The notes under the pieces were generated by a model. That model searched no databases. It saw only the letters and a program-made list of their open reading frames with translations, and was not told the DNA's origin. 53,329 nucleotides of DNA. It comes from Nitrososphaeraceae archaeon. Lineage in GTDB: Archaea > Thermoproteota > Nitrososphaeria > Nitrososphaerales > Nitrososphaeraceae. Where the stretch lies: positions 1-53,329 of the forward strand of contig JADDOW010000043.1 in NCBI GenBank assembly GCA_016782225.1, given 5' to 3'. Positions 1-53,329 of this stretch are shown here, piece after piece; the stretch's first letter is position 1; each line of letters begins with the position of its first letter. Position numbers and translations under genes: made by a program.

Positions 1-526
1 TTTTTGTAGACTATCATAATAATGAGTTAGAATCCGTTAAATGAACAGAGCCACCTAGACGGGCAATATCCTTATTTATCCATGCATTAATAATAGAGAG
101 ACAAAATTATCTACTAATCCTATTGAAAGGTTGAATATTCTGTTTTGTTACTTCTAAAATCAGTAATTTTACAAGTTAAACCATTAAATTAATAATTCCA
201 TACACAAAATACAAGATACGCCTATTTTATGAATCATACACTACATTGCATATAAATCCCCTTACCACTCACCATCATCATGATTGAAAGGATTCCAACA
301 TTTTTAGTGCTTTACAATTAATATATACTCATCTTCCTGAAACAGAATTGAATTAATGAGTTACTCTGAGTAACTCATTTTTATCTATGGGGCCCTTTTT
401 TTATAAATATCATAACAAAGAATCAAAATTGGAAAAAAGGGACAATTTTTACATAAATACCAAATAGAGACGCGATAATAGAACATGTCTATATACTTTA
501 AAGTAAAAAATTAAAAAACGGAATAA
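1..526. other. Intergenic, no gene seen
   Basis: No convincing reading frame on either strand. The stretch is AT-rich and ends at the stop codon of the metal ABC permease gene. Its only clear structure is the palindrome at 356-378, listed separately. Confidence 0.6.
356..378. other. Perfect 11-bp-arm palindrome
   Basis: Arms ATGAGTTACTC and GAGTAACTCAT flank a single central base. On the plus strand the second arm is followed by a short T run, so it could form a terminator-like hairpin. It lies about 150 bases beyond the end of the minus-strand metal transporter operon. With a one-base centre it could equally be an operator for a dimeric regulator of a gene left of the window. Confidence 0.5.
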
Positions 527-1420
527 TTAATGTTCATGCCTGTGTTTGTCTACATGAACATGTACATGAGAATGGGTTAAATCACCGTGACGATGGGAAT
601 GATAGATTTTTTTTAACGTGGCATATAAAACAGACAATCCAAATCCCAAAGTTACAAACATAACAATAGTGGGCCCTGAGGAAGAATCCAAGAAAAAGCT
701 AAAATACATTCCAGAAAATGAAGCAACTATACCTATAACAACAGACGACAATATAACATTGGTAAAATTATTCGAAAGTAACCTTGCAGAAATTGCGGGT
801 CCAACTATTACTGCAGCAAGAAGTGTCACGCCAATAGAAGACATTGAAGATATAATAATCGTTGCTAAAACAAAGGAAAACAATAGTTCAACAAAATAGG
901 TCTTTATTCCACTAATTTTTGCGCTTTCGTTGTCAAAGAATGTAAATATCAGTTGTTTATGAAACAAGAAAAAGAACAGTCCTGAAAATACGGTAATAAG
1001 GATAATAACGTATAGGTCTTGATCAGATATAGACAAAATGTTTCCGAATAACAGAGACTCAAAATTTCGGGTATAGCGATCTGTCATGCTTACTATTAAA
1101 ACACCAAAAGCAAAAATTGCAGTGGTTACAAGTCCTATTGCGGCATCAGGTTTGATTTTATTTCTTTTACTAATTTCATGGATAACAAAAGATGCTAAAT
1201 AGCTCCATAGAATGGCCCCAATATAAAAATTTATTCCCCCGATATTACCTATTATTGCGCCACCAAAAGCTGCATGGGAAAGCCCATGTCCAACATACGC
1301 CAGCCCTCTCAATACTACGTAAACACCAGTCAAACCGCATATACCTCCAAGTAGAACAGATACAACGGTACCTTTTATAAAAAAGTCGTATTGAAATGGT
1401 AAAAGAAAATCAACCATCAT
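527..1420 (-). CDS. Metal ABC transporter permease (ZnuB/MntB type)
   Basis: Membrane subunit of an ABC-3 family importer for zinc, manganese or a related divalent metal. The 297 residues show the family pattern: an N-terminal GGICGLTGVYVVLRGLAYVG segment, a following SHAAFGG, and seven to nine hydrophobic spans. The last ~25 residues are a histidine-rich tail (about ten His, with an HVHVHV core) that would sit outside the membrane and could bind metal. The ATG overlaps the stop of the upstream ATPase gene by 4 bases, indicating translational coupling. It is the last gene of a binding protein-ATPase-permease set directly downstream of ureD. Family call is firm. The metal is inferred, and nickel is possible given the urease context. 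Confidence 0.9.
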   Translation of the reverse strand: MMVDFLLPFQYDFFIKGTVVSVLLGGICGLTGVYVVLRGLAYVGHGLSHAAFGGAIIGNIGGINFYIGAILWSYLASFVIHEISKRNKIKPDAAIGLVTTAIFAFGVLIVSMTDRYTRNFESLLFGNILSISDQDLYVIILITVFSGLFFFLFHKQLIFTFFDNESAKISGIKTYFVELLFSFVLATIIISSMSSIGVTLLAAVIVGPAISARLLSNNFTNVILSSVVIGIVASFSGMYFSFFLDSSSGPTIVMFVTLGFGLSVLYATLKKIYHSHRHGDLTHSHVHVHVDKHRHEH

Positions 1421-2166
1421 TCATCAGTTAACGCTCTATAATCTGGAAGTCCAAAGGTTTGCAAAAGTGTTGTTTCTTTGAGAACATCACGAGGGTAACC
1501 TTCAGAGATTATGCTCTTATTAAAACACACCACCCATGGAGACCTTTTTGCAATATTAGTTATATCATGAGTGGATAAAATAACAGTAATCCCATCATTG
1601 TTTAAGTTTCTCAAGATTTCAAATATTTTTTCTCTTGACACATAATCCAATCCAGTCGTAGGCTCATCCAAAATAAGAATTTCAGGATTCCTTATCAATG
1701 CCCTACCAAGAAATACTCGTTGTTGTTCACCTCCAGACAGTTCTCGGATATGCCTATTACAATAATTATCTAACCCCAAGATTTTCAAAATATCTTTAAT
1801 CCTTTGTTTTAACTTTTTGTCAATCCATGGTAAATAGCTTTTATAATTCCATGAACCCATAGATAATACCTCTTGAACAGAAACAGGAAAGGTCCAATCA
1901 ATTGTTTCAATTTGAGGGATGTAACCAATAGATGGAATATGGTGTAAAGGAATACCCTCGTCATCTATAAACTCCACATCACCATGCCAAGGCTCATGGA
2001 TACCAGAGATAATTTTTAACAGGGTGGTTTTGCCTGCTCCACTTGGACCTACAATAGATACAAATCGCCCTTTTGGAATTTCCAAATTAACACCCTCAAC
2101 AACATAATCATGATATGAAAAACCAAATGATATATCAATTAATTTTAGAAAAGAGAAGGTACTCAA
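1417..2166 (-). CDS. Metal ABC transporter ATP-binding protein (ZnuC type)
   Basis: ATPase of the importer, 249 residues. Walker A is GPSGAGKTT near residue 40, the signature is ELSGGEQQRV near residue 142, Walker B is ILILDEPTTGLD near residue 163, and a switch His is in STHD. The Q-loop region (IGYIPQIE) is typical of the ZnuC/MntA branch. It starts at TTG and overlaps the permease gene by 4 bases. The binding-protein gene lies 61 bases upstream. All catalytic motifs are intact, so an active ATPase is expected. Confidence 0.92.
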   Translation of the reverse strand: MSTFSFLKLIDISFGFSYHDYVVEGVNLEIPKGRFVSIVGPSGAGKTTLLKIISGIHEPWHGDVEFIDDEGIPLHHIPSIGYIPQIETIDWTFPVSVQEVLSMGSWNYKSYLPWIDKKLKQRIKDILKILGLDNYCNRHIRELSGGEQQRVFLGRALIRNPEILILDEPTTGLDYVSREKIFEILRNLNNDGITVILSTHDITNIAKRSPWVVCFNKSIISEGYPRDVLKETTLLQTFGLPDYRALTDE

Positions 2167-2227
2167 TATCCATCAATGTAAATCATAATATCTATTTAAC
2201 ATTTTAAAAAAATGAAAAAGGTAGTCA

Positions 2228-3274
2228 TTAATTAAATGTATTTCCAGGATTCAAAGCATTTAATTTCTCAATATTCCCTCCGAGAGGTATTACCATATTT
2301 TTCATATTTTCAATCATCATACCCACGTAGGTATGATTGTTATCATCTACGTTACCAGGAAGTGCATCATCTCTCAACGTTTCAACTATAGATACGTTAG
2401 ATTCTTTTGCTATTTGATCTACAATTTTGTTTGAAAATACTTCAGACGCAAATATTGCGGGCACCTTTTCATTTTTAATCTGATCTATTAGTTTTGCAAT
2501 ATCAAGAGGGGATGGCTCTGAGAAATCCGAAGGTTGAACGGCGCCTATTACAGTCATATTATAGCGTGGGGCAAAATATGCCCATGAGTCATGATATGTT
2601 ACAAGTTTTCTGTTTTGTGGAGGTATGGTTTCAACAGAGCTTTTAATACCTTCGTCCAGCTGTTTTAATAAGTTAACGTATCTATTAGCATTATCATCAT
2701 AATAATCAGTATTATCTGGATCCATTTCAATTAATTTGTCACGAGTTAGATTAACAAATTGCATTGCATATGCTACATTCAGCCATAAATGAGGATTTGG
2801 ATGACCCTGTTCTTTGGGAAAACTAAAATCGAAAATCCAATCAGTAGAATTAACAGTATTATCCCCAAGCTTTAATAATTGAATATTTGGATTTTTTTTC
2901 AATGTTTCATTAACAGCTTTTTCAATGTTATCCTCAAGGAATAAACCATTTATAATAACTAAATCCGCTTTATTTAGTTTTATCACATCAGAAGGTACTA
3001 ATTCGAATGTGTGTGAATTTACGCCCTCAGGTACAAGACCCGTTAAATTGATTCTATCTCCACCCACATTCTTTACTATATTGGTTATAGGAGATACGGA
3101 AGTTATGACGGAAAGGGTTTTATTTAACGCATATGCAGGGTTTATTTCTTTTTCGTTGCCAAATCCACTATCACCCAAAATAAGAACTGAAAAAAAAACT
3201 ATTGAAAATACCAGAAAAGAGGTATAATTTCTATGGTATATTTGTCTATACAGCTTATACGCACAGGCAATCAT
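2228..3274 (-). CDS. Metal ABC transporter substrate-binding protein (ZnuA type)
   Basis: Extracellular metal-binding protein of the cluster A-I/TroA family, 348 residues. An N-terminal hydrophobic segment (about residues 18-36) acts as signal or membrane anchor. Candidate metal ligands are the His in VNSHTFELVP, the His pair region GHPNPHLWLN, TYHDSWAYFAPRYN and the acidic ASEVFSN, matching the order of three His plus one carboxylate in ZnuA proteins. First gene of the importer set, 83 bases after ureD on the same strand, so it could be read from the urease operon or from its own promoter. The metal cannot be read from the sequence. Confidence 0.88.
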   Translation of the reverse strand: MIACAYKLYRQIYHRNYTSFLVFSIVFFSVLILGDSGFGNEKEINPAYALNKTLSVITSVSPITNIVKNVGGDRINLTGLVPEGVNSHTFELVPSDVIKLNKADLVIINGLFLEDNIEKAVNETLKKNPNIQLLKLGDNTVNSTDWIFDFSFPKEQGHPNPHLWLNVAYAMQFVNLTRDKLIEMDPDNTDYYDDNANRYVNLLKQLDEGIKSSVETIPPQNRKLVTYHDSWAYFAPRYNMTVIGAVQPSDFSEPSPLDIAKLIDQIKNEKVPAIFASEVFSNKIVDQIAKESNVSIVETLRDDALPGNVDDNNHTYVGMMIENMKNMVIPLGGNIEKLNALNPGNTFN

Positions 3275-3357
3275 GAGATAAAGTTGTAATACAAAGAGAT
3301 TAGTTTTTTTAAAGAAATAGACAATTAATTACATATGAAATATATAGATAGTCTCTG

Positions 3358-4299
3358 CTATATTTTTCTCATTTTACTGAATGATATATTTAAAACCTTC
3401 TTTCGGATTACTCCAATAATTAAATAAATTATATTTTTTATATCAAAAACATATTTACCAAGCAATCGAACTAGTAAACCACTATCATCTGGTAATTTTG
3501 TGCACCCTCCTATAACATTATTTAAATTCAAATTGTTTAAAAGCACATTTATTTCGTTTTTAGTCTCTGTAACGTAACTTTTAGGCAACAAAATATATAC
3601 ATTTCCCAATATGTCATAATGATTCATAATACCAAAAGCTTTAATATTTTCTTTTTTGGGTTCTAGTTTTGCGATATCAATAAAACGTGTTTTGTTTTGA
3701 TGGTTTACAGATTTGACTTTCATATAGCATATGTCATATTCAAAAGATTCGTTACTTGCAACTCTTCCCGGAGTCAATATTTCAGAATAGACGCATGTGG
3801 CAGTATCATGAACTTTAATGTTAGAGACCTGATAATATTTGGAATTTTTAAACGGTATTATCTGATCCGGAATATACTCCAAGTAACAATTTTCACCTAC
3901 ATTTAAATTTATTATTTGGGTTCCAAAATTGTTATTCATTTTATAAATTCTTGTTGCACTTTGCGTGGTGATATGAGATTTGGCGGATTTTTGCATTGTA
4001 ATATCGGTTCTATATCTATCGCCTTGCAATATCCCACCAGACGGTGAAATAACATAAATATAGGCCATATCTGGACAGGATTCTTCAAGATAGAGAGCAC
4101 GCTTTATACATAATGGAACTTTATAAAATTGATTTTTTATGGATGTTTTGTTGTTAAATGTATCTTTCTCCAAACCCAATTGTAAAATACCAATCTTTCC
4201 AGATTTCCCAACAGATAACTGTTCTAAAGGTGTATCATACTCTAATACTTCATTTGGAATATCAGCAGGTGTACAAAAGGAAAGGTCGTAAATACTCAT
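3358..4299 (-). CDS. ureD: Urease accessory protein UreD
   Basis: Scaffold protein that binds apo-urease and, with UreF and UreG, delivers nickel. 313 residues, slightly longer than typical UreD. Family hallmarks are SPSGGILQGDRY (near 105), SHITTQSATRIYKM, the YLEYIPDQIIPF motif and SEILTPGRVA. The ATG at 4299 is the natural start, 21 bases from the ureG stop. Last urease gene in transcription order. The C-terminus is Ile/Lys-rich and unlike bacterial UreD, which is common for this divergent family. Confidence 0.9.
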   Translation of the reverse strand: MSIYDLSFCTPADIPNEVLEYDTPLEQLSVGKSGKIGILQLGLEKDTFNNKTSIKNQFYKVPLCIKRALYLEESCPDMAYIYVISPSGGILQGDRYRTDITMQKSAKSHITTQSATRIYKMNNNFGTQIINLNVGENCYLEYIPDQIIPFKNSKYYQVSNIKVHDTATCVYSEILTPGRVASNESFEYDICYMKVKSVNHQNKTRFIDIAKLEPKKENIKAFGIMNHYDILGNVYILLPKSYVTETKNEINVLLNNLNLNNVIGGCTKLPDDSGLLVRLLGKYVFDIKNIIYLIIGVIRKKVLNISFSKMRKI

Positions 4300-4320
4300 T
4301 AAAATTACCGCGTTATTATA

Positions 4321-4977
4321 CTAAATTTTTATTTTTGATTTTGGAGGTGCATTAAATAACACATCTTTAATAATATAGTCTGTTGCTTCTCTGACACCTT
4401 GACCAGTCTTACTGTTAACAAAAACAAATGGTTTATCGCGTCGTATAATCTTTGCATCTCTCTCCATTATACCAAGATCAGCACCAATAAAGGAAGCAAT
4501 ATCAATTTTATTGATTACCAAAAGATCACATGTTTCTATTCCAAGGCCACGTTTCCTTGGGTATTTATCCCCTCCGGAAACATCAATAATATAAATAAAA
4601 TAATCAGCAAGTGCAGGGCTAAAAGTAGTTGTAATGTTGTCTCCACCACTTTCAATAATTATTAGATCAAGGTTTGGGTGCTTGAGCTCCATTTCTTCTA
4701 CAACTGATATGTTAATTGATGGGTCTTCCCTTACAGCAGTGTGAGGACAGCCACCAGTAGCGATACCAATGACTAGATCTTCGGGCATCAGTCCCTTTTC
4801 GGTAGCAAGATTTTTTCGCATTCTCTCAGCATCTTCCCTTGATACAACATCATTAGATATAATACCAACATCATATCCCTCGCCCTTTAGGTGAGGAACC
4901 ATTTGTTCAATCAACATTGTTTTCCCTGAACCAACAGGTCCCCCTATTCCAATTCGGGGAATTCGCGAAAGTGACAC
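4321..4977 (-). CDS. ureG: Urease accessory GTPase UreG
   Basis: GTPase that carries nickel to the urease pre-activation complex. 218 residues. P-loop GGPVGSGKT at 12-20, the invariant Cys-Pro-His metal site at 77-79, ESGGDN near 109-114 and the G4 motif NKID at 156-159. All are intact, so this should be functional. The start is GTG: the nearby ATG is out of frame. It lies 18 bases downstream of ureF. Confidence 0.96.
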   Translation of the reverse strand: MSLSRIPRIGIGGPVGSGKTMLIEQMVPHLKGEGYDVGIISNDVVSREDAERMRKNLATEKGLMPEDLVIGIATGGCPHTAVREDPSINISVVEEMELKHPNLDLIIIESGGDNITTTFSPALADYFIYIIDVSGGDKYPRKRGLGIETCDLLVINKIDIASFIGADLGIMERDAKIIRRDKPFVFVNSKTGQGVREATDYIIKDVLFNAPPKSKIKI

Positions 4978-4995
4978 ATAAAATAAGATAAAAAA

Positions 4996-5727
4996 TTAAG
5001 TAATAAACATTTTGGAATCCATCTGCTCATGCTGTATTTGAATTATATCCAATTGCGGAATAAATTGCCACATGCTAGAATAAGATCGGTTGATGTTGTT
5101 AATAACAGATGATAAAATTACAGACTTTATTTCGTGAATCAGGCGCTGGCCATCATAATGTTGTAGGATGCCTAAACGTAATGCTGCCCCAACCACACTA
5201 ATGGTGAAACCATAGAGCAACATTAAACCTGATCTCTCCTTTTTTATATTCATAGCATTGCAAGATAATGCAAACGATACAGGATATACGCCTTTAGCCG
5301 ATCCATCTTTAATGTTTTTCAAATAAAAGTTAACATATTCGTCATTATTCGTAAATGAAGAGATGCACCTTAAAAGCTGAATTCCGGATCTTATTGAAGC
5401 CGATCTAGTTTCGTCTATCAATCGCATAAAATAATACACACCATCTAATTCCAACAGTGTAGAATAATCATTTTTTTGAATGCAATTGTATACATTACCG
5501 ATAACAGAACAGTCTGTTGGGCCTACTTGCTGAGATATATACGCTTTAACAAAATCAAAGATATCATTATAAGTTAATTTTTTGTTTTTATCTTTATTGT
5601 AAAATAAGGACTCCAAACCATTTGAATTGGTATACAACCCTGTTGGGAAAAAAGAATCGGAAAGCTGTAAAAAGCTAATATCATCTATCGATATAAAGTT
5701 GTCATCATTTTCAATGTTCATGTACAT
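4996..5727 (-). CDS. ureF: Urease accessory protein UreF
   Basis: Helical GTPase-regulating partner of UreG in the UreD-UreF-UreG complex. Recognised by the opening FLQLSDSFFPTGLYTNSNG, which matches the UreF LxxSDSxxPxGxxxHSxGLE pattern with the usual His replaced, and by the GPTDC and YDGQRLIHEI regions. I place the start at the ATG at 5727, overlapping ureE by 17 bases. An in-frame TTG at 5748 would add seven residues and a second ATG lies at 5721. Position between ureE and ureG is canonical. Confidence 0.88.
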   Translation of the reverse strand: MYMNIENDDNFISIDDISFLQLSDSFFPTGLYTNSNGLESLFYNKDKNKKLTYNDIFDFVKAYISQQVGPTDCSVIGNVYNCIQKNDYSTLLELDGVYYFMRLIDETRSASIRSGIQLLRCISSFTNNDEYVNFYLKNIKDGSAKGVYPVSFALSCNAMNIKKERSGLMLLYGFTISVVGAALRLGILQHYDGQRLIHEIKSVILSSVINNINRSYSSMWQFIPQLDIIQIQHEQMDSKMFIT

Positions 5728-6253
5728 CAAATCCTTGATCAGGTTCAAAAATCATGTTATCAGTTTTTATAACAATGTGATCATTTAAATGAGGTAAAAG
5801 TCGTTGAAAAAGGTCTACCTCACCCATACTTTGGATAGGAAAAACGATTTTGTTTTCTTCTAATTTCAGAGGTCTGTGCAGGTTACCAATAGTATGACCG
5901 ATTTTTATTGCCATATTTATAAAATCAACATTATTAATCTGTCCAGGGTATTTAGAAGATGATGGCGAAATCTTAAAGCTCAATACTGCCACAAGTTCTG
6001 GAGATAATTCTATCAGGATCATTTTAGTATTATCCAAAAAAACTACATCGCGGTCCCTAAGCCGGGACCTTGATGGCAAAATAAATCCGATATCCGTGCC
6101 TTTGTCGGATGTTTTTCTCATCCTTACTTTTTCTGACTCTGATCTTTGGATTACTACATTTTCAACAAGATTCTGTCGAGATAACTCTTCATATTTTTGA
6201 TTTAGAGTTGGATCCTTTTTTATATTTCCTAAAACAGTTGTGACTGTCAACAT
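5711..6253 (-). CDS. ureE: Urease accessory protein UreE
   Basis: Nickel-binding metallochaperone, 180 residues. The N-terminal domain contains the DKGTDIGF and LRDRDVVFLD motifs, and the C-terminal domain contains KIGHTIGNLHRPL, where UreE proteins bind Ni at the interface His. The protein ends in DVHEH, a short form of the His-rich tails of bacterial UreE. Its 3' end overlaps the start of ureF. Confidence 0.93.
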   Translation of the reverse strand: MLTVTTVLGNIKKDPTLNQKYEELSRQNLVENVVIQRSESEKVRMRKTSDKGTDIGFILPSRSRLRDRDVVFLDNTKMILIELSPELVAVLSFKISPSSSKYPGQINNVDFINMAIKIGHTIGNLHRPLKLEENKIVFPIQSMGEVDLFQRLLPHLNDHIVIKTDNMIFEPDQGFDVHEH

Positions 6254-6300
6254 AAGATATCATATAGTCTCATATTAGCAATAAAAACAATTTCACTAAA

Positions 6301-6741
6301 TTAATCGCTATTATTTACTTTATCTGAAGCATTTGCGGACGAAGATTTAATTTGATATGCATCAATATCGGCATTGGTATTGGTATTAATTTGTGGATTT
6401 ATACTTCTCAGTTTCTTTACAGATTCAATCATGCTCATTAAATTTTGAGTATAATCATATTTACCATAATGTTTATAATTATCAGGGCTAATTTGGGCAA
6501 ATATAAAACTGCCTTGCGATATTTCAATTTTGGAACCTAATTCGAATTTTTCAGATATTATACAACTTTTAACCAAATGATGAGGGTAATCCAAATTTAG
6601 ATGGGATTTTGGATCTATCAAGCCTGATAGAGATGATATTTTACCGGAATTTATAACTGCATGTCTTATTTGTAACGGATCGATTATAAGCATAGATTCT
6701 GTTTCAACATTAGATTTTTCAACACAATGACGGATTTTCAT
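6301..6741 (-). CDS. Hypothetical protein inside the urease operon
   Basis: 146 residues and no family recognised. It lies 8 bases after the thermosome stop and 47 bases before ureE, on the same strand, so it is almost certainly co-transcribed with urease. The first ~100 residues look folded (alternating hydrophobic stretches, IIDPLQIRHAVI, SQGSFIFAQI). The last ~35 are Asn/Ser/Asp-rich and probably disordered. No signal peptide, membrane span or Cys metal motif. Position suggests a role in urease maturation or chaperone partnering, but nothing in the sequence proves it. Confidence 0.7.
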   Translation of the reverse strand: MKIRHCVEKSNVETESMLIIDPLQIRHAVINSGKISSLSGLIDPKSHLNLDYPHHLVKSCIISEKFELGSKIEISQGSFIFAQISPDNYKHYGKYDYTQNLMSMIESVKKLRSINPQINTNTNADIDAYQIKSSSANASDKVNNSD

Positions 6742-6749
6742 TGTTGTAG

Positions 6750-8309
6750 TTACCTTCTGGAATCAGCAACTGCTTGGGGATTAAGATCGTCAGCTGCAAG
6801 ATTTTTATCTATTCTTAATACGGATTTTGCCATTTCACCGGACGCTTGCAGGGCCATTGTTTTAACCAAAACAGGGTCTAAAACACCCTTTGCTACCATA
6901 TCAACAATATCACCGCTATCAATATCAACACCATAACCATCAGGAGAAGCTTTGGCAGTCATCACTTTTTCAAGTCCATTGAATCCAGCATTTGTTAATA
7001 TCTGTCGCATAATGCTTTCAAGTGCAGAGGTAACAACCTCAAGTCCAACCTGCTCCAGTCCTTTAAGTTTAAGTTGTTTAATTTTTTCAATAATGTGTAA
7101 TTCTGCAGCACCGCCACCAGCAACGATTCCGTAGTTTAATGCTGCTTCTGCAGCATTTATCCCATCAATTGTTGATCTCCATCGTTCTAGAGATATTTCT
7201 TTGGTAGACCCAGAAATTAGAATAGTAATAATTTTTTTCCCCAATCCTTTCTCTAAATAAACTATTCCAATATCTTCATCTTCATATATTTTTTCGGAGG
7301 TACCAAGAATATCTTTGTTTTTCAGATCATCCAAATTTCTTACTGGTTTTGCTCCGGTATATCTAGACAAATATTCTATTTCCTCAGTTGAAATGTGAAC
7401 TGCAAAAATACCTTTTGATACAAACAGGTCTTCAATTACTTGATCTACTTCAGGTGATGCAATAAAAAGAGTATTTGCGCCTGTTTCAAGAATTGCATCC
7501 ACTATTCTTTTGGACTTGACTAACCGATCATTTTCCATTTTAAGGATATCCTGATATTTATTATTGTCTTTAATCCAAGATTCTTTAACAGGTTTTAAAT
7601 CTAATTTCAATATCAATATCTTTGCATTATTTACTTGCATAGGCAATTCTGGATCCAATCTTCTTCTCTCCAAAATAACCCCATTAACAATTTTATCATC
7701 CATATCAGTTCGTCTTACTACTTTAATCGATTTATCAAAATCATATGTGTCTCCATATATTGCGTCTTTACCTGCTGTCCTTAAGGCGGAAACAACCATT
7801 TTATGCAATACATTTCCATCTAATTTTGAAGATAAACTGGTTTTCACTATTTGATCAAGCTCTGCATCCTCTAAACCGATTTTTTTCGCACTTTTTTTTA
7901 ATAAATCACAAGAGTATTTTACTCCACTTTCTATACCTTCAACAACTTTTGTGGGGTGAACAGCTAACTCACGAATTAACCTTTTTCCTTCTTTTATCAT
8001 TTCAGCAGCAAGAATAACTGCCGTAGTAGTACCATCACCTACTTTTTGTTCCTGTCTCTCAGCAATTTCCACTATCATTCTTGCAACAGGATGAATTGCC
8101 CTTAGTGATAGTAGAATTGTAACACCATCATTAGAAACATGCCTATTCATAGCTTGGTCAATTAAAAGTTTGTCCAAACCTTTTGGTCCAAGGGTAGTCC
8201 TTACAGTATCAGCCACTGCCATTACTGCATTCGAATTTGACTCTAGTGCATTAAATTCAACATTTTCTGCAATCGGTTTCCAAACTCCATAATTTTGAGG
8301 CGAAGACAT
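6750..8309 (-). CDS. Thermosome (group II chaperonin) subunit
   Basis: ATP-driven folding chamber subunit, 519 residues. Equatorial motifs TTLGPKG (38-44), NDG (60-62), GDGTTTA (91-97) and VAGGGA are present, and the catalytic Asp of the HDAL region is kept in a changed context (RSTIDGI), so ATPase activity is expected. It is shorter than the usual ~540-560 residues and lacks the Gly/Met-rich C-terminal tail. Several core motifs are variant (VSNDGVTILL). This suggests a divergent paralog rather than the main housekeeping subunit. It lies between ureC (93 bases) and the 146-aa unknown. Confidence 0.93.
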   Translation of the reverse strand: MSSPQNYGVWKPIAENVEFNALESNSNAVMAVADTVRTTLGPKGLDKLLIDQAMNRHVSNDGVTILLSLRAIHPVARMIVEIAERQEQKVGDGTTTAVILAAEMIKEGKRLIRELAVHPTKVVEGIESGVKYSCDLLKKSAKKIGLEDAELDQIVKTSLSSKLDGNVLHKMVVSALRTAGKDAIYGDTYDFDKSIKVVRRTDMDDKIVNGVILERRRLDPELPMQVNNAKILILKLDLKPVKESWIKDNNKYQDILKMENDRLVKSKRIVDAILETGANTLFIASPEVDQVIEDLFVSKGIFAVHISTEEIEYLSRYTGAKPVRNLDDLKNKDILGTSEKIYEDEDIGIVYLEKGLGKKIITILISGSTKEISLERWRSTIDGINAAEAALNYGIVAGGGAAELHIIEKIKQLKLKGLEQVGLEVVTSALESIMRQILTNAGFNGLEKVMTAKASPDGYGVDIDSGDIVDMVAKGVLDPVLVKTMALQASGEMAKSVLRIDKNLAADDLNPQAVADSRR

Positions 8310-8402
8310 AAGTTAAAAACAATCTCCTAAAAGATAAATCTATCAGAAAAAAAGGGAAAAAGAATATGTTTAATTTACCCATATAGTAAAAATATAGAGA
8401 AA

Positions 8403-10130
8403 TTAAGCCATAAAGTATCTTTGCGCAAGACTTAATTCCTTTGCTGGATCAACTGTTGCAATTTCCCCATTAACTTTCACTTCATAGGTTTCAGGATCAA
8501 CGGTTATTTCAGGTGTTTTGTCATTCCACAGCATATCTTTTTTGCCAATAGTTCTACAATTTTTAACAGCTAATACAGTTTTTTCTAGCCCCAGTTTTTG
8601 GGGAACTCCTAGCTCTATAGCCTTTTTGGACATGAATGTAAATGAGGTTTTTTGGACTGCACGACCCATTGAGCCAAACATTGGCCTGTAATAGACTGGC
8701 TCAGGTGTAGGAATAGAAGCATTAGGATCGCCCATAACAGACCACGCAATAAAACCACCCTTAAGAATCATTTTTGGTTTTGCAGCAAAGAAAGCAGTGT
8801 TGTACATTACCAAATCTGCACATTTACCAGTTTCAAGTGAGCCAAGATAGTCAGTTAAACCGTGAGTAATTGCACAGTTGATAGTGGTTTTTGCGATATA
8901 TCTTTTAGCTCTTAAATTATCGTTGTCGCCTTCTTCCTCTTTTAATTTTCCCCTCATTTTTTTCATTTTATCTGCGGTTTGCCATGCACGAAGTACAACC
9001 TCTCCAATCCTACCCATAGCTTGACTATCGGAAGAGTACATACTCAGCACCCCCTCATCGTGCAATACGTCCTCAGCAGCGATTGTTTCGGCGCGAATTC
9101 TTGAATCTGCAAAGGCCACATCCTCAGCAACCGCTGGGTTTAGGTGATGGCAAAACATCAGCATATCCAAATGCTCATCAACAGTGTTTACTGTAAATGG
9201 TCGGGTGGGATTAGTTGATGATGGCAAAATATTTTGCTCTGCAGCTATAGCAATAATGTCGGGTGCATGTCCACCGCCAGCTCCTTCTGTATGATAAGTA
9301 TGTACAGCCCGCCCATCTATTGCATTTATCGAATCTTCAAGGAAACCACATTCGTTTATGGAATCTGTGTGTATAGCAACTTGGGTATCAGTCAAATCAG
9401 CAGCTCGTAAAGATGTATCCAAAGTAGCAGGAGTAGTACCCCAGTCTTCATGATCTTTAAGTCCGCATGCTCCTGCTTCAATTTGCTCCATCTGGGTAGC
9501 TAATGAAGGATGCGAATCATTGCCTTTTCCCAAGAATCCCCAGTTAAGAGGTACATCCTCTACTGCTTCCAGCATTCTGCTAATATTAAATGTCCCAGGT
9601 GTACAGGTGGTAGCATTAGTTCCATCTGCAGGACCAGTACCACCCCCTATCATGTTACAGATACCATTGCCTATTGCATCGATGTACTGTTGCGGGGAAA
9701 TCATGTGGACATGAGTATCAAAGTGTCCGGGAGTACATATTGTGTGTTCACCTGCAGTAGCCTCAGTACAAGCAGAAACAACCAAGTTTCTATCCACGTC
9801 ATCCATTACTAAAGGATTACCAGCCTTTCCGATTCCAGCGATTTTACCATCTTTTATTCCTATGTCACCTTTTACGATACCAATTACAGGATCCAATACA
9901 ACAGCATTTGTAATAACAAGATCTAAAGCGCCATTTGCACTGGTAACTCCAGGGGTTTGAGCTAATCCATCCCTTATAGTTTTACCGCCTCCGAAAACAC
10001 ATTCGTCTCCATGTGAGATTAAATCCTTTTCAATTTCAATTATAATATCGGTATCGCCTAAACGGATTTTGTCACCTGTGGTTGGGCCATATAGATCAGT
10101 ATATTGTTTTTTTGTTAATTTTAATACCAT
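8403..10130 (-). CDS. ureC: Urease subunit alpha
   Basis: Catalytic subunit that hydrolyses urea to ammonia and carbamate. 575 residues, close to the usual length. Every active-site residue can be placed: nickel ligands H140 and H142 (HFDTHVH), the bridging carbamylated K225 ([10 protein letters not shown]), H254, H280 ([15 protein letters not shown]) and D368 (SSDSQAMGR), plus flap residues C327 and H328 (MFCHHL). An active enzyme is therefore expected. In ammonia oxidizers it supplies ammonia for energy and assimilation. It starts 14 bases after the stop of ureB. Confidence 0.98.
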
Positions 10131-10144
10131 TTTTCCATTACCTC

Positions 10145-10519
10145 CTAACTGCTCATTCCTTTAAATCCAGCGAGTTTTGCTTTTTCAAATGCCATTCTCT
10201 TTATATTAGAAGATTTCATGCTACCCATGGTTAAGCCATTAAAGCCAAAACAAACACGAGTACCTCCATATTCACACAACTCAACTTCTTTGGTATCACC
10301 TGGCTCAAATCGTATAGATGTACCAGCAGGTATATTTAACCTAAAACCAAATGTCTCTTCTCTTGGAAAATCAAGAGCTTTATTGACCTCAAAGAAATGG
10401 GTATGCGAGCCTATCTGGGAGGGTCTATCAGCGTTATTTGATACAGTAATCTTTTTTGTTTTTCTGTTTTCATTACATAAAACATCCCCTTCAGATAAAA
10501 TGTACTCTCCAGGTATCAT
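10145..10519 (-). CDS. ureB: Urease subunit beta
   Basis: Small structural subunit, 124 residues, recognised by MIPGEYI at the start, the [22 protein letters not shown] block, [10 protein letters not shown] and the C-terminal RVCFGFNGL. It is a separate gene here, as in most archaea and bacteria with three-gene urease. Its C-terminus runs slightly past the usual end (about 20 extra residues ending GFKGMSS). It lies between ureA and ureC. Confidence 0.96.
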
Positions 10520-10585
10520 TGTGTAATAATACCTCCAACTTTCAAATTTGGTTTATTAATAATCATTTTAACCATTTTTACATCA

Positions 10586-10888
10586 CTATTGAATTGGGTC
10601 GTGCACAGTTACAAGCTTTGTTCCATCGGGAAATGTAGCTTCCGCTTGAACAGTGTGAATCATTTCAGGTACTCCATCCATCACATCATTTCTTTTTAAA
10701 ATATTTCTTGCTGAACTCATCAACTCTGCAACTGTTTTTCCATCACGTGCGCCTTCAACTACAAAATTAGCTATATATGCTATTGATTCAGGATAATTCA
10801 GTTTTACTCCTCTTTGTTTTCTCCCCTCTGCAATTTGCGCTGCAGTCCATATCATCATTTTTTCAATCTCTCTTGGGACTAACATCAT
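10586..10888 (-). CDS. ureA: Urease subunit gamma
   Basis: Smallest urease subunit, 100 residues. Hallmarks are the MLVPREIEK opening, [21 protein letters not shown] and the C-terminal [15 protein letters not shown]. The ATG at 10888 is followed by a second Met; either could be used. It is the first structural gene in transcription order. A 117-base spacer separates it from the upstream 194-aa unknown, leaving room for a promoter. Confidence 0.96.
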
Positions 10889-11005
10889 TTTTAATTCATA
10901 ATAAAAAAGGGAAAAGAGTTATTTTAAAATTCAAAATAATAATTCATATATATCATATTAATAAGGTCAGTTCCGATTTAGCCGATGTCTACTGAATAGG
11001 TTTTG

Positions 11006-11590
11006 TTATTTTGGGTATATTGTGATAGGTAAGCACATCTTTAACCAATAAAATATTTTTTTATAATCACCATTTTTCTTTGCAGAAATAATAAAGTTAT
11101 ACGAATCCTTTTGAGTATAAATTTTTAAAAGATTATCGTTTACTGCAGAACCTAGCATATTCGTTACGGTCGTTTCAACTCCATGATAAAAAATAAGTTT
11201 ACTGATTTCTTTATAATTGAGATAAGAAAGTTCATTTGTTAAATTTAAAGACGAAAACCCATTATGAAGAACTGAGTCTTTTAATTTTATGTCGTCAAGC
11301 TTCACTTTATCAGATAAAAGATAATATAGATATGGTCCAAGTCCTGCAACATAACCAATATCCAAAAGATTTTGTAAATTCCTTTTTTTTGAGATAAGAA
11401 TTCCCCTGTTTGTGAATGTAATTAAATAGTTAGAACGTGTAAATCCATTTTTGATATTACCACTTAGTCTCAATATAATGGGCTCTTTATCGAACTCTTT
11501 ACATAACTCATAGAAAGATCGAATTTTTTGCGATTCTGACATTTGGACATTATTTTTTAGCTGTTCTAAAGATTCGTTAAATTGTGACAT
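11006..11590 (-). CDS. Hypothetical protein between urea transporter and ureA
   Basis: 194 residues, not recognised. Soluble by composition, Lys/Asn/Leu-rich, with no signal peptide. A segment around residues 45-75 (YLITFTNRGILISKKRN) looks like a beta hairpin, and the C-terminal part is mixed alpha/beta ending in LPITIYPK. It lies on the same strand between the transporter gene (142 bases upstream) and ureA, so a role in urea use or its control is a position-based guess. Confidence 0.7.
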   Translation of the reverse strand: MSQFNESLEQLKNNVQMSESQKIRSFYELCKEFDKEPIILRLSGNIKNGFTRSNYLITFTNRGILISKKRNLQNLLDIGYVAGLGPYLYYLLSDKVKLDDIKLKDSVLHNGFSSLNLTNELSYLNYKEISKLIFYHGVETTVTNMLGSAVNDNLLKIYTQKDSYNFIISAKKNGDYKKIFYWLKMCLPITIYPK

Positions 11591-11732
11591 TTTACAGTAT
11601 GATTATCATTTTAAAGGAAAACAATAAATAATTAAGTCAATGTCTAAGATTAGATAATTTTTGTTAAAATATAATCTATCCTTAGAGTTTTGCATTTTAT
11701 ATATCCAATAAAATAAGTGGCATAATATGGAT

Positions 11733-12890
11733 TTAGGGCCTGGACCAACCCAGACCTGCTGGGATATTTGTGAATCCATATATTGCTATTAGCCATACCC
11801 ATGCAGTAAATACAAAAGGCCCAGTAAGTGCAGGCAATCCCCATTGTCCAAAGAAGCGCTGTAACGCAGGCATTACCACTACAGAACAGGCTACAGTGGC
11901 AAACACAGCCATCAAAAACGTTTGCCAAGTTAACGGGACAAAGCTAGTTAACGCAATCATTACAAGCACTTGGTTAAAACCATGTAAACCAATTCTGGTT
12001 TCCTGTGTCGGTAACTTCATCAGTATGGATAAACCTGCACCTAATGCAGATCCAATTAATGCCATAACCCCTGCAAGGTATAGGGGCGAATATTCATCCC
12101 ATTGCGCGGTATATGCATTAGTAAACCAAGGCCTATCTTCTTGAGTACCGGCTATAAACGGGGCTAATTCAAAAGCTAACGTCAATCCTATAACCCAAAA
12201 CAAACCGGTTTTCCAGTTCTCTATAAAGGTAACCTGCGATACACCCTTTAGGGTTGCCTTAATGAATTCTTTTGCGGTCCATTTAAAGTTCTCTACAATC
12301 TCTTGCACAGGATTGTCAATGTCATTCTTACTTTCAACTCCCGCTGCTTTCACGCTTACTGCTCTTGGTGCTTCTGGAATTTCAGGCCAAATGTCATGAC
12401 CATAACGTTTGCTAGCATACATCATAGCCCAAGTTGTAAAGATAAATGACGATGTGAATCCGGGAATAGCAACAGAGTTCTCTATGCCCCCCCTAAGGTC
12501 TGGACTAAATATATCACCCATCCAATGCGAAAATGCCATCCAGGCAACGGCAGTAATGGCAGCTCCGAATATTGATATGGATAGGGTTGCCCTGTTTGCT
12601 TTCACAAAGGGTCCAGACCAGAAAGCCATTCCAGTCAAAATGGAGTTATAACCAAACAGACCAAAAGTAACAAGACCATAATCTGCACCTAATACTATAG
12701 CCACACCTGCTCCTACTAATCCAGCTAATACCATCATCATACCAGCTTTTCGAGAAGCTATCAAAACACCAACGAGAATTAGAATGCCAGTTACTGGAGA
12801 GCTAAACAAAGGTACTTCTGAGATGCCATTAAACAATATATAGAAAAAATCAAGTATAGGATCTCCTGATGAATATGTAGGTATTCCCAC
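11733..12890 (-). CDS. Urea transporter (UT/SLC14 family)
   Basis: Channel-type urea transporter of the cytoplasmic membrane, 385 residues. The two-fold UT repeat is visible: FFYILFNGISEVPLFSSPVTG near the N-terminus with GYNSILTGMAF, and the second half with GASILMKLPTQETRIGLHGFNQVL-type sequence and ending TAWVWLIAIYG. About ten hydrophobic spans. A charged linker (residues ~175-215) separates the halves. The start is GTG with no upstream in-frame ATG. Placed upstream of ureABC, it feeds urea to the enzyme encoded in the same cluster. Confidence 0.9.
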   Translation of the reverse strand: MGIPTYSSGDPILDFFYILFNGISEVPLFSSPVTGILILVGVLIASRKAGMMMVLAGLVGAGVAIVLGADYGLVTFGLFGYNSILTGMAFWSGPFVKANRATLSISIFGAAITAVAWMAFSHWMGDIFSPDLRGGIENSVAIPGFTSSFIFTTWAMMYASKRYGHDIWPEIPEAPRAVSVKAAGVESKNDIDNPVQEIVENFKWTAKEFIKATLKGVSQVTFIENWKTGLFWVIGLTLAFELAPFIAGTQEDRPWFTNAYTAQWDEYSPLYLAGVMALIGSALGAGLSILMKLPTQETRIGLHGFNQVLVMIALTSFVPLTWQTFLMAVFATVACSVVVMPALQRFFGQWGLPALTGPFVFTAWVWLIAIYGFTNIPAGLGWSRP

Positions 12891-13237
12891 AGTATGTTCT
12901 TGTCCCAGTATTGTTTAACGTTTTGTAGAGAATTTAAGTTTATTAATAAAAAATCAAAAGAAAAGGTTTGTAATCCAGATGGGAAATAACACCTTATGTA
13001 ATACGATCAGTATTGGAATATCCTAATGTATCTTATCTCCAAGTATAAAATATATTCATTAAAATCATTTATGGTTTATCTGATTTTTATTTGAATCTAT
13101 TTTTTACAAGTCTTTTGTATCCTGATAAACTACAATAAATCGAGAAAACAAGATCAAATTAATAAATATGCATATCAGATAAAGAATGCTATATTATATT
13201 TATTTTGTATTATGTAATCCTACACGAAACAAAAAAT
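12891..13237. other. Intergenic, upstream of the urea transporter
   Basis: No gene seen. The part next to the transporter is AT-rich and should contain its promoter (a TTATTAATAAACTTAAAT-like stretch lies roughly 50-70 bases before the GTG), but no box can be fixed with confidence. Confidence 0.4.
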
Positions 13238-13510
13238 TTACTCATATACCGATGAATGGTTTCTTTGTGATTGATTTAGGAATTTCAACCCTTTGCTAGA
13301 TTTAGCAATTTCCTCCTTATCCATGACCTTTTTCTTTTTATATTTTTCGTCTATTTTTTTTATTGCAGTTTGTCCTTCATCAACCGATCCATCTTTTAGA
13401 TACAAGTTTGATGACGACTGCTGAGGAAGGAGATTTCCATCATTTAAGAATGTATAATTGCCAATATTTGATTTATTATCCAATATTTTTATTTTTTTTA
13501 TTTTTTTCAT
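13238..13510 (-). CDS. Small basic hypothetical protein
   Basis: 90 residues, ATG start, Lys/Ser/Asn-rich with a long KKIDEKYKKKK helix-like segment. No recognised domain, signal peptide or Cys motif. It stands alone, and the reading frame could be a chance ORF in AT-rich DNA. Confidence 0.4.
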   Translation of the reverse strand: MKKIKKIKILDNKSNIGNYTFLNDGNLLPQQSSSNLYLKDGSVDEGQTAIKKIDEKYKKKKVMDKEEIAKSSKGLKFLNQSQRNHSSVYE

Positions 13511-14173
13511 TACTCATTTCATTTTTCTATTTATTGAATAATACCATTCTTCATGTTCATGACCGAATTCTCTCATTCCTTTTTCATTTAACATCAATGT
13601 TACAAATCGAGTAATATTCAAAATTATAAAACTTAATAATTGCTATAGATATCATTTACAATAACAACTAAAACAGATTTAAATATGAATATTAACTAGA
13701 GAATAAGTCATGGAATGAAGTTTGAAATATTCAACCATTATTTTAAAGAGGTCCCAATTATTAAATATTTCTATTTTATTGCTATCCACCTGTATTGTAC
13801 ATCTCGAATAAAAATATCTATATGATTGTTGATACCAACTACTATGCCGACTATTATAATAACGAATTGAAACTGTAAGGTATGCGAAATCCGTTGATCA
13901 GTATCAAATCTTTCGCTTTATCACAATAAAACATAAATAAATAAAAAGTAAATGGTTATTAATAATGGTTTTTATACTTATTACTTATGTAAGGAACGGT
14001 ATATCATTCAAATAGTGAAACCATAAATCTTTATAAGTTCACTTTAAACTATTTACAAAACGTTTAAAATATTTATTGATTTAAATTTAACAACTGTTTA
14101 AGATTAAAAAATTACAGATAAAGCTATTGCAACACGACAAATAAAGATATAACTATTTAGTAATGTTTAATCG
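13511..14173. other. Intergenic, no gene seen
   Basis: About 660 bases of AT-rich sequence with no credible frame. The last ~60 bases before the Lrp-type gene hold several TTTAAA/ATTTAAAT stretches that may include its TATA box. Confidence 0.5.
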
Positions 14174-14748
14174 ATGCTATATACCATAGATGAATTGATT
14201 CTCTCAGCATTAAGCAAAAACTCACAAGATTTAAACGAAATGAGAGATTATTTAAATGATTATGGATATAACTTGAATCTAGGTGAAATAGATACTCGAA
14301 TTAAAACATTAGAGGATGAAAAAGTGATAGCAGGTTGCACCATTAGTATTGATATCAATAAAGTAAAGCAAAGGTTAATGAGAGTAGTATTGGTAACCTT
14401 CAGGTCTTCTCAACACTTAACAACCAGGATGAAAGTTTTAAAAAAATTTTCAGATGATGCGCCATTTGTATTATTTTCTGGTCGCACAAGAGGCGGATAT
14501 GACTGGATTACAATTTTACTGTCCTCATCAACAGAAAATGCTGATGAAGAGTGATATTTACAGGAATCTATTTGGAGATATCATTCAAAATTGAGACATA
14601 TGACTTTTATCCTACAAACGGATCTAATTCTAATGCGTTTACATATACCAGTAAAGGATACACAAAGTTTCTAGGTGAATGGCTCCAGCACGCTAAAAAT
14701 GATGGAATCAATAAAAATTTAAACCTTTATTTCAGTAATTGGGAATAA
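14174..14748 (+). pseudogene. Lrp/AsnC-type regulator, frameshifted
   Basis: The first 126 codons give a winged-helix N-terminus and the start of a ligand-sensing domain (MRVVLVTF, GYDWITILLSS), then hit a TGA at 14552. The adjoining frame from 14551 continues for 65 codons with FKIETYDFYPTNG and a C-terminal helix, making a protein of about 190 residues. Between them a third frame reads SDIYRNLFGDIIQN, which fits the family pattern better than either main frame, so two small indels seem to have occurred. It is either a recent pseudogene or a sequencing error near 14550-14595. Confidence 0.7.
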
Positions 14749-14762
14749 AACCCGATATAAAA

Positions 14763-15674
14763 TTATTTTAGGCACTTCTGAGTTTTAGATGTCTTTAAAT
14801 TTTTAAATCTAATGGTATCGTCTATTAATGAATGAATTTTGAGTCTCAATTCCATCAAAAAGCTGAGTATATCGGTACTTTGTGTAGGCTCAAAAGTTAA
14901 CTGAACTTCATCTATTATGCTATCTAATCTAACAAGGGTAATTTTTAAAGCAAGAGAAGTTTTTTTTGTGATTTTTAATGTTTTGGCACCCTTAAGATTA
15001 ATGATATCATTTATCATTTTGTCATCCATATTAATTTTATCTTTCGAATAAACTGTTTTAACTTCCCTGATTTGCCTTATTGTTAAATCATTTTCTATGA
15101 TGTGACTTGTAAATTGAATAATGTTTTCATGGGATAAATTTGTTAATTCTAATGCTTGACTCACACTCAGCTTATTTAACATTATCTTTTCTTTAATGTC
15201 TTGTGGAAGTTTTAAAAGTTGAATTCTATGTGAAACATATTCTTCACTTTTGCCGATCTTCTTGGATAATTCTGTAACACCCCCCCAACCTAGATCCTGA
15301 ACGTATTTTCTAAATGCTTCAGCTTCTTCTAAAGCACTCATAGACTTTCTTTGTATATTCTCCGTGATTTGAATTTCGAATGCTTGTTTATCACTTAATT
15401 CCCTAATCTTACAGGGTATGTGACGCCAACGAAGAGATTTACATGCATGAAACCTTCTGTGGCCTGCGACTATCTCAAAGCTATTCTGATAAGGTCTAAT
15501 AAGTATTGGTTGGAGTAATCCATGTTCTTTGATACTTGAAGTAAGGGATTCAAATTCCTGTTGATCGGTGAATTTGTCTCTAATAGAAAATTGAGAGGGA
15601 CGAACCATCTTCATTTCTATCTGTTCCACAATACTAGTATCGAAAACATGCATAATACTATTAGATTGACCCAA
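14763..15674 (-). CDS. ParB-like partition/DNA-binding protein
   Basis: 303 residues. The N-terminal ParB/Srx nuclease-like fold shows ILIRPYQNSFEIVAGHRR and ENIQRKSMSALEEA, which in ParB bind CTP. A helix-turn-helix follows (LSKKIGKSEEYVSHRIQLL). The C-terminal ~100 residues are archaeal-specific. Start TTG at 15674, or ATG at 15653. No parA neighbour is in view, so a role in chromosome segregation or as a nucleoid regulator is inferred from family only. It converges on the frameshifted Lrp-type gene. Confidence 0.85.
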   Translation of the reverse strand: MGQSNSIMHVFDTSIVEQIEMKMVRPSQFSIRDKFTDQQEFESLTSSIKEHGLLQPILIRPYQNSFEIVAGHRRFHACKSLRWRHIPCKIRELSDKQAFEIQITENIQRKSMSALEEAEAFRKYVQDLGWGGVTELSKKIGKSEEYVSHRIQLLKLPQDIKEKIMLNKLSVSQALELTNLSHENIIQFTSHIIENDLTIRQIREVKTVYSKDKINMDDKMINDIINLKGAKTLKITKKTSLALKITLVRLDSIIDEVQLTFEPTQSTDILSFLMELRLKIHSLIDDTIRFKNLKTSKTQKCLK

Positions 15675-16273
15675 TACTTATACATTTTCATCGTATTATA
15701 ATTTTATTGTCATTTTTAAATTGTATTTTTAAATTTTACATTGGTTTAACATATTTATTGAAGATATTATATAATAGTATAAATATTTGATTAATTATAA
15801 CATAACTAATTGATTGTTCGGATCAGATAACTAGTACTAAACCTGATAAAGAAAAATAAAATCCAGAATATGCATTGAAAAATTGCCACATGATTGATTA
15901 TAAATTAGCCATCAGCATCAAAAGAATTTTAGCATAATTGTTAGGTATTATTAACGAAGTTTAAACACATGATGTAAACATTGTGAAAAATATTTGTCAT
16001 GACCCTAAAACTTGTTAGTTTTTTTCTTTCAAGAAATTTCGCATAGTTTGTTATTATGCAATACTAAAAGCATTTATCCATATTGAAAAAAGCTAGAAAT
16101 GTATTAGCAAATTTATTTTAATTTCCATTAGAATACGATTAATGGTTGTTGTCGATATTTGATAGAGCTCAAATAATGCACAATTGTTTGTTAAAAGTAT
16201 CTCTATGCTTTGATCTCTTTAAGTATAAACAACTAATATTAAATTGTTCTGGCTATAGGACACTTACCATGTC
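15675..16273. other. Intergenic, no gene seen
   Basis: About 600 bases of AT-rich DNA between two minus-strand genes. I found no convincing frame, RNA gene, or parS-like palindrome. Confidence 0.5.
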
Positions 16274-16744
16274 TTATTTAATTACTAGCACTGGGCAATA
16301 TGAATATACAACTATGTCAGAAGCTACACTCCCAAGCAACATTTTTTTAAGCCCCGAGTTTCCTCTTGTACCAATTACTATCATATCAACGTCTCTTTCT
16401 TCGGCATAATTCAAAAGTGACGCAGCAATTGAGAATGGTGTAGTTATTACATCTGTTTTTATTTTTTTATCAGCCTCAGATGGTTCTCCTTCATTTTGCT
16501 TAACATATTTGACAATGTCATTGAACCATTTTTCTGCATCCTTTTTATAATTATCCAGGTAAGAATGTGAAACCATACCAAAAACTCCTGAAGAATCACC
16601 ATGATGGATCTTGGAGGGAACAATCGACAAAAGAATCAATTCGGAGTTGAATTTTACGGATAAATCTGTTGCATAATTTGCAGCATGAAAGGAAGATTCC
16701 GATCCATCCACTCCTACTAATATTCTAGAAACTTTACCCAACAC
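16274..16744 (-). CDS. Universal stress protein (UspA family)
   Basis: 156 residues with the Usp fold: ILVGVDGSESSFHAANYA at the start, and the ATP-binding motif GTRGNSGLKKMLLGS (Gly-x2-Gly-x9-Gly-Ser) near 128-142, followed by VYSYCPVLVIK. Belongs to the ATP-binding branch of the family. Cytoplasmic, with a regulatory role under stress that is not specified by the sequence. GTG start (16744). The gene stands alone. Confidence 0.92.
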   Translation of the reverse strand: MLGKVSRILVGVDGSESSFHAANYATDLSVKFNSELILLSIVPSKIHHGDSSGVFGMVSHSYLDNYKKDAEKWFNDIVKYVKQNEGEPSEADKKIKTDVITTPFSIAASLLNYAEERDVDMIVIGTRGNSGLKKMLLGSVASDIVVYSYCPVLVIK

Positions 16745-17019
16745 AAATGGTTTACCTAATAGTTATAAAAAGTATTTCAATCAAACATTTAAAAATTAAA
16801 AAACGATATTGCTCATTTTTCCGAATATCCGTATATCAACTATTCAAAAGAAGTGGCACAAGAGACTCTACTTGTCCAATTGGATGTTACATTAATAACA
16901 TAATTTTGATCATTTTTGCAGAAATCAAATAAAAAAAAACAATAATGTAATTATATTGGTTTTTGACTGCACCTAAAGCTAATAAAGTATTATTATGTAT
17001 GCCTTAAACAATAAAAAAA

Positions 17020-17439
17020 ATGAATCATACAGAGATTTTGGAATTTCTTATGGAAGGAACATACACAAGTAAGATAAGTACAATAAACAAGGATGGTTCA
17101 TCACATCTAACTCCAATCTGGTATATCTTGGATGAGAATAACCACATAACTTTTACGACATACTCTAAATCGGTAAAAGGAAAAAACTTGCTTCGTGATC
17201 CAAGAATTAGTTTTTGTGTGGATGATCAAGTGCCCCCTTTTTCTTTCGTTATTGTTTACGGAATCGCAGAAGTAATTTCTAAACCATCTGATCTATTGAC
17301 ATGGACTACAAAAATCGCGGAAAGATATATGGGAAAAAACTTGTCTGATGAATACGGAAAAAGAAATGCTGTTGAAGGGGAATTGCTCATTAAAGTCATT
17401 CCTACAAAAACCATTGGTCAGAAGGACATATCAATTTAG
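17020..17439 (+). CDS. Pyridoxamine 5'-phosphate oxidase-like (PPOX) protein
   Basis: 139 residues, split beta-barrel flavin/F420-binding fold. Typical features are the opening EFLMEGTYTSKISTINKDG, the HLTPIWYILDENNHITFTTY strand pair, KGKNLLRDPRISFCVDD, and a C-terminal IKVIPTKTIG. In archaea such proteins usually use F420 or FMN. The substrate is unknown. ATG start after an A-rich leader. Monocistronic. Confidence 0.85.
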   Translation: MNHTEILEFLMEGTYTSKISTINKDGSSHLTPIWYILDENNHITFTTYSKSVKGKNLLRDPRISFCVDDQVPPFSFVIVYGIAEVISKPSDLLTWTTKIAERYMGKNLSDEYGKRNAVEGELLIKVIPTKTIGQKDISI

Positions 17440-17745
17440 CAACTTTCAAATTTATTGTTTTTTGACAGAGAAAAAATCAGAATTATTGATTCATTGCTTA
17501 TAATGAATGCAGGTATACCCGATAAATAAAATAAATTGATCTATTTCCTGCATCATACCAGGATTAAATAAATAAATAAATTGACTTGCCTATAGAAGAA
17601 AACTACGATTTATATCAATTTTCCCTTTGTTGGCCATACAGTGTTTTTATTGATTCCATTATTTGGAATTTTAAATACAAATTAAGGAAATTTATGATAA
17701 ATTCCAATGATTAAATATGCCTTTATTATTTTTTAATGCATAGGT
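17440..17745. other. Intergenic, no gene seen
   Basis: About 300 AT-rich bases. Nothing recognised. Confidence 0.5.
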
Positions 17746-18381
17746 TTGGATATATCTAATTACTTTATTTCATTTCCAGAATATTCTTATTTATTCGGTA
17801 CATTATTAATATTTTTACTTAGTGTTATCCCGATTCTTACTCCCCCTACATGGATGGTAGTAGTAGCTGCTTATATGATAAATCCATCTCTAGATCCTAT
17901 TGTTCTATCCATACTAGGGGCTTCAGCGGCTATCAGTGGTCGGCTAGTTTTATTTCAATTCAGTTCATTTAGCAGAAAATTTATCAATGAAACTCGAAAA
18001 AGCAGTTTAGACAGATTAAAAAAATATTTAGAAAAAACCAAATACGGCTATTTTTTAGGAACTATGATTTTTGCTTTAACTCCCCTTCCAAGTAACATGC
18101 TATTCATATCTTATGGCATCATGAAAGCCAGATCGATTGGCATAATTATAGGATTTTGGATTGGTCGATTTATTGTATATTTTATGATGATTAATTTATC
18201 CAAATATTTCTTTAAGTCTTTTAGTGAACTGTTTAAAAACGACATTACTTTTACAATTTTAGTCGATATAGTAGGTATTGTTATGACTTTATTAATAATA
18301 TTTGTCAATTGGGACATCCTACTATCACAGCACAAATTGGTTTTCATTAAACCAAAAATATTTTTTCCAAATAGCAAATAA
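17746..18381 (+). CDS. DedA/VTT-like integral membrane protein
   Basis: 211 residues with five or so hydrophobic spans. The order of a Pro-rich re-entrant segment (TPPTWMVVVAAYMINP), a Gly/Ala span (ILGASAAISG), a charged loop (SLDRLKKYLEKTKYGYF) and a second TPLPSNMLFISYG segment resembles the VTT/SNARE-associated domain of DedA proteins, which act as lipid scramblases or transporters. The fit is partial, so the family call is tentative. The start is TTG at 17746. No in-frame ATG gives a complete first span. Confidence 0.65.
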   Translation: MDISNYFISFPEYSYLFGTLLIFLLSVIPILTPPTWMVVVAAYMINPSLDPIVLSILGASAAISGRLVLFQFSSFSRKFINETRKSSLDRLKKYLEKTKYGYFLGTMIFALTPLPSNMLFISYGIMKARSIGIIIGFWIGRFIVYFMMINLSKYFFKSFSELFKNDITFTILVDIVGIVMTLLIIFVNWDILLSQHKLVFIKPKIFFPNSK

Positions 18382-18780
18382 AAATAAATAATTTGATTCT
18401 GTTCACTCTTTGGCTGTTATTTTTTGGTGTGTGTTGTTTTTTGGGTGATAAGATTATACCGTATCTGGTTCTGCCGAAACCATACGCGTTGTTAAACCAG
18501 ATGCTTGGTTTCCTCAGTTGATGTGTTTTTTTGGGTGCCCAAAATGGATTGTGTAAAAAAACATGCTGGAAAAACCACGTAGATTCGAACCGACCATAAA
18601 GCTAAAACTAATATATAAATTCATTGTATTATATTGTGGTGTCACATTTCTATTGGAGAACACATGTAGCCCAAGGTTGACCAGATGTTAAATAATTAAC
18701 CTTAAGTATATCTATCGCTGATTATTATTTAAATGTCAAATAACGCGCCAACGCATAATTCAACTTAATCTGATAGATAG
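18382..18780. other. Intergenic, no intact gene
   Basis: Contains a short palindrome (TTTTGGGTGCCCAAAA near 18528-18545) and an AAACCA/TGGTTT hairpin just before it. An 11-codon open frame at 18733 (MSNNAPTHNST) may be the broken start of the pseudogene that follows. Confidence 0.4.
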
Positions 18781-19105
18781 AAAGTTTTTTACCTTTGTTT
18801 TGTTGCAAAAAAAAGACAACCGAAAAAAAGAAGGAAAGATATTGAAAACTTAAAGACAATAAAGTTTGATGAACTAGCAAAAGAGTTGTGGTTAAAACAA
18901 CCTCTAATCCAAATAAATGTAAATAGTTATATTCTGATTCACCAAAAGATTGGTTTTGTGAATGCGAAGATACATTACATAGAAATACAAAATTTTTGAT
19001 AACACAAAAGAAGGAAATAAAAAAACACATGATGTTAGAATCCAAAATGCTAAATTCAATTCAATGAGATTGGCTGCAAAACCTGAAGGATTTCAAGGAT
19101 ACTGA
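18781..19105 (+). pseudogene. Frameshifted gene of unknown family
   Basis: A basic frame (KKRQPKKRRKDIENLK, then FDELAKELWLKQPLIQINV) runs without a start codon to a TGA at about 18998. Dropping one T from the run of five T at 18993-18997 continues it smoothly as NFDNTKEGNKKTHDVRIQNA to a stop at 19103-19105. The composition on both sides of the shift is alike, so this is one decayed or mis-sequenced gene. Family not recognised; the Lys/Arg-rich start suggests nucleic-acid binding. Confidence 0.45.
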
Positions 19106-19137
19106 AACAATGGCACAAGGGGAAGGAGAGAAAAAAA

Positions 19138-19344
19138 TTGAATACAGGGAATCCAATAGTAGATGATATTTTAGAAACTGAGGATCTAAATGAGAAGCGT
19201 TTAGAACTTCTCACAATCTTTTATCAAGATTTACTTATCAAAAAATGTACAGAAAAAGACATTTTGATTGATGATGAAACAATGGCCTTGGTGGCAGTAG
19301 TCAGAAAAACACTTCGATTGAATCAAAACCTACACCCAAAATGA
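19138..19344 (+). CDS. Small acidic hypothetical protein
   Basis: 68 residues read from a TTG preceded by GGAAGGAG, a good ribosome site seven bases upstream. The protein is helical and acidic (DDILETEDLNEKRLELL). An ATG at 19110 opens another frame (MAQGEGEKK) that would join this one if the run of seven A at 19131-19137 were six, so the true start may be that ATG. No domain recognised. It may belong with the frameshifted gene just upstream. Confidence 0.55.
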   Translation: MNTGNPIVDDILETEDLNEKRLELLTIFYQDLLIKKCTEKDILIDDETMALVAVVRKTLRLNQNLHPK

Positions 19345-19634
19345 ACACCATTTTCAACACATGATGATGAGACAGACTCAATAATTTTTAAAATTTATGG
19401 AAAAATCCAAAATAAACACAAGATACAGAATAAACAGTAAAATGGACTTTATTTTTGATCACTATTAATCATTCCAAATAGAACAACTAACCGCTTTTGT
19501 ACGGTAATATTTTCAATCCAATAGAGAGATAGGACATATATTGTTACTGTAGTTACTTAAAGATGATTACATCATGTCATCTTAATAATTACATAAACAG
19601 ATAAACAAAACCTAGGAAAGTAATAACTTGTATA

Positions 19635-20621
19635 TTGAAAATAAAAGGATTGCTACAAAATAATGTATTCATGGATTTTTTAGATAAACAGATGAAAAGA
19701 ATGGGACTTGGCATAGAATTTGTAGATTATAAAAGACCACTTGAACCACAGATTGTTGATGCCAATATTATTGTAAATGGTTTTAATAATATAAATAAAT
19801 CAATTTTAGATTTATGTCCAGGATTGAAATTAGTACAGCAATCCGGAATTGGGGTAGACAGTATTGATGTAAAGGAATGCACATCAAGAGGAATATATGT
19901 TGCAAATGTTCCTATGGCCAATGCAATTTCGGTGGCTGAACACGCCTTATTTCTCATTCTATATTTAGCTAAAAATATTAAAAGTAGTACACATAAAGAC
20001 GGTAGTAGCCTTTCAAGCATATCAACTACAAATATAAAGTATAATCCCACTGTAGAGTTGCACGGAAAAACTCTAGCAATTATTGGTTTAGGTGTCACAG
20101 GAATAGAAGTGGCAAAAAGAGCAAAAGCATTTGGCATGCGAGTAGATGCAATAACAAAGAACCCTTTTACAAAAACAGAAAGGAGTAACAAAAAATACTT
20201 TGTTGATAGCATTAATGGCACAGATAAACTTCAAGAGATTTTAGCCAAAGCAGACATAGTTTCTATCCATACCCCTCTAAATAACGAAACACAGGGCATG
20301 ATTGGCCCAAAAGAATTGAAATTGATGAAGACCTCAGCATATTTGATAAACGTAGCAAGGGCCCATATAGTAAACGAAGAAGCGCTTTATTTGGCCTTGA
20401 CCAACAAAGAAATAGCGGGGGCTGCATTTGATGTATACTGGCATGAAACTGCCGACCCTAATGATAAGATATTGAAACTGGATAATTTTATTCTAACTCC
20501 ACATATTGCCGGATGGACTGCAGAAGCAATTGAGTCGATAACAAAAATAATAGCAATAAACATAGAGAGAGTCTCGCGTGGGCAAGTTCCTCTTACCATT
20601 GTTAACCAGGAATTAGTCTAA
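19635..20621 (+). CDS. D-isomer-specific 2-hydroxyacid dehydrogenase
   Basis: 328 residues, NAD(P)-dependent 2-hydroxyacid dehydrogenase of the SerA/phosphoglycerate dehydrogenase-like group. Rossmann motif GLGVTGIEVAKRAKAFGM at about 150, QQSGIGVDSID in the substrate domain, catalytic Arg in INVARAHIVNEEAL, Glu in the following AAFDVYWHE, and His in LTPHIAGWT. No ACT domain, so it is not full-length SerA. Substrate not determined by sequence. TTG start at 19635, with an in-frame ATG 12 codons on. Confidence 0.9.
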   Translation: MKIKGLLQNNVFMDFLDKQMKRMGLGIEFVDYKRPLEPQIVDANIIVNGFNNINKSILDLCPGLKLVQQSGIGVDSIDVKECTSRGIYVANVPMANAISVAEHALFLILYLAKNIKSSTHKDGSSLSSISTTNIKYNPTVELHGKTLAIIGLGVTGIEVAKRAKAFGMRVDAITKNPFTKTERSNKKYFVDSINGTDKLQEILAKADIVSIHTPLNNETQGMIGPKELKLMKTSAYLINVARAHIVNEEALYLALTNKEIAGAAFDVYWHETADPNDKILKLDNFILTPHIAGWTAEAIESITKIIAINIERVSRGQVPLTIVNQELV

Positions 20622-20803
20622 AAAAATAATAGCAAACAATACCGTTTGTTTACGGGGTTAGCATTAAGATATAGGATATCATATTAGAGTCTTGAATATC
20701 CACGTTACAAGAAATTATAATGGGCCATATGATAAAGATTACACTCTACAATTTTACTTGATTATATATAGTTTTATATCACTTAGATTAAAAAGAATAA
20801 AAA

Positions 20804-21073
20804 ATGTTGAAATTACTTTTATTATGTACAATACTTCTAAATATTGTTATAATATCGCAAAGTTTTCAAAATTCTTATTCTTGGAGTGCAGGCTGGACGG
20901 CCATCAAACCCTTTACCCTAGACGGCCAACCACATCTGTTGGGATACAAGAATGAGGACTGTACAGTAGCTATTGACAAGATAAATGCTGGAGGTGAAGG
21001 TACAACAGAAGTTTGGCCTGGCACAGGCAGTAGTAACATAGCAACTAGAAATGCACAAATGTTATTTCAGTAG
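20804..21073 (+). CDS. Short secreted protein with one propeller-type repeat
   Basis: 89 residues. A hydrophobic signal peptide (MLKLLLLCTILLNIVIIS) is followed by a single copy of a repeat with SAGWTAIKPFTLDGQPHLLGYK, VAIDKINAGGEGTTEVWPGT. The same pattern occurs in tandem in large secreted beta-propeller or lectin-like proteins. One blade cannot fold as a propeller, so the gene is probably truncated. After the repeat the sequence degenerates (SSNIATRNAQMLFQ) and stops. Confidence 0.6.
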   Translation: MLKLLLLCTILLNIVIISQSFQNSYSWSAGWTAIKPFTLDGQPHLLGYKNEDCTVAIDKINAGGEGTTEVWPGTGSSNIATRNAQMLFQ

Positions 21074-21396
21074 AAAAGGCAGTACGCAGAGGGTCTGAAA
21101 AACAGTAGAAAGGGTGAAAGATGAATTGGGAAGCTTTAACCGGTTTTCTTTTAAAGCCATATTAGGTAGAGGAAACCCTTTAAAGTTTATGACAGATTCA
21201 ATATATTGATAATGTGGTTCTCACTGGATGAATCAAACTTCATAAACTAATAGAATTTGTAAATTATTTGGCGTTTTCCTTATTTGTGAATATTTAGCTT
21301 TTCTAACAGTGGCCTTAATTTAGCAGGTATTAATCATCATGGATCCTCTTGAATACTCTTATATAATTATTGAGGTATTTCAACCCGTATAATAGA
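21074..21396. other. Intergenic, no gene seen
   Basis: No credible frame. It separates the truncated repeat protein from tRNA-Pro. A stretch at 21100-21120 is purine-rich but nothing further was recognised. Confidence 0.4.
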
Positions 21397-21490
21397 TGGG
21401 GCCAGAGGGACTCGAACCCTCGACCGCCAGCGCCCCGGGCTTATACCCACAAATAGTGGATGGTATCCTACCAAGCTAGACGATAGCCCC
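21397..21490 (-). tRNA. tRNA-Pro (GGG) with a 20-nt intron
   Basis: The minus strand folds as a tRNA: acceptor GGGGCTA with TGGCCCC, D-arm, T-arm GAGGG/CCCTC around TTCGAGT, discriminator A, no encoded CCA. The anticodon arm is completed only by removing bases 21441-21460. This segment forms a strict bulge-helix-bulge: bulges CAT and AAG, central four-pair helix ATAC/GTAT, flanked by GG/CC and CCAC/GTGG. Cleavage at CA^T and AA^G joins CCA to GCC, giving anticodon stem CCAGC/GCTGG and anticodon GGG. The intron lies between positions 29 and 30 rather than 37/38. Position 33 reads C instead of the near-universal U. Confidence 0.88.
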
Positions 21491-21637
21491 CCCTAGTTTT
21501 ATTAAAAATATAACCTCTTTTAAACTTGTAGATCTTATCAAATTCAGAAAAAAGTATTTACAATATCAACATATAAACATAAAAAACTAAAGATACATTT
21601 TTATTAATTAATCAAAAGCAATAAAAATATATTATTT

Positions 21638-22633
21638 ATGCTAATTCATGAATTAGATAATATAGACAAACAAATATTAAATGACATTCAATGGACATTT
21701 CCATTGGTTGACCGACCTTTTTTAGAATTAGTAGATAAATATCACATAACAGAAGAAGAAATCATTCAAAGAATACAAAAATTAAAAAACATTGGCATAA
21801 TTAGGCAGATAAGTGCAATATTTGACACCAGGAAACTGGGATACAAAAGCGCCTTGGTAGCCTTCGCAGTGGATAAAAACAAAATAGATGATGTTGCCAA
21901 TGAGATAAACAAACATCCAGGTGTGAGCCACAATTACGAAAGAAATCATGAATACAACATATGGTTTACGCTTGCTGTTCCTCCAGATGGAGATATGAAA
22001 GCAGATCTTGACAAAATGGCAGCTTTAGATGGGGTCTTAAAATACAGAGTTCTGCCAACATTAAGAATGTACAAAATTGGTGTAAAATTGGACATGGTTA
22101 ATAACGATCCAGAAAAGCCTACTCCAAACGATGAGGTTAAAAAATTGGAGACAAAAAGCGAAAGACTAACTGAAAGGGACAGAGAGTATATAAGGCAATT
22201 ACAAAAAGATATCGAAATAACAAAAGAACCTTTTAGATCAATTTCTGAAAACTTAGGAATAGATTCATCAGAACTTTTTGACAAAATTAAAGAATACGAA
22301 AGCATTGGGATAATGAGAAGATTTGCAGCCATATTAAGACATAGACAAGCAGGCTTTACAGCAAATGGAATGATAGTTTGGAAAATCCCAGAAGAAGAAA
22401 ATATAGACGAAAAAGGCATGAAAATTGCATCATTTCCCCAAGTCAGTCATTGTTACAGGCGCCCAGTTTACCCTGATTGGGAGTTCAATCTTTTTAGTAT
22501 GATTCACTCACGAACAATAGAAGCTGCAGAGAAAATAGCTAAAGAAATTTCAACAGTAATCGGGATTAAAAATTATAGGATATTATTTAGTTCAAGAGAA
22601 TTTAAAAAAGAACGCGTTAAATATTTTGAGTAG
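21638..22633 (+). CDS. Fused AhbA/AhbB-like siroheme decarboxylase (Lrp/AsnC fold)
   Basis: 331 residues made of two tandem Lrp/AsnC-like halves (about 1-155 and 180-331), each with a winged helix and an effector-like domain. The second half carries GFTANGMIVWKIPEE, VSHCYRRPVYPDW and FNLFSMIH, and the first half carries the matching VSHNYERNHEYNIWF. These His-Cys-Tyr-Arg/His-Asn-Tyr-Glu pairs are the signature of siroheme decarboxylase subunits (AhbA/B, NirDL/GH), which make heme from siroheme in archaea. Fusion of the two subunits is inferred from length. A chlorite-dismutase-family gene lies 2 kb downstream. Confidence 0.82.
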   Translation: MLIHELDNIDKQILNDIQWTFPLVDRPFLELVDKYHITEEEIIQRIQKLKNIGIIRQISAIFDTRKLGYKSALVAFAVDKNKIDDVANEINKHPGVSHNYERNHEYNIWFTLAVPPDGDMKADLDKMAALDGVLKYRVLPTLRMYKIGVKLDMVNNDPEKPTPNDEVKKLETKSERLTERDREYIRQLQKDIEITKEPFRSISENLGIDSSELFDKIKEYESIGIMRRFAAILRHRQAGFTANGMIVWKIPEEENIDEKGMKIASFPQVSHCYRRPVYPDWEFNLFSMIHSRTIEAAEKIAKEISTVIGIKNYRILFSSREFKKERVKYFE

Positions 22634-22722
22634 CACCTAAAGATCAATTGTTTACCTTTACGTGAGTTGGGTAGTTTGGTATTTTATTAGGGAATTTTTT
22701 CAATAGCTAACAACATAAAACA

Positions 22723-23715
22723 TCAAACTATCAAATCAGGCAGGTAGAAATTCTTTTCATACATCTGTTCTATATGTTTTTTCTCATCTGCATTCAAATA
22801 ATTTCCATCAGATAGTTGGGCAAATGTATCTATTTCCTCAATGCTGGTAACAGTAGGTAATACGACAGATATTTGTTCCTGCGATAGAATATATTTAATA
22901 GCTATTTCAGTGATATTCCACCCATGAGAATCAGCAATTGGCTTAAGTTTTTCTATTTTTTTCATTGATTGTACAATCCAATCTTTTTTCCTTACGCTTC
23001 TATGATCATTTTTATCCATTACAGTGTTTTCATTTACTTTTCCAGTTAAAATACCAGAAGCATCGGGTACTCTGACCATTAATCCCACGGCTCTATTTTT
23101 TTTATCAATAGCACCCAAAAATTCACGTCCCGGATCTTGTTCTAAAATATTATAAACAGTTTGTAAACTAACTATGTTTCTGTTCTCAATAGCATAAAGC
23201 CCCTCATCTTTCCAACCTATTGCCGGGCCTAAAGCAACACCATGGCTTTTGATTTTTCCAGATTTCACAAGGTTATCCAATTCATCAAATAACAAATCGT
23301 TTTTTATTGCATCCATTCTAGGGTTATGCAGGCTATAGACATCTATGAAATCAGTCTCCAATCTCTTCATGCTTTCGGTCAATGCAAAACTTAAAAAATC
23401 GATATTATGTTTTTGCGGAATTTCACTATGCCCTATTTGTTCTGCATTGTACATATCATAACCCCATTTTGTAGAATAAATTACATCATTACGCATGTCT
23501 TTAAATGCTTTTGATAATATTTTTTCGCTTTTACCTTTTCCATACATATCAGCAGTTTCAAAAAAGTTTATTCCAATATCATAAGCGTGTTTTAACAGTT
23601 TGATAGACTCCTCTTCTTCAAGTTTTTTTCCCCACCAATCCAAACCTAAAGTCCATGTTCCAAAGCCAATTTCACTGACTTTGAGCCCACTGTTACCTAG
23701 ATTTCTATATTTCAT
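22723..23715 (-). CDS. Aldo/keto reductase
   Basis: 330 residues, TIM-barrel NADPH-dependent oxidoreductase. Family motifs: GFGTWTLG at the start, the catalytic Asp-Tyr in FETADMYGKGKSE, Lys in YSTKWG, and His in DVYSLHNPR. The C-terminal cofactor region (VLPTVTSIEEID) is present. Substrate unknown. The ATG overlaps the stop of the DUF1802 gene by one base, so the two are probably co-transcribed. Confidence 0.93.
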   Translation of the reverse strand: MKYRNLGNSGLKVSEIGFGTWTLGLDWWGKKLEEEESIKLLKHAYDIGINFFETADMYGKGKSEKILSKAFKDMRNDVIYSTKWGYDMYNAEQIGHSEIPQKHNIDFLSFALTESMKRLETDFIDVYSLHNPRMDAIKNDLLFDELDNLVKSGKIKSHGVALGPAIGWKDEGLYAIENRNIVSLQTVYNILEQDPGREFLGAIDKKNRAVGLMVRVPDASGILTGKVNENTVMDKNDHRSVRKKDWIVQSMKKIEKLKPIADSHGWNITEIAIKYILSQEQISVVLPTVTSIEEIDTFAQLSDGNYLNADEKKHIEQMYEKNFYLPDLIV

Positions 23716-24509
23716 TAAATAATACTCCTCAATTCCGTAGTTAAGTCATTAAAAGTAATATCGTCTATACAAGGCTTACTGATTGATTTTAAATATTCAA
23801 AATCAGGAGAAGAATTATTTTTAAAAAGGTTTTCTAATGCCTTATCTTTTAGGTCAAGTTGGATCCAAGATTTGCAGCCAGACCATTCAGGCTTATTGTT
23901 AATCTTTATCGTATCATTTAATTTGTATGTTCGCAACAGTATTAAATAAAGAGGTTTCTTTGGATTATAATTAAACCTCATTTTCGCATAATCATTATTC
24001 CAAATATGGAACTTTTCTAGTTTTTCTAACTTAGATATATCATTTATTTCATTAAAATATGTTATCTCAACAAATAAATCAATATTTGTAGTATTTTGTG
24101 TTCGATCAGGATTATTTTTGGTTGATGAATTTGGGCCGTTATGTTTATCTTTGGTGATATTATGAGGGTTATCTAAATTTTTTAATTTTTCCTTGTATTC
24201 GTTTCGAATTGAATCCATCGATTGATGCTCAAAGGTAGGAAACAGAAAAAAGTTTTTGTGCTTAAGTTCAAAGCCGTTACGATATTCCATAATGCCCCCT
24301 TTCCTAAACAATAAAACTTGTTTTCCTTCTTCTGCCGCTTTACACACAATAGCCCATTCTTTCAATGCCGCAACAAAATTTGGATGAGACTCAGGTTTTT
24401 TATCAGGGTATGATAGTGCACTATTAACTGATGATGGTGATTTAGAGGATGATGGTGTGCCAGGTAATGATACATCAGCAGCAGCAGCAGCAGCAGCAGT
24501 TGGTGACAT
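23715..24509 (-). CDS. DUF1802 family protein
   Basis: The core from HPNFVAALKEWAIVCKA through GKQVLLFRKGG and FFLFPTFEHQ matches DUF1802, a family of unknown function. I start it at the ATG at 24509 (MSPTAAAAAAA). An in-frame start at 24614 would add a Leu/Tyr-rich segment that looks like AT-rich leader DNA. A run of seven Ala, encoded almost only by GCA/GCT repeats, and a Ser/Pro linker precede the domain. A low-complexity Asn/Thr stretch (residues ~115-135) interrupts it. Confidence 0.72.
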   Translation of the reverse strand: MSPTAAAAAAADVSLPGTPSSSKSPSSVNSALSYPDKKPESHPNFVAALKEWAIVCKAAEEGKQVLLFRKGGIMEYRNGFELKHKNFFLFPTFEHQSMDSIRNEYKEKLKNLDNPHNITKDKHNGPNSSTKNNPDRTQNTTNIDLFVEITYFNEINDISKLEKLEKFHIWNNDYAKMRFNYNPKKPLYLILLRTYKLNDTIKINNKPEWSGCKSWIQLDLKDKALENLFKNNSSPDFEYLKSISKPCIDDITFNDLTTELRSII

Positions 24510-24665
24510 TGATTGGCAACTCAAACCATGTGATGGAAATTCCTCAAGGGATAAAGAATCCACAAAGGACAGAAAAGGATATAGCCTGTAAAACAACAAA
24601 TAAAGATAAGACAAATGTTTTTATAAATATTTTTAATTTAGTTTGATGTTTTTTTTTTGGATTCT

Positions 24666-25553
24666 TTATCCCAAGCTCTTTATTATTTCATCCATTTTCT
24701 TTGAAACACATGGTATCATTGGCAAGTCTTTTAGGATATATCGGCTAACCTGTGTTTCTCGTAATTCCATTATTAGATCCTGAAAACTCGAAAGATCGTC
24801 GGTTTCAAAAGCTAACATAAAATCCTGATCTCCAATTCCAAAGGAATAGGTGGTATTAAGTCTTATATCAGGATACTTTCTTCCAACTTTTATGTGCTCA
24901 TCCATCATTTGTTTTCTTGTTTCTAATGGCAAAAGATACCACTCTCGTGATTTAATAAATGGATAAACCACCAAATATTTTAATGGAGCATCACCATCAT
25001 CATCACGCTCAAATCCAAGCTTAACTTGATTAGAATAGGTTGATTTTCTTGTCAATGAGAGAAAGGTATTGACTGGTTCGACATATTTTCCTAAAATGGT
25101 TGAATATATTTTTGAAGCAAAAACTTGGATGTTTTCTAAAGATGGTGAAATTGTCAATATCAAAAACTCACAATCATGTCTCAATCCAATTGTAGAATAA
25201 GTTCTGACTTTCATTTTTGTATTGGCAGCCCGCAATAATTCAAGGAACTCTATGGATGATTCGTCTTTACCTATTTCATTTAACCATCGCCATTTAGGAT
25301 CAACTTTAAAAAAAGTAAAATTGAAAAATTTTTTTTCCATTGTTTGATTGTTTGTAGAATCATTATTCATAGGATAGGTGGGATTAATGGTTACTCCGCC
25401 CCTTTTTGACCCGGACTCTTTTTGATCATTTATATTTATGGTGTCAGAAGGTTTTGCATTTACGACATTATAAGGATTATTATCATTGTTATCTTTTTTA
25501 GAATTGTTTATTCCATCACCCACATCAACATCAACATTGTCTGTATTCACCAT
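24666..25553 (-). CDS. Chlorite dismutase/HemQ-family heme protein
   Basis: 295 residues: a disordered Asn/Asp-rich N-terminus (~70 residues), then the dimeric ferredoxin-like Cld fold. Diagnostic parts are FFKVDPKWRWLNE, YPFIKSREWYLLP, the His-containing MMDEHIKVGRKYPDI (candidate axial heme ligand) and TTYSFGIGDQDFMLAFE. In many archaea and Gram-positives such proteins act on heme precursors (coproheme decarboxylase); true chlorite dismutases keep a distal Arg that I cannot place here with certainty. It ends 51 bases before the DUF1802 start region and follows sufC on the same strand. Confidence 0.85.
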   Translation of the reverse strand: MVNTDNVDVDVGDGINNSKKDNNDNNPYNVVNAKPSDTININDQKESGSKRGGVTINPTYPMNNDSTNNQTMEKKFFNFTFFKVDPKWRWLNEIGKDESSIEFLELLRAANTKMKVRTYSTIGLRHDCEFLILTISPSLENIQVFASKIYSTILGKYVEPVNTFLSLTRKSTYSNQVKLGFERDDDGDAPLKYLVVYPFIKSREWYLLPLETRKQMMDEHIKVGRKYPDIRLNTTYSFGIGDQDFMLAFETDDLSSFQDLIMELRETQVSRYILKDLPMIPCVSKKMDEIIKSLG

Positions 25554-25601
25554 GACTTTATTGAGAAATTAGAATTAATAAATAGTTTTAAGTGGGTGAA
25601 T

Positions 25602-26384
25602 TTATTTTGAATCCTCAGCCAACCCTAACCATGAATAACCTTTTACCTCTAGTTCTTCAGATAGTTCCCTTCCAGCAGTTTTGATGATTTTTCCTTTTGA
25701 CATTACATGAATCTTATCCAATTTGGTAAGAAATCTCAATATTCTTGCATAATGGGTAATAACAATTACACCGGCTCCTGTTTCAATCAATTTATTAATA
25801 GCTTCTGCAACTGCTTTTACAGCATCAATATCCAATCCAGAATCAGGTTCATCAAGAATTGCAAGGTTGGGTCTCAACACAAGCATTTGCATAACTTCGG
25901 ATCTCTTTTTCTCTCCACCTGAAAAACCCTCATTAAGATACCTACTCAAAAAGCTTGGATCAAGTCCGACGTTATCAAGGTTTTTTTTCAGATACTCGTG
26001 AAACTCCCTTACTGTCAAAAAAACTTCCCGGTTTTTTTGCTCGTCGGCTAGGCTTTTGGTTAACAAATTATACGCATTACGTAAAAAATGACTATAACCT
26101 ACACCAGATACCTCAGTTGGGTACTGAAATCCCAAAAACAAGCCCTTTTTTGCCCTCGCATCAGTACTTAACTTGATAATACTCTCATCATTTACCAAAA
26201 TATCACCCGATATTACCGAATACCGAGGGTGACCTAACAAAACATTGGCCAATGTACTTTTGCCTGAGCCATTCAGGCCCATTATTGCATGAACTTCGCC
26301 CTTATTAACATCTAAATTAACACCGTTAAGGATTTGTTTATCTTCTATATTGACATGCAGATCCATTATGCTTAGAAATGGCAT
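25602..26384 (-). CDS. sufC: Fe-S cluster assembly ATPase SufC
   Basis: Cytoplasmic ABC-type ATPase of the SUF system, 260 residues. Walker A GLNGSGKST near 36, SufC-specific GLFLGFQYPTEVSGV, signature GFSGGEKKRSEV, Walker B LAILDEPDSGLDIDAV and switch ITHYARIL. All motifs intact. sufB and sufD are not adjacent: the upstream neighbour is a cupredoxin gene and the downstream one encodes the HemQ-like protein, so the SUF operon is split in this genome. Confidence 0.95.
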   Translation of the reverse strand: MPFLSIMDLHVNIEDKQILNGVNLDVNKGEVHAIMGLNGSGKSTLANVLLGHPRYSVISGDILVNDESIIKLSTDARAKKGLFLGFQYPTEVSGVGYSHFLRNAYNLLTKSLADEQKNREVFLTVREFHEYLKKNLDNVGLDPSFLSRYLNEGFSGGEKKRSEVMQMLVLRPNLAILDEPDSGLDIDAVKAVAEAINKLIETGAGVIVITHYARILRFLTKLDKIHVMSKGKIIKTAGRELSEELEVKGYSWLGLAEDSK

Positions 26385-26403
26385 AAATTTTTATATAATA
26401 GAA

Positions 26404-26416
26404 CATTATATAAATA
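26404..26416 (-). promoter_or_regulatory. Probable TATA box of sufC
   Basis: On the minus strand TATTTATATAATG lies about 20-32 bases before the sufC ATG, the right distance for an archaeal TATA box driving a leaderless transcript. A second TATA-like string nearer to the ATG is too close. Confidence 0.4.
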
Positions 26417-26548
26417 TTCGTCAATATAACAGTGTTATACATATAAATTTCATAAAATACTAACATTAAAATTATAATAACTCAATTAATTATATGTATT
26501 CTACTAAAAATTATCTAAAATTTTACAATAAATAAAATTTTATGTAGG

Positions 26549-27076
26549 TTATGAAATAGTTATTTTTCCAACCATATACGGGTGAACTGTACAATAGTAA
26601 GACACTTCGCCTTGGCCCAATTTTTCAGCAGGTATGCTAAATTTATTGTTTGCTGTCAAGAGACCCGAATCAAAGAGTTTTCCGCTTTCAGGGTCTGCCG
26701 GCCCTGTCCCGCTAGTAGCAGAATGGGGGGCGGTATCTTCATTTACCCATGTAACCAACGCATCGCTAGTGGCAGTGGCAGGATCGGGTCCATAATCAGG
26801 ATTTCCCTGAACGGAGGCGCCTACCGGTATACTTATTGAAACCTTATTTGTGAACTGAGACTCATCTACAACTTCAGTATCAGCTGGTGTTTCTGTTGTT
26901 GCGCCCGCTTCGCTTTCAGGTGGGAGCTCGAGTCTGTATATGGAGTTTTGGACTCCTACTTGTGGGCTTGCCGCTGAGAAAATAAAATATGTAACCACAC
27001 CTGTAAGTGCTGCTAATCCCATAATTGACAAAAAAAATCTTTTATCGGTTTTATCATATTCCATAGTGATATCCAT
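26549..27076 (-). CDS. Membrane-anchored cupredoxin (blue copper protein)
   Basis: 175 residues. An N-terminal transmembrane anchor (about 14-35) is followed by a Thr/Glu/Ala-rich linker and a plastocyanin/azurin-type domain facing outside. Type-1 copper ligands are H118 (TAPHSAT), C162, H165 and M168 (YYCTVHPYMVG), all present. Likely a small electron carrier; ammonia-oxidizing archaea have many of these in place of cytochromes. Its coding GC is visibly higher than that of the flanks. Confidence 0.92.
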   Translation of the reverse strand: MDITMEYDKTDKRFFLSIMGLAALTGVVTYFIFSAASPQVGVQNSIYRLELPPESEAGATTETPADTEVVDESQFTNKVSISIPVGASVQGNPDYGPDPATATSDALVTWVNEDTAPHSATSGTGPADPESGKLFDSGLLTANNKFSIPAEKLGQGEVSYYCTVHPYMVGKITIS

Positions 27077-27251
27077 TCTATAAAAAAACCCCTATTAATT
27101 TCTTTTATGAATATAAAAAGGATTGTAATAAAAACAAGTTTTTTTATTTTGGGTAGCTAAAAAGCAAACTAAATAAAAAAAATTATGATACTAGCAATTG
27201 AGTAATAATGCCATAATTTTTATTTAAGATAATTTTTATTGCTACGAGAGA

Positions 27252-27422
27252 ATGGGAATAGGCAGAAGCGGCCAAACAAAGTGTGGAATATGCAATAAAG
27301 AAATTAAAGATTTTAAATATGTTGCCATGCCACAATGGAATATTTCAGAATACCTGTGTGGTGTTTGTTATTCACAAAAGTTAACAGAGTACTACATAAA
27401 GCGTGAAGTAAAAGGCAAATAA
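27252..27422 (+). CDS. Small zinc-ribbon protein
   Basis: 56 residues, MGIGRSGQTKCGICNKEIKD..., with two CxxC pairs (CGIC at 11-14 and CGVC near 39-42) spaced as a zinc ribbon or treble clef. Followed by a Lys/Tyr-rich C-terminus. The ATG, frame length and paired Cys argue that it is real. Probably binds nucleic acid or protein; function unknown. Confidence 0.7.
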   Translation: MGIGRSGQTKCGICNKEIKDFKYVAMPQWNISEYLCGVCYSQKLTEYYIKREVKGK

Positions 27423-27508
27423 GGAAAGTTCATTTTATCTCAAACTAAAATAAGACAAAAACAAGAGTCAAATCTATTGGGTATAACCATTGGTAATTAG
27501 ACCAAAAG

Positions 27509-28153
27509 TCAGTTTACCATATTGATTTCAATTGCTTTATTGTTTTCAATAATTGATCTAGCATTTTCAAAGGGCAAAATTGCAACATCATCTTTTTTAA
27601 ATGGTCCGTATTTGTTCATGTTGACACCCACAAATTGCTCCATAGAATCCAAAAACCTCAGAACAATAAAGTTTTGATTGATTGAAGATACTATTTTTTC
27701 TAATGTTTTAGGCTTCCCCTCAAACAATGTGTTTAAAACAAGATTTATTCTGTGCTCTCTTTCCCTATCACCATAAAAAACATATTTTTCCTCGTCAGTT
27801 AGATTTGAATAATCAAAAGTTTCATGGGTTTTATCAACACTAAATGTTTTCTTATACCTATATACAAACAACAATGTGACCGACCTGACCAATAAATCCA
27901 ATAGATTGTTTTTAATTTGATCAGATATCTTATTGTCCATTTTTTCTTTCTTCATAATTGAATCATTTGCTTCTTCGCGTTCTTTTTTGGCATAATTGTT
28001 ATCGTTCTTTAACTTTGAAATCATTTTAGCTATATTTTGATAAAAATCAGGCGGAAGAGATTGCGGGCCGCTGGTATTAAGTTGAATTTCTTTTTTTAAA
28101 GTATTAAAAACCTCTTCAATGTTTATAAAATTATTTTGGTTATCAGAACCCAA
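27509..28153 (-). CDS. Archaeal GINS subunit (Gins51/Gins15-like)
   Basis: 214 residues. The N-terminal helical domain ends in NNLLDLLVRSVTLLFVYRYKK and YSNLTDEEKYVFY; the C-terminal B domain reads FIVLRFLDSMEQFVGV, YGPFKKDDVAILPFENAR. This order of A then B domain is that of Gins51/Sld5-Psf1. GINS links MCM helicase and Cdc45/RecJ at the replication fork. TTG start at 28153. No primase or MCM gene is adjacent. Confidence 0.82.
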   Translation of the reverse strand: MGSDNQNNFINIEEVFNTLKKEIQLNTSGPQSLPPDFYQNIAKMISKLKNDNNYAKKEREEANDSIMKKEKMDNKISDQIKNNLLDLLVRSVTLLFVYRYKKTFSVDKTHETFDYSNLTDEEKYVFYGDREREHRINLVLNTLFEGKPKTLEKIVSSINQNFIVLRFLDSMEQFVGVNMNKYGPFKKDDVAILPFENARSIIENNKAIEINMVN

Positions 28154-28221
28154 TTTGACCTATAATTTTAACATGATAAGCTTAATTAGAAGTTTTTATT
28201 TTATTATATCGAACACTTCAA

Positions 28222-29688
28222 TTGCCTTATAAAGTTATAGATGGAAAGATTGAGTCTTTGAGTTTCACTGCAGAACAAGCGATGAAAAAACTAAAGGACG
28301 AAGAAATAAAGTTTTTAGATTTACAGTTTACAGGATTAACGGGTAGATTCCATCATACAACAATGGCGGCAAACATGTTTAACATAGAGGATTTTGAATA
28401 CGGACTACCCAAATTAGACGGCTCTTCAATAAGGGGATTCACCAAAATACACGAATCAGATCTTATTATAAGGCCTGACCCCTCAACCTATGCCATTATT
28501 CCATGGATACTAAAGGATAAGACAGCTCGGCTTATATGTGACATATTAGCTGGAGGGAAAACAAACCAACAGTACAAAAATGACCCAAGAGGCATAGCCA
28601 AAAGGGCACAAGAATATGTAAGACAACAGGGATATTACACATCTTACTGGGGTCCAGAGGTAGAATTTTTTGTTTTTGACAAGCTAGAGGTAAACACAAT
28701 GACCCCATACAGATCTCAAAGCTATAACATAACATCCAAAGAAGCACCATGGTCTACCGAGGGCGTGGGGTATGCATTAAGGCTAAAGGAAGGATACCTT
28801 CCCAGTGCACCAGGTGACACCCTGATGGAATATAGAAACGAATGTGTGGATGTGCTCAGTAATGATTTTGGTATAATTTGTGATGCGCATCATCATGAGG
28901 TTGCAACTGCAGGGCAATGTGAAATCGACATAAGATTTGACACTTTAGTAAATGCCGCAGACTCTGTCCAAAGTTACAAATACATTGTAAAAAACATTGC
29001 AAAAAAACACGGCATGATCGCAACGATGATGCCAAAACCCATAGCTCTAGACAATGGTTCTGGCATGCATGTTAATGTCAGTTTGTGGGATAAAGAAAAA
29101 AATCTATTTTTTGATGTCAATGATGACTATGCAGAAATGTCCCAGACAGCAAGATACTTTGCCGCGGGTATTCTGACCCATGCATCTGCCCTGGCAGCAA
29201 TAGTCGCGCCCACTACCAACTCTTACAGAAGATTAGTGCCAGGATATGAGGCACCTGTATATATTGCATGGAGCACAGGCAACAGGTCAGCAATCATCAG
29301 AAACGCGGCTCACTATAGAGGGGAAAGGTTTGCTCATATGAAAAGAATAGAGTTTAGAGCCCCAGATCCTTCATGTAATCCTTATTTAGCTTTTTCTGCA
29401 ATCATTTCTGCGGGATTAGACGGAATAAAGAAAAAGACATCAATTTCGGATCCAATAGACGAGGACATATTTAAAATGACTCCACAGCGTAGGATGGACC
29501 TTGGCATAAGGCAGTTACCTGCAACTCTCCGTGAGGCATATGAGGAGTTAAGTAATGACAGAGAATTCCTAAAGCCAATTTTTGATGATGATATTATTGA
29601 TTCAATAATCATACAAGAGGTAAAGGATCACGTAGATGTGACCATCAGACCCCATCCCCATGAATTTTCACTATATGCAGATGTTTAA
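28222..29688 (+). CDS. glnA: Glutamine synthetase, type I
   Basis: 488 residues, ATP-dependent ligation of ammonia to glutamate. Type I features: beta-grasp FLDLQFTGLTGRFHH, DGSSIRGF, the metal-binding WGPEVEFFVFD, NGSGMHVNVSLWD, and NRSAIIRNAAHYRGERF and RIEFRAPDPSCNPYLAFSA for ATP and glutamate. The loop that carries the adenylylated Tyr in enteric enzymes is not clearly conserved. TTG start at 28222, with a TATA-like TTTTATTATAT about 20-30 bases upstream. It consumes ammonia released by the urease encoded in the same window. Confidence 0.96.
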   Translation: MPYKVIDGKIESLSFTAEQAMKKLKDEEIKFLDLQFTGLTGRFHHTTMAANMFNIEDFEYGLPKLDGSSIRGFTKIHESDLIIRPDPSTYAIIPWILKDKTARLICDILAGGKTNQQYKNDPRGIAKRAQEYVRQQGYYTSYWGPEVEFFVFDKLEVNTMTPYRSQSYNITSKEAPWSTEGVGYALRLKEGYLPSAPGDTLMEYRNECVDVLSNDFGIICDAHHHEVATAGQCEIDIRFDTLVNAADSVQSYKYIVKNIAKKHGMIATMMPKPIALDNGSGMHVNVSLWDKEKNLFFDVNDDYAEMSQTARYFAAGILTHASALAAIVAPTTNSYRRLVPGYEAPVYIAWSTGNRSAIIRNAAHYRGERFAHMKRIEFRAPDPSCNPYLAFSAIISAGLDGIKKKTSISDPIDEDIFKMTPQRRMDLGIRQLPATLREAYEELSNDREFLKPIFDDDIIDSIIIQEVKDHVDVTIRPHPHEFSLYADV

Positions 29689-29839
29689 CCATATGATAAA
29701 GGTATCAGCATCAACCACCACCACCACCACCATCACATAATCATCATAAAGCAACGAATTAGTACCGAAAAGCCCTCATTTTCCAAGATCAAAACAAACG
29801 TTTAATAACATTAGATCATTACAATTTAAAATATTTTTT

Positions 29840-29914
29840 GGAGGGGTTGTCTAGACTGGTTAGGATACCTGCCTTACACGCAGGTGGTCATGGGTTCAAA
29901 TCCCATTCCCTCCA
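29840..29914 (+). tRNA. tRNA-Val (UAC)
   Basis: 75 bases. Acceptor GGAGGGG pairs with TCCCTCC, anticodon arm CCTGC-CTTACAC-GCAGG, T-arm ATGGG/CCCAT around TTCAAAT, discriminator A. No intron, no encoded CCA. Its 3' end is the left attachment site of the integrative element. Confidence 0.96.
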
Positions 29915-29915
29915 C
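29894..29915 (+). other. Left att core (in tRNA-Val 3' end)
   Basis: T-loop, T-stem, acceptor and discriminator of tRNA-Val, running into one flanking C. Identical over 22 bases to 38477-38498. Integration here leaves the tRNA whole. Confidence 0.82.
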
Positions 29916-29918
29916 TCC

Positions 29919-29933
29919 ATTCACGGGTTTATA
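29919..29933 (+). repeat. Left inverted arm of the element
   Basis: ATTCACGGGTTTATA, four bases inside the left core. Its exact reverse complement is at 38451-38465, 11 bases inside the right core. Likely an integrase arm-binding site or the inner end of the mobile unit. Confidence 0.65.
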
Positions 29934-29977
29934 CAGAATGCTTTTATCTTAAAAAAACAAGAACTTTAATATAATAA

Positions 29978-31511
29978 ACCTATGATAGAGGAAAGGGAGA
30001 TACAGTTAATGAAGTTCTGAACGATAATAATAATTCGGTCAAAATAAAAGATTCCAATGAAAATTACGATATTCCCATTATAACAACTGAAAAATCCTTA
30101 TCCTATAATTTAGAAGATACTGCAAATTTAAAAAGAAAAATTGAACATATTACACAGTATCTTAAACCATATATTTCAAAAATATTATACGAAGTCTTAC
30201 AAATCAATTCCAACAATCTAAAAACAATATGTGATTATATTGTTGCAGAGCAAAATGAAATAAATATAAAGGAATCTACTAAGGAAACAAAGATAAAGAA
30301 ATTTGTTCATTTATCCAGACATTTTCTTCATAAAAAAACATTCTACGAAATGACAAAGGAGGACATACTAGACTATCTTAATAGTCTCAGGAAATCCTCT
30401 ACAGTAGATCCAACTCACAGGAGCATAGGAACATGGAATGCACGACAAATGTTATTTTTAAAATTCTTTAGATGGCTATACAATCGTAATGAGCCAGACA
30501 TTAGAAAAATAGAAACTCCGGATTGTATGAAAGGCATAAGACAACTCCCAAGAAAGGAAAAATCTCCATATAAACCAGATTATATGTGGACCGGGGAGGA
30601 ACATGCCATATTCTTGAAGTATTGTCCTTATTCACGCGATAGATGCTATCACGCTATGGCTTTTGATACATCTGCTAGACCACATGAACTTTTAAACCTA
30701 AAGATCAAGGATATAAAATTCAAGATATCAACTGATAACATACAATATGCAGAAGTTACAGTAGATGGAAAAACTGGTCCTAGAACTCTTCCTCTTATAG
30801 ATTGCATCCCATACCTTAAAGAATGGATTTTGAATCATCCAATGGAAATAATCGCGATGAATGGCTTTTTGTTTCATTGAGCGACAAAACTACGGTAGTA
30901 ACAATAGTAATGTAACGACATCAAATCAACTATCAGTTAACGGATTATTAAAAAGATATAAGAATCAATATTGTAATCTTTTTCATAAACTTCTTGAAGA
31001 TAAAAAAGTTCCAGAAGTTGAAAAATCCTACATAAGGAATATGTTGACCAAACCTTGGAACTTGTATATTTTTCGCCATTCCGCATTAACTGAAAAATCA
31101 AAAATGGTCAAAGAGCACATTCTGAGAAATCATGCAGGATGGTCCATAACCAGTAAGATGCCACAAAGATATATTCACTATTTTGGAAGTGAATCATCGA
31201 AATCCATACTCAAGGTAAAAGGAATTATCAAAGAAAACGAATCAGATACACAAGATACTCTCAAAATCAATACAGTGTCCTAATTGTAGTGAATCCAATA
31301 AGCAGGAATCGCCATTTTGTGAAAATGCAAAATGGTATTATCTTATGATTCGTATAATGAGGCAAGAAATAAAGATAAGCAAAAAATGGACAGATTGGAA
31401 AGCGATGTAGAGTCATTAAAAAACGGCATGACTAAAATATTCTTACTTATCCAGCAAAATCCTGCTTTGATCAATGTGAAACCAGAGGTATTAGAAAAAA
31501 AAGTAAAATAA
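29978..31511 (+). pseudogene. Tyrosine recombinase/integrase, multiply frameshifted
   Basis: A reconstructed protein of about 500 residues. N-terminal SAM-like core-binding domain (TYDRGKG... to FLHKKTFYEM), then the catalytic domain with Arg in TSARPHELLNLK, RHSAL, HAGW, and the nucleophile in YIHYFG, and finally a C-terminal zinc ribbon (CPNC...CEKC when frames are joined) with a coiled coil ending VLEKKVK. Frame changes are needed near 30840, 30888, 31270 and 31325, and the first frame has no ATG until 30350. All landmarks survive in order, so decay is recent. It lies directly downstream of its target tRNA. Confidence 0.85.
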
Positions 31512-31524
31512 ATAAAATTAAATC

Positions 31525-32711
31525 CTATCCACCATATCTTATAAATTCATCATAGTGTTCTCTGAAGTCATTATTTATTTCATTTATTAGTTGTCTGATC
31601 CCTTTATCCTTTGCTAATTCTTTTAATATAGAATCATATTGTCTTGTAGATTCATCTTTTAAAAGGTAGTAAAGGTAAAGCTCACTGGGTTTATTGAATA
31701 ATTGTAAAATAGAGAATCCAAATTGAAGTTTTAAACGTTCAACAACAGAGACACAAAACCGAGGTAACCTCGATAATAAATAATCACGTTTATCCCGGTA
31801 TTCTGTTCTATATAAGATAAAGCAATTGGGTGTCTTTTTAATAGAGATGTTCTCATATTCTCTGTCATTCCTTAATAATTTAGCTTTGCTATTCTTTTCG
31901 TCTATTTCTATTGAGTATACGGTGATATCACATTCAAAAGAAAGGCGATTAGAAGAGACATAAGTATTGACAATCGAATCACTTGAGTTAATTCCAGGAT
32001 AAAAAGGCACAAGGATAACACTACCTGCTAAACCATGACAAAACTCATTCCATTTTGCCCTATCGTTTTTTAAACTATAATTCCATTTTATGCCATGCTC
32101 CTCAATCTTTCCGTTTTTATAAAATTCCCTGAAAAGTTTTAATTCTTTATCAATCACTTGGCATACTTGTCTTATATAATTGACAATTTCCCACAAGATC
32201 ACATCATCGGTAATACGGTAAAGTAAGTCCTTGTCTATTAGGTTATAGATAAAAATTTGAAACAGAGGATCATTTCCATAAGTATTAAATATTTTAACCC
32301 TACAATCATTAATCGGGCTTTCTCTTACGTCATTTATCTTGATTTCTTTTAGTACATAAAACAAACCAATACTTGTCAGTTTATAGTATCTGCTTGTTCT
32401 GTATTATGACTGATTTTGGAAGGGAGGTGGAAGGATTGGTCTTTTTTATTAAACCCAGTTTAAAAAATTTATCTAATCTTTTCTTTTACATGATTAGGAG
32501 CTGCTTTAAATTCCGTTTTTTGCAGAATATGGGCTATTTGACTTACAGACAAGTAATCCTCATAAAGGAATTGCTTTAGTGTATAAAATGCCTCATTAGT
32601 CAGCCCATTTATTTCATCAACATTTACGTCTAGAAAACTTGTAAAATATAGCTCCAAATCCTTGTTATTTTCTAGCCAAGTGTTTTCTTCCTGTTCAATT
32701 TCCTTCAGTGT
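31525..32711 (-). pseudogene. Winged-helix protein gene, broken
   Basis: Two open frames belong to one gene. The upstream part (from 32711) encodes a helix-turn-helix, LYEDYLSVSQIAHILQKTEF and HVKEKIR, then meets two TAA codons; the same frame goes on as KKDQSFHLPSKISHN. After a frameshift near 32385 it continues as RYYKLTSIGLFYVLKE into a 279-residue open part (start TTG 32364). Together it would be ~395 residues with a winged-helix N-terminus, ending in a long mixed domain of no recognised family. Perhaps an element-borne transcription regulator. Confidence 0.6.
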
Positions 32712-32773
32712 TTAAGAAAAGTTCAAAGATATATTGATGATACGCTTTTCCTTAAAAAGGGTATATAACAAAA

Positions 32774-32929
32774 ATGCATATTTTATTAACTCTGCAACAT
32801 TATAGTAATGGTGGTTTATCTCCAGACCGTAAAAGTTATGTCCGAAAACGTGATCCCTTTGTTGCCAGATATAATACGAATAATGAATATAATAAAGATA
32901 TAGTTGATATCAAGTCGGCGCCGCTTTAG
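32774..32929 (+). CDS. Possible 51-aa peptide or gene fragment
   Basis: ATG to TAG, MHILLTLQHYSNGG then LSPDRKSYVRKRDPFVARY and an Asn-rich end. The composition looks coding, and a TATA-like TATATAAC lies just before. The last codons and the stop lie inside the GC-rich hairpin of the 49-bp repeat, so the frame may have been cut by it. No family recognised. Confidence 0.35.
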   Translation: MHILLTLQHYSNGGLSPDRKSYVRKRDPFVARYNTNNEYNKDIVDIKSAPL

Positions 32930-32964
32930 GCGGCGCCAATACCCATAACCAAATAATAGGTCAG
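32916..32964 (+). repeat. 49-bp repeat with GC-rich hairpin, copy 1
   Basis: Begins with a perfect hairpin, GGCGCCGC-TTTAG-GCGGCGCC, then an AT-rich tail ending ATAGGTCAG. 44 of 49 bases match the copy at 35473-35521 in the same orientation. The tail runs into a second small palindrome, AGGTCAGACCT. Striking in surrounding DNA that is very AT-rich. Confidence 0.8.
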
Positions 32965-33341
32965 ACCTAATGGCCCTCTTGCAATGCTTTTATACTATGT
33001 TTCAGGTATTTGAACAGTCTAAATGTACGATATTCTTTTTTTCTCATATGTGCAATAGAATGACGATCTTGGGTTATCAGATTTTTCAACATTACTAATT
33101 TTAACACGATATTTAACAAAGGATTTTTTTGAATTTTATATATTGCTAATTAGGCAATAGATTTACTAGGTTTGATCATATGTTATAATTATGTTAAAGA
33201 AGCATTTATCTATTATATTGATTATGGGCATCGATTAACATTGCATTGTTGTGCAAGACCTGGATTTCACAATGGTATTTTTATAGAAAGTATTATGTTA
33301 AAAAAAAGAATATTGTGATTCTTATTCGACGTTAGATGTGT
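32965..33341. other. Intergenic within the element
   Basis: AT-rich, no credible gene on either strand. Confidence 0.4.
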
Positions 33342-33807
33342 TTACTTTTTCAGACGTACTTCTTCTGAAACTTGTTTTGTTTCCCTGACAGGTTTCTTTT
33401 TTACAACGACTTCTTTCTTGACACAAGGTATCTTTGTTACGTCAACTTCCTCTTTTTTTACAGGTATTGTTACATTCTCTGTGGATGAAACAGGTGTTCG
33501 TGCTTCTGTTTGTCCACTTGGAGGCATTCTTTCAATGGTTATCTCCTCTTGTGTTACGGGAACCTCAGCTGTTTTAGTTTCGGTTGTTGGCTCTTTTGTA
33601 ATTGTGGCCTGGCTTTCTGAAGTTCTTTTTGTTACGTCTAATTTCTCTTCTGTCAATTGTATTGTTGATTCTTCCTCAGTTCCTTCCTTCTTCTGGTGTT
33701 TGGTCAGTTTCCATATCGGTAGAAGAATAAGAAGATGGAAATGAATCCCCTGTGTATTTGTTTATTATCCCATCCTCGGAGTCTAAATCTAAGAACATCG
33801 CCAACAT
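33342..33807 (-). pseudogene. DUF2382 (YsnF/AvaK-type) protein, frameshifted
   Basis: From an ATG at 33807 the frame reads MLAMFLDLDSEDGIINKYTG then a Ser/Thr linker to a TGA. One shift within the GAAGGAAGG region (33680-33692) restores TEEESTIQLTEEKLDVTKR and a complete DUF2382 domain: VPVTQEEITIERMPPSG, VTIPVKKEEVDVTK, VKKEVVVKKKPVRETKQVSE. DUF2382 proteins are stress-linked and often carry a PRC-barrel; the short N-terminus may be what remains of one. Confidence 0.75.
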
Positions 33808-33973
33808 AACTCTCGGATTGATCTAGAGGAGTTGAGATTACTTATAAATTATATCCGAAATAAATTGATCTGGAATTGGTGTATAGACAGTTCGGAAAGA
33901 ATTTGAAAATTTAATCCGTGCGTCCATGGCTTAAAATCAGTTACAGCTCCTAAAGCAGGAGCAATTTTAGGAT

Positions 33974-34339
33974 CTACTTTTTAACAGTTAATATAGCATC
34001 GCCACTTTGTGTTGTTCCTATTTCATGAGCATTTACAGCTTCTTTAACAAAGATCATCCCATGTGCCTCAGATCCCGAATGTATCTTTACGAGATCGTCA
34101 ATGATTTGATTTGCAGATGAATCAGGTACAATCGTTTCAACCTTAGTTCTCTTTTCATGTTCTGGAGTAGTTTTCCTCCCCGTCATATAGGCACTTACCA
34201 TCTCATGTACTTCTTTGATTTTTGTCCGACCTCTAGCGTTTACCTCATAAAAAGCAAAACCACCGACATTGTGCTTATTTAGAATTTCAGTTACTTTAGG
34301 GAGATTCTCAGCACGAATAAAAATACTTAATTCCTTCAT
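33974..34339 (-). CDS. PII-like nitrogen regulatory protein (GlnB/GlnK family)
   Basis: 121 residues, intact. Core strands and helices match PII: MKELSIFIRAENLPKVTEIL, GGFAFYEVNARGR, TKVETIVPDSSANQIIDDLV, HGMIFVKEAVNAHEIGT. PII trimers sense ATP/ADP and 2-oxoglutarate and control nitrogen transport and assimilation. The T-loop (residues ~37-60) lacks the RGxEYxV motif and its Tyr, so uridylylation is unlikely and partners may differ. It is one of the few whole genes in the element. The transposase remnant ends 17 bases upstream of its ATG, so its promoter may come from that remnant. Confidence 0.88.
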   Translation of the reverse strand: MKELSIFIRAENLPKVTEILNKHNVGGFAFYEVNARGRTKIKEVHEMVSAYMTGRKTTPEHEKRTKVETIVPDSSANQIIDDLVKIHSGSEAHGMIFVKEAVNAHEIGTTQSGDAILTVKK

Positions 34340-34355
34340 ATCGCCAATTACTAAA

Positions 34356-34952
34356 TCAAATAGATAAAGTTTTCCTTTGGCATACAGGTGCTGTTAAGTT
34401 AAGGCTTGTCAGCTCACAATCTAATTTCTTCCTATAGTCTAATAATAATCAAAACCTTCATTTCTATCCTTAATATACTTAGAGCTCTTTCAATGATGCT
34501 TTTTTCAAACGTTGAATGTAGTCTATGTTTAAGACCCAAAGTAGTCCATGCTTCAGGATACAAAGCACACCATCATTTTAATATATTATGTGTTTACCAT
34601 ATAATTGAACTAGTGATCTGAGAAATGGTTCTACCACAAGCATATTCCTATGTCTTGAAAGATTGACACCTAAAACCATTCTATGAATTGGTTCTATTGC
34701 TATCCGTGACCAGGCCTCAGCATTGCCATTTTGTATTTGTGCTTCATCTATTATAAAAACAGGTATTCTTATCTTCTTTTTATTTTGGTAACCCTCTCTT
34801 GGATCGAATTTCTGTATCCAATATCATACTGCAATACAACCTCTCTCTACACGTGACTCTAATGCCTTTGAAGTATTTCTAAGGCTTAATCCAAGGAAGT
34901 ACAAATACAAAGCATATTTAATAAGGTTTCTTGTCCTATTACATTCAAACAT
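34356..34952 (-). pseudogene. IS6/IS240-like DDE transposase remnant
   Basis: Starts MFECNRTRNLIKYALYLYF, LGLSLRNTSKALE. An in-frame TGA interrupts AV*YWIQKFDP. The catalytic core follows: first Asp in VFIIDEAQIQ, AWSRIAIEPIH, LSRHRNMLVVE, LYGKHIIY, then a frameshift to LYPEAWTTLGLKHRLHS and the Glu in KSIIERALS, and another shift to the C-terminus. At least three lesions. No terminal inverted repeats could be recognised. It is about 200 codons, normal for this family. Confidence 0.78.
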
Positions 34953-34966
34953 TTCTGAATTAATAT

Positions 34967-35230
34967 TTGAACAGACTAGCTTTAGAGTTTACAACTGCTT
35001 TACGGAATTCATCATTATATAGAAAAGAATTTAATTCGTTACCTAATGAAGAAAAACCAAATTGGTATGTTATTAACCAATCACCGGCTGAAAGAGCCAA
35101 TCTTAGGATCCCCGAGTTATCTCCAGAAGAATCTAACAAAGCGTTAAGTGGCTTTCTTGGAACATACGGGAAACTAATACTAACGAGGAATCCACAAAAC
35201 CCATGCCTTCAACTTTACCACATCTTATAG
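34967..35230 (+). CDS. Hypothetical protein fragment
   Basis: 87 codons from a TTG, RLALEFTTALRNSSLYRKEF, LPNEEKPNWYVINQSP, PEESNKALSGFLGTYGK. It looks coding (balanced hydrophobic and charged residues) but has no ATG and begins 15 bases from the transposase remnant, so the 5' end may be lost. The last 15 residues deteriorate, and other frames stay open a little further, hinting at a frameshift near 35200. Family unknown. Confidence 0.4.
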   Translation: MNRLALEFTTALRNSSLYRKEFNSLPNEEKPNWYVINQSPAERANLRIPELSPEESNKALSGFLGTYGKLILTRNPQNPCLQLYHIL

Positions 35231-35350
35231 TCTTGCACAACAGGGAACTAGTAAATCCATCATCACCAAATAATACCGAGATTCTAACACCTTCGCGTTG
35301 AGAAATACATAGAATAATATGTCCATTACCAATAGTGACGATGAATTAGT

Positions 35351-35368
35351 GGCGGCCTTATGGCCGCC
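35351..35368 (+). repeat. GC-rich hairpin, type 2 copy 1
   Basis: GGCGGCC-TTAT-GGCCGCC, a perfect 7-bp stem with a 4-base loop. The same stem with loop ATAA (the reverse complement) is at 37277-37294. Confidence 0.75.
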
Positions 35369-35472
35369 GTAACAATGCATTTCTATTAATAAAAAATAAG
35401 AGCATCTATTATACACAATGAGATATCTGTAGCCAAATCAGGTCTTGATTAGTATTATAATGATATATTAAC

Positions 35473-35521
35473 CGGCGCTGCTTTAGGCGGCGCCAAAACC
35501 TATAATCAAAGAATAGGTCAG
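35473..35521 (+). repeat. 49-bp repeat with GC-rich hairpin, copy 2
   Basis: GGCGCTGC-TTTAG-GCGGCGCC, as copy 1 but with one G-T pair in the stem, followed by the same tail to ATAGGTCAG. The truncated gene at 35517 begins right at its end. Confidence 0.8.
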
Positions 35522-35960
35522 CCTTCAGTGTCCTCTGAATGTGAAATACATCTTCTTCCACAATGGCACTGTGATGATATACCTAGAGTGCAGCGAGAAT
35601 CCGTTTCGTATCCATGAGGAAGAGGATATCTCCATTATTATAGCCTTCCTTGGCAGGGTAGAACAGAGCCAGCATGATCTCCTCTCCGACACAAGGGGAA
35701 TCATTGTTCCTCCTGTCAGCAAATGGATCCTAACGCGCTGTGACGTTAACAAGGACATTGAGATTGATGGCATAACCCAACTGGCATTGCCTGCCATGCA
35801 AATGCCACTGGTGGAAAAAGCCCTTAGAGCATATGTCAAAGTGATTGGGGATAAAGCGTATTTGAGAACTGAAAAATTCCTCACACCAAATCAGCCCATT
35901 GGAGAAGCTTTGGAGAACATAAGGACCAGTGTGGATTTAGAAAGATTTCTTATTGTTTGA
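35517..35960 (+). pseudogene. N-terminally truncated protein of unknown family
   Basis: The open frame starts right after a stop codon inside the 49-bp repeat and has no ATG until VMIYLECSENPFRIHEEED (Met in VMIY near 35571); a GTG at 35541 is the first usable start. The sequence is compact and well formed (IIIAFLGRVEQSQHDLLSD, GIIVPPVSKWILTRCDVNKD, and LTPNQPIGEALENIR at the end). The C-terminus seems whole. I think the repeat or the event that brought it removed the first part. Function unknown. Confidence 0.5.
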
Positions 35961-36169
35961 TGGTGATGCTGATGGTTGCGATAGTGAAAAAGAAGAGAAT
36001 AATGTTATCTAACCTCATTTGTTTTTAACCTTCAAAGAGAGGTTGTTTGCTGACTTGTGGTTATATCATCAGTGGATGTAAGTTATGGTTTGATTATTGT
36101 GATTCTAATGTCTTATGTAGTGGCGATGGCCAAGTTTATGCATCCTCTATTCCTTTATAGCCCAAGTGA

Positions 36170-36427
36170 TTTGACACCTGGCTGCATGGGATTCTTTCGT
36201 TTTTCAGTTATCTACAAGCCAAGTATCCTGAAGTTCTTTTACATCAAAAATGTTCCTCCACTCATATCATACTTGATTCATTAGACTTTTTATGCAAAAT
36301 TCTTGGAGCAGATAGTTCAATTTCAAATGCCAGTATAGATTTATCTCACCATCAGATAATTTTTATATTGTTTTTAGCATATCCAAAACACATTGGTTAT
36401 GCCAGGAGAATCCAGAGACAGGGTTAA
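36170..36427 (+). pseudogene. Possible decayed coding remnant
   Basis: A stop-free stretch without start codon, LSFFSYLQAKYPEVLLHQKC and IILDSLDFLCKILGADSS, preceded in the same frame, after two stops, by FDYCDSNVLCSGDGQVYASS. Composition is protein-like. It overlaps the start of the MEDS gene. No family recognised; low confidence. Confidence 0.25.
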
Positions 36428-37043
36428 TGCGTCTCCGGAAGAGTTTTTACATGACTTAAGGCCTGGAGAGCATGGATGTGTTTTTTTCTTCACCAAGGAG
36501 GAAATGCAGCGGATTCACTTTGCTTTTGTTAAATCTGGCCTTGATAATAACTGGGGGGTTGTGTACCTTACTGCAACAGAGTCTGCAGAAGAAGTAAGAA
36601 AATCAATGCAAAAACATGGAATTAACACTTGTCAACATGAAGGAGAATCTGGTGATGGCAGCCTCATTATATTGAGGGGGGAGGAAATATACAAGAATCC
36701 AAACAATCCAGACATTGACAATTGGATTAATGCTACAAAATCCATCTCAGATATGTTTACTTCCAAAGGCAAAAAAGGTGTTAGAGTTGCAGCGGATCTG
36801 TCCGCCTATTTCATTTCACATGGCCTTGTGGAGCAATGGCACAAACTTGAGTATGTGCTTGGCAAAAAACTCACGTTGCCCATGTCCATTCTCTGTGCGT
36901 ATGATTCAGGTTCTTCAAAGACATGGGACACAGATTTGCTCAAATTCTATGATAGACTTAATTCCGAAACAAAAGGATTCGTTGATGCCCATAGCTTTGT
37001 AATATATACTCTAAAACAAAAAAGTGTAATTTTTACAATTTAA
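36399..37043 (+). CDS. MEDS (DcmR-like sensory) domain protein
   Basis: About 214 residues from the ATG at 36399; a TTG two codons earlier is possible. A single domain with RPGEHGCVFFFTKEEMQRIH, WGVVYLTATESAEEVRKSM, an EEIYKNP motif, KGVRVAADLSAYFI and ILCAYDSG matches the MEDS domain found in DcmR-like sensors and in archaeal regulators, a RecA/KaiC-like fold without the usual Walker A. No DNA-binding domain is present. Intact despite decay around it, so perhaps still useful or recently acquired. Confidence 0.75.
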   Translation: MPGESRDRVNASPEEFLHDLRPGEHGCVFFFTKEEMQRIHFAFVKSGLDNNWGVVYLTATESAEEVRKSMQKHGINTCQHEGESGDGSLIILRGEEIYKNPNNPDIDNWINATKSISDMFTSKGKKGVRVAADLSAYFISHGLVEQWHKLEYVLGKKLTLPMSILCAYDSGSSKTWDTDLLKFYDRLNSETKGFVDAHSFVIYTLKQKSVIFTI

Positions 37044-37428
37044 AAGAGGTTATTGTTAGGCAACAAGAACAGGTTTGCGATAAATACCACCTAGTACTAT
37101 GATAAAAAAACCGATTATAGGTTATGCCAGAATATAGCAATCCCTCTGCAATAGTGGATATTGTAGTCTACTGCAAAGTTAGTAATTTATTGCATTGCTT
37201 GATTAAAAGCTTGTTATCCCATAATGAAAGGATGCTTGAATGAGTGAAATTAGGATTATTGATTTTATGGGTTGGCGGCGGCCATAAGGCCGCCATAAGA
37301 TAACATTGTTTCTAGTCCCTTTTGAAATATTGAGGATTATGTTATGTTATAAGATTATTTTCAATAAATACAATCTTAAGGCATAATAACAAGTTCTAAT
37401 TAAAATCGATTAATTGAATAAATAATTA
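37044..37428. other. Intergenic within the element
   Basis: Holds a 39-codon ATG frame at about 37124 (MPEYSNPSAIVDIVVYCK) that may be a fragment, and the GC-rich hairpin at 37277-37294. No other gene seen. Confidence 0.4.
37277..37294 (-). repeat. GC-rich hairpin, type 2 copy 2
   Basis: GGCGGCC-ATAA-GGCCGCC, the reverse complement of the hairpin at 35351-35368. An additional GGC directly before it extends the GC-rich block. Confidence 0.75.
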
Positions 37429-37970
37429 ATGGTTTTTGTTATATCGGTATCAGTTGCATCACTATTCTCTAGTTCTTCTGTAGTATCCACTGTATTCGCA
37501 GCATCAAAGGACCATCGTTGGGAGAATGGGGGATGTACACTCAAAGACTATGAGCCTGGGTCTGCAATAAGCACGTGTTGTTGGAGAGAAATGGTTCCTG
37601 GTCAGATATTAGGGCAAGAATACTGTTAGACATGTGACTCATCTACAGGAAAATGTGGAGATAAGGAACTTCAAATGGACTACAGTAGATACCTGATTCT
37701 GTCAGACCTCCAAGTAATGGTGGCGGTGTTTTAGAACAACCACCAACAGGTGAAGTAACACAGCCTCCAACAACAGGCGAGTCGGTGTTTCCAGGAGAAG
37801 GCGGGGTTTTAGAACAACCACCAACATCAACTAATGACAACAATGAAAATACCCCTTCAATGGATGGAATCACAGAAGATGTACAAACATCAAATGATGG
37901 CCAAATACCTACTCTAAACAGTAATGAAAACATTCCATCCGATGAAGGTGGAGTAGCAGAAGAACACTAA
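37429..37970 (+). pseudogene. Secreted Cys-containing protein, nonsense and frameshift
   Basis: A signal peptide (MVFVISVSVASLFSSSSVV, cleavage after VFAAS) is followed by a domain with paired Cys (GGCTLKD, STCCW, GQEYC). A TAG then interrupts, and the frame continues TCDSSTGKCGDKELQ, so the Cys-rich part extended further (TAG is one change from CAG). Later a shift joins PDSVRPPSNGGGVLEQPP, a Pro-rich tail holding GGVLEQPPT twice and an acidic C-terminus ending VAEEH. About 180 residues when repaired. Function unknown; probably cell-surface. Confidence 0.6.
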
Positions 37971-38324
37971 CATCTTTTACTAAAGGAAATGACGCAAAAT
38001 GTTTCATATGATGATGAGGGTATTGAATGATAAACCTACATATTATAATGAAGATAGTGGCGTTATTCAACGTATTTAAAATAGAACCTTTAGTCTTTGT
38101 AGTTAGGTGATTTTAGATGCGGCAATAAAGCCCCAAATATATCTAAAATCAATAATGGGGACCTTCTTAGGCATTTGCAAGGCGACGGCCAAATGAGTTA
38201 AACGTTTAATACTTTTTGCCATCTACTTAAACATATGTCTCTTCTCTCCAAGTCAGAGATTCAATTTCTTCAAGGTCATAGGAAAGGTCATTCCTAAAAA
38301 CTTGTATTTTTTAAAAATATGTGT

Positions 38325-38392
38325 GCGAGTTGTTGGTCCAACATGGTTAAGAAGCAGGGAGAGATTGCAGGTTCAAATCCTGTTATTCTTAG
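38325..38392 (+). pseudogene. tRNA-like remnant
   Basis: A good T-arm (GCAGG-TTCAAAT-CCTGT, 38367-38383) and a D-arm-like TTGGTCCAACATGGTTAAGA are spaced as in a tRNA, but the anticodon arm does not pair and no matching 5' acceptor strand exists. It looks like a decayed tRNA. It lies about 85 bases inside the right att core. Confidence 0.45.
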
Positions 38393-38450
38393 ATAATTGC
38401 TTTATAGCTAAACTAATATAATATTTAAAATCAAAAAAATTGTATTTTCA

Positions 38451-38465
38451 TATAAACCCGTGAAT
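38451..38465 (-). repeat. Right inverted arm of the element
   Basis: TATAAACCCGTGAAT, exact reverse complement of 29919-29933. Confidence 0.65.
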
Positions 38466-38476
38466 ACAAGAAAGGT

Positions 38477-38498
38477 GTTCAAATCCCATTCCCTCCAC
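38477..38498 (+). other. Right att core (copy of tRNA-Val 3' end)
   Basis: 22 bases identical to 29894-29915. No tRNA body precedes it, so this is the duplicated target end left by integration. To its right the sequence changes to different decayed genes. Confidence 0.8.
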
Positions 38499-38710
38499 CC
38501 ATTTATGGCCATGCATAGCAGATAGTGATTTGTTTTAACAAATGACATATGAACATGAGATTATTGTATCGGCAGAACATAATTAAAGAAACATGTAAAG
38601 AATATGCCATATTTTTTCCAAACTAAGGTCTCTTTCTTATTGGACATCACATAATAAACAAATAACAAGGCCATGGTTTTTCCTAACTTTACTGTCACTA
38701 GAAATAATTG

Positions 38711-39538
38711 TTAATTATACATGATAACCAAAACTCTCCAAAACATAGAGACTGCAACTATAACCAACACGATTCCAATCATGAGTTTAAGATTAGAGTC
38801 ACTGAACTTGCTGGTGTATCTTGCACCTAAATATGCTCCAATCATTGCATTAGGACCCATCACCATTAAAATAAGGTAATCGGCATTATTGTTCAAAACA
38901 TGCCAATAAAACCTATTGTACCCATTACAGAAGCAGAGGCCAAGTTAGTTCCCACAGCAATTTTGGTTCTAATTTGAGGATGGATATCATTGCAGGCATC
39001 CTTATGCTTCCTAATACCAGACCTACAAGTCCCCCAAGAAAGCCAACTGTAAAGCCAATGGAAGACTCAATAAACATTGACTTACTTTTTAATCCTTTTT
39101 CAAGTCTGAAATTAAAATCAGTTTCCCCACCATAAGACTTTTTTTTGGATTGGATTTCTGTTTTGTTTGAGTTTTTAATAAGTGAAAATGCCTCATAGGA
39201 TACTATCACCCCTATATGGTGCCAAGCAATAATGCCATTGGAACAAACCTGGTTAAAAAGGAGCCAATAAACGCCCCGATTGCTCCAGTTATAGACATAG
39301 TAATAAAAACTTGAAAATCCACATTATTTTGCCTATAATGACTGATTGCGGCAGCTATGGAGCCAAGTGTGCTTATACCCAAATTGGTTCCTGCGGCAAT
39401 GCTTGCAGTAGTTTATGCACCTAAAACCAGTGGAAACCTAACCACCCCTAATACCAGTCCAACCATGCCACCCACAAATCCAATCAGTAAACCAGCTATT
39501 GCAAACGCAAAAAGATAGGCTATCTCATTAAACAGCAT
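38711..39538 (-). pseudogene. TauE/SafE-family membrane protein, frameshifted
   Basis: From the ATG at 39538: MLFNEIAYLFAFAIAGLLIG, GGMVGLVLGVVRFPLVLGA, a stop in place of one residue, then AGTNLGISTLGSIAAAISHY, TGAIGAFIGSFLTR, a break near 39215, the central part with FIESSIGFTVGFLGGLVGLV, a second break near 38920, and the C-terminus GPNAMIGAYLGARYTSKFSD. The two repeat halves, each with a GGxVGLVLG motif, identify the TauE/SafE (anion exporter) family. At least three lesions. It is outside the right att core. Confidence 0.78.
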
Positions 39539-39844
39539 TTTAAATACAGAATATTAATTATTTTCCCTATAATATTTAAATTAATTTCATATTATAGACT
39601 TCTAATTCACATAGTTTCCCAAATTATTCACATACATTCCAAACCTTGATTCCCTTTACTCAAAGTTTTATACATCAGTTTCAACTACAAGAATTGAGAG
39701 CAGATATTGCTTAAGAGAACAGATCCACTTGAGGATCAGACTGTTATGATGATCTGAAATAAAAATATGATAATATTTTATGATAGTCCAAAATGTCCAT
39801 TGTGGGTTGTAAAACTATCAAATGGATGGCTTGTTTAAAAAAAA

Positions 39845-40183
39845 TCAGAATATTCGTGGCCACGTCAAGCTTGCCTCCATCAATATAGTCGAAATCGCCA
39901 AAGACACAAAGAACACTGCAAGCCAAATTCTCATATTCCTAACTTTTTGTCTTTTACCCAGCACCTTGTATAGGATTCCCCAGGATACAATCCAAACTAG
40001 GTATCCATATAGCCAGATTCCTCCAACCGCCGCAATGGGTTCCCAAATTTCCAATGTATCTTTTAGAGATTTTCTTGTGTATGTTAACACGCCCATTAGA
40101 ACGATCCCAATAGATGCGGATATAATTGCTGCAGCCACCTTTCCATTGGAAGTAAAAATGGTTTTGCCGGTTGTTGACTCCAT
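39845..40183 (-). CDS. Small membrane protein, unknown
   Basis: 112 residues, ATG start, three hydrophobic spans (IISASIGIVLMGVLTY, GIWLYGYLVWIVSWGIL, IWLAVFFVSLAIST) separated by basic loops. No family recognised. It is 16 bases downstream of the broken membrane gene at 40200, and the two were probably one operon encoding partner subunits. With the partner dead its role may be lost. Confidence 0.6.
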   Translation of the reverse strand: MESTTGKTIFTSNGKVAAAIISASIGIVLMGVLTYTRKSLKDTLEIWEPIAAVGGIWLYGYLVWIVSWGILYKVLGKRQKVRNMRIWLAVFFVSLAISTILMEASLTWPRIF

Positions 40184-40199
40184 TTTTTATCAACAACCA

Positions 40200-40737
40200 C
40201 TAGCCTTGTACCGATGCAATCTTGGCAGGGACTATTCCTGCCAGGGATATAACAAGTGCATAGATAATTCCAATGGCAATCAGCGACACTACAGTGTATT
40301 TGGCACTAGTATACGTAAACATTTTCTCTTTCCAGTGAATCACAAGATAAGCTATGAGTGTGGCCCAGATCTAACCCAACAACCCAAGGTATTCCATGGT
40401 TTCAAACATTGGAGCATGAGCAAATGAAAGGTCCTGTTTATTATTGACTTGGCACTATCATCATCAGGTAACCTATAGTACACATACCCGTAAACCCCCT
40501 GTCAATATTACCATAAAAACAGAAGCGGCTGAAAGTACCGCGAGCATTTGCATCGAAAATATCGAGCCACGGATTGTCTCGGAGCTAAACATTAGTATAC
40601 CGATAATACCGGCACCCGTCATAATAGAAACCACCGTAAAAAAGTCATGCAATATCATTACAATTTCTATTTTTTTTCCACCAGCTCACCTAGTAACAGT
40701 ATCGCAAATGTAGTTAAGACTATTGTAACTATTGTAA
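40200..40737 (-). pseudogene. Membrane protein, multiply broken
   Basis: Spans from ILTIVTIVLTTFAILLLGEL through MILHDFFTVVSIMTGAGIIG and IFSMQMLAVLSAASVFMVIL, a frameshift, GYVYYRLPDDDSAKSIINRT, another shift, AHAPMFETMEYLGLLG, a TAG, then IWATLIAYLVIHWKEKMF and SLIAIGIIYALVISLAGIVP. Around five membrane spans, with a His in an AHAP motif. Family not recognised. At least two frameshifts and one nonsense codon. Confidence 0.6.
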
Positions 40738-41525
40738 GGATTCAAAAAATCTGTAACGATCTTGGTTTGGCTAATATTAGCATATATAAAGGATGTTGGA
40801 TGAATATTATACTATTATACTATTAATCCTTACCAGAAGATTTTATCATAATGTTCTTCTGCAAAATTATTGCATTTAAACCATGTAACGATCCTTAAAA
40901 TTGAAACCCACAGAAAGTATATTAATCGGCTTTTAACAGTAACAATATTCTTTATTTGTTGTAGAATCAGAAATAATTATACAGATACCATTATAACAGT
41001 ACAATACCTAAGAATTTAATTTTAAAAAAATACGGCTTATTTTGAGTTTGATACCTAGTTATCACTTATGCATTAGAGACCGAAATTGAATCATGTTATC
41101 ATCATAATCCATATGTTCAAACCATTTCTTAATCGCAAATGACATCAATACTCATTTTCTTTTGTATATAGATTAGGCAATATGCCTCTGAAAGTATAAC
41201 CAAATCAAAAATTTGACAGTTATTTACTTTGCATTATACAATATTAATTTTTATTATAAAAAATAAAATATTTGCAATTTATTTCCTTTTCTTTATCCAT
41301 TTGTGTTACCATATTGTCATTATTACTGGGTTTTTCTTCAAATGAAAAACATGGATTTACCAACAAAGAGAAATCTGTATTTAGGCCAATGCGGCCTAAA
41401 TATTACTTTTTTGATTTTTAACGTGATGGATACAGACAGATATTTCACACAGCATTGGAGAACTATTTGTCAATCCGAGTCCCATTGGGTAATATAATAT
41501 GGCATAGAGATGTCAGTCTTGCTCT
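40738..41525. other. Intergenic, no gene seen
   Basis: About 790 AT-rich bases. A 64-codon frame at 41303 starts with ATG but has unlikely composition. Nothing else recognised. Confidence 0.5.
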
Positions 41526-42533
41526 TTGAATGGAAAATTAAAACACCGTTTATATTATTATGTAACTTTATTCAAAGTTGTGAGAAATAAGAAAATACCA
41601 GTAATTACTGCTTGTTTAGTTTTTATCTTTGCATTTTCGATGCCTACAAGCATGTCATCGTATGCGCAATCAGAAAGCATGGCCTTTACCTATTTCACAA
41701 ACTGGGGCTCTGCGGGTGAGGGCGATGGCCAGTTTGATGGGCAAAACGATGTTGACTTCTACAACGGAAAGGTATACGTTCCAGACTACGCCAACCACAG
41801 AATCCAGGTGTTTGACCCCAATGGCAAGTTTCTGGCAAAGTTTGGCGAGGGTGGTGAGGGCGATGGCCAGTTCCACAAGGCATCCGCACTGTCCATAGAC
41901 CAGGAGGGCAACCTCTACATAGCAGACCAGTTTAACTACAGAATCCAAAAGTTCACAGCTGATGGCCAGTTCCTGGGAAAATGGGGCTCAGAGGGTGAAG
42001 GCGATGGCCAGTTCCTGCACCCCCACGTTCCAGCAAATGACGCCCAGGGAAAGCTGTTTGTAACGGACAGGGACCTTGCGAATGTCCAGGTGTTCACAAA
42101 TGGAGGCCAGTTTGTGAAAAAATGGGGCTCAGAGGGTGAGGCTGACGGGCAAATATCAAAACCTGAAAGCGCAATAGTTGACTCCAAGGGCAACGTGTAC
42201 ATAGCGGACTACGGAAACAACAGAATCCAAAAGTTCACAAACGACGACGCTTTCGTTTCTAAATGGGGCACAAAGGGTGTTGCTGATGGCCAGTTCCAGG
42301 GCCCATCCGGTCTCTCAATCGACGCCAAGGACAACATCTATGTCACAGACAAAAACAACAACCGGGTCCAGGTGTTCACAAGCGAGGGCCAGTTCTTGAC
42401 CAAGTTTGGCTCCACCGGTTCAGGGGATGGCCAACTAACGGACCCAGAGGGTGTTGGGGTCGACAAGGAGTCCGGAACCGTGTATGTTGCGGACACTGGC
42501 AACTCACGTATTGTGGTGTTCAAGCCTCTATAA
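41526..42533 (+). CDS. Secreted NHL-repeat beta-propeller protein
   Basis: 335 residues. An N-terminal signal/anchor (VITACLVFIFAFSMPTSMSS) precedes six NHL repeats of ~47 residues, each with a WGSEGEGDGQF-like start, a VDSKGNVYIADYGNNRIQKF-like middle and a short linker. They should form a closed six-bladed propeller outside the cell, for protein or ligand binding. The repeat-coding part is clearly richer in G and C than the signal part and the flanks, which fits repeat expansion or transfer. TTG start at 41526. Confidence 0.9.
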   Translation: MNGKLKHRLYYYVTLFKVVRNKKIPVITACLVFIFAFSMPTSMSSYAQSESMAFTYFTNWGSAGEGDGQFDGQNDVDFYNGKVYVPDYANHRIQVFDPNGKFLAKFGEGGEGDGQFHKASALSIDQEGNLYIADQFNYRIQKFTADGQFLGKWGSEGEGDGQFLHPHVPANDAQGKLFVTDRDLANVQVFTNGGQFVKKWGSEGEADGQISKPESAIVDSKGNVYIADYGNNRIQKFTNDDAFVSKWGTKGVADGQFQGPSGLSIDAKDNIYVTDKNNNRVQVFTSEGQFLTKFGSTGSGDGQLTDPEGVGVDKESGTVYVADTGNSRIVVFKPL

Positions 42534-42636
42534 CAACAATAAGCGCTACAACTCCAATATCTTTTTTAATATGTATACAACAGAGAGACACCATCATAAC
42601 AATCAACAATAATTAACTAGTTCCTTTGCTATTACA

Positions 42637-43404
42637 ATGAATAAAACACCATTTTTAATTATGTTGGCAGTTTTCCTGCCATTCACAAACATTAATGGCA
42701 TGATCACTTATGCGCACAATTTCAATACCGACGATAATTCATCGTTTCTTACGCTGATTAATATGCTCGTAATAGAAAACAGACTCTTAAACGACAGCAT
42801 TCCAGTCAGCAGCAACAACAACAATTCAAGCTATATTGAGCATATTGAAAATACTGAAAACATATTGGAAGATATTCTGATAAGCGAGGACTCTTTTACT
42901 GTAAACAGTGATCAGTTCTACAACAATACCGTCATTGCATTAGTAGTTGCAAATCTAGCAGATGAGGTTCTCAGAAACTATGGCCATGCATTTGGAGTAC
43001 CTTCAAACATTATGTTAAGTATGAATTTCTCAAGCATCATTAATTCTCAAAACAAATCAGATGATACTGCAAATTCGAATAGTCAAAATAACCATACTAT
43101 GCATCAAGAAAACTCATCTGCTGCTGCTGCCGCCGCCGCCGCCGCCCCGATGATTGATAAGCCCAGTTATATTAGCACATTAGAGCTTTCGGATAGGATG
43201 ATAGAACTATATAGTAACGAATTGAACGGAACTTCCTCCGAGTCTACCTATATCAATAAAGCAAAATCTGATCTTGGCAGTGCAGTATACGAGTTAAAGA
43301 AATCTGTTGAATCAAAGGAAAGCCCCTATAAAATAATGGAGATTGTGCATGGCAAGGTTCACCCAAATTTACAGTTAGCGTTCAACCTTACCCTTAAGCG
43401 ATAG
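42637..43404 (+). CDS. Secreted protein of unknown function, poly-Ala linker
   Basis: 255 residues. Signal peptide MNKTPFLIMLAVFLPFTNIN, then a helical, Asn/Ser-rich domain, a linker with nine Ala in a row (encoded by GCT then GCC repeats, 43120-43146), and a helical C-terminal domain. Many N-x-S/T sites suggest glycosylation of an outside protein. It has the same design as the 363-residue secreted protein at 43861. No known family. Confidence 0.75.
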   Translation: MNKTPFLIMLAVFLPFTNINGMITYAHNFNTDDNSSFLTLINMLVIENRLLNDSIPVSSNNNNSSYIEHIENTENILEDILISEDSFTVNSDQFYNNTVIALVVANLADEVLRNYGHAFGVPSNIMLSMNFSSIINSQNKSDDTANSNSQNNHTMHQENSSAAAAAAAAAPMIDKPSYISTLELSDRMIELYSNELNGTSSESTYINKAKSDLGSAVYELKKSVESKESPYKIMEIVHGKVHPNLQLAFNLTLKR

Positions 43405-43860
43405 TTAAAGTCTCTGAAGATGACAGAATGCCTAATGACCATTCATCTGACCTTGGATCTACGGAGTTTGCCTTTAATCCCACAAAATCTGTTTATTTAT
43501 TATGATAACCTGTATGTTACCATGAATAATAAGTAAAGGAGTGAATATTGCAAATATAAAATATCATTACAATAGTCACTCCTTTAATATCATGGTAACT
43601 GTAGTTTCCCAGATAACAAATGAGTCCAATGGATACGACATTGCATGGATTTGGTGTTTTAGCGCTTTTGATTATTTGTGTCTATGGCGCATATTCACAG
43701 ACATAGTTAGGTATGCCTAACAAAAATATAAAGATAGTTATGATTCTCTATTGCTATAATATAATAGGTACACAAAGATAAAGTATTTATTTTTTTAACT
43801 CATTCTCAAAAAGGATAATTGTACATTGAATTAAATAGATTTACAAAATAAAAAAACCGC
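43405..43860. other. Intergenic with inverted repeat
   Basis: Contains the inverted repeat at 43516-43599. A 28-codon frame at about 43621 (MSPMDTTLHGFGV, one hydrophobic span) could be a tiny membrane peptide but has no support. Nothing else. Confidence 0.4.
43516..43599. repeat. 84-bp inverted repeat
   Basis: Ends GTTACCATGA and TCATGGTAAC are exact complements. Further inside, AAAGGAGTGA faces TCACTCCTTT. The arms differ by a six-base insertion and a few mismatches. It would fold into a long hairpin with an AT-rich loop. Either a MITE-like mini-element or a structured RNA. Confidence 0.6.
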
Positions 43861-44952
43861 ATGTTTACAAACACTCAAAGAAAGGTAATTCTTGCAATTG
43901 TTGTAGCTGTGATATCTTCAGTAACATACAACACCATTACACCATCATCATCATCATTCGCTCAAGATAATAGCACACAGGCTAATGAGACCAATTATGT
44001 CGATTTCCATTCAAACATTGAGCAGATTAAAGGCCACATCGAACAAGCAGAGGAAAACAGAAACAACAATAACAACACACTGGCATATGTTCACACAACT
44101 CATCCCATAGACGAAGTTGTTGGACTGATAACCATACCACTCAATAACACAGAACCAAAACTAAACGATACCTATATCAATGAACTTTACTCCCTATCCA
44201 ATTTGGCATCACCATCCAACAACAGCACCAATGAGGAGTTTGGCGAACAAGCACAAAGCTCAATGGACCTGTCAGATAAGGTTATAGCTACTGTTATACC
44301 CGTAGCAACATTAAATGACACAAACCACAACATAACAGTAATTCAGGACCTGCTTACAACATTTCAAGAAGAATATGCAGAAGGAGTAAAGGACGGAAAA
44401 ATCGTAATGATGCTGGAGTATCAGGATGGTTCGGCTTTTATCAACAGGGCTGATGACATATTTAACAACACAAAATCAATAACAACAGAGAGAGATGAAA
44501 TATCAGCATTATTTAATAACTTGACCAGCTCTGCTCAACAGCTAAAAGACCCATCTGAAATAAATCCAACAGTAGAGGAAATCAACCATGAGCTGTCGGA
44601 ATCATTGACCAACACAGGCAACAGCACATCAGCGGCATCATCAACAGCCAATGAGGGAAAAAGCGCCCAAGACTACATATCCAACATCAGATCATTGCTT
44701 AATCAAACAATATCAGCGTATTCAGCCAACGACACTGTAAAGGCCAATGAGGTGGCAACAGCAGCCTATTTGGACAATTTTGAGCATATTGAGGCATCCA
44801 TTGGTGAGGAGCTGTCAGGCCAAGGCGAGGAGCTGTTGAGAGAGAGGTTAAGGGATCAAATAAACAGTAACGCACCACTAGACAGCATCAGGCAAACAGT
44901 CAATGAGATCAACAGGGTTTTGGATCAAGCACAAGCATCCCTAACCCCTTAG
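43861..44952 (+). CDS. Secreted helical protein of unknown function
   Basis: 363 residues. Signal peptide to SSSFAQD (about residue 36), then an Asn-rich, mostly helical ectodomain with predicted coiled segments (IEQIKGHIEQAEENRNNN, LRERLRDQINSN, INRVLDQAQASL) and more than ten N-x-S/T sites. No Cys. Resembles surface proteins of soil ammonia oxidizers in composition; family not recognised. Confidence 0.8.
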   Translation: MFTNTQRKVILAIVVAVISSVTYNTITPSSSSFAQDNSTQANETNYVDFHSNIEQIKGHIEQAEENRNNNNNTLAYVHTTHPIDEVVGLITIPLNNTEPKLNDTYINELYSLSNLASPSNNSTNEEFGEQAQSSMDLSDKVIATVIPVATLNDTNHNITVIQDLLTTFQEEYAEGVKDGKIVMMLEYQDGSAFINRADDIFNNTKSITTERDEISALFNNLTSSAQQLKDPSEINPTVEEINHELSESLTNTGNSTSAASSTANEGKSAQDYISNIRSLLNQTISAYSANDTVKANEVATAAYLDNFEHIEASIGEELSGQGEELLRERLRDQINSNAPLDSIRQTVNEINRVLDQAQASLTP

Positions 44953-45179
44953 CTTTTTTAATGCAAATAATTTTTTTATCTTTTTATCAAATATAACAAA
45001 TACAATCTTTCTTTCTTTGTTCACAGGTTTAGGCATTTACATTTTTTAAAAATTAGAGTCTTGGTGTGTCGGAAACTAATATGGTTATCAGGAAATGTTC
45101 TTTCGGTATTGCACATGATAACAAAAACTGACGTAAAATAGCAAAGTCCAGTTAACTGCCTTCTTGCCATATGCTGTAT

Positions 45180-45734
45180 CTATTTGTATTTTTCTATCAC
45201 GTCAGATCCGTAGCGTTGGAGTAGCTTGTGAATTTTGGGATCAATCACATAATTGCAATAGGGAGCGTCTTGATGATTGTCATAATAATCCTTATGGTAA
45301 TCCTCTGCAACATAAAAATTTTTGATTGGAGTGATTTCTGTCACAATCGAATTTTCATATACGCCCTTATCTTCAAGGTCTTTTTTTGATTTTTCTGCAA
45401 TCTCTTTTTGTTTTTCATTATGGAAAAAGATTGCAGATCTGTACTGTGTGCCAATGTCATTGCCTTGCCTATTGGGGGTGGTTGGATCATGGGTGTGCCA
45501 AAAGATGTCGAGAATCTTTTCAAAAGGTATTACCTTGGGATCAAACTTTATCTGGATTGATTCTGCGTGTCCGGTATTACCTGCGCAAACCTGATCGTAG
45601 GATGGGTTTTTTACCGTTCCCCCTGCGTATCCGGGTAGAACAGATTTGACTCCTTTAAGCCTTTTGAATACTGCTTCTGTGCACCAAAAGCACCCGTTTG
45701 CAAATGTTGCGGTTTCAGTCATATCATCATTCAT
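45180..45734 (-). CDS. msrA: Peptide-methionine (S)-S-oxide reductase
   Basis: Repairs S-methionine sulfoxide in proteins. 184 residues from the ATG at 45734. Catalytic Cys in GCFWC at position 15, GYAGGTVKNPSYDQVC, HAESIQI, FWHTHDPTTPNRQGND and YRSAIF all match. An upstream in-frame start (45794) would add 20 residues lying within msrB, less likely. The start overlaps the msrB stop by eight bases, so the pair is coupled. Confidence 0.94.
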   Translation of the reverse strand: MNDDMTETATFANGCFWCTEAVFKRLKGVKSVLPGYAGGTVKNPSYDQVCAGNTGHAESIQIKFDPKVIPFEKILDIFWHTHDPTTPNRQGNDIGTQYRSAIFFHNEKQKEIAEKSKKDLEDKGVYENSIVTEITPIKNFYVAEDYHKDYYDNHQDAPYCNYVIDPKIHKLLQRYGSDVIEKYK

Positions 45735-46173
45735 AAATTGTTTTTGGCAACTCCTTTTCCTTTGAAACAAACTGAATCGATAACGAATTAACACACTCCC
45801 GCGTATCTTTGTCGGTCAAATGCTCCCCTTTGAATTCGTGTCCCAAATGGGCACCACAGTTTGCGCATTCTATTTCTGTTCGCATTCCATCGGGATCGGG
45901 TAAACGCTCTATTGCGTTTGGCAATGCTGCATCGAAGCTTGGCCATCCGCATCCAAAGCTAAACTTGCTTTTTGACGAAAAAAGGGGAGCGTTACACCTT
46001 CGGCAGATATATGTCCCATCTTCATAAAAACCATCATATTTGCCAGTAAACGGAAACTCGGTGGCTTTACCTATAATGACTTTTTCCTCTTCTGCTGTTA
46101 GTTTATTGTAACTCACATTTCTTTCACCATTAACCATAACAGATCCTGTTATAGAGTGTATATAGCATTGCAT
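45727..46173 (-). CDS. msrB: Peptide-methionine (R)-S-oxide reductase
   Basis: Repairs R-methionine sulfoxide. Zinc-binding CRRC and CANC pairs, FGCGWPSFDAAL, GAHLGHEF and the catalytic Cys in RECVNSLSI are all there. ATG at 46173 gives 148 residues; an internal ATG at 46137 (MVNGERN) gives a length closer to typical MsrB. First gene of the msrBA operon. Confidence 0.93.
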   Translation of the reverse strand: MQCYIHSITGSVMVNGERNVSYNKLTAEEEKVIIGKATEFPFTGKYDGFYEDGTYICRRCNAPLFSSKSKFSFGCGWPSFDAALPNAIERLPDPDGMRTEIECANCGAHLGHEFKGEHLTDKDTRECVNSLSIQFVSKEKELPKTIYE

Positions 46174-46365
46174 TATATTTAATATTTATATTCTGTTATG
46201 CTGCTAAAGCAAACAAAGGAAACGTAATACATTACTTTTGACGGCATTATACTCCCGTATCATATACGCATTACCATGCCACCAAAGTTAGAATCCATAA
46301 ATCAGTGATTACCGTTAAATCCAATAGCAAGCCCTGGAAAAAGTATTGAAAGATTATATTATTTT

Positions 46366-47127
46366 ATGGATACCATAAAGACGTCATTGAGTAATAGGAA
46401 ATTTCATGTTGAGCCGCACATTAAGGAAAGTAATTACATTAGGGATATAGTGTTTGGTTTTGGAGATGGAATCAACACATCTTTAGGCATAGTGGCAGGT
46501 GTAGGTGGGGCATCAATAGGGGTAGACATTGTTATTCTTGCAGCCCTGATAGGCATGTTCACAGGTGCCAAGGCGATGGCGGTACAAAACTACCTTGCAG
46601 TTAAATCCCAAAGGGAAATTCTGGAGTCAGAGATAAAAAGAGAAGAATACGAGATAGAGCATTATCCGGATAGAGAGAGAGAAGAGATAGAGCAAATCTA
46701 CAAGTCAAAGGGTTTCTTGGGAACCGAGCTGGATATTGTGGTAAACAAAATTATTTCAAACAAACAGGTTTGGCTAAAGACGATGCTTACTGAGGAACTG
46801 GGCCTCAATTTGGAGATAATAGGTTCACCCATCAAGGGAGCGCTAGTAATGTTTATATCATTTTTGATAGGAGGGATTCTACCGATTGTTCCATATTTTA
46901 TTGTCAAGACAGGGTTAATTACAAATTTTATAGCATTGATGATTGCAATCTCCATTAGTTTGTCGTTTTCGTTTTTGATAGGCGCAATTAAAGGCAAAAT
47001 GGCAAAGAAAAGTTGGTGGAAAGGTGGATTGGAGATGTCTTTGCTGGGTACAGGTATAGCATTGGTGGGTTATGGAATAGGCTCAGAATTGAGTAATTTG
47101 GGAATTGTCAATCCAGGAGAAGTTTAA
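46366..47127 (+). CDS. VIT1/CCC1-family iron/manganese transporter
   Basis: 253 residues. Membrane protein with the VIT1 opening VFGFGDGINTSLGIVAGVGG, AMAVQNYLAVKSQREILESE, a cytoplasmic helical metal-binding domain rich in Glu (residues ~80-125, EIEHYPDREREEIEQIYKSK), and PIKGALVMFISFLIGGILPI in the second half. Exports or sequesters Fe(II)/Mn(II). ATG start directly after a TATTATTTT leader, single gene. Confidence 0.88.
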   Translation: MDTIKTSLSNRKFHVEPHIKESNYIRDIVFGFGDGINTSLGIVAGVGGASIGVDIVILAALIGMFTGAKAMAVQNYLAVKSQREILESEIKREEYEIEHYPDREREEIEQIYKSKGFLGTELDIVVNKIISNKQVWLKTMLTEELGLNLEIIGSPIKGALVMFISFLIGGILPIVPYFIVKTGLITNFIALMIAISISLSFSFLIGAIKGKMAKKSWWKGGLEMSLLGTGIALVGYGIGSELSNLGIVNPGEV

Positions 47128-47188
47128 AAGCATCATCAACGGATAAAGATATTTGTTTTGCCTTGATTTGTTTTGGCCAAATAACTAA

Positions 47189-49327
47189 TTAACCATATGT
47201 TTTTTTCAGCTTTTTAGCCAGTTTTGGCCCTATTTTTGGAATCGATGATAAACTGGTTTCAGATATTGATAATAAATCGCTGGGGACACGGATTCCAGCT
47301 GAATACAGAGAACGGGCTCTAGCTCTTCCAATATCTTTGATTTGGACCAACGGAACAAGTTCCATCTTCACGCCGTGTTTTATCCTGTTTTCAAGTGAAA
47401 AGATAACGGGAAGCAAATCGGTTCTTCCAAGCAATTTGGCTATTTCAAAGATAGATGTTATCAACCATTTTGAAACCTCAACAATCCTATGGACATCACC
47501 TGGGTCTATTCCCATCTTTTCGTGAATTCTCTTTTCAGTGGATTCGTTGATCCATTCGTATAGGGTCCAAAGGCTTCTTGAGCAATCCATCACGTCCACA
47601 TCAAAAAAAAACTCATCGTAGTTATTATAGAATATAATACTGAATTCCTCGATATCCTGTTTCCTAAAAGAGAACTTGGGGTAAAAATCTGGGCTCGTGG
47701 TAATTATGTGCAAGAAACCGAAAACATTATTTGTTTTTAGGGAGTGGTGTTTGACGGATTTTATTATTTTTTTAAACGCTACAGCGGTCTCAGGGTTAAG
47801 GTACAGCCCAGATACTAATTTACCAAATGTGGTAACATAATACCTATTGTTTTCAAACTTAACCAGGCCCTCATCCATAAAATAATCCAAAGATGTATCT
47901 ATCTTGTTATAGAGGGAGGAGCTGTTTTTGTTTTGGAAAGAATGGAATGTTTTTGAAAACAGGTCATAGATGTCATCAATATCGATTCCAAGAAAAGAGG
48001 AAATGGTCCCCAGCAGATGGATTTTTATTGCCACATCATTTCCAAGGCTGGAGTTTAGTGGTTCAGGGGTACCCAAGACATAGTGGTCATATATATCCTC
48101 GTAATATGTTCTGGGATCAGATAATATTATTGATTCCCCATAAGTATCATATCGGGGTCTGCCCGCTCTTCCACACAGCTGCTTGTATTCAAGAACAGTT
48201 ATTGGAATGTTTGCTCCATATCTAAAATCATATCTGGAGACATTTGTGATTATAACTCGACGGGCGGGAAGGTTGACACCGGCGGCTAAAGTGGGTGTGG
48301 CAAACAAGGCTTTGATGGCCCCGCTTTTAAAAGCCTTTTCGACCACTTCTCTGCTTGGTAGACTTAGCCCGGCATGGTGAAAACCAACTCCAAATGATAT
48401 CAAATTTGACAAAGTTTTTGTCAAATCAGTATCATCGTTGTTTTCCAAAAGCAATTTTGAATACTTTAGCGCTGTTTTTCTTTCTTCCAAAGACAAGTTT
48501 TTGTAAACTATTTCAGAAGATGTTTTAGCTAATGAGATCGATCGCTTTCTGGTTTCAACAAAAACAAGGTTTTGGCCACCATCTTTTATGGAATCCAATA
48601 CCAAGTCCACTGCCATGGATGATGTATCCTTACCTGATTCAGAAACATTTATCTTGGAATCGTCATTGTAATAAACGACACCATCCGAATAAACCCCTTC
48701 CAACAGCCTTGTTGGTCTCCAGGAGCTTTCTATTAATTTACACCCTAACCAGTCAGATATCTCAGGGGAATTTGTCACAGTGGCGCTCAAACCCAGGATT
48801 TGGGAAGCGGGGTAAAATTTTTTTATTTTTGTAAGAACCATTTCCAATACCGAACCCCTGTCCAAATCACCAATCAGGTGAATCTCATCTGAAATAAAAA
48901 GCCCCACATTGGATAACCACGAAACGCCTTGTCTTAGAATAGAGTCCAGCTTTTCATTGGTTAGAATAACAATGTCAGAGTTTCCTAATTGGGTATTTGA
49001 GGTATTAAAATCACCGGTACTAATCTTTATTTTGATTTTTCTTGAAAAAATTTTGGACTTATCGATTTCATTGAAATCTGTGAATTTTTCATAGGCAAGT
49101 GATCTCAAGGGGGTCAAATACACCACCTTCTTGTCTTTTTCCAGGGATTTAATAGCGGCTAGTATGGCTATCAGCGTTTTACCACTTGCCGTTGGGGTGG
49201 TAACCAGAACATTAGACCCATCCAGCAATCCATTGTCTATCGCTAACTGCTGGGGAGGAAAAAGAGAATTATAACCCATAAATGAAAGGAAAGAAGAAAT
49301 TTTATCATCATCAAGGTTTATCTGCAT
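47189..49327 (-). CDS. Hel308-like superfamily 2 DNA helicase
   Basis: 712 residues. Walker A TASGKT at 46-51, motif Ib, DEIH at 147-150, SATV, and motif VI QLCGRAGRPRYD. The ratchet and helix-hairpin-helix domains follow, ending in IPKIGPKLAKKL. Domain order and length fit archaeal Hel308 (Ski2-like 3'-5' helicase for stalled forks). Q-motif FPPQQLAI is present. Start ATG at 49327. Confidence 0.92.
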   Translation of the reverse strand: MQINLDDDKISSFLSFMGYNSLFPPQQLAIDNGLLDGSNVLVTTPTASGKTLIAILAAIKSLEKDKKVVYLTPLRSLAYEKFTDFNEIDKSKIFSRKIKIKISTGDFNTSNTQLGNSDIVILTNEKLDSILRQGVSWLSNVGLFISDEIHLIGDLDRGSVLEMVLTKIKKFYPASQILGLSATVTNSPEISDWLGCKLIESSWRPTRLLEGVYSDGVVYYNDDSKINVSESGKDTSSMAVDLVLDSIKDGGQNLVFVETRKRSISLAKTSSEIVYKNLSLEERKTALKYSKLLLENNDDTDLTKTLSNLISFGVGFHHAGLSLPSREVVEKAFKSGAIKALFATPTLAAGVNLPARRVIITNVSRYDFRYGANIPITVLEYKQLCGRAGRPRYDTYGESIILSDPRTYYEDIYDHYVLGTPEPLNSSLGNDVAIKIHLLGTISSFLGIDIDDIYDLFSKTFHSFQNKNSSSLYNKIDTSLDYFMDEGLVKFENNRYYVTTFGKLVSGLYLNPETAVAFKKIIKSVKHHSLKTNNVFGFLHIITTSPDFYPKFSFRKQDIEEFSIIFYNNYDEFFFDVDVMDCSRSLWTLYEWINESTEKRIHEKMGIDPGDVHRIVEVSKWLITSIFEIAKLLGRTDLLPVIFSLENRIKHGVKMELVPLVQIKDIGRARARSLYSAGIRVPSDLLSISETSLSSIPKIGPKLAKKLKKTYG

Positions 49328-49813
49328 GTATAAATAAAAATTAAAGGTACATTGCCTATTAATTTATTTCATTTTATCATAGGGCAGCTTTTTTTGCCAA
49401 TGAGTATGCAACTCCCTTCTTTGAGATATGATTATGCATATAATAGTTATAGATAAGTCAATTTGCTTTAACAACTCCTTCTGACTTTTTAATTATTGTC
49501 AAGGGCGAAACACAGGAATAAATGCGCCTGTGTGTCCCTTATCGATTCGACCAAAGAAACAGTGAAGACCATTAAAACACCAAAAAACAGAATGATTCAG
49601 TTCAAAAAATGCAAATTTGAGCGTGAAAAGAAAGAGAGAAAGAGAGAAGTATTGGCGTGTAGGGAGAGGAGGGACGGGTTTGAGTAAAGGCATACAGCAA
49701 TTTACAGTCAAACGCCATTAGCCCTACAATATAGTATATTGTATATTTAGCTAATAACAATAATAATAATAATAGTATTATTGGTAAGGATAAGCAATAC
49801 AGGAATAAAAAGA
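49328..49813. other. Intergenic with hairpin
   Basis: No convincing gene. A 49501-49540 hairpin has stem AAGGG/CCCTT, a small internal loop, and stem ACACAGG/CCTGTGT around a 10-base loop. A 60-codon plus-strand frame at 49496 is Lys/Arg-rich and likely chance. Confidence 0.45.
49501..49540. other. Two-part stem-loop
   Basis: Outer stem of 5 pairs, inner stem of 7 pairs, total span 40 bases. GC-richer than its surroundings. Candidate structured RNA or terminator of the minus-strand metal permease gene (that gene's upstream neighbour on the strand is further right, so it would terminate the metal locus). Confidence 0.4.
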
Positions 49814-50653
49814 CTAAGAATGACCTATTGATTTTTGTTTTTGGGGTAGTTTTGAGGCAACATATTTTGAGGCGCTTAGTGAAAAAAATATGCCGGTAGA
49901 CACCAATACAATCATTCCACTTGGGGTAACATTTATCTCATATGACAAAATTGTTCCCATAGCTACAGACAGCACAGAAAAGCACGCTGAAAGTAAAAGA
50001 GTTTTTTTGAATCCATATCCAAGCAACAAAGCAGCAACATTAGGGATTATTAACAGTGATGAAACCATCAATACGCCGATCAGTCTGATTGAAATCACAA
50101 TACTAACTGTTGCTAAAACAATAAACAAATAATTTAATAGCGTCACATTCAGTCCACTTATTTTTGCCTGTTCTTCATTAAAGACCAAATAAACTAGCCT
50201 TTTGTAAAAGGCGATAACAAATGATATAATTACAGTACTAAGAAATACAATGATCAGGGTCTCCTCATGACTGACTAAAAGGATGCTCCCAAAAAGATAA
50301 CTGGTTATGTCAATAGAGAAACCACCGGATAACCCAATAAATACAAGGCCAACTGCCAATCCAAACGACAATAAAACTGCAACAGAAGAATCAGAATACA
50401 CCCTCTTGCTTGAGTTTAATTTCACCATCGCCAATCCACCTAAAACTGAAACAATAAATGAAATCCAAATTGGGTTGGATTTAATGAACAATCCTAAAGC
50501 GATACCCCCAAAAGCAACATGGGATATTGCATCACCAAATAAAGAAAATCTCTTAAGCACTAAAAATAGCCCTAGTAAAGAACAGCTAAGAGATATCGCT
50601 ATTCCGGAAATCAGTGCCCTTTGGATAAACTCATATTGTAAAATTTCAAGCAT
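49814..50653 (-). CDS. Metal ABC transporter permease, second system
   Basis: 279 residues, ABC-3 family. SLLGLFLVLKRFSLFGDAIS, HVAFGGIALG, YLFGSILLVSHEE, LNYLFIVLATVSI and VSSLLIIPNVAALLL match ZnuB-type permeases. About eight spans. No His-rich tail, unlike the first permease. It follows the binding-protein gene by 53 bases. No ATPase gene follows within the window, so it may use the ATPase encoded at 1417-2166 or one elsewhere. Confidence 0.9.
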   Translation of the reverse strand: MLEILQYEFIQRALISGIAISLSCSLLGLFLVLKRFSLFGDAISHVAFGGIALGLFIKSNPIWISFIVSVLGGLAMVKLNSSKRVYSDSSVAVLLSFGLAVGLVFIGLSGGFSIDITSYLFGSILLVSHEETLIIVFLSTVIISFVIAFYKRLVYLVFNEEQAKISGLNVTLLNYLFIVLATVSIVISIRLIGVLMVSSLLIIPNVAALLLGYGFKKTLLLSACFSVLSVAMGTILSYEINVTPSGMIVLVSTGIFFSLSASKYVASKLPQKQKSIGHS

Positions 50654-50706
50654 ACCCGATTCACTTTTGTTCTAATGCAATACAGCAAAACAAACACTTT
50701 ATGGAA

Positions 50707-51720
50707 CTAATTTGTGCACTTTAATGCGATTTTCAAGTTGTTTAGATTATCGTACATTTTTGAGAAATAATCTTTATTCATCTGTTTTTCTTCATCGGAA
50801 ATAGTTTCGATAGGACTTAGGGTCAAAACTTGACCGTTTATTTCTTGCGCTACTGTATCAGGCAATCTGGGATCCATGTTATCCTCAGTAAAAACAACAT
50901 CCAAGCCCAATTGTTTTGAGAGATCTATAGCTTCCCTTATCTTTTGCGGTGGGGCCTCTGTTTCAGGGGATAGGCCTTGGATTGAATGCTGAATTAATCC
51001 ATACCGATTTGCGAAATAACCAAAGGCATCATGAAAAGAAAGAAAATCATGGAGTTTGCAATTAGTCAGATTAGAAATGATATCAACATTTAGTTTATCC
51101 AGATGATTGGTAAATTGGACATAATTATTGTTATAATATAGTTTATTTTGTGGATCTAGGTTATTCAACGAGTTTAGTATGTTTTTTGCCTGCAATTTAA
51201 CCAAAAGCGGATCAAGCCATATGTGGGGATTGGAAATTTGTGTGTTTTTTTCCAAGGGCAAGTCCCTGCTCAAATCAACTATAGTGACGTTATTTAATTT
51301 ATTAATCCATGATTCAAAGCCCATCCCATTAACAAAAATTGCATCGGCTTTTTGCAAATCATTGATTTGTTTTGCAGTTGGCTCAAAGTCGTGGGGCTCC
51401 ATCCCATTGGGAACTATGACAGAAACATCAACTTTATCCTTACCAATTTTTTTGACAAAGTCATAGACAGGATAAAAAGAAGTAAAAACCTTTAAAGGAT
51501 TAGCATTAGATCTTGTAACCTCATTGTTGTTTCCACTATCAATATAACCAGCAGAGGGACTGCTTGGTTTAACAATATTTGCCGATTCAGAACCATTAGC
51601 ATATAATGATTCATTAATTGCGGTTACTTTTAGAGTAAGAGATGAAGAAAGCAAGAGAATCAATAACATCGAACTACCAATAATAAATAGAAAAAGCATA
51701 CTCTTCACAATAGATGTCAT
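50707..51720 (-). CDS. Metal ABC transporter substrate-binding protein, second system
   Basis: 337 residues. Signal or anchor at 8-30, Ser/Asn linker, then TroA fold. Candidate ligands: His in GMEPHDFEPT, SNPHIWLDP, SFHDAFGYFANRYG, and an acidic FTEDNMDPR. Distant paralog of the protein at 2228-3274. Divergent from the NikR-like gene; the 140-base spacer has duplicated operator-like sequences. Confidence 0.9.
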   Translation of the reverse strand: MTSIVKSMLFLFIIGSSMLLILLLSSSLTLKVTAINESLYANGSESANIVKPSSPSAGYIDSGNNNEVTRSNANPLKVFTSFYPVYDFVKKIGKDKVDVSVIVPNGMEPHDFEPTAKQINDLQKADAIFVNGMGFESWINKLNNVTIVDLSRDLPLEKNTQISNPHIWLDPLLVKLQAKNILNSLNNLDPQNKLYYNNNYVQFTNHLDKLNVDIISNLTNCKLHDFLSFHDAFGYFANRYGLIQHSIQGLSPETEAPPQKIREAIDLSKQLGLDVVFTEDNMDPRLPDTVAQEINGQVLTLSPIETISDEEKQMNKDYFSKMYDNLNNLKIALKCTN

Positions 51721-51740
51721 TGTTATTAATAATATAAACT

Positions 51741-51803
51741 TATCATAATAACATTTAATAAGATTATGGCAATATCATAATAACCTTCATAGATTATGCC
51801 ATT
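51741..51803. promoter_or_regulatory. Duplicated operator-like repeat
   Basis: Two tandem, imperfect units of about 31 bases. Each holds TATCATAATAAC (51741-51752 and 51773-51784) and ATTATG(G/C)CA (51763-51771 and 51793-51801). TTATG-N7-CATAA also forms a dyad across units (51764-51780). It lies between two divergent genes, just upstream of a TATA-like TTTATATT for the binding-protein gene. Likely target of the adjacent metal-responsive repressor. Confidence 0.55.
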
Positions 51804-51860
51804 TTAGCAATTGAGGAAAACTGAAAAATTAATAATATAACGCAAACAAAATATAAAATA

Positions 51861-52244
51861 GTGCCAATTATAAGCATTTCACTAAACGAAAATATTATCC
51901 AAGAGCTAGATAAATTACAAAAATTTTTGGGTTTTTCAGGAAGGTCAGAAATAGTAAGGGCAAGCGTTAGGAATTTACTTTTGGAGGAAAAAAGGATAGA
52001 GGAATTGAATGGGATATTGCATTCAGTTCTTTTGGTAATTCATGATGAAAAGTCTGATCAAGAGATTAGTGAAATGCGACATGACTATGACAAAATAATT
52101 AATACCCACATACACAATAAAATTGATAAAGACAGGTGTCTTGAGATTTTTGTGCTTTATGGTGAATCAAGAGACATAAAAAACATGACCAAAAAATTTC
52201 AGGGAAATAGGAAAATGGACCAGGTAAGATTGATAGTAACTTAA
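51861..52244 (+). CDS. NikR-like ribbon-helix-helix metal regulator
   Basis: 127 residues. N-terminal ribbon-helix-helix (IISISLNENIIQELDKLQKF then GRSEIVRASVRNLL), C-terminal ACT-like domain with HIH at 83-85 and Cys 93 (CLEIFVLYG), plus H74 and H61. NikR binds square-planar Ni through three His and one Cys in a near-identical HxH...C pattern; here two extra residues separate HIH from Cys. GTG start with TATA-like AATAATATAA 25-35 bases upstream. Expected to control the divergent metal transporter. Nickel is the likely, not proven, ligand. Confidence 0.85.
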   Translation: MPIISISLNENIIQELDKLQKFLGFSGRSEIVRASVRNLLLEEKRIEELNGILHSVLLVIHDEKSDQEISEMRHDYDKIINTHIHNKIDKDRCLEIFVLYGESRDIKNMTKKFQGNRKMDQVRLIVT

Positions 52245-52294
52245 TTTTAGTTTTAGAGACATAATGACGCTGCTAATATGTTATTTTAATTTAG

Positions 52295-52368
52295 AGCCAT
52301 AAGTGGGATTCGAACCCACGACCTAAGGTTTACGAAACCTTCGCTCTTCCGGGCTGAGCTACTATGGC
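52295..52368 (-). tRNA. tRNA-Thr (CGU)
   Basis: 74 bases on the minus strand. Acceptor GCCATAG/TTATGGC, anticodon arm AAGGT-TTCGTAA-ACCTT with anticodon CGT, T-arm GTGGG/CCCAC around TTCGAAT, discriminator T. No intron, no CCA. Confidence 0.94.
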
Positions 52369-52439
52369 ACAGTCTTTAAGTTTACATATCAATGTTTAAC
52401 TTTTGAAAAGGTTAAATAATAATATATTTTTTTAAAATT

Positions 52440-52760
52440 ATGGCTGAATGCGGCACTCACAGGTTTTTTTTTGATTGGAGTTGCCATATTTGCAAAGAAG
52501 AATACCATAAGTTAAAAGGAACAAACACAATAAAGTCAGAAAATTATGACAAGATAGGTTTTGAGGAAAGGGCAAAAAAGAAAGGGCAAAAGGGTTACAA
52601 GGAATTTAATGAAGAAAGGGCAAAAAAACTATATGAAGAAATATTTCTGCAATATCTAAAAAAGGGCAACCTAAGTGAGGAGGAATCAATTAATCGCTCA
52701 AAAACAATAATAAGAAAACAGTGCAAGCTTCGAGGGATTGAGCCATGGTCATGGACATAG
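52440..52760 (+). CDS. Small Cys/His protein of unknown function
   Basis: 106 residues. The N-terminus MAECGTHRFFFDWSCHICKEEYH has a C-x10-C-x2-C and His set that could bind zinc. A basic helical region (FEERAKKKGQKGYKEF) and a C-terminus ending GIEPWSW follow. ATG start after a TATA-like run. It lies just before lsm and may share a role in RNA biology, but no family was recognised. Confidence 0.7.
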   Translation: MAECGTHRFFFDWSCHICKEEYHKLKGTNTIKSENYDKIGFEERAKKKGQKGYKEFNEERAKKLYEEIFLQYLKKGNLSEEESINRSKTIIRKQCKLRGIEPWSWT

Positions 52761-52841
52761 GTATATCCTAAACCCTTATATAACAACGGGTTAGGTCAAT
52801 CCAAGTTAAACCTAAATAACAAAAAAGGGTTTCATCTTGTA

Positions 52842-53072
52842 TTGTCATCACCTCAAAATAATCAATCCAATATTTTGCAAAGCAGCCTACACAAAGACAT
52901 CATAATAAAATTAAAAGGAAAAAGAACCCTACAAGGAAAGCTGAAAAGTTTTGATCAATATATGAATTTAACATTAGAAAACGCCACAGAAGCCTTAGAA
53001 GGCGACAAAGTTAATGAAATGGGAGAAATATTTATCAAAGGAGAAAACATAGTCATCATTGCAACTAAATAA
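52842..53072 (+). CDS. Sm-like archaeal protein (Lsm)
   Basis: 76 residues with both Sm motifs: Sm1 KDIIIKLKGKRTLQGKLKSF, DQYMNLTLENA, and Sm2 IFIKGENIVIIATK (the IxG-like element is IKG). Forms heptameric RNA-binding rings. TTG start at 52842. The length is typical for archaeal SmAP. Confidence 0.9.
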   Translation: MSSPQNNQSNILQSSLHKDIIIKLKGKRTLQGKLKSFDQYMNLTLENATEALEGDKVNEMGEIFIKGENIVIIATK

Positions 53073-53194
53073 TCAATTACACCATATAATCCAAGTTTTT
53101 AAAACTAAATAAAAATAAGAATAGAAATAAAAAAATTTATTTGGATTCATCATGGCCTTCAGCGCCACTTCATAGTTTCTGAATCATAACAATT

Positions 53195-53229
53195 GATAGA
53201 TTGGCATTTGTTCCTGATGCCAATCTATC
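53195..53229. terminator. Perfect 13-bp stem-loop
   Basis: GATAGATTGGCAT and ATGCCAATCTATC with a 9-base loop. It is about 120 bases after the lsm stop and about 30 bases after the end of the minus-strand gene at the right edge. No clear T tract follows on either side. A bidirectional terminator or a small structured RNA. Confidence 0.45.
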
Positions 53230-53260
53230 AAAGCATTCCCCGATATTTCTTTAATGCGCA

Positions 53261-53329
53261 TTATTCGTCGTTTCCGTCATTGTCGTTTCCGTCATTGTCG
53301 TTTCCGTCATTGTCGTTTCCGTCATTGTC
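53261..53329 (-). CDS. C-terminus of a DNDGN-repeat protein (partial)
   Basis: The window ends inside a gene read from the right. The visible part is four exact 15-base units coding Asp-Asn-Asp-Gly-Asn, then Asp-Glu and TAA. Asp/Asn/Gly pentapeptides of this kind occur in secreted, possibly calcium-binding tails. The start and function are outside the window. Confidence 0.6.
   Translation of the reverse strand, partial: DNDGNDNDGNDNDGNDNDGNDE

Follow-up and report, generated by a model that had tools for sequence, protein, structure and literature searches.

Evidence for a degraded cryptic integrated element at tRNA-Val(TAC) in Candidatus Nitrosocosmicus

Between positions 29840 and 38498 of the window, as we call the whole 53,329 nucleotide stretch analysed (bases 1-53329 of the 100 kb contig C91), lies what is almost certainly a degraded cryptic integrated element of Candidatus Nitrosocosmicus, inserted at tRNA-Val(TAC) by a pNOB8-type integrase. 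The source genome, here G000, is 2.62 Mb in 118 contigs, with 3.15% contamination. As relatives of the integrase family were found mainly in Candidatus Nitrosocosmicus or Nitrososphaerales, the host appears to belong to Candidatus Nitrosocosmicus. The features recognised, by position and strand, are:

29840-29915, +: tRNA-Val(TAC), the integration target (ARAGORN; Rfam, 61 bits)
29894-29915, +: attL core, 22 bp, an exact repeat of the tRNA 3′ end
29920-29933, +: left arm, TTCACGGGTTTATA, in a left end conserved in congeners
29978-31511, +: pseudogene of a pNOB8-type tyrosine integrase with a C-terminal zinc ribbon, containing several frame-disrupting indels
31525-32708, -: broken remnant of a gene for a ~500 aa protein of unknown family (relative, a 502 aa protein)
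33299-33830, -: truncated, frameshifted copy of a DUF2382 (YsnF/AvaK) host gene, 81% identical to the full gene on G000:C26
33974-34339, -: intact P-II family gene, 121 aa (Pfam PF00543; PII matches in PDB)
34435-34988, -: remnant of an IS240-type (DDE_Tnp_IS240) transposase gene, a broken ORF
35465-36117, +: copy of a dispersed repeat family, with an ORF at 35541-35960 and a GC palindrome upstream of it at 35473-35494
36184-37041, +: 0.86 kb segment with an intact MEDS gene (36393-37043, +), 90% identical in DNA to G010:C309
37211-37310, +: dispersed repeat B, with a GC palindrome
37429-37970, +: broken gene for a Cys-rich secreted protein, with a relative downstream of tRNA-Val in G007
38197-38289, +: dispersed repeat A, the 5′ end of an MSLLSKSEIQ-type gene
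38358-38470, +: conserved right end with a tRNA T-arm-like stretch, recurring at G000:C19, G001:C95 and G010:C230
38451-38464, -: right arm, an inverse copy of the left arm
38477-38498, +: attR core, 22 bp, an exact repeat that forms the empty-site junction

The original prediction of an exact 22 base duplication of the tRNA 3′ end was confirmed. The two copies of the direct repeat are 8,583 bp apart, the chance expectation for an exact 22-mer match within the window is about 6e-9, and the two cores are the only full matches to the tRNA-Val 3′ end in the G000 genome. The tRNA gene is still complete despite the insertion. The prediction had also proposed looking for an empty tRNA-Val site in a relative, and the congener G001 has one: a single core (L033:9560-9581) with both flanks contiguous, making an exact empty site. 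The left flank (27500-29921), which includes glnA (28222-29688, upstream of tRNA-Val and named from its own sequence), is 97.3% identical to G001 over 2,425 columns, and the right flank (38477 onward) is 92.8% identical over 1,115 columns. Between G000 and G001, the dS of glnA is 0.066. Either the element entered after these two genomes split or it was precisely lost from G001; both are possible because G010 has the left end at tRNA-Val, on a contig that stops 533 bp after the tRNA. G010 may therefore carry the same insertion, in which case the G001 site could represent precise loss rather than the ancestral state.

Just inside both cores are 14 bp inverted arms that recur in other elements and are probably integrase-binding sites. 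The left end aligns with those of G003, G006, G010 and G014 and with internal left ends, belonging to later array members, in G005 and G007. At tRNA-Val, G003 and G005 have sequences that align with the right end, whose alignment with G000:C19, G001:C95 and G010:C230 spans about 130 bp, including the T-arm-like stretch. In all, left and/or right ends at tRNA-Val are common to G003, G005, G006, G007, G010 and G014. The T-arm-like stretch itself (38365-38394) lies about 90 bp inside the right end and is conserved between elements (L110, L111). A second tRNA was considered here, as Rfam returned 33.4 bits at 38272-38391, but ARAGORN found none there and the region overlaps repeat A; it was taken as a tRNA-like T-arm only.

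The integrase homology extends over 30101-31508 in more than one frame, and the gene is broken. An intact copy is found at the same tRNA-Val in G014, on a contig (C103) that starts with the end of glnA and tRNA-Val; it shares about 76-80% amino acid identity with the window integrase, depending on the protein piece. Relative to this copy, the window gene is broken by four indels that disrupt the frame and by one in-frame stop, and the dN/dS is 0.14 at a dS of 1.36. This low ratio suggests that selection acted on the window integrase through most of its history, so that its inactivation would be recent. The G006 integrase at tRNA-Val is also broken, with lesions that differ from those in the window copy.

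The N-terminal piece of the window integrase matched phrog_1, an integrase family (E 5.5e-19), and no solved structure matched the integrase profile at E 0.01. Five intact relatives share R225, K256, Y364xxR367, Y399 and a four-cysteine zinc ribbon, and the corresponding motif residues in the window read YIFRHS and YIHYF. The signature of pNOB8-type (class II) archaeal integrases is R...YxxR...Y (PMC8371274). This motif is shared by the window integrase, as is a gene that is not split by att: the att site is within the tRNA and the integrase gene starts after it. The window integrase differs in having an extra C-terminal zinc ribbon and tail, and the likeness rests on motif and gene layout. 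An SSV-type suicidal (split) integrase was rejected on the position of att in the tRNA and the motif, which is YxxR, not KxxR. Thus the integrase of the expected type that had been predicted beside the tRNA is indeed a tyrosine integrase adjoining tRNA-Val, though a broken one. Further integrases of the same family lie beside tRNA-Ser in G000, G003 and G005. The one in G000 (C76; L109:5573-6889), beside tRNA-Ser(GCT), is frameshifted.

Internally, the element is a mosaic of fragments in which two full ORFs are left, those of the PII-family and MEDS genes. The prediction that nearly all cargo is broken held for the ~500 aa protein, DUF2382, IS240 and Cys-rich ORFs, with the broken DUF2382 ORF placed at 33357-33829 and the IS240 one at 34483-34964, but decay extends beyond the element. 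A TauE/SafE-type permease gene to the right of attR (38711-39382), open in G001 (274 aa), contains a stop and frameshifts in the window, and because this gene outside attR is also broken, the decay is regional. The ~500 aa protein is intact in a G011 element, where its gene is also convergent to the integrase. Base composition was uninformative as a sign of foreign origin (GC content 34.4% in the element and 34.3% in the rest of the window).

The repeat family represented at 35465-36117 has expanded in G000 (C81, C16, C116, C109 and C76). Its ORF, of ~120-139 aa, has no Pfam match, and together with the adjacent palindrome may constitute a mobile unit. Fragments of the 5′ end of the MSLLSKSEIQ-type gene (38235-38287 in the window; L125, L131) are numerous, mostly truncated and located near repeat B. 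GC-rich perfect or near-perfect palindromes stand out in this AT-rich genome (35351-35368, 37277-37294, 32916-32937 and 35473-35494); they belong to dispersed repeats that occur on several contigs of G000 and in few genomes besides. One locus that is contiguous in G001 (L091, on G001:C40) is scattered over C80, C106, C109, C91 and C81 in G000, which suggests repeat-driven rearrangement or assembly breaks.

The two whole genes had been put forward as candidates for retained function. The product of 33974-34339 scored 43.5 bits against PF00543 (gathering cut-off 25), placing it in the P-II family, and its open frame, with no close intact relative, only suggests that function has been retained. 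The MEDS candidate fared better. Its product scored 61.7 bits against PF14417 (gathering cut-off 29.8), identifying a MEDS sensory domain, and because dN/dS against three homologues is 0.13-0.20, the gene is under purifying selection, which supports a retained function.

The MEDS gene was probably not part of the original cargo, because its segment sits elsewhere in G010. In G010:C309, it joins directly onto a block that in G000 ends at C81:3131, and no other close MEDS copy was found in the G000 genome. It is probably acquired host DNA that moved in from a chromosomal locus. It may also have been gained by exchange with another species, as it is 85% identical to its G001 homologue and thus more diverged than the flanking blocks, at about 94-95%. 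Under both readings MEDS is secondary cargo.

The resemblance of some interior genes to host DNA counts against our preferred account, as does the fact that no excised form was seen. We consider it somewhat probable that the outer ends derive from one old integration while most of the interior (PII, the DUF2382 copy, the repeat family and MEDS) arrived later, by transposition and recombination in a repeat-rich genome. The similarity of the DUF2382 copy to a host gene, the presence of the repeat family in many contigs, the location of the MEDS segment in G010, and the GC palindromes at 35351-35368 and 37277-37294 that bracket the repeat copy and MEDS all favour this. However, part of the interior is original, since the integrase and the convergent ~500 aa gene are arranged as in the G011 element. 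This account overlaps with our preferred one, integration followed by decay, more than it opposes it.

Comparison of the ends indicates that integration at the tRNA-Val next to glnA has happened repeatedly across the genus, making this site a hot spot. In G003, a 10.6 kb island lies between the same ends (L038:3800-14392). It encodes two class I methyltransferases, a low-molecular-weight phosphatase-family protein, a major-intrinsic-protein channel, a cation efflux protein and MEDS (Pfam), and no integrase was detectable in it. We read the methyltransferases as ArsM-like from their Cys-rich start, and the gene combination points to an arsenic-type island. In G005, beyond a set of complex I-like genes and about 10 kb from the tRNA, a right end abuts a new left end, and G007 has two right-end/left-end joints at tRNA-Val. 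These end-to-end junctions show that both genomes contain tandem arrays. Two G014 contigs carry the glnA end and tRNA-Val with differing downstream DNA, reflecting either strain variation or a mixed assembly. The relatives of the element that the original prediction suggested seeking are thus present at the same tRNA in congeners, and no complete intact copy was recovered; the G006, G010 and G014 contigs stop within or soon after the integrase. In the literature library searched for Nitrosocosmicus genomic islands, nothing was found on the tRNA-Val/glnA site.

These findings might be taken further. We think it rather unlikely that tRNA-Val(TAC)/glnA is a cassette-like landing site with common ends and arms, exchangeable cargo (arsenic-type, complex I-like, PII, MEDS) and tandem accretion, where a small family of pNOB8-type integrases mobilises the islands in trans, including those with no integrase of their own. 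It is unlikely that the window element is itself a non-autonomous island that has not moved by its own integrase of late, this integrase being a relic, and whose ends other members of the integrase family use in trans. The G003 island keeps both ends with no detectable integrase, there are several related integrases per genome, and the ends are better conserved than the interiors. Against this, the window integrase held a dN/dS of 0.14 until recently, and the closest family member elsewhere in G000, next to tRNA-Ser, is broken too. It is highly improbable that the frameshifts are sequencing errors and the interior a chimeric assembly: segments contiguous in G001 sit on five G000 contigs, and the assembly is fragmented (118 contigs) and 3.15% contaminated, but the neighbouring core genes (glnA, urease genes) are open, glnA aligns with G001 without a gap, and the element ends and core match independent genomes.

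The element is a degraded, newly found representative of the thaumarchaeal cryptic integrated elements, which range from 2.6 to 98 kb, with the majority under 20 kb, have att sites mostly under 26 bp and lack virus or conjugation signature genes (Krupovic et al. 2019, PMC6563490). It shares with them a tyrosine integrase, a tRNA 3′ end target, a short att, small size, and the occasional presence of transposons inside. Its integrase gene, though broken, is inside the element next to att, and the tRNA 3′-end att is verified by the empty site. It differs in being degraded, in the reuse of its site across the genus, and in having conserved ends that flank differing cargo, one such island having no detectable integrase. 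Arrays of integrated elements in tandem at a single archaeal site have been described (PMC6563490, PMC8371274); the G005 and G007 joints are alike, whereas the window holds a single element. Among the ORFs searched with Pfam, PHROGs and NCBIfam, none was a signature gene of a provirus, ICE or casposon, though decay could have removed such genes. A provirus was rejected, with no virion family match (Pfam, PHROGs), a test limited by decay, and a pattern scan of IMG/VR found no relative of the integrase. A defence island was rejected, with no PADLOC match.

In the preferred account, a circular element would have been joined to the 3′ end of tRNA-Val(TAC) beside glnA by a pNOB8-type tyrosine integrase, leaving the tRNA complete, as seen, with a 22 bp copy of its 3′ end marking the far side. 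The integrase would have stayed under selection until recently and then broken. Insertion sequences, repeat copies and host DNA, including MEDS, would have entered the interior, and the element is presumably no longer able to excise by itself. The same tRNA-Val site has been reused in the genus, sometimes as tandem arrays.

The empty site and the relatives at tRNA-Val support the view that this is the fossil of a mobile element in an ammonia oxidiser, a genuine fossil, though of an ordinary kind, at a frequently used integration site. The exact empty site shows how a mobile element entered one ammonia oxidiser and is now being lost from it. The conserved ends are a handle for finding more islands, including those without an integrase, and a hot spot beside glutamine synthetase could explain the gain of arsenic-type and other adaptive genes by soil Nitrosocosmicus.
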